A stretch of 20,095 nt of DNA from a virus: IMG/VR virus record IMGVR_UViG_3300032282_000208, positions 1 through 20,095 of that record; one strand, given 5' to 3'. The first letter of the stretch is position 1. The number at the start of each line of letters is the position of its first letter. The position numbers and the translations under genes were made by a program. Under the pieces are notes generated by a model. It searched no databases. It saw nothing but the letters and a program-made list of their open reading frames with translations, and was not told the DNA's origin. Shown piece after piece: positions 1 to 20,095 of the stretch.

Positions 1-642
1 CAAATACTTAGCGTTGTCTTTAGTAAGCAGACTTGAAGGGTTGGCCTTTGCCGCATCAAATCCAGCAGATAATTTGTCGTAGGGGGAGGCTGCGGCTACT
101 CGTTCCGCTGTTTGTTGTTGGATCCCTTTAATAGCTTCATCGCTAAGTGCGGAACTATTTAGAATACCAGTCTCTCCACCCGCTAAAGTGTTGCTAAGCG
201 AAGAACCAGCATCTGCTAAGTTAAACGCCATATCCCCGGTTAAACCTCTAGCCGCGCCCGCAGCTTGACTACCAAGAGCTTCTGTACCCATCGTAGTCAT
301 ACCCGCGCCTAAACCAGCACCGCCATAAGCACCAAGACCTGCTTCAATCCCATCTTTAAAACTACCTGTACGGGCAGTCTCAACTGCGCCAACGCCAAGA
401 CCAACTTGCCATGCGGGTAAACCCGTGGCTGCAGTAACAGCAAAACCAATAATTGCTGGAAGCAACTTATCTAAAAAGCCAGCTTCGGGGAGCCCCGTCT
501 CAGGATTGATAGTCAGTGAGCCGCCATGTTTCATGGCCAATGCTTGTAGCCCCTGCACTTCACGTGGGGACATGTGGATAAGCATCGAGTCAGGGCCGCG
601 ACCCTTGGATGCCATGTGGTCGGCTAGTACTGCAAGGCTCAT
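1..642 (-). CDS. N-terminal part of a large hydrophobic virion protein (runs off window)
   Basis: The minus-strand reading frame opens with ATG at 642 and stays open for 214 codons to the window edge, so only the N-terminus is seen. An AGAGGC ribosome site lies just upstream of the ATG. Residues 1-60 are polar and include the stretch MSPREVQGLQALAMKHGGSL. Residues of about 61-140 are rich in Gly, Ala and Leu with membrane-like stretches (LLPAIIGFAVTAATGLPAW and a Gly-rich segment), followed by a polar, Ala-rich helical region. I recognise this N-terminus from aquatic phage genomes, where it sits beside the P22 gp10-like gene. Its position and composition fit an internal virion or ejection protein, or a tape-measure-like protein, but no enzymatic motif is visible and that role is inference. 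Confidence 0.8.
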   Translation of the reverse strand, partial: MSLAVLADHMASKGRGPDSMLIHMSPREVQGLQALAMKHGGSLTINPETGLPEAGFLDKLLPAIIGFAVTAATGLPAWQVGLGVGAVETARTGSFKDGIEAGLGAYGGAGLGAGMTTMGTEALGSQAAGAARGLTGDMAFNLADAGSSLSNTLAGGETGILNSSALSDEAIKGIQQQTAERVAAASPYDKLSAGFDAAKANPSSLLTKDNAKYL

Positions 643-676
643 ATTTGCCTCTCAAAATGGGGGTTGTTTGATAATA

Positions 677-1336
677 TCATGTTGGAAGCGCAGATACAAA
701 TGAAAGTGTGGCTACGACAGATGCTGTGGATGGTTTAGTTGGTGTCCCAGAAGCCGCGTAAGTTTCTATGGTTACAGACGCATTAGTTGTAGACCAATAG
801 ATTTGCACGTAATCATTGGCGTTCATGGACAAAAAGTAATTCCAGCCTTTGATGTCGTGAAACGGAACACCCGCACTTTTTCTAGCGGGCATGCCAACTT
901 TACCAGTCGAGCCAACAATGTCTGTGCCATTTTGTTTAAGCCAGATAAATACATCTTGCGGTGCGTTATCTAAATTCTGTAATTGCGCGCTAAACTGCAA
1001 GTTATAAATACCGGCGTTTGCTACTGTTAGCTTTGAGCCAGTAACTAAAGTTACCGTGTTAGAGAAGTCCGTTGTATCTAACGCCATCAAAGTGGCAGTG
1101 TTGGCTGTTGTTGTCTGACTTGTAAAATCTGAAAAAGCGCCATAAGGCAGTCGTATCCCAGCACCGCCAGAAGAAGTCTGTAACTGAGCCAACAAATTAT
1201 CCAGTCGGTTGAAATACAAACGCAAAACGTTGTTTAGTTGGTCTTGATACTGGCGGTTGTATTCCGTTGTTGCCAACGGCAGGCTAGGAGCCGCGATCTT
1301 ACTAAGCTCTGTTTCAGACGTAATGATGTAGCTCAT
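677..1336 (-). CDS. Tail fibre protein with helical stalk and C1q-like jelly-roll head
   Basis: This 219-residue protein has a short helical N-terminus (about 25-55, with the Leu-rich segment NNVLRLYFNRLDNLLAQLQ) that could form a trimeric coiled coil. It is followed by a beta-rich domain (about 65-219). The pattern GIYNLQFSAQLQNLDN, then WLKQNGTDI, then WNYFLSMNANDYVQIYWS, resembles the C1q/TNF-like trimeric heads common at phage fibre tips. Its ATG overlaps the stop of the tail-hub gene by 4 nt (ATGA), so the two are probably co-translated and assembled together. I infer a tail-tip or side-fibre component, perhaps glycan-binding. The fold call rests on pattern memory, not on a search. Confidence 0.8.
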   Translation of the reverse strand: MSYIITSETELSKIAAPSLPLATTEYNRQYQDQLNNVLRLYFNRLDNLLAQLQTSSGGAGIRLPYGAFSDFTSQTTTANTATLMALDTTDFSNTVTLVTGSKLTVANAGIYNLQFSAQLQNLDNAPQDVFIWLKQNGTDIVGSTGKVGMPARKSAGVPFHDIKGWNYFLSMNANDYVQIYWSTTNASVTIETYAASGTPTKPSTASVVATLSFVSALPT

Positions 1337-3432
1337 CGACGTCCGTCCGGTCTGATGTCAATACGGGTTGCGCCAAGTTGCCATGCAGTTCCAAGCTGGT
1401 TAGAGCCAACTTTTAAAATCATCTGGCGACCCCGTACTCGGGTAAATACTTGGCCTGTAAAGCCTTCCGTAATTGTGTAAGAAGCGCCTGTTAATTTGTT
1501 TACACTAGCTGCTACAGGCGTACCCGTACCTGAACCTGAGTTCACCATCGGGTATAGCGTCATCGTAAGCTGTGGTGTTGGAGCGGAATCTGACCCAGAA
1601 AAAGTCAAGTCTGGGAGCATGCGCCAAACAAACCCAAAATTATGGCCGTCACCAATATCGAACTCAGACGAAGAAATATAAGCATCAATTGCAGCAGGTG
1701 TACCTGTCGCGTTGTCATCATTACCGTATTCTTGGTTAACAATATTACCTGTTGTATCCGTTAATGGGTTTGCAGCAATAGGGTAATCCCTTAGACCAGA
1801 GTCTAGCCACGCAGAGCGGCCCATAGTACCGTAGTACCAAGTGTTCTCAAGGTAGTTGTACACCACGTACCTATCAATAGCCGTGCTGTTAGCTGAGCAA
1901 TAGAAGAACCAGACCTCGTTAAAACCCTCATTAGTGCTGGCAAAGCACTGTTGGTTTTGGTTTAAATTAATATCTTGGTATACATATTTGCGCAAATCAC
2001 AGTTTAATGTATTGACACGACCGTCATAAGAATAGAACTTGTCCGTGCCCATCCAATACACCACACCCGAAGCCTGAGCAATTGAGTTTTGGCCCAAAAT
2101 AGAAATATTATCGCCCAAGAGTTGCGCACCCCAAACAAAAGGAGGGCCAAGATATTGCAGCGAATAAATAGTAGAGTCAGTCCAAACCACAATCTCTTGA
2201 CGGGTTTGAATAGCCGTAATGATTTCTGAGCCGTGGGATAAGCGCACACTGCCTGCTTGGTTAGTAGCAGACGGATACCAATCAACCACAGATTCCTGAT
2301 CCGACCAACGAATAAGCATTGGGTCTTGCACAGTTGAGCCAATATCGTTTGTACCAAACGCAAACACAAACCGGCTAACGTCCGATACATAAATAAAGTT
2401 CTGGATAACCGGCACACTTGTAGCCCCTGCCATAGACGTTACAGGCACTGCGTTAGGCATAATGTAATGCGACCCAGACTGAGACCCAGATGTATTAATG
2501 GCCACGCCTGTAGGAGTTGCAGCTAAATTAAATGTAGTGCCCGACACATTTTTTACGTAGTACGTAGTACCCACAACTAACCCAGTCGGCAGTGCAGATG
2601 GATAGCCCGTATTAGTAAAAATAATAGGCATACCGTTTGTTAGCGTAAGGGCAGAAGTTACAACCGCAGGGGTAGCAATAGTGATGGTTGCTAGAATTGG
2701 CGTTAAGCCATAAGCCGCGTCCCAATAGTAAATAGGGCTACCGCGATAACCTAGGATCAGGTCTTCGCCAAAATTAGATTGGCTCCACAAACGCAAAGCC
2801 GAAGTTGACGTACTGCCGTAGCCCCACTCTCCAATACCCCAAGCGCCTGCCCCCCAGCCGGTTAGCGGGACTTCAAACGGCAAACCTACGTTAAGTTGAT
2901 AAACCGCACTGACAGTCGTGCCACCACCTGCCGCAACAGTAGAAGAGGCTTGGGCGGAAGCTGTAATTGTGTAGGTGTTTGTATCAACGAATGTAAGTTG
3001 GTATTCATTGTTGAGGTCTAAACCCCCAACCGTAGCCGCGTTGCTAAAGGTTACAAAGTCGCCTGTTACTGCGCCATGTGAAGCATCCGTAACCGTGACC
3101 GTGGTTGAGTTAATGGTTGTTTTAAACGGGTTGCTTAAAATTGCAGCTTCGCGAATAGGCGTAATGTTGTTGTATACACCACCATTTTCAATGTAGAACT
3201 TTAAGTTAGTACCAACACCCAGTAAATTGAGGTTAGCAAGCGTGATCCAATTCCACAATGAACGGCAGACACCTGCAAAGGTAGATATGGAAATACGAGC
3301 CCAGCCACCAATCTTTTCTGGCGTGCCTTGACGAAAACGTACTTTATCGGACTGATACCAGCCGCCCTCGTTTGTGTAACGAGTATTTTCACGGTTGACG
3401 CCCGGCTTGAATAAAACTTTTTGTAATGGCAT
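1333..3432 (-). CDS. P22 gp10-like tail hub / packaged-DNA stabilisation protein
   Basis: The 699-residue protein shows the pattern of beta-propeller hub proteins that close the neck of short-tailed phages: repeated segments such as SLWNWI, LGYRGSPIYYWD, IRWSDQE and VVWTDSTIYSLQYLG, and a C-terminal strand region ending in TRIDIRPDGRR, which parallels the end of P22 gp10. It is longer than P22 gp10 (about 470 residues) because two accessory beta modules appear to be inserted, at residues 100-183 (SHGAVTGDFVTFSNA type) and 245-327 (LPTGLVVGTTYYVKNVSGT type). A WG-rich turn motif (GWGAGAWGIGEWGYG) sits at 192-206 between them. The gene follows the endolysin by 3 nt and overlaps the next fibre gene. 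I am confident it is a tail structural protein and fairly confident of the gp10-like assignment. Confidence 0.85.
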   Translation of the reverse strand: MPLQKVLFKPGVNRENTRYTNEGGWYQSDKVRFRQGTPEKIGGWARISISTFAGVCRSLWNWITLANLNLLGVGTNLKFYIENGGVYNNITPIREAAILSNPFKTTINSTTVTVTDASHGAVTGDFVTFSNAATVGGLDLNNEYQLTFVDTNTYTITASAQASSTVAAGGGTTVSAVYQLNVGLPFEVPLTGWGAGAWGIGEWGYGSTSTSALRLWSQSNFGEDLILGYRGSPIYYWDAAYGLTPILATITIATPAVVTSALTLTNGMPIIFTNTGYPSALPTGLVVGTTYYVKNVSGTTFNLAATPTGVAINTSGSQSGSHYIMPNAVPVTSMAGATSVPVIQNFIYVSDVSRFVFAFGTNDIGSTVQDPMLIRWSDQESVVDWYPSATNQAGSVRLSHGSEIITAIQTRQEIVVWTDSTIYSLQYLGPPFVWGAQLLGDNISILGQNSIAQASGVVYWMGTDKFYSYDGRVNTLNCDLRKYVYQDINLNQNQQCFASTNEGFNEVWFFYCSANSTAIDRYVVYNYLENTWYYGTMGRSAWLDSGLRDYPIAANPLTDTTGNIVNQEYGNDDNATGTPAAIDAYISSSEFDIGDGHNFGFVWRMLPDLTFSGSDSAPTPQLTMTLYPMVNSGSGTGTPVAASVNKLTGASYTITEGFTGQVFTRVRGRQMILKVGSNQLGTAWQLGATRIDIRPDGRR

Positions 3433-3435
3433 CGG

Positions 3436-3879
3436 TCAATCCAGTAAGGCGCACTCAGCCGTGCGACGTTTTAATAGCCCCGGCAAAACTTTGCCGCCAC
3501 CTTTAGTCCAGAGCATCAGTTGTTCCTTGGCCCCTTCCCAATCATTGGCGTTGATTTTCCTCTTTAATGTGCTTGTTTGCAAGCGTCCAGTGCCTAGGTT
3601 ATAACAAAAATCTACAATGGCATTGCACTTACGAACGTCTGTAATCAAGCCGGGGCAGTTACGTAGAACACCGGGCAAGTATGTATGTTCAAGCTCCACC
3701 ATCAAAAGCGCCCTAGCCGTTGGTTCGTCCATCGGCGCGTCTTCTAAAGTCACCTTGCGCTTGTCTGCGTAGTAAGTAGAACCATAGCCAATCGTGGCCA
3801 CGCCAGCCGGACATAAATACGGCTTGGCGCGGTAGCCCTCAAACTGACGGCACAGAGCGGCGGCTAGTTCTAGGTTCAT
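3436..3879 (-). CDS. Endolysin, GH24 phage lysozyme (muramidase)
   Basis: The 147-residue protein is the usual length of a T4/P22-type lysozyme, which cleaves the MurNAc-GlcNAc bond of peptidoglycan. The catalytic signature is visible as FEGYRAKPYLC followed by GVATIGYG. It gives Glu14, then Cys23 eight residues later, then Thr29 five residues after that, the E-x8-(D/C)-x5-T spacing of the P22-type enzymes. The helical region with CNAIVDFCYNLGTGRLQTST is also typical of the family. There is no clear signal-anchor sequence, so export should depend on a holin. Its ATG overlaps the stop of the 38-residue gene (ATGA), and holin-like genes lie immediately upstream. Confidence 0.95.
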   Translation of the reverse strand: MNLELAAALCRQFEGYRAKPYLCPAGVATIGYGSTYYADKRKVTLEDAPMDEPTARALLMVELEHTYLPGVLRNCPGLITDVRKCNAIVDFCYNLGTGRLQTSTLKRKINANDWEGAKEQLMLWTKGGGKVLPGLLKRRTAECALLD

Positions 3880-3992
3880 TCTTCGTTCAGATGCTCGGCG
3901 GCAATTTCTGCCGCTTCGTCTTCAAGAATCTCTTCAAACCCACAGGTGCATGGGCCATCTTCGTGAACTAAACAGTTGTTTGCGTGTGCCAT
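3876..3992 (-). CDS. 38-residue acidic Cys/His peptide between holin and endolysin
   Basis: This very short gene fits exactly between its neighbours. Its ATG follows the holin stop with no gap (TAAATG), and its TGA overlaps the endolysin ATG (ATGA). The peptide starts MAHANNCLVHEDGPCTCGF and continues as an acidic helix rich in Glu and Ala, ending in HLNEE. Three cysteines and two or three histidines in the first 18 residues could bind a metal such as zinc, but this is inference. The precise fit into the overlap chain is the main evidence that it is translated. Role unknown; a regulator of lysis or simply a coupling ORF are both possible. Confidence 0.7.
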   Translation of the reverse strand: MAHANNCLVHEDGPCTCGFEEILEDEAAEIAAEHLNEE

Positions 3993-4487
3993 TTAAATAC
4001 CCCTTTGTTTTAAAGTACGATCAAGAAACCAGTAATTAATTGTCCCAGACAACAAAGCTGAGAAGTCGGGGGTCATCATGGTCTTAAACACTTCAGTAGC
4101 TGGCGCACCGGCAAGCCATGCGTTCCATGCAAACCACACGTGGATAAATGACCAGACAAACAGTACCCAGTAAGTTACGACTGGACGGACGGAAGCTGAC
4201 AGACTAGCAACCCAACCGCCTGCGGCTTTGACCATCTCGGCCTGTTGAGTGATGGCGTTGTTAAACGCATCCATGACACCTACGTCCATAGCGGCTTCAC
4301 GTTGAGCGCCAATCTCAGCCAGCTTCTGCTGACCACGCAGGGTTTCCAGTTCGCACTGACGGGCAAACATGTTGAGTTCGTGCTGGCGCTCATTCTTTTT
4401 ATCAAAGAACTTTAGCACCTCGGGGGCTAGACGGAACACGCCGCCAAAGATGGAGCCTAGCAAGCCCCCAGATAAAATATCAAGCAT
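3993..4487 (-). CDS. Holin of the three-transmembrane (GTA-holin-like) type
   Basis: The 164-residue protein begins with a Gly/Leu-rich segment (LSGGLLGSIFGGVFRLAPEV). A charged coiled-coil region follows (about 28-70, including KKNERQHELNMFARQ and LRGQQKLAEI). The C-terminal part carries membrane helices at about 98-125 (ASVRPVVTYWVLFVWSFIHV) and a terminal segment ending INYWFLDRTLKQRG. The order helix, SxRPxxTYW, membrane helices, WFxDRT is what I know from the holin family described for gene transfer agents and many marine phages. It should make the membrane lesion that releases the lysozyme. A GGAGAA ribosome site overlaps the stop of the upstream gene, and the 38-residue gene follows at once. 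Confidence 0.8.
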   Translation of the reverse strand: MLDILSGGLLGSIFGGVFRLAPEVLKFFDKKNERQHELNMFARQCELETLRGQQKLAEIGAQREAAMDVGVMDAFNNAITQQAEMVKAAGGWVASLSASVRPVVTYWVLFVWSFIHVWFAWNAWLAGAPATEVFKTMMTPDFSALLSGTINYWFLDRTLKQRGI

Positions 4488-4489
4488 GG

Positions 4490-4750
4490 TTATTCTCCAC
4501 AGTGTTTACATTTATGGTGTGAGTCACCATGCGAAAGCTTGACCCCCGCTAAGAGGCCAATAAATCCCCCGATGATTGTCTGAAACGCCGGATGGAGCAT
4601 GCTAAAGATTTCTGCATTGTCCACTTCCTTGGCCCATAAGCCGAGCAAAAACGCAATCACCATACCCAGCACAGACAAGCAAAGGGTAGCGGCTACCATT
4701 AGGGTTACAGAGTACGTCAATTTACCTACTACGTCTGGGTTGTCTTTCAT
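4490..4750 (-). CDS. Small two-helix membrane protein with C-terminal CxxC, holin-like
   Basis: The 86-residue protein has two clear hydrophobic segments, about 13-38 (SVTLMVAATLCLSVLGMVIA and following) and 53-71 (HPAFQTIIGGFIGLLAGVK). It ends in the Cys/His-rich tail HHKCKHCGE, which looks like half a zinc-binding site. Its start overlaps the stop of the 78-residue gene (ATGA), and the recognised holin gene follows after 2 nt. Size and topology fit a second holin, an antiholin or a pinholin, but these roles are inference. I do not recognise the family by name. Confidence 0.75.
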   Translation of the reverse strand: MKDNPDVVGKLTYSVTLMVAATLCLSVLGMVIAFLLGLWAKEVDNAEIFSMLHPAFQTIIGGFIGLLAGVKLSHGDSHHKCKHCGE

Positions 4751-4983
4751 ACAAGTATGTCCACTTTGCGGTTCTGAAATATCTCCATACGGAGCCGTTC
4801 TTGAACTACCTTTTTACAGTAAATCTCAAATCCTATGTCCTGCAACTGAGTCTGCTGTTTCTTAGCCAACTCGTTTGCCTTGTTCATTTCATGCTGTTTT
4901 TCTAGCTTCTTCTGGGCAAGGTCATGCTTGTCTGGATACCCTGACGGCTGAACGGTCGGAAATAATTTGATTGTGTCGATCAT
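4747..4983 (-). CDS. Hypothetical 78-residue charged helical protein
   Basis: The protein is polar and mostly helical. Residues of about 20-50 are rich in Lys, Glu and Gln (LAQKKLEKQHEMNKANELAK) and could form a coiled coil. It has a single cysteine in the segment FEIYCKKVVQERL and no membrane helix or signal peptide. ATGA overlaps tie it to both neighbours, so it belongs to the lysis operon. I do not recognise a function. Its lack of a membrane segment argues against a holin or inner-membrane spanin. Confidence 0.7.
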   Translation of the reverse strand: MIDTIKLFPTVQPSGYPDKHDLAQKKLEKQHEMNKANELAKKQQTQLQDIGFEIYCKKVVQERLRMEIFQNRKVDILV

Positions 4984-5270
4984 TTTTTTTCACGCTCAAG
5001 TGCATCCTTGTATCCATGAACAACTTTAGCCCGTAACCATGTGGAGTCTGCCGAACCTGCCCACTCTGCCAGATTGTTCCAAATGACTGTGTACTCCGTT
5101 GACTTGCAATGACCTGCGTTCTGATCTAGCCACGCCATCATTTGTTTGTGCCGTTCGGTCGGATCGTGGACTGTGTAGCCAATTCCATAAAACTCCCTGA
5201 CATGGCATCCGCTCTTGGCTACGGCTCCAACTAGCCCTAACACTAACAGTAACAATATAAGCCAACGCAT
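4980..5270 (-). CDS. Small exported or membrane-anchored protein of the lysis block
   Basis: The 96-residue protein opens with a strong hydrophobic segment (MRWLILLLLVLGLVGAVAKS, residues 1-20) that could be a signal peptide or a single anchor, immediately followed by Gly-Cys. The residues before the Cys (A-K-S-G) do not match a standard lipobox well. The rest is soluble, including EFYGIGYTVHDPTERHKQMM and VIWNNLAEWAGSADSTWLR, and has two cysteines (22 and 55) that could form a disulfide outside the cytoplasm. I have seen similar proteins in aquatic phages but know no function. Its place upstream of the holin and endolysin suggests an envelope role, perhaps spanin-like. Confidence 0.75.
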   Translation of the reverse strand: MRWLILLLLVLGLVGAVAKSGCHVREFYGIGYTVHDPTERHKQMMAWLDQNAGHCKSTEYTVIWNNLAEWAGSADSTWLRAKVVHGYKDALEREKK

Positions 5271-5273
5271 TTA

Positions 5274-5366
5274 TCACACCAAACTCCATGCAATCATGTA
5301 CGTGCCAAAGATAACGAAAGCCGCTATACAGGCCGCCGCAATCAATGCTTCAGCCCAGTTTTTCAT
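5274..5366 (-). CDS. 30-residue single-span membrane peptide
   Basis: The frame ATG...TGA encodes MKNWAEALIAAACIAAFVIF followed by GTYMIAWSLV, essentially one hydrophobic helix after a short charged N-terminus. The ATG overlaps the stop of the upstream fibre gene by one base (TAATG), and the next gene starts 3 nt after its stop. This placement, with no other explanation for the roughly 95-nt interval, supports it as a real gene. Small one-span peptides beside holin genes are often lysis effectors or regulators, but that is inference. It is too short for most gene callers. Confidence 0.65.
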   Translation of the reverse strand: MKNWAEALIAAACIAAFVIFGTYMIAWSLV

Positions 5367-6667
5367 TACACAGCTACCCTGCGAATGGCGCGAACGGGAA
5401 AAGCTTGACTTTTACCTCCATAATAAACGCTTTGCGTTCCGGGATTAAAATATTGATGCCAAGCTTTAGTTGAAGTAGATTCGGTACTAGACCAGTAAAC
5501 GCCACCGGGCGATCCTGAATAATCAAAAGCCTCCGCATTTCCAGATTGAAAAATTGTTGCGGATGTTCGGTTGGGCGATTTAGGGCTATTTGTGTAAGTA
5601 GTGTTTAGTGGTTCTGGGGATACCGCATTTGCATTTGAACCAGAACTTGTTTGGTTGTTATTAGTTGTTGGTTTTAAAAAGAAGTAGCACACTTCCAACT
5701 CATTTTTAGCGGGCATATACCAATCTGAATAACCACCTGTTACCAAATCAGAACAGAAATAAGCCGCAGGGAAAATAGTTGAGCTTCCTGCGGCAACCAT
5801 ATCTGCTGTGTTTTGAGGCCCGTTAATATTGCTATCCGCACCAGAAACTGCTGATAGTGTTCCCGTCATCCAAGATAACGTGCTTTGCCCAGATGATTTT
5901 GGAGCAACAACTAGATTATGCGTTGCTGTACCACTAACCCCAATTTGCCCTGCGTAGTAACCACCTTGGTATGCTTGTCCAATAGCCAGTTGAGTTGTAA
6001 TGCTATTACTTGCCGCACTTGCGGCCCCTGTTCCAATGGCGTTTGTAGCCGTAACGGTAAATGTATAAGATGTTCCACCAGTCAAACCACTGACAGTCAC
6101 AGTACCAGAACCCGCCTGACTCAATGTGCCAGTAACACCCCCGGGCGATGAGGTGGCTGTATAGGTTGTAATTGTTGAACCACCGTCACTTGCTGGCGCA
6201 GTGTATGCAACAGTTGCTGTTGTTGCGTCTGTAGCAGTTGCTGTACCGATTGTTGGAGCGCCGGGAACATTTGCTGTAGTAATACTATTTGAAGACCCGC
6301 TTGATGGGCCTGTACCTGCACCGTTTGTTGCAAATACTGAGAATGTGTAAGAAGTATTTGCCGCCAAACCAGTCACACTAATAGGCGAAGTTGCGCTTGT
6401 ACCTTGAATACCGCTAGGAGATGACGTAGCTGTGTATCCTGTAATAGACGCACTGCCTGTATCAGTAGGCGCAGTAAAGGGAACAGATGCAGTTAGCACC
6501 GACACAGTAGCCGTACCAATCGTAGGAGCGCCGGGGCTTCTAGGCCAAATACCTTGCTTAACGTAGTTTGATACTTGATTGAGCGTCCAAATACCTTTAG
6601 CCACCGTTGTTGTTGGAGCCGTTGGGTTCTTGGTAATAATTCCACCGGGATACTGTTTGATACTCAT
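5366..6667 (-). CDS. Receptor-binding-type fibre protein: two fibronectin-III domains plus DUF1566-like lectin domain (paralogue A)
   Basis: The 433-residue protein has an N-terminal tip with the motif GIWTLNQVSNYVKQGIWP (25-42), often seen on phage tail proteins. Two fibronectin type III domains follow at about 46-131 and 136-225; each begins GAPTIGTAT and ends near SNSITT. A C-terminal domain (229-433) shows the DUF1566/Lcl hallmarks GGYSDWYMPAKNELEVCY, YWSSTE and VRAIRRVAV. This is a C-type-lectin-related fold thought to bind ligands. Two shorter paralogues with a single Fn3 domain are encoded at 8737 and 9696. The stretch between YWSSTE and VRAIRR differs strongly among the three and is probably the binding face. 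The gene follows the APS kinase gene by 12 nt and has a TTGGAGTT ribosome site. Confidence 0.85.
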   Translation of the reverse strand: MSIKQYPGGIITKNPTAPTTTVAKGIWTLNQVSNYVKQGIWPRSPGAPTIGTATVSVLTASVPFTAPTDTGSASITGYTATSSPSGIQGTSATSPISVTGLAANTSYTFSVFATNGAGTGPSSGSSNSITTANVPGAPTIGTATATDATTATVAYTAPASDGGSTITTYTATSSPGGVTGTLSQAGSGTVTVSGLTGGTSYTFTVTATNAIGTGAASAASNSITTQLAIGQAYQGGYYAGQIGVSGTATHNLVVAPKSSGQSTLSWMTGTLSAVSGADSNINGPQNTADMVAAGSSTIFPAAYFCSDLVTGGYSDWYMPAKNELEVCYFFLKPTTNNNQTSSGSNANAVSPEPLNTTYTNSPKSPNRTSATIFQSGNAEAFDYSGSPGGVYWSSTESTSTKAWHQYFNPGTQSVYYGGKSQAFPVRAIRRVAV

Positions 6668-6679
6668 GTCAACTCCAAT

Positions 6680-7468
6680 TTATCCTACGCCCATTTGCTT
6701 GCGTATCTTGGTTGCTGAGATAGCGTGTGTAGCATCGTCAAAAGACTCTTGCTCAATCTTATAGCCCACATCTCTGCCGTATGTAATGTTCACTACGTTT
6801 GGCACAAGCTGAATTTCGTATTGGCCCTGATATAAAGGGTCAAGATCACGCTTGATAAAGTCTTTAACCTGATTAGCCGCAAAGGGGTTTGAACCGTTCC
6901 AGCCCTGACAATCTCTAATCTGAATAACAACCTGACCAGTCTTTGCCAGTGCTCTTTCAAACAATTTACGGTGGCCTTCATGCCAAGGTTGCCATCTGCC
7001 CAGCATCTGCACGGTTTCTTTCTGCCAATCAAAGACAGGGCGCTGGCGGTTGTCCAAGATGTGCGCGGCAATGAACTCACCCCACTTCTCTGACTTCTGC
7101 TCAGTGATCCTAAAGTCATACTGCTCTGGCGCAATAAACACCTTATTAGTATCTTCAAAACGACCTTGATTGATGGTGTCAACCCACACAGTCCAATCAG
7201 CTTTAAAGTTGTTACGCATCTCAACCAGAGGGGCAACAAAGTCGCAGATCACATAGTCTACATCGTAGCTGTCAGCCAACTCACGCATCCGAAGGCTCTG
7301 GCGAATACGGCCTTCGTGGGAGAAATCCCAGTCGTTGTACTTCTTACGCACATCATCGGCATTGAGCCACATGACTGTCTTGCGGTCGTTTTGCAAGTGT
7401 TCAAGAATGTGTTGTGCAAGGTAAGTTTTACCAGCACCGGGCAAGCCCATGATTAGAATTCTTTTCAT
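6680..7468 (-). CDS. APS kinase fused to an HxGH nucleotidyltransferase domain
   Basis: Residues 1 to about 140 look like adenylylsulfate kinase, which phosphorylates APS to the sulfate donor PAPS. Visible are a Walker A loop GLPGAGKT (8-15), NADDVRKKYNDWDFS (36-50, matching the kinase DGDxxR...GFS element) and the Arg-rich helix GRIRQSLRMRELA. Residues of about 150-262 form a second Rossmann-type domain with GRWQPWHEGH (157-166, HxGH) and ISATKIR (250-256). These are hallmarks of the nucleotidyltransferase superfamily (NMNAT, cytidylyltransferase, ATP sulfurylase). A GRD sequence at 231-233 recalls ATP sulfurylase, but ISxTxIR points to the NMNAT/cytidylyltransferase branch, so the substrate is uncertain. 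The gene overlaps the sulfotransferase stop (ATGA), and the pair is probably functionally linked. The P-loop kinase call is strong; the second activity is open. Confidence 0.88.
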   Translation of the reverse strand: MKRILIMGLPGAGKTYLAQHILEHLQNDRKTVMWLNADDVRKKYNDWDFSHEGRIRQSLRMRELADSYDVDYVICDFVAPLVEMRNNFKADWTVWVDTINQGRFEDTNKVFIAPEQYDFRITEQKSEKWGEFIAAHILDNRQRPVFDWQKETVQMLGRWQPWHEGHRKLFERALAKTGQVVIQIRDCQGWNGSNPFAANQVKDFIKRDLDPLYQGQYEIQLVPNVVNITYGRDVGYKIEQESFDDATHAISATKIRKQMGVG

Positions 7469-8286
7469 CCCTTGACCTTGTAAAGTTGTTTGATTGAAAA
7501 CTCTGGTGCTGGTGTGCGCCAGAACTCTTTACCACTGTATTTTTCCCACACTGACTTTGGCAGGATGGATGGGCGCTCTTGCCATGTCACTTCTTTTCTG
7601 ACTGTGTGCAGGCTCTTCATGTTCAACGCTTTGTCAAACACTTCGTTGTCGTACTCAACATTCTTAAAGTCGTGGTCGTAATACGGTTTGTTGATAAAGC
7701 CGTACAGTTCCCGCATTACACCTTCAGTGTGTTTACACAACGACTCATACTCAACCAACATAATCATGTCGGGGTTTAACAGTAAGCCTTCTTCCAAGAA
7801 GTAATATGGCTTGACCACTTGGCCTTCTTTTTTTACATCCATCAGGGCATCGCACCTTGTGGTGACTGTCTGCCTAGCTTCGTCATCTGTCAGGGTTGCA
7901 CCATACAAAGAATTCTTAGCCGCAATGCGCTCAAAGCTGTCCAATATCCAAGGCAAGTCACGTACACAACAAATGATCTTGGTCTGTGGGTAAAGGTCTT
8001 TGAGAAGAGATGTTTTGGATGTCCAGCCCCTGCTTGTGTCAAACACGGTGCTTGGCGTGACCGCTTTGTAGTAAGCATCAATTACATCTTTGAGTATCTG
8101 CTTGCGGCGGTCTTCATCTACTAGGTGGTTGCTCTCGCTTCCCGTAATGACATTGATGGTTGATGCCACCAAGCCTTGTACGGGGGAAGAAATGTCTGCG
8201 TAGAACTCAGGGTTCTGACGCAAGATAGCCGAGAGCAGGGTTGAACCTGACCTTGGCAAACCAGAGATGAAGAAGAACTCTTTCAT
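7465..8286 (-). CDS. PAPS-dependent sulfotransferase
   Basis: I place the start at ATG 8286, which overlaps the stop of the upstream gene (ATGA), giving 273 residues. A longer version would need a TTG at 8310, inside the previous gene. The N-terminus FFFISGLPRSGSTLLSAIL carries the 5'-phosphosulfate-binding loop (residues 8-18). CVRDLPWILDSFER (107-120) fits the 3'-phosphate-binding element with Arg109 and Ser117. Family members transfer sulfate from PAPS to sugars, lipids, proteins or small molecules. The acceptor cannot be deduced here. There is no membrane segment, so it acts in the host cytoplasm. It sits between a fibre-associated gene and the PAPS-forming kinase, all translationally coupled, which suggests a surface-glycan or virion-protein substrate (inference). 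Confidence 0.9.
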   Translation of the reverse strand: MKEFFFISGLPRSGSTLLSAILRQNPEFYADISSPVQGLVASTINVITGSESNHLVDEDRRKQILKDVIDAYYKAVTPSTVFDTSRGWTSKTSLLKDLYPQTKIICCVRDLPWILDSFERIAAKNSLYGATLTDDEARQTVTTRCDALMDVKKEGQVVKPYYFLEEGLLLNPDMIMLVEYESLCKHTEGVMRELYGFINKPYYDHDFKNVEYDNEVFDKALNMKSLHTVRKEVTWQERPSILPKSVWEKYSGKEFWRTPAPEFSIKQLYKVKG

Positions 8287-8717
8287 GCTTGAGCAGTCTG
8301 AGCGACCCAATTGACTGTAGCTTCATCCCATTCGTAACGCACATTACCACCGTTCATAATTGCATCAACGGGTCTTGGTACAGGCGCACTCCATGTCATT
8401 GTGTCTGGGTAACCAATCCAAGATGGGTAAGGTCTACGGGCTTCGTGTTCTGCGGTTTTGGCGGCGTTAAACTCGGCTTCAGTTAAGACTTGCAAAACAC
8501 CCGCAATGGTAGTGTCGGCATCGTCATCGCAAGTGCCATAGTATCTTGGAGCACGGAGGTATGTGCCATCAGGCGCTGTGGATACAGGCCATGTAGAACT
8601 GTCGTGCCAAATATGAGTCCACCCTTTAACAACAGGCATTGATGGGCCTGTGCGCTGTGGCTCGGCTGTGCAGACTATTTTAGTTACTGCGTCTACTTCG
8701 GTTATGCAAATGTACAT
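8283..8717 (-). CDS. Fibre-associated protein with Trp/Pro-rich C-terminus
   Basis: The 144-residue protein has a beta-like N-terminal half (MYICITEVDAVTKIVC...) and a C-terminal half with the pattern RRPYPSWIGYPDTMTWSAPV, then PRPVDAIMNGGN, then YEWDEATVNWV. Short proteins with PSW...W.AP.P.P...Y.WDE...W are common next to phage tail fibre genes, where they may be fibre accessory or assembly proteins. That role is inference from context. A strong AAAGGAG site lies 7 nt before the ATG. Its stop overlaps the sulfotransferase start, physically tying the fibre block to the sulfation pair. Confidence 0.75.
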   Translation of the reverse strand: MYICITEVDAVTKIVCTAEPQRTGPSMPVVKGWTHIWHDSSTWPVSTAPDGTYLRAPRYYGTCDDDADTTIAGVLQVLTEAEFNAAKTAEHEARRPYPSWIGYPDTMTWSAPVPRPVDAIMNGGNVRYEWDEATVNWVAQTAQA

Positions 8718-8736
8718 TGTGATGCTCCTTTAAAAT

Positions 8737-9687
8737 TTAAACTGCAACTCTACGAGTTGCTCGGACAACAATCGGGCCGCCGTCTTTAAAGTGATAGGCT
8801 TGATAGCCGTTATTAAAGCGTGGCCCCCAAGCAAATGTTGCAGATTGCTCGGTACTAGACCAGTAATAATAATTACCCGAGCCAGTAAAGGCTTCCGAGT
8901 TACCCAATTGAAAAACTGTTGCTGAAGTTTGCGCTGGATTACCATTTGTGTAGTTACTTGTCCTAGCAGGAACAGCATTTGGGTTTATGCCATACGAGGT
9001 GTTATTACTATCTGTAGTTGGTTTTAAATTGTAATAGCAGACTTCCAACTCATTCTTAGCTGGCATATACCAATCAGAATAACCACCTGTTATTAAAGTG
9101 TCGCAAAACCATGCCGCTGGATAAGCAGTTGAATTACCGTCCGCCACCATGTCGGCAGTATTCTGCGGGCCGTTAATATTACTATCCGCACCGGGAGTAG
9201 CGGTTGATGTGTTTTTCCATGTTAAGGATGAACTTTGTGCAGTGGACTTTGGCCCAATCACAAGGTTGTAATCGGCAATACTGTTACCAGTAGTTGATAT
9301 TTGACCTGCATAGAATCCGCCGCCATAAGCATCACCTATTGCCAACGCAGTTGTAATGCTATTACTTGCCGCGCTTGCTGGCCCAGTACCAGTGGAATTT
9401 GTGGCGTTTACTGTAAATGTGTATGCTGTGTTTGAAGACAATCCTGTCATAGAGATTGGAGAAGATGCGCCTGTACCAGTAATACCACCGGGGCTTGAGG
9501 TGGCTGTATAAGTCACCGTTGCGGGATACCCAAGATTTGCAGGGGCTGTAAAAGCAACTGTGGCTGTAGTAGTGCCTGTAGCTGTAGCTGTACCAATCGT
9601 TGGCGCACCGGGGACTGCGGGCCAAATGCTTTGACCCTTAGCTTGCATCTGCTGAGTGACCGTCCAGATTCCAGAAAAATTAGGCAT
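8737..9687 (-). CDS. Fibronectin-III / DUF1566-like lectin fibre protein (paralogue B)
   Basis: The 316-residue protein begins with the tip motif SGIWTVTQQMQAKGQSIWP (5-23), shared with paralogue A. One Fn3 domain (about 26-113) and a DUF1566-like domain (117-316) follow. The latter carries GGYSDWYMPAKNELEVCYYN, YYWSSTE and VRATRRVAV. It is adjacent to paralogue C and closer to it in length, but its tip motif and phrases such as GADSNINGPQNTADMV match paralogue A. An AAGGA site overlaps the stop of paralogue C. The likely job is adsorption to a host surface ligand; the fold and role are inferred from motif patterns. Confidence 0.85.
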   Translation of the reverse strand: MPNFSGIWTVTQQMQAKGQSIWPAVPGAPTIGTATATGTTTATVAFTAPANLGYPATVTYTATSSPGGITGTGASSPISMTGLSSNTAYTFTVNATNSTGTGPASAASNSITTALAIGDAYGGGFYAGQISTTGNSIADYNLVIGPKSTAQSSSLTWKNTSTATPGADSNINGPQNTADMVADGNSTAYPAAWFCDTLITGGYSDWYMPAKNELEVCYYNLKPTTDSNNTSYGINPNAVPARTSNYTNGNPAQTSATVFQLGNSEAFTGSGNYYYWSSTEQSATFAWGPRFNNGYQAYHFKDGGPIVVRATRRVAV

Positions 9688-9695
9688 ATGTTTCC

Positions 9696-10613
9696 TTAGA
9701 CTGCTACTCTGCGAATTGCACGAACTCGGTAAGAAAAGTTCTTTCCGTAGCTGTACTGGTTGCCAGTATTAAAACTTTGTAGCCACGCATTGCCAACGTA
9801 AGAAGCAAACTCAGTGCTAGACCAGTAACCTAAAGTAGTAAAAGCTTCTGCACCACCACTTATAAAGTTTGTCGCAGAGGTTGTCGGTGGGTTGCCACTT
9901 GTGTAATTGCTTGTCCTAGCAGGGACTGCATTTGAATTAGTTCCAACACCAGTATTATTAGGTTGTGTTCCCGGTTTTAAATTGTAATAACATACTTCTA
10001 ATTCATTTTGAGCTGGCATATACCAATCTGAATAACCACCCGCACTAACTGCCACACAAAATTGTGCCGCAGGGTGGAGTATGTTGTTCATGTTTGAAGT
10101 GTTTGTAGGCCCATTGATAACTGAAGCAGTTCCCGTTGTGCCAGTGGCTACTGTTTTCCATTTCAACGTACTTTGTGCAGAAGAAACTGGCCCAACAACT
10201 AAGTTGTAATCAGCTACGCTATTGCCTGATGTCGAAATTTGACCAGCATAATAACCACCACCGTATGCTATGCCAATAGCACCGGGGGCTGAAGATGGGG
10301 TTACTGAATTACTAGCCGCACTTAAAGCACTAGGGCCATAAGCATTGGTAGCAAATACTTTAAATGTGTACGCTGTACCGTTAGATAACCCACTTACAGT
10401 AATAGGAGAAGATGCACCCGTACCAATCAGACCGCCCGGTGTTGAGACAATTGAGTACCCCGTAATAGCGCCACCGCCCACATTAGCGGGTGCAGTAAAG
10501 GTTACAGATGCAGAGGCATTTCCACCCGTAGCCGTGCCAATGGTAGGCGCGTCAGGGACTAGCAGGGCGTTGTACCCCGGCAAAACAATACCAGCTTGAT
10601 AGCGCGAACTCAT
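9696..10613 (-). CDS. Fibronectin-III / DUF1566-like lectin fibre protein (paralogue C)
   Basis: The 305-residue protein has one Fn3 domain (about 21-106; DAPTIGTATG ... AASNSVT) and a C-terminal DUF1566-like domain (114-305) with GGYSDWYMPAQNELEVCYYN, YWSSTE and VRAIRRVAV. Unlike paralogues A and B it lacks the GIWT...WP tip motif and starts MSSRYQAGIVLPGYNALL, so it may attach to the virion differently. The segment between YWSSTE and the terminal VRAIRR (about 269-295) is aromatic- and Asn-rich and has little in common with the other two. The ribosome site is AAGGGG. It is the first of the three lectin-type genes to be transcribed. Confidence 0.85.
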   Translation of the reverse strand: MSSRYQAGIVLPGYNALLVPDAPTIGTATGGNASASVTFTAPANVGGGAITGYSIVSTPGGLIGTGASSPITVSGLSNGTAYTFKVFATNAYGPSALSAASNSVTPSSAPGAIGIAYGGGYYAGQISTSGNSVADYNLVVGPVSSAQSTLKWKTVATGTTGTASVINGPTNTSNMNNILHPAAQFCVAVSAGGYSDWYMPAQNELEVCYYNLKPGTQPNNTGVGTNSNAVPARTSNYTSGNPPTTSATNFISGGAEAFTTLGYWSSTEFASYVGNAWLQSFNTGNQYSYGKNFSYRVRAIRRVAV

Positions 10614-10623
10614 GGGTTACCCC

Positions 10624-11001
10624 TTAACTTGCGATGGATTCGTAACTGATCGTATAAGTAATACCGCTTGATGTGCCGGAAGTTACCACAATAGAAGAGT
10701 TCTCCATCAGGTAAATTGCAGTTGTTTTATCCACTGCAATCAGTGAAGCATTCGCCGGAACAGACACTGTTGAGATTACAGGGTAGTTTGTACCTGCGCC
10801 AGCAGCCAGTGAGTTGATTGCCACCGTTGCATTTACTGCGCTAGAGCCGTTCACATTGGCACACACGATTTGGTTGATCTTGTAGACCAAACCAGAAGAT
10901 GCGGCGTTAGACAACAGGGTGTTAGCCGTTGTATTGCCGGGCGTGAGATATGTGGTTACGCCATTGATGGTTGTAACGTTAACAATATTTGGATTTGCCA
11001 T
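10624..11001 (-). CDS. Small beta-rich virion protein (hypothetical)
   Basis: The 125-residue protein is rich in Thr, Ser, Val, Ile and Ala. It alternates as beta strands do (NIVNVTTINGVTTYLTPG ... GITYTISYESIAS), with one cysteine and no catalytic motif. It resembles small head- or fibre-decoration proteins seen in other aquatic phages. It lies between a tail-fibre-like gene and the first lectin-type fibre gene, with an AAGGAA ribosome site. I infer a structural role but cannot tell whether it is decoration, fibre base or fibre tip. Confidence 0.75.
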   Translation of the reverse strand: MANPNIVNVTTINGVTTYLTPGNTTANTLLSNAASSGLVYKINQIVCANVNGSSAVNATVAINSLAAGAGTNYPVISTVSVPANASLIAVDKTTAIYLMENSSIVVTSGTSSGITYTISYESIAS

Positions 11002-11010
11002 GATGGTTCC

Positions 11011-11832
11011 TTACAGACCGAAGATCATTGAGAATGCGATTGCCTGACCCTTGGTAGCGCCAGAAGCTGCTGGGGCTTGAAAAGTAGGTAACGCTCCTGC
11101 GCCATTACTTGTCAAAATATACCCTGATGTACCGGGGCCAGCCGTAGCTTGGAAGTTACCCGTAGCCGTAGTACCAGTAAACACCACACTGTAAGCGGTA
11201 GTTGTAGAAAGCCCCGTACCGCCTTGGTCAACGCCAAGAGTTCCAGTAGACACCAAGTTCTTACTAGCATCTGTAAATACAGGCTTGCTTGCTGTCAGGC
11301 CGGAGTCCAAAAGGTTTCCAACAGTTAACTTGGTTCCGTCAAACGTCATGTTCGCAGAGCCAGCAAATGATCCACTACTGTTGTATTGAACTTGAGTTGT
11401 AGAACCTCCAGCCGATCCGCCGCCTACGTTTACAAAGTTAACACCGTCCCAAGCTACGATAGCTCTAGTACCTGCCACCACAGTAACGCCTGTGCCGGTT
11501 GTGCCTTGGATAATGATTGACTGGGTGCTAGACGTTTTGTTAATGACAACGTAAGTCTTAGACTGTGCAGGTACTGTAATAGTCCGTGTAGCCGTGCCAC
11601 CCGCTGTCCACAAGATCACTGCGTACTGAGAGCTATTAGCCGTCAATCCCGTAGAAGCGTATGTGCCTGTAGTTAGGGTTAACGTTATGTCGGCATCAGT
11701 AGAAATTGTCTGAGTACCAGCCACCGCCGCATCAACAATCTCAGAAATGGCATTATTGATTGTGCCGCCCCACTGACCAGACAGTGTGCCTGTGGCCGGA
11801 AGGGTTAGGCCGATTAGTGCTGTATTTGCCAT
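11011..11832 (-). CDS. Tail fibre-like structural protein
   Basis: The 273-residue protein opens MANTALIGLTLPATGTLSGQ followed by WGGTINNAISEIVDAAV, an N-terminal module I know from many phage tail fibres and likely the virion-anchoring part. The rest is Gly/Thr/Ser-rich beta sequence with typical fibre phrases, including STTQVQYNSSGSFAGSANMT, FDGTKLTVGNLLDSG, LGVDQGGTGLSTTT and GYILTSNGAGALPTF. It ends in a hydrophobic strand (AIAFSMIFGL). These phrases are common in trimeric fibre shafts of tailed phages. An AGGAGC ribosome site precedes the ATG. Confidence 0.85.
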   Translation of the reverse strand: MANTALIGLTLPATGTLSGQWGGTINNAISEIVDAAVAGTQTISTDADITLTLTTGTYASTGLTANSSQYAVILWTAGGTATRTITVPAQSKTYVVINKTSSTQSIIIQGTTGTGVTVVAGTRAIVAWDGVNFVNVGGGSAGGSTTQVQYNSSGSFAGSANMTFDGTKLTVGNLLDSGLTASKPVFTDASKNLVSTGTLGVDQGGTGLSTTTAYSVVFTGTTATGNFQATAGPGTSGYILTSNGAGALPTFQAPAASGATKGQAIAFSMIFGL

Positions 11833-11841
11833 TTATTGCTC

Positions 11842-12798
11842 CTACTGTGTAGAAATTGCCGTCCAACCGGGTGTTTCGGTGTTACTTATATCAGCCCAGC
11901 CCGGTGTTTGTGGATTGCTGATATTTTGCCATGTTACGCCTTGCGTGTCATCAATAACTTCCCACAAATTACGTCCTGATTCTATGGATGTAATAGCCAT
12001 AGTGTCTGACACATTGGCGTGATAACCCGTTATTGCTTGATTACTGTCAGTAATACCCGCAGACTCTGACAAGAATTCTATATAAAACGTACCAACCGTG
12101 GTGCTATCCGTTGCCGCCATCGACTCTGTGATGGTCATAATCAGGGTAGCAAGAGACACCTCTGCTATAGCCACAGACTCGGTGACGCTTGCAAGGAATG
12201 TAGCTACAGCCTGCTCTACCGTCACAATCGGGTTGGTTTCTGTAATAGAAACTGCAAACGTTGCGTTGGCAGACTCAGTTGTACTTGTAGCTACAGAATC
12301 AGATACAGTGGTTGTATAGGACGTTGTAGCTTCATTAGTCTCAGCGATAGCCGCAGTTTCTGTAATGCTTCTAGCAAACGTAGCCGCTACAGATTCTGTT
12401 GTGGATGTAGCTACAGTCTCAGTTATAGACTGAGCAAATGTTGCAGCTACTGCCTCAGTCGTACTTGTGGCAGATGTTTCTGTAACACTAGCAGTAAATA
12501 TTGCTGTAGCTGACTCTGTGGTGCTTGTAACGGCTGTTTCCGTCAAACTACCCGTAAATGTAGCGGCGGCTGACTCCGTTGTGGAGGTTGCTACTGTTTC
12601 TGTAACAGAGGTTGAAATTAACAAGCCGCCCGTCTGAGCATCTGTTAATGCCGCAGTTTCAGTCCTGCTTTCGTTATAAGCAGTTTGGGCCGTCTGTGCA
12701 TCGGTTAAGGCGGCAGTCTCAGAGACAGAATCGGCGTAGACGGTAACACCGCCCCAGCCAAATTCACCCCAAGTATTGTCACCCCAACCGTATGCCAT
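11842..12798 (-). CDS. Repetitive fibre protein with thirteen 20-residue repeats
   Basis: The 318-residue protein has three parts. Residues 1-17 form a WG-rich head (MAYGWGDNTWGEFGWGG). Residues 24-281 hold thirteen tandem units of about 20 residues with the consensus S(V/I)TETxAxSTTESxAATFxx; unit 10 is two residues short. Residues 290-318 hold three Trp-containing motifs of the form W-x-x-I-S followed by TPG. The repeats have no cysteine or proline and alternate small hydrophobic and Ser/Thr residues, which would suit a beta-solenoid or an elongated fibre shaft. The gene starts 1 nt after the preceding stop with no good ribosome site of its own, so it probably relies on translational coupling. 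A structural, adsorption-related role is inference. Confidence 0.85.
   Translation of the reverse strand: MAYGWGDNTWGEFGWGGVTVYADSVSETAALTDAQTAQTAYNESRTETAALTDAQTGGLLISTSVTETVATSTTESAAATFTGSLTETAVTSTTESATAIFTASVTETSATSTTEAVAATFAQSITETVATSTTESVAATFARSITETAAIAETNEATTSYTTTVSDSVATSTTESANATFAVSITETNPIVTVEQAVATFLASVTESVAIAEVSLATLIMTITESMAATDSTTVGTFYIEFLSESAGITDSNQAITGYHANVSDTMAITSIESGRNLWEVIDDTQGVTWQNISNPQTPGWADISNTETPGWTAISTQ
11956..12729 (-). repeat. Protein-coding tandem repeat, 60-nt period, 13 units
   Basis: Within the repetitive fibre gene a 60-nt period encodes 20-residue units. The central units (3-6 and 8) are closest to each other (for example SITETVATSTTESVAATFAR). The end units have drifted (for example FLSESAGITDSNQAITGYHA and NVSDTMAITSIESGRNLWEV). 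The gradient of similarity suggests expansion from the centre with older units at the edges. Confidence 0.85.
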
Positions 12799-12799
12799 T

Positions 12800-13363
12800 T
12801 TAGGTCAATGTGGCAGTGTAAGTAACCGCGATGGTGTCGCCTGAAACTACAGACTTGGAACTAGAGAAATCTCCAGCAGAGAACAATGTTCCAGTTGTGT
12901 TATCTTTAGTTGCGCTACCGCCAATGTTGATGAAGCAACCCGCCACAGTACCTGTGCTAGTCATAGAAAATGACACCGCAGAAGATGTAGTTTTGCTACC
13001 AGCAGAAGCCGCGCTGAATGACGGTGTAGGACGATTGCCTGAGTATGTAGGTGCGTTAGCCAAGCCCACTTCCAACCATGTGGCGTGAGAGGCTTGCGTA
13101 TCAGCTACAACCGCTGTACCTGTACCTTTAAGACCCATCACAACTGCGCCACCAGCTACGTTTCCTAGCGTGGTGTCCAGTGTAAAGTTCTTGCCTACTG
13201 TGGTTACAAGGTTCTCAATGTCGTCTTGCCACTTGATTTGACCGTCTGCGCTATAGCAGACGGCATGGTATGTACCGTGGATAGTCATCGTGTCTTCAGG
13301 CATTGTGTTGTATTTGGTTGTGGCTTGCACCATGTCGGTGGCGGTCATTTTGTCGATAGTCAT
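12800..13363 (-). CDS. Structural protein, probable tail fibre or virion appendage
   Basis: The 187-residue protein has a polar N-terminus (MTIDKMTATDMVQATTKYNT), then a segment of the type GQIKWQDDIENLVTTVGKNF (about 39-58), and a long Ser/Thr/Gly/Ala beta-rich C-terminus ending in ISVTYTATL-like strands (SGDTIAVTYTATLT). The central phrase IENLVTTxGxNxxLD is common in structural proteins near phage tail fibres. A good AAGGAG site precedes the ATG. Its stop is one base from the repetitive fibre gene start, so the two products may work together. Function beyond structural is unknown. Confidence 0.75.
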   Translation of the reverse strand: MTIDKMTATDMVQATTKYNTMPEDTMTIHGTYHAVCYSADGQIKWQDDIENLVTTVGKNFTLDTTLGNVAGGAVVMGLKGTGTAVVADTQASHATWLEVGLANAPTYSGNRPTPSFSAASAGSKTTSSAVSFSMTSTGTVAGCFINIGGSATKDNTTGTLFSAGDFSSSKSVVSGDTIAVTYTATLT

Positions 13364-13372
13364 GGTGACTCC

Positions 13373-13798
13373 TTAGTTAGAACTACGAATTAACGAAGTG
13401 GTTGGGCCATTTACTGGCATTGTGATAGTGAAAGTTGTCGTTGACGTTTTATCAGACCCAAAGTCCAGCACAGCAATAGACGGCTTACCGGCAACAGTGT
13501 CGTTATAGATCAAAGCGCATCTAGCTGTTAACGCGGCAGTCCACGACACATTAGGAAAACCTACATAAGCTGTATATCCAGAGGACGATACCGTGATGGG
13601 TGTCAGAATAGAGCCGCCTGCTGTGTATCCAGTAGCAACAACTTGTCCCGCTGTACTCACGGAATACGCCGTTGTTGTTTCATTCAAATCTGCGCTGGCT
13701 GTGTACAAGGCAATCTTAATGACGTCAGTTGTCAGGTCATGAATACCTTGGTACAACTGCGCTTTAAAGCTGGTGGTCTGGGTCTGGATAATTGACAT
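13373..13798 (-). CDS. Small structural protein (KIALYTASA-type)
   Basis: The 141-residue protein contains the phrase TTDVIKIALYTASADLNETT (23-42), then GQVVATGYTAGGSIL, FPNVSWTAALTARCALIYND and a terminal strand pair. This pattern (KxALYTxxAxLxxxTTAY...GYxAGG) is widespread in tailed phages beside neck and tail genes and is generally assigned as a virion protein of unknown exact role. The start ATG lies 1 nt after the TGA of the adaptor gene (TGATATG), implying coupled translation. I see no enzymatic motif. Confidence 0.78.
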   Translation of the reverse strand: MSIIQTQTTSFKAQLYQGIHDLTTDVIKIALYTASADLNETTTAYSVSTAGQVVATGYTAGGSILTPITVSSSGYTAYVGFPNVSWTAALTARCALIYNDTVAGKPSIAVLDFGSDKTSTTTFTITMPVNGPTTSLIRSSN

Positions 13799-13799
13799 A

Positions 13800-14456
13800 T
13801 CAAGTTACCTTCTGACGGAACTGACCAGAACGATAAGCGTCTTGACGCTCCATACCATCGCCCAAACGTTTTGCAAGTGCCAATGCTTCTTGGTATTTGG
13901 TGTTGTACAACGCCATCATGTCGGCCTCACCCTTCATGTAGGTGTAAGCCTCAACCAACGAGCCGTACAAAAGCACAGAGTCAAAGTTATCGCCTAGCCA
14001 TGTTGTACCTGCAGTCACAATGGACTCGGGGTAGAAATAGTAGTGCAACTCGACGTTGTAGTTTGCGTTAGGCGTAGGGCCAAGAATGAACGATAGCTCT
14101 GCCGCATTTGTAGACTGTGGGCCAAACAAAGCGTAGTACCTTGGAATAGCTGTGTCCGTTGGTAGTGGGTAAGCTTGCCGAATAAAGTTAACGTCTTTGT
14201 TTAACAAATACTCATAATTACCATCACCATCAATAACTGCCATTGAATAGACCGCCAAGAAGTCATTAGGGCAAGCAAGGTACTTGTTATTGGTAGACAT
14301 AACGCCCGTCACGTTCTTACGAATAGACGGAAACTGTACTGTGTTGTAAATACGTTGCTCAGCCTGTTGAACGAACACGGGTATTTCAGCAATAAAATTT
14401 GCTTCAGTATTCTCCGTATACGCTTGAATGTTAGCGCTGAGTGCGGCGTAATTCAT
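13800..14456 (-). CDS. Neck adaptor protein, SU10-type (T7 gp11 / tail tubular A-like)
   Basis: The 218-residue protein starts MNYAALSANIQAYTENTEAN and has a helical N-terminal half including FVQQAEQRIYNTVQFPSIRK. A conserved middle (NKYLACPNDFLAVYSMAVID, LLNKDVNFIRQAYPLP) and a C-terminal helical part (SLVEAYTYMKGEADMMALYN, RLGDGMERQDAYRSGQ) follow. I recognise this as the adaptor family typified by phage SU10, which joins the portal to the tail nozzle in short-tailed phages. Its length is typical. The ATG overlaps the stop of the upstream small basic protein (ATGA). Confidence 0.88.
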   Translation of the reverse strand: MNYAALSANIQAYTENTEANFIAEIPVFVQQAEQRIYNTVQFPSIRKNVTGVMSTNNKYLACPNDFLAVYSMAVIDGDGNYEYLLNKDVNFIRQAYPLPTDTAIPRYYALFGPQSTNAAELSFILGPTPNANYNVELHYYFYPESIVTAGTTWLGDNFDSVLLYGSLVEAYTYMKGEADMMALYNTKYQEALALAKRLGDGMERQDAYRSGQFRQKVT

Positions 14457-14713
14457 GCCATTGGGCCTCTGCTCATAACACCCTTGGTAGCCGCGCCGGT
14501 ACCGCGCATCTTGATGCCGGAAGTTTTAGTTTCGCTTTGGCCGTTGTTGTAGTTACCAACACTCATTTTCATGGTGCTAAGGCTACTAATGTCTGAAGGC
14601 TTGCCGGGATTAGTCGACATTTTTACTTCTTTGCCAGTCATAGTGTGTGGCTTGGCATAAGTAGCGGCATCACCAACTTCTTTGCCCATCACTTTTTTGC
14701 TAAATTTAGCCAT
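14453..14713 (-). CDS. Small basic Met/Gly/Lys-rich protein (RGTGAATKG type)
   Basis: The 86-residue protein is basic and low in hydrophobic core residues. It ends in the conserved phrase SGIKMRGTGAATKGVMSRGP, which I know from many uncultured-phage genomes. It is probably disordered and DNA- or capsid-associated, but no function is established. GAGG precedes the start, and the stop overlaps the adaptor start by 4 nt. Confidence 0.78.
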   Translation of the reverse strand: MAKFSKKVMGKEVGDAATYAKPHTMTGKEVKMSTNPGKPSDISSLSTMKMSVGNYNNGQSETKTSGIKMRGTGAATKGVMSRGPMA

Positions 14714-14715
14714 GA

Positions 14716-14910
14716 TTAACCTCGTTTCTGGTTAGCGACCTTGGCCAAATTACGGCCCATAGACATCATATCTGCATTGGTTTTGCCGCCTTTGCCTTTG
14801 CCGCCTTTAGCACCGCTTTCAATACCAACGGTGGGGCCGCTATCACCAAGGTTTGTACCCTTAGTTTTGCCTGATTTGGTAATACCATCTGCTGCTTTTC
14901 TGAATCCCAT
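14716..14910 (-). CDS. Small basic Gly/Lys-rich protein with GKTKG motif
   Basis: The 64-residue protein begins MGFRKAADGITKSGKTKG, a motif it shares with two other small proteins in this window, at their C-terminal ends. The middle is nearly all Gly and Lys (SGAKGGKGKGGK), and the C-terminus is a short helix with SMGRNLAKVANQKRG. It is probably disordered and nucleic-acid-binding, which is inference from composition. An AGGAGA site lies just upstream, between it and the stop of the zinc-ribbon gene. Confidence 0.75.
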   Translation of the reverse strand: MGFRKAADGITKSGKTKGTNLGDSGPTVGIESGAKGGKGKGGKTNADMMSMGRNLAKVANQKRG

Positions 14911-14919
14911 TTTAATCTC

Positions 14920-15348
14920 CTAAGTAACTGTTACCGTAACTGTACCAACATATGCCGTTGCCACCAAGTTATTTGGTGTTAAAGGCGCATCAAAAGTACT
15001 CGACCCACCCACTGGGGCCCAGCCCCATTGAATATCTCTAGAACCACCTGTGACGTAACCAGCAGCATCAGGTGCATTGCTAGTTGAGTCCACTGTCTGT
15101 AAACCATTTGTACCGGCTGTGTAGTAAGTCGTATCGTGACGTGGGTTACGCACAGCTTGTGGGTCATCAACTGGGTACATGCCTAGCAACAATTGCGGCT
15201 GATCTGGATCCCAGCACTCGGGGCACACAAGCAGGTTATATATCTTGGTCTTCTGAATCTCTTTACGAAGTGCCGTTAGTTTGAACTGAAAGCCACAGCG
15301 ATCGCACATGGCGATACTGTTCTTACCTGAAGCAAACCTATTGCCCAT
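14920..15348 (-). CDS. Zinc-ribbon virion-associated protein
   Basis: The 142-residue protein has two CxxC pairs, CDRC (15-18) and CPEC (42-45), around a helix (LRKEIQKTKIYN). Together they form a probable zinc ribbon. The conserved tail WDPDQPQLLLGMYPVDDPQA followed by VRNPRHD is characteristic of a protein often found near phage neck and tail genes. A beta-rich C-terminal extension (about 100-142, ending VATAYVGTVTVTVT) follows and may be a virion-binding strand domain. Its ATG directly follows the stop of the gp4-like adaptor (TAAATG). Function is unknown; a role in neck assembly is inferred from context. Confidence 0.8.
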   Translation of the reverse strand: MGNRFASGKNSIAMCDRCGFQFKLTALRKEIQKTKIYNLLVCPECWDPDQPQLLLGMYPVDDPQAVRNPRHDTTYYTAGTNGLQTVDSTSNAPDAAGYVTGGSRDIQWGWAPVGGSSTFDAPLTPNNLVATAYVGTVTVTVT

Positions 15349-16290
15349 TTACGTACCGCTTCCAATAAACATTTGCCTCGGTACAAACCGCAAAGAGGCG
15401 TGTTCTTGATCTTCGCCAGCAGCCAACTGCCAAGCTTCGTCGTATTGAGCTTTAAGGACGTCTAAACGCCCCGCACCTTCGGGAACTTTTAACGCCAAAT
15501 AGTAGGCGAGTCCAGCAACCAAGCAGGGCAAGAAACGGAAAGGTACATCCATAGTCCTAGCGCCGCCACCTGCGTCATCAATACGGCGCATACGCCAGTA
15601 AACGAATTGGTATGTTTGTGATCCATCGGGAGTCGGCCACACCGTAACGGATGGCAAGTTTTGTGAATAAACAGCGACGGCTGTTGAGTGTGCTACTGCG
15701 GTTGTACCATTTTGGCCACGGAAGCAGTTCATCAATTGGTTACCACTGATGTAGCCATATTGCACAGTCTCTGCTAAAGCCCCAGTATCAATTTGTACAA
15801 AACCCGTAGTAGCCAAACCAGCCGTAGAAGTCAATGTAATTGTGGTGGCTGTAGCGGAAATTCCACCATTTAATGTAGTCCCTACAGACGACGTTTGACC
15901 ATCTAAACGCTGGAACCAGACCTGAATTGGGCGGGCCTGCTGAAGTTTATTGGGGATCGTTGCATAGGTAGAAACACTAATACGGGTAATTGTCAGGTCA
16001 GATTGCGTGGAAGAGTTGCCCGCGCCCGTACGAATAACATGTTCTAGCAAATCCACAGTATCGTTTGGCAGTGCGTAAGTGTTTAGACCCTGAGTAAAGG
16101 TAAGCGTGCCCTGCTCAAACGTCCACATGTTAACGCCACGGTTTGCCCAGTCTGCAAAAAGAAGATTCAAACTTCGTCTTGCAGTACGCAGGTCGTAGCC
16201 CGTACGAAGTTCAGAGCCAGCACGCTCAAATGCTTCCTCAACAATCTCATTGAGGTCAAGATTAAACGCTGCAACTCCAGAAGTAGTCAT
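15349..16290 (-). CDS. Head-tail adaptor, P22 gp4-like, with inserted beta module
   Basis: Residues of about 8-90 are helical and follow the gp4-like adaptor pattern (LNEIVEEAFERAG, RTARRSLNLLFADWANRGVN, then FTQGLNTYALPNDTVDLLEH). The C-terminal part resumes it (WPTPDGSQTYQFVYWRMRRI, then PFRFLPCLVAGLAYYLALKV and a final helix). Between them, at about 137-210, lies a separate beta module of the type TTITLTSTAGLATTGFVQID ... NCFRGQNGTTAVAH, seen in many viral structural proteins. With 313 residues it is nearly twice the length of P22 gp4. It should sit under the portal. The start overlaps the upstream stop (ATGA). Confidence 0.82.
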   Translation of the reverse strand: MTTSGVAAFNLDLNEIVEEAFERAGSELRTGYDLRTARRSLNLLFADWANRGVNMWTFEQGTLTFTQGLNTYALPNDTVDLLEHVIRTGAGNSSTQSDLTITRISVSTYATIPNKLQQARPIQVWFQRLDGQTSSVGTTLNGGISATATTITLTSTAGLATTGFVQIDTGALAETVQYGYISGNQLMNCFRGQNGTTAVAHSTAVAVYSQNLPSVTVWPTPDGSQTYQFVYWRMRRIDDAGGGARTMDVPFRFLPCLVAGLAYYLALKVPEGAGRLDVLKAQYDEAWQLAAGEDQEHASLRFVPRQMFIGSGT

Positions 16291-16520
16291 CTAAATCCTG
16301 CCGTTTTCTTTGCAATTGTTTTTGGTTGCGCTACAAACTGCTTTCCGGCTTTCTTGCCAGCGCGTTTTGCACGTGTTGTAGCGGCGTATTCTGATGATGA
16401 TAAAGACTTAATAGCTGCTTCGGGCAAGTATCTCTCCCCCGTCTTACTTGACGGTTTGCCAGACTTAGTGCGCCATTTCTGGTCGCCCCAGTCTTTGAGA
16501 GACTTTTGCGGAGCTTTCAA
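16287..16520 (-). CDS. Small basic protein, DUF5872-like, with TTG start
   Basis: The 77-residue protein is very rich in Lys, Ala and Ser. It has the conserved phrases SLKDWGDQKWRTKSGKPS, RYLPEAAIKSLSSSEYAATT and RAKRAGKKAGKQF, which match what I remember as the DUF5872 family; the family name is from memory. There is no ATG: the only suitable start is TTG at 16520, which overlaps the previous stop as TTGA and has GGAGGA about ten bases upstream. Likely a disordered nucleic-acid- or capsid-binding protein. The next gene overlaps its stop by ATGA. Confidence 0.8.
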   Translation of the reverse strand: MKAPQKSLKDWGDQKWRTKSGKPSSKTGERYLPEAAIKSLSSSEYAATTRAKRAGKKAGKQFVAQPKTIAKKTAGFR

Positions 16521-16792
16521 TCTCTATATCCTCCACCAGAAGCTTTGTATTTCTTAGCAACAAGCTGAGCTTTACGTGCTGACCATTGTCCTGCGCCCGT
16601 ACCTTGTGTAGCTGCGGCCTTTACTTGAGACACAATCCGCTTACGCAGACCGGGTTTAGTGTAGTTGCCAGCCGCATTTACCTTGCCGCCTTCGGCGTAC
16701 TGTGTGAAGTCAGTGTCATCCCGACGAGCTTTACGCTTGCCCTTGGGCATTTTGCTTGGGCGAATATCACCCATTCCTCGGGATGCCATCAT
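16517..16792 (-). CDS. Small basic conserved phage protein (GNYTKPGLRKR / QWSARKAQ type)
   Basis: The 91-residue protein starts with MASRGMGDIRPSKMPKGKRK (after one extra Met). It continues with a segment AEGGKVNAAGNYTKPGLRKR and ends AGQWSARKAQLVAKKYKASG followed by GGYRD. The second and third phrases are strongly conserved in many aquatic phages. It is highly basic, with no membrane segment. Two consecutive ATG codons at 16792 and 16789 make the exact start uncertain by one residue. The upstream stop is 2 nt away. Function unknown; it belongs to the block of small basic proteins between the capsid and neck genes. Confidence 0.82.
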   Translation of the reverse strand: MMASRGMGDIRPSKMPKGKRKARRDDTDFTQYAEGGKVNAAGNYTKPGLRKRIVSQVKAAATQGTGAGQWSARKAQLVAKKYKASGGGYRD

Positions 16793-16794
16793 GA

Positions 16795-17070
16795 TTACAC
16801 CATCTTTCCGCGTGTCTTACCTTTAGTGCAGCAACCATCAGCGCGACTAGAGGCGGTCATACCGCCAGACGCCATTTTTGTCATGCCGCCCTTTTTCTTA
16901 CCCATAATCTTGTCGTACTCTGCACCAGCTTCGGATGAAGCTTTAGCGTCGGCGGCCTCTGCCTTAGCTTCTTGCATTTTTGCACGAGTCTCGGGGTAGA
17001 TAACTTCGTCCAAAGACTCAGGTGTGCGCCGGGGTTTGTACTTTTTAGCTGCTGCTGGTGTCATTGGCAT
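16795..17070 (-). CDS. Small Gly/Met/Lys-rich protein with CCTKGKTRG motif
   Basis: The 91-residue protein has a helical acidic-basic N-terminal half (SLDEVIYPETRAKMQEAKAE ...) and a Gly/Met-rich C-terminal half. The end, SSRADGCCTKGKTRGKMV, matches the 16-residue motif found in two other small proteins here. A CC pair is present that the other copies lack. An AAGGAA ribosome site lies between the stop of the upstream gene and the ATG. The role is unknown. Confidence 0.78.
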   Translation of the reverse strand: MPMTPAAAKKYKPRRTPESLDEVIYPETRAKMQEAKAEAADAKASSEAGAEYDKIMGKKKGGMTKMASGGMTASSRADGCCTKGKTRGKMV

Positions 17071-17079
17071 AATGTTTCC

Positions 17080-17529
17080 TTAGCAGGCGCTGCCGCCCAT
17101 GTTCATCTTAATTATTGTGCCTTTGGTTTTACCGCGTTGGGCAATACCGTTAGCAGATGCACGGAATGTGCCGCCACCAGCTAACTTAGTCATAGGCTGG
17201 CCTTTATGCAAACGACTCTCATGTTTATTCACAGCCTTTTGCATCATAGCTTTGTCTTGTTTCAAGTCCATTGCCATGTCTTCTTTCATGTCGCTCTTAG
17301 CCATACCGCCACCTTTCATGATTGACATCTTCCCGTGAAGAGTCTTGGGTTTGTTAATCTTTTGAAGATCGGGGCGGGCCATCCCACCAGAGCCAAACTT
17401 CTTACCTTTATCCGCTTCGTTGAAATCTTTTCCAACACTTTGAGGCACACCAACCTTTTTAGCAAACGCAGGGTTGTGTGCGATTGCCGCCATGAAATTG
17501 TGTTGTTTTTTACTTGTGCTCGGCATCAT
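17080..17529 (-). CDS. Conserved small phage protein (STSKKQHNFMAAIA type) with GKTKG tail
   Basis: The 149-residue protein begins with STSKKQHNFMAAIAHNPAFA and KKVGVPQSVGKDFNEADKGK, a strongly conserved phage segment. The middle is Met/Gly/Lys-rich, and AVNKHESRLHKGQP follows. The C-terminus TFRASANGIAQRGKTKG (121-137) is the same motif as in two neighbours. The first of two ATG codons (17529) overlaps the upstream stop as ATGA, which supports that start. The protein is basic and probably partly disordered. It could be an internal head or DNA-associated protein, but this is inference. Confidence 0.82.
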   Translation of the reverse strand: MMPSTSKKQHNFMAAIAHNPAFAKKVGVPQSVGKDFNEADKGKKFGSGGMARPDLQKINKPKTLHGKMSIMKGGGMAKSDMKEDMAMDLKQDKAMMQKAVNKHESRLHKGQPMTKLAGGGTFRASANGIAQRGKTKGTIIKMNMGGSAC

Positions 17530-17768
17530 TTCCCCGCTTGAATAAGTTGGTCAATTTTTGCTTCCAACCGGTTAAAACGTTGGTCAATATGGTCAGTAAT
17601 TCTTTGCACTTCTGCTTGAGTAGTGTAATCACGGGCTAACTCCTCTCGGGTTTTGTTGAGCAGGATATCAAGGCGCTTGATTTCGGCAAACTTTTCTCTG
17701 GCGGTAAACGTCAAGAGCCCTGTAAAAAGGGTCAAAATTGCTGTCCAAATCGTATTAACGTCTAACAT
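17526..17768 (-). CDS. Small one-span membrane protein with coiled coil
   Basis: I start this gene at ATG 17768 (80 residues), which overlaps the previous stop in the sequence ATGTTAG. A TTG two codons upstream would add only two residues. Residues of about 5-22 (NTIWTAILTLFTGLLTF) form one hydrophobic helix. Residues of about 25-78 are a charged coiled coil (KFAEIKRLDILLNKTREELA, then HIDQRFNRLEAKIDQLIQAG). Helix-plus-coiled-coil proteins of this size include XhlA/haemolysin-like lysis accessories, although those have the reverse order. A membrane-linked or virion role is possible; its position far from the lysis block argues against a main holin. Confidence 0.72.
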   Translation of the reverse strand: MLDVNTIWTAILTLFTGLLTFTAREKFAEIKRLDILLNKTREELARDYTTQAEVQRITDHIDQRFNRLEAKIDQLIQAGK

Positions 17769-18007
17769 TTCCAAGCTCTAAGTGATTTGTTTATGCGTGA
17801 GTCTGGGTCTTTGGCGGTTTTGGCGGATGTAAGTTTCTTCTTCATCCCTTCCATCCTCGCACAAAAAGAGTCGCGCCGGGAGCCGCCTTCTGGCTGGGGA
17901 GGTTTCAAGTTCATCCCTTGCTTTTTGGCGGAGGCTCGCCCCTTGGCGTTCAAGCCGCCCTTGGGGTTCTTGCCTTCTTTCCTCTGCCATGCAGGACTCT
18001 TAGCCAT
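17762..18007 (-). CDS. Small basic protein, DUF6321-like (SPAWQRKEGKNPKGGLN type)
   Basis: The 81-residue protein carries SPAWQRKEGKNPKGGLNAKG, then LKPPQPEGGSRRDSFCARM and a Lys/Arg-rich end (KDPDSRINKSLRAWKC). This matches a phage family that I recall as DUF6321; the name is from memory. It is strongly basic with two cysteines. The pattern Lys-Arg-Pro-Gly suggests an extended nucleic-acid-binding protein, but no function is known to me. Its ATG overlaps the end of the preceding gene by 8 nt (ATGGCTAA). Confidence 0.82.
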   Translation of the reverse strand: MAKSPAWQRKEGKNPKGGLNAKGRASAKKQGMNLKPPQPEGGSRRDSFCARMEGMKKKLTSAKTAKDPDSRINKSLRAWKC

Positions 18008-18296
18008 AAAACACCGTGATACCAGTAACTGAACCTGCGCTTAAAGTTAAGTGCAATCCAGTAGACGCTAAGATTCCTTCACCGGGTATAAGAATGTAAG
18101 TGGAGTTCGGTGTGCCAAGACTTGCAATATCCATTGTGAATAAAACTGGAGCCGTGGCGCTACCATCACGAATTTCAAATGTAGCGGCGGTAGATACAGC
18201 GGGTGTAACAACAAAAGATTTTAGGCGTGTACGCCCTACGTAATACGAACCAGCAGTACTACGGTGCGCTGATTTAACGTCTGTTTGCATCGACAT
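18000..18296 (-). CDS. Small beta-rich virion protein
   Basis: The 98-residue protein is beta-rich (SFVVTPAVSTAATFEIRDGS, then STYILIPGEGILASTGLHLT) and ends in a hydrophobic strand (SVTGITVFYG). Composition and position right after the capsid and decoration genes suggest a capsid- or neck-associated protein of unknown exact role. An AAGGAG site lies directly downstream of the UUCG hairpin that separates it from the previous gene. Confidence 0.78.
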   Translation of the reverse strand: MSMQTDVKSAHRSTAGSYYVGRTRLKSFVVTPAVSTAATFEIRDGSATAPVLFTMDIASLGTPNSTYILIPGEGILASTGLHLTLSAGSVTGITVFYG

Positions 18297-18315
18297 AATT
18301 AATCTCCTTGTAAAT

Positions 18316-18331
18316 GGGGGCCGAAGCCCCC
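18316..18331 (-). promoter_or_regulatory. GC-rich UUCG-tetraloop hairpin without U-tract
   Basis: On the minus strand the sequence reads GGGGGCTTCGGCCCCC, a perfect 6-bp stem closed by C(UUCG)G. It lies between the stop at 18340 and the ribosome site of the next gene. It is followed by ATTTAC, not a run of T, so a full intrinsic terminator is unlikely. It could protect the 3' end of the upstream message, cause pausing or mark a processing point. Confidence 0.75.
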
Positions 18332-18339
18332 TAGACTAA

Positions 18340-18846
18340 TTAAGCAGCGGAAGACGAAGGATTAGCTGAGCCGTCGCTATCGCGGACAGTATATGTGACC
18401 GACACAACAATTGAACCAGCAGTTGCATCAGCAGTAGCGGCTGTAAATGTGCCGTAGATGATTGCGTCTGTTGTTCCTACGTTGTTAGTCTTAGATGCAA
18501 CAGTAGCCGCAGCAATCGTTGCAGGAGAGACTTGAACCACTGATGTTCCAGTGTTCAACGTGGTCATGTAAAAGTTAGCTGTACCAGATGTTCCAATCGT
18601 AACGCCGCAGTTACTGGCACCAGTTAGGGCAGTAATTACATAAATATCAAAACGCATAATTTGTGCGCCAGCAGGCAAAACAAACATCTGCACTGCGGTG
18701 GGTGACGCCAAAATAGTGGCTGTGGCTGCGGTATACGACTGAGAAACAATCGTTGCACCCATGTTACGGATCGTGCCAGCAGTGGTGCCGGTTGTGTTTT
18801 TAACAGTGCCGAGCAGCCAAGGGCCAAGGTGTGATGCAAATCCCAT
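18340..18846 (-). CDS. Probable capsid decoration or head-associated protein
   Basis: The 168-residue protein is dominated by Thr, Ala, Val and Ser in strand-like patterns (ATIVSQSYTAATATILASPT, then AQIMRFDIYVITALTGASNC). It contains two cysteine-poor beta stretches and a Ser-rich tail. This composition, its place directly after the major capsid gene and its separate leader (behind a terminator) suggest an abundant structural protein such as a decoration protein. I recognise the general type from aquatic phages but not a named family. The ribosome site is AAGGAA. Confidence 0.78.
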   Translation of the reverse strand: MGFASHLGPWLLGTVKNTTGTTAGTIRNMGATIVSQSYTAATATILASPTAVQMFVLPAGAQIMRFDIYVITALTGASNCGVTIGTSGTANFYMTTLNTGTSVVQVSPATIAAATVASKTNNVGTTDAIIYGTFTAATADATAGSIVVSVTYTVRDSDGSANPSSSAA

Positions 18847-18870
18847 GATATTTCCTTACATACAAGTTAA

Positions 18871-18913
18871 GTGCATCAATCTGTATGTCGTCAGCCGGGA
18901 CTGTTTGATGCAC
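18871..18913 (-). promoter_or_regulatory. Inverted repeat in the leader of the decoration gene
   Basis: GTGCATCAA and TTGATGCAC are perfect 9-nt inverted repeats separated by 25 nt, with one more possible G-U pair outside. The element lies 25 nt upstream of the start codon at 18846, between the terminator and the ribosome site. It could be a 5'-UTR hairpin or a protein-binding operator. The loop is long, so its stability is uncertain. Confidence 0.6.
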
Positions 18914-18934
18914 CGGAAAGCCCGGATTAAAGTC

Positions 18935-18963
18935 AATATACACCAAATAAAAAGGGGGCACAA
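18935..18963 (-). promoter_or_regulatory. Weak candidate promoter after the capsid gene
   Basis: Minus-strand TTGTGC and TATATT are separated by exactly 17 nt, giving a -35/-10 pair (3/6 and 5/6 matches to the sigma-70 consensus). The -35 box overlaps the terminator stem. A promoter here would restart transcription after the terminator, which makes biological sense, but the -35 match is poor and chance matches are common. Confidence 0.2.
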
Positions 18964-18972
18964 GGCCCCCTT
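18945..18972 (-). terminator. Intrinsic terminator downstream of major capsid gene
   Basis: On the minus strand AAGGGGGC pairs perfectly with GCCCCCTT around a 5-nt loop (CTTGT), and the second arm runs into TTTATTT, giving TTTTTATTT overall. The 8-bp GC-rich stem plus T-run is a textbook rho-independent terminator. It lies 30 nt after the capsid stop, just beyond a separate UUCG hairpin. Leaky termination here would make capsid message more abundant than that of downstream genes. Confidence 0.88.
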
Positions 18973-18974
18973 CC

Positions 18975-18994
18975 AATATTTCCGAAGAAATATT
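18975..18994 (-). promoter_or_regulatory. AU-rich UUCG-tetraloop hairpin after the capsid stop
   Basis: On the minus strand AATATTTC pairs with GAAATATT over 8 bp around TTCG, with the C-G closing pair of the very stable C(UUCG)G tetraloop. It starts 7 nt after the capsid stop codon and ends 2 nt before the terminator stem. It may protect the capsid mRNA from 3' exonucleases or assist termination. Confidence 0.75.
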
Positions 18995-19001
18995 TAACTT
19001 A

Positions 19002-19913
19002 TCAGGACGAACCGGGTGAACCGAAGGTACCCAATGGATCAGACCAGCCGAACGAATAACGCTCGCGGGCTTTGTAACGAACGTTACCTGTGTCGAAGTC
19101 ACCGTCCATCTTATTCTCCAAAGGAGAGCGGATGAAATGCTTCAGACCGTTAGGCACATCAGTAGTCAAATACCAGCCGTTGTTGTCGGTCAGGTAGTGG
19201 TTAATGGTGTAGCCTTCAGGGATTGAACCGTTGTTCTTCAACGCATTGATATCGTTGTCGGTTGTGCCAACACGGAGGCTGGTTTCCAACAAACGAGTAG
19301 CAACGAATTGCAGAGCTGGGGGGACAATCAACTTCTTAGGCTTAGCAGCGATCAAAAGACCACGCTCGTCTGTCCAAGCAGCGATTTGAATAACGGCGGC
19401 TTCCAAAGAAGTCTCGTTCAAGTCAGCGGCTGTAGAAGGACGATTGCTGTTGGTGCCACCAGAAACCAAGGGGTGAGCAGTGCTGTACAAAGCAACACCA
19501 TCACCACCGGGATAGGCTGCGCTGAAACCGTTATTGATAACGGCGGCAGCTTTAACCTGCTTGGTGTATGCCATAGCACGAGCCAAAGCTTTGGTGTAAC
19601 GAGCAGACAGTGAGTCATACAAGTTATCTTCCACAGCTTCTTCAGTGATGGAGAAGCCTAAAGCGATAGTTTCGTGGTTGTAGCGAGTTGTCCATGCCTC
19701 TTGTGCATTGTCATAAGCGATGGCAGAGCCCTCGTTCTTAACAGGAGCAGCAGAGAAGCCAGACAGTTTGGTCTCTTCTTCGAAGGAACGCTCAGAGGTT
19801 TCAGTCTCATAAATTTCTTTATGTTCTTCACCGTAACGAGCATACTCCATGCCGAACAAAGCGTTCAGGCCGGGGAGGAGTTCCTTAAGTAGTTGTGCGC
19901 GTGAAATTGCCAT
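19002..19913 (-). CDS. Major capsid protein (HK97 fold, Mu gpT-like)
   Basis: The 303-residue protein forms the icosahedral shell. It starts MAISRAQLLKELLPGLNALF and runs through an acidic N-arm (EEHKEIYETETSERSFEEET). ETIALGFSITEEAVEDNLYD and the motif VALYSTAHPLVSGGTNSNRP, DLNETSLEAAVIQIAAWTDE, then AAKPKKLIVPPALQFVATRL, are typical of HK97-fold capsid proteins of the Mu gpT type. It ends RERYSFGWSDPLGTFGSPGS. Length is usual for this branch. A strong AAGGAG site overlaps the stop of the preceding gene. A UUCG hairpin and a terminator follow, so it is at the end of a transcription segment and probably highly expressed. Confidence 0.93.
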   Translation of the reverse strand: MAISRAQLLKELLPGLNALFGMEYARYGEEHKEIYETETSERSFEEETKLSGFSAAPVKNEGSAIAYDNAQEAWTTRYNHETIALGFSITEEAVEDNLYDSLSARYTKALARAMAYTKQVKAAAVINNGFSAAYPGGDGVALYSTAHPLVSGGTNSNRPSTAADLNETSLEAAVIQIAAWTDERGLLIAAKPKKLIVPPALQFVATRLLETSLRVGTTDNDINALKNNGSIPEGYTINHYLTDNNGWYLTTDVPNGLKHFIRSPLENKMDGDFDTGNVRYKARERYSFGWSDPLGTFGSPGSS

Positions 19914-19926
19914 TTTAAGTTACTCC

Positions 19927-20095
19927 TTAAGCAATGCTGGTGCCAGCATAGTACTGATGCTGGCCAAAGTTGATCTTGACCAGAATCTCTGGGTACTGCA
20001 TCAACACAATAGTAGTGTTCAATGTAGCAACAGGAGCTTGATTCAAAATAAACGATGTAGCACCGGCGGCTGCGGCGGTGTCAACGAAAGAACCG
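19927..20095 (-). CDS. C-terminal end of a protein encoded just before the capsid gene (runs off window)
   Basis: A minus-strand frame enters from the window edge and ends with TAA at 19927-19929. The visible 55 residues are Ala/Thr-rich, then hydrophobic and beta-like (TLNTTIVLMQYPEILVKINF), and end GQHQYYAGTSIA. Its stop overlaps the ribosome site of the capsid gene, so the two are in one transcript. A gene in this place is often a scaffold, protease or head-decoration gene. The strand-like sequence does not resemble a scaffold's helical C-terminus, so a small head protein is more likely, but this is inference. Confidence 0.75.
   Translation of the reverse strand, partial: GSFVDTAAAAGATSFILNQAPVATLNTTIVLMQYPEILVKINFGQHQYYAGTSIA

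Follow-up and report, generated by a model that had tools for sequence, protein, structure and literature searches.

Does a kinase-sulfotransferase gene pair lodged in a phage fibre operon make and use PAPS, and what would it sulfate? The window analyzed is the whole of a 20,095-base stretch, record IMGVR_UViG_3300032282_000208, from a freshwater phage. Within its structural/fibre operon, on the minus strand, P0003 is followed by P0002 and then by P0001, and all three reading frames were confirmed. The features of the locus are:

6680-7468, minus strand: P0001 (262 aa), fusion of a kinase and a nucleotidylyltransferase (NTase), proposed miniature PAPS synthase
7049-7468, minus strand: APS-kinase-like P-loop domain of P0001, residues 1-140
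6683-7033, minus strand: compact NTase domain of P0001, residues 146-262 (~115 aa)
7465-8286, minus strand: P0002 (273 aa), sulfotransferase
8283-8717, minus strand: P0003 (144 aa), fibre-associated gene
7465-7468, minus strand: 4-base ATGA start/stop overlap, P0002 to P0001, read from the sequence
8283-8286, minus strand: 4-base ATGA start/stop overlap, P0003 to P0002, read from the sequence
8737-9687, minus strand: Fn3 + Lcl_C (lectin-type) fibre gene directly upstream of P0003 (Lcl_C 41 bits, fn3 26.4 bits)
9696-10613, minus strand: second upstream Fn3 + Lcl_C fibre gene (Lcl_C 49.2 bits, fn3 33.8 bits)
5366-6667, minus strand: downstream Fn3 + Lcl_C fibre gene, 12 bases past the end of P0001 (fn3 65.1 bits, Lcl_C 36 bits)

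The sequence-only reading had described two ATGA overlaps and a position between lectin-type fibre genes. Both overlaps are there, and profile searches placed Fn3 + Lcl_C genes on either flank; these three fibre genes form one family. Lectin domains of the Fn3/Lcl_C type can be targets of diversity-generating retroelements, and among the frames of the window none was noticed that encodes a reverse transcriptase. P0003 gave a 28-bit match to phrog_7759, over its C-terminal third, and is probably of a fibre assembly or chaperone type. A defence role for the block was considered and dropped, PADLOC having returned weak P-loop matches only.

Domains of the sulfotransferase and of the kinase-NTase fusion

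P0002 scored 60.1 bits against Sulfotransfer_3 (PF13469; cut-off 27) and 34.8 bits, also over the cut-off, against Sulfotransfer_1. Its PAPS loop, proposed earlier from the letters and here confirmed, reads SGLPRSGST, and its 3′-phosphate motif is R109...S117. Across 13 divergent phage sulfotransferases P11-T16 (PRSGST), R86, R109 and S117 (P0002 numbering) are invariant. Judged by profile and by PAPS-binding motifs, P0002 is a member of the PAPS-dependent sulfotransferase family Sulfotransfer_3. Among solved structures tyrosylprotein sulfotransferases come nearest, with a match so weak (E about 0.001) that it does not fix the acceptor.

Residues 4-90 of P0001 matched APS_kinase (PF01583) with 39.2 bits (cut-off 21.1), in an alignment that spans only positions 5-94 of the 152 in the profile. 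TIGR00455 gave 28.1 bits, under its cut-off of 138.7, and phrog_10255, annotated as 'kinase' only, matched full-length P0001 (1.2e-50). An AlphaFold2 model of P0001, with 62 homologues as input, had a mean pLDDT of 93. When this model was searched against the PDB, the first 46 matches were all APS kinases, as were 49 of the first 50 listed; the best TM against these kinases, normalised by target, was 0.74. As modelled, the N-terminal half of P0001 has the APS kinase fold. The sequence-only reading had called this half APS-kinase-like, and it is borne out by the structural comparison, which points to a kinase with an APS site and lists almost only APS kinases; the PF01583 match agrees with it over part of the profile.

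The kinase motifs (Walker A GLPGAGKT, D38, R41, F49, R54, F77-P80 and R85) are kept in 58-62 of the 62 homologues, and the conserved residues of this domain are mostly common to canonical haloarchaeal APS kinase domains. On motif comparison the canonical APS-binding lid, KGxYxxAxxGxIxxFTGIxxPxExP, is present in the haloarchaeal relatives and absent from P0001, which is therefore classed as APS-kinase-like and not as a canonical CysC.

A second catalytic-type domain, overlooked in the first reading, occupies residues ~146-262 of P0001. Residues 157-184 matched CTP_transf_like (PF01467) with 22.6 bits (cut-off 21). The P0001 motifs are GRWQPWHEGH, R185, NPF, YGRDVGY and ISATKIR; over the 62 homologues the pattern becomes GRWQPxHxGH, R185, NPF, YGR(D/G)VGY and SATxxR. 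Thirteen residues are found in 62/62 homologues (G157, R158, Q160, P161, H163, G165, H166, N224, G231, R232, V234, G235 and R256). HxGH is invariant, SxTxxR (S-A/G-T-xx-R) is present in nearly all, and GR, kept in 62/62, occurs as GRD in 34 and as GRG in 24. Human ATP sulfurylase cannot do without its HxGH pair (PMC11697783), and the elements named for the active site of ATP sulfurylase, which line it in Sat, include GRD and SGTxxR (PMC3779200); the P0001 counterparts are HEGH, GRD and SATKIR. The NTase lacks the QXRN loop of ATP sulfurylase and has GRWQ in its place.

The profile search gave no PF01747 (Sat) match in P0001, and Sat membership was rejected: hhalign of 73 NTase against 3 Sat sequences returned a probability of 0.8%, with the likeness limited to HxGH. 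In sequence comparison the closest match to the NTase is archaeal NadM-type NMN adenylyltransferase, over the first ~75 residues of the NTase (GRFQPFHxGH, NPF). The NMNAT segment that follows is absent, and NadM membership was also rejected (TIGR01527 28.3 bits, cut-off 181.2). When the NTase was modelled alone (AlphaFold2, pLDDT 90), the nearest solved families were NMNAT, PPAT and ATP sulfurylase, at a TM of about 0.5. A structure search with this domain gave no match under E 0.001, so that fold comparison leaves the substrate undecided. The NTase is best read as a putative ATP sulfurylase that belongs to neither the Sat nor the CysD family, an activity that is suggested by genome context.

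The block in related and distant phages

The earlier reading had left the co-occurrence of the pair with fibre genes to a survey of related phages, and there the block proved to be conserved. Among 66 distinct phage loci with a P0002-type sulfotransferase, which are mutually related and not independent trials, position -2, counted from the sulfotransferase, holds the Fn3/Lcl_C fibre family in 63, position -1 the P0003 family in 62, and position +1 an APS-kinase-like gene in 61. In 44 of these the kinase is fused to the NTase; in the other 17, about a quarter of the loci, it is a short, single-domain protein of ~145 aa that is 41-53% identical to the N-terminal half of P0001. The sulfotransferase beside a short kinase is still ~90% identical to the P0002 type. 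Since the short kinase replaces the fusion while the sulfotransferase stays, the kinase seems exchangeable at the sulfotransferase boundary. The 4-base sulfotransferase/kinase overlap was kept in 73/76 distinct related loci, beside fused and short kinases alike, and is therefore not due to chance. No separate NTase was found on 16 contigs of kinase-only phages, all of them fragmentary, so that this absence carries little weight.

The block adjoins at least three different virion gene sets. In a second phage class a ~590-aa sulfotransferase gene is followed by several fibres, the kinase-NTase, rfaE2, an rfaE1-like gene and an epimerase gene. Neither Pfam nor the PDB gave an assignment for the C-terminal half of these long sulfotransferases (L050, 6328-7257; L079, 4848-5759). 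By eye this half resembles a TPR plus a glycosyltransferase domain; the glycosyltransferase identity is a lead, with no match in the PDB, and the TPR match is weak. In L050 (10783-12956), and also in L053, L054, L072 and L073, the rfaE2, rfaE1-like kinase and epimerase genes come directly after the kinase-NTase in the fibre operon. The L050 rfaE2 scored 170 bits against TIGR02199, just under the cut-off of 181.5, and the three genes possibly represent an ADP-heptose route in phages. On another phage contig (L079, 7501-11575), GT25, GT2-like and UDP-galactopyranose mutase genes lie beside the pair and two sulfotransferases.

The kinase-NTase also occurs in Casjensviridae, at about 39% identity, where a small protein encoded two genes upstream matches Sulfotransfer_4 just over the cut-off. 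A NADAR gene (L139, 4559-4999; L141, 4559-5002) separates this sulfotransferase-like gene from the kinase-NTase. A sulfotransferase over the PF13469/PF00685 cut-offs is carried by 12 of the 36 long phage records with a kinase-NTase, and the remaining 24 have no match over those cut-offs. Divergent sulfotransferase-like neighbours among these phages are a Sulfotransfer_2 protein in L268 and, at the level of motifs, candidates in L260 and L255; in the others none was recognised. The fibre/P0003 arrangement is not kept in the distant phages. Fibre coupling is a property of one phage group, strong there, and not of the enzyme family, since distant phages often lack a recognised sulfotransferase.

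Cellular relatives and their sources of APS

The kinase and NTase are common on SAR11 and SAR86 chromosomes and on haloarchaeal plasmids. The proposed tie between kinase, sulfotransferase and fibre thus stands for this phage group and fails as a general rule, in these replicons as in the 24/36 phage records. In SAR86 and part of SAR11 the kinase and the NTase are adjacent, separate genes. Sulfotransferases of families 1, 2 and 3, over the Pfam cut-off, lie at most three genes away in eight neighbourhoods (L145, L153, L158, L160, L163, L166, L190 and L212). No sulfotransferase is nearby in other neighbourhoods, for example L151, L167 and SAR11 dmdA-like regions. In SAR11 (L200, L208, L214 and similar) the split kinase and NTase genes are surrounded by genes that by eye are dmdA-like, metF-like and Rieske genes. 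CysQ removes PAP, the by-product of sulfotransferases, and in marine alphaproteobacteria (L172) a CysQ gene adjoins the pair (TIGR01331 292.6 bits, cut-off 228.8).

In the five haloarchaeal plasmid blocks examined, a sulfotransferase gene is accompanied by a fusion of a canonical, full-length APS kinase with the same NTase, and by a YqcI/YcgG gene. The kinase part scored 150.5 bits against PF01583 and lies above the TIGR00455 cut-off, the NTase part carries GRWQPLHDGH, IGRDVGY and ISGTETR, and the fusion matches phrog_10255 over both domains. The YqcI/YcgG family gene (L309, 7863-8609) is the third member of this block. On plasmid NC_007901 of Rhodoferax ferrireducens, genes for a Phage_tail_APC tail fibre assembly protein, a sulfotransferase and an adenylyl-sulfate kinase follow one another with the same 4-base overlap, the Phage_tail_APC gene holding the place of P0003. 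The Rhodoferax sulfotransferase and assembly gene have no BLAST similarity to their counterparts in the window. The kinase of this plasmid (L307, 6001-6582; 193 aa) has lost most of the NTase domain, apparently by a frameshift.

Other sources of APS are rare in the carriers. Among 40 genomes with the pair, Sat was found in 3, CysD in 2 others and neither in 35, an absence that is partly due to incompleteness, since most of these genomes are drafts. Sulfotransfer_3 (PF13469) proteins occur in 29 of the 40. The genome behind L213 (CP097973), titled complete, encodes two sulfotransferases and lacks both Sat and CysD. Of 151 genomes of the SAR86 order, 80 have the pair, 87 have Sulfotransfer_3 and 76 have both; Sat occurs in 1, as does CysD over the cut-off. 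Fisher's exact test on the SAR86-order counts gave about 1e-25, a figure inflated by genome incompleteness.

The single SAR86-order genome with CysD (G126) has sulfotransferases and lacks the pair. The two systems exchange places in one slot, uvrC-pgsA-cysD-cysNC in G126 versus uvrC-pgsA-kinase-NTase in L205, an exchange seen once, at a site that may be a hot spot for insertions. Both regions also hold a rare 257-aa nucleotidylyltransferase/cupin-like protein (60% identical). In another genome of this order (G047; L305, 1-1985) a sulfotransferase-like gene and a divergent Sat gene are arranged tail to tail.

Proposed pathway, alternatives and known systems

From these genes, domains, motifs and associations we infer both catalytic activities, the order of the steps and the acceptor. 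The C-terminal NTase would join sulfate to ATP to give APS, the N-terminal APS kinase domain would phosphorylate APS to PAPS, and the translationally coupled P0002 would use PAPS to sulfate an acceptor tied to the late-expressed Fn3/Lcl_C fibre module. Kinase-only phages would draw on host APS. We are confident that P0001 supplies PAPS in a general sense, and consider it probable that it is a single-chain miniature PAPS synthase, NTase step included, that feeds P0002. The earlier proposal, that the pair converts APS to PAPS, stands with respect to the APS kinase fold and is understated otherwise, because P0001 carries the NTase domain and so probably takes sulfate as its starting material instead of host APS. 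More broadly, we lean slightly towards the view that the NTase is a further class of ATP sulfurylase beside Sat and CysDN, which with APS kinase would form the smallest PAPS synthase known and serve sulfation in SAR86, SAR11, other streamlined ocean bacteria, haloarchaea and phages, the latter acting on their own fibres or fibre-linked glycans.

Three other accounts of P0001 were weighed. The kinase could make PAPS from APS delivered by a host ATP sulfurylase, the NTase being regulatory or dead. The 17/66 phage loci with an NTase-less kinase beside the sulfotransferase fit this account, as do the 16 fragmentary contigs of such phages with no NTase elsewhere, and APS kinases do exist with a fused ATP-sulfurylase-like domain whose role is unclear and for which ATP sulfurylase activity was not shown (PMC13213808 and references therein). 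A dead domain would hardly keep HxGH and SxTxxR invariant or nearly so in 62 homologues, however, and in SAR86 the NTase is a gene of its own, in genomes with sulfotransferases and without Sat or CysD; we regard the account as unlikely. A role in cofactor metabolism, in which an NMNAT- or PPAT-like adenylyltransferase plus a kinase would serve NAD or CoA synthesis and no sulfation, could draw on the closeness of the NTase to NadM-type NMNAT by sequence and to PPAT/NMNAT by fold, and on the NADAR gene of Casjensviridae. We judge it quite improbable: the NMNAT match stops after ~75 residues, where the next NMNAT segment is missing; by structure the kinase belongs with the APS kinases, and in haloarchaea it is canonical; and sulfotransferases of several families stand beside the pair in unrelated lineages. 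The NAD version is further weakened because the Sulfotransfer_4 gene lies in the same Casjensviridae block as NADAR. In the phosphoramidate pathway of Campylobacter a CysC homologue phosphorylates a CDP-linked group. This precedent, together with a kinase lid that differs from canonical APS kinases, would allow the pair to make another 3′-phosphonucleotide donor, whose group the 'sulfotransferase' then transfers. The CysQ neighbour, CysD-CysNC in the same slot and the occurrence of the NTase on one chain with a canonical APS kinase all indicate PAPS instead, and make such a donor very improbable.

With P0001 taken as a PAPS synthase, the acceptor would most likely be a virion glycan or side chain, and less likely a host surface glycan. 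The structural-operon location and the linkage to one fibre and one fibre-assembly type favour a virion component, which we name tentatively, with somewhat more doubt than confidence. The glycan genes of related loci allow either kind of glycan. For the same enzymes to act on a host surface glycan, masking the receptor or keeping progeny off cell debris, is a possibility that we hold in greater doubt. GT25 and UDP-galactopyranose mutase in L079, rfaE2, rfaE1-like and epimerase genes in L050, and lectin-type fibres adjoining the pair speak for it. Against it, the genes sit inside a structural operon and travel with one fibre (63/66) and one fibre-assembly type (62/66), and the Rhodoferax block holds a tail fibre assembly gene; a host acceptor is compatible with both.

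If the proposed pathway is true, many streamlined marine bacteria that seem unable to activate sulfate do so via an overlooked enzyme, and predictions of which ocean organisms make sulfated molecules change. Some phage genes annotated 'APS kinase' would be complete PAPS synthases, sulfation of virions or host surface by phages would become testable, and a small one-chain PAPS synthase would be of practical use in enzymatic sulfation.

Virus-borne APS kinases and phage sulfotransferases were already known separately. A search of the open literature, with subscription papers outside its scope, returned no description of a compact kinase-NTase fusion or of a phage fibre sulfation module. Virus-borne cysC genes and the sulfotransferases of cyanophages S-SKS1 and S-SRM01 are alike in being a phage-carried APS kinase or sulfotransferase, whereas here the two genes form an overlapping pair in a fibre cassette and the kinase bears an NTase domain. 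The Rhodoferax ferrireducens NC_007901 block shares gene order and the 4-base overlap, but has no BLAST similarity and a truncated NTase. Archaeal NadM resembles the first ~75 NTase residues and differs in the NMNAT segment that follows, missing here, and in the sulfation genome context. The CysD-CysNC complex occupies the same uvrC-pgsA slot and presumably yields the same product, PAPS, but CysD, a PAPS-reductase-like adenylyltransferase that the GTPase CysN drives, has no homology to the NTase. The metazoan PAPS synthases (PAPSS1/2) likewise combine, in one chain that feeds sulfotransferases, an N-terminal APS kinase and a C-terminal NTase-fold domain with HxGH; in P0001, by comparison, the C-terminal domain of ~115 aa is not of the Sat family and lacks QXRN, and the kinase is without the canonical lid.
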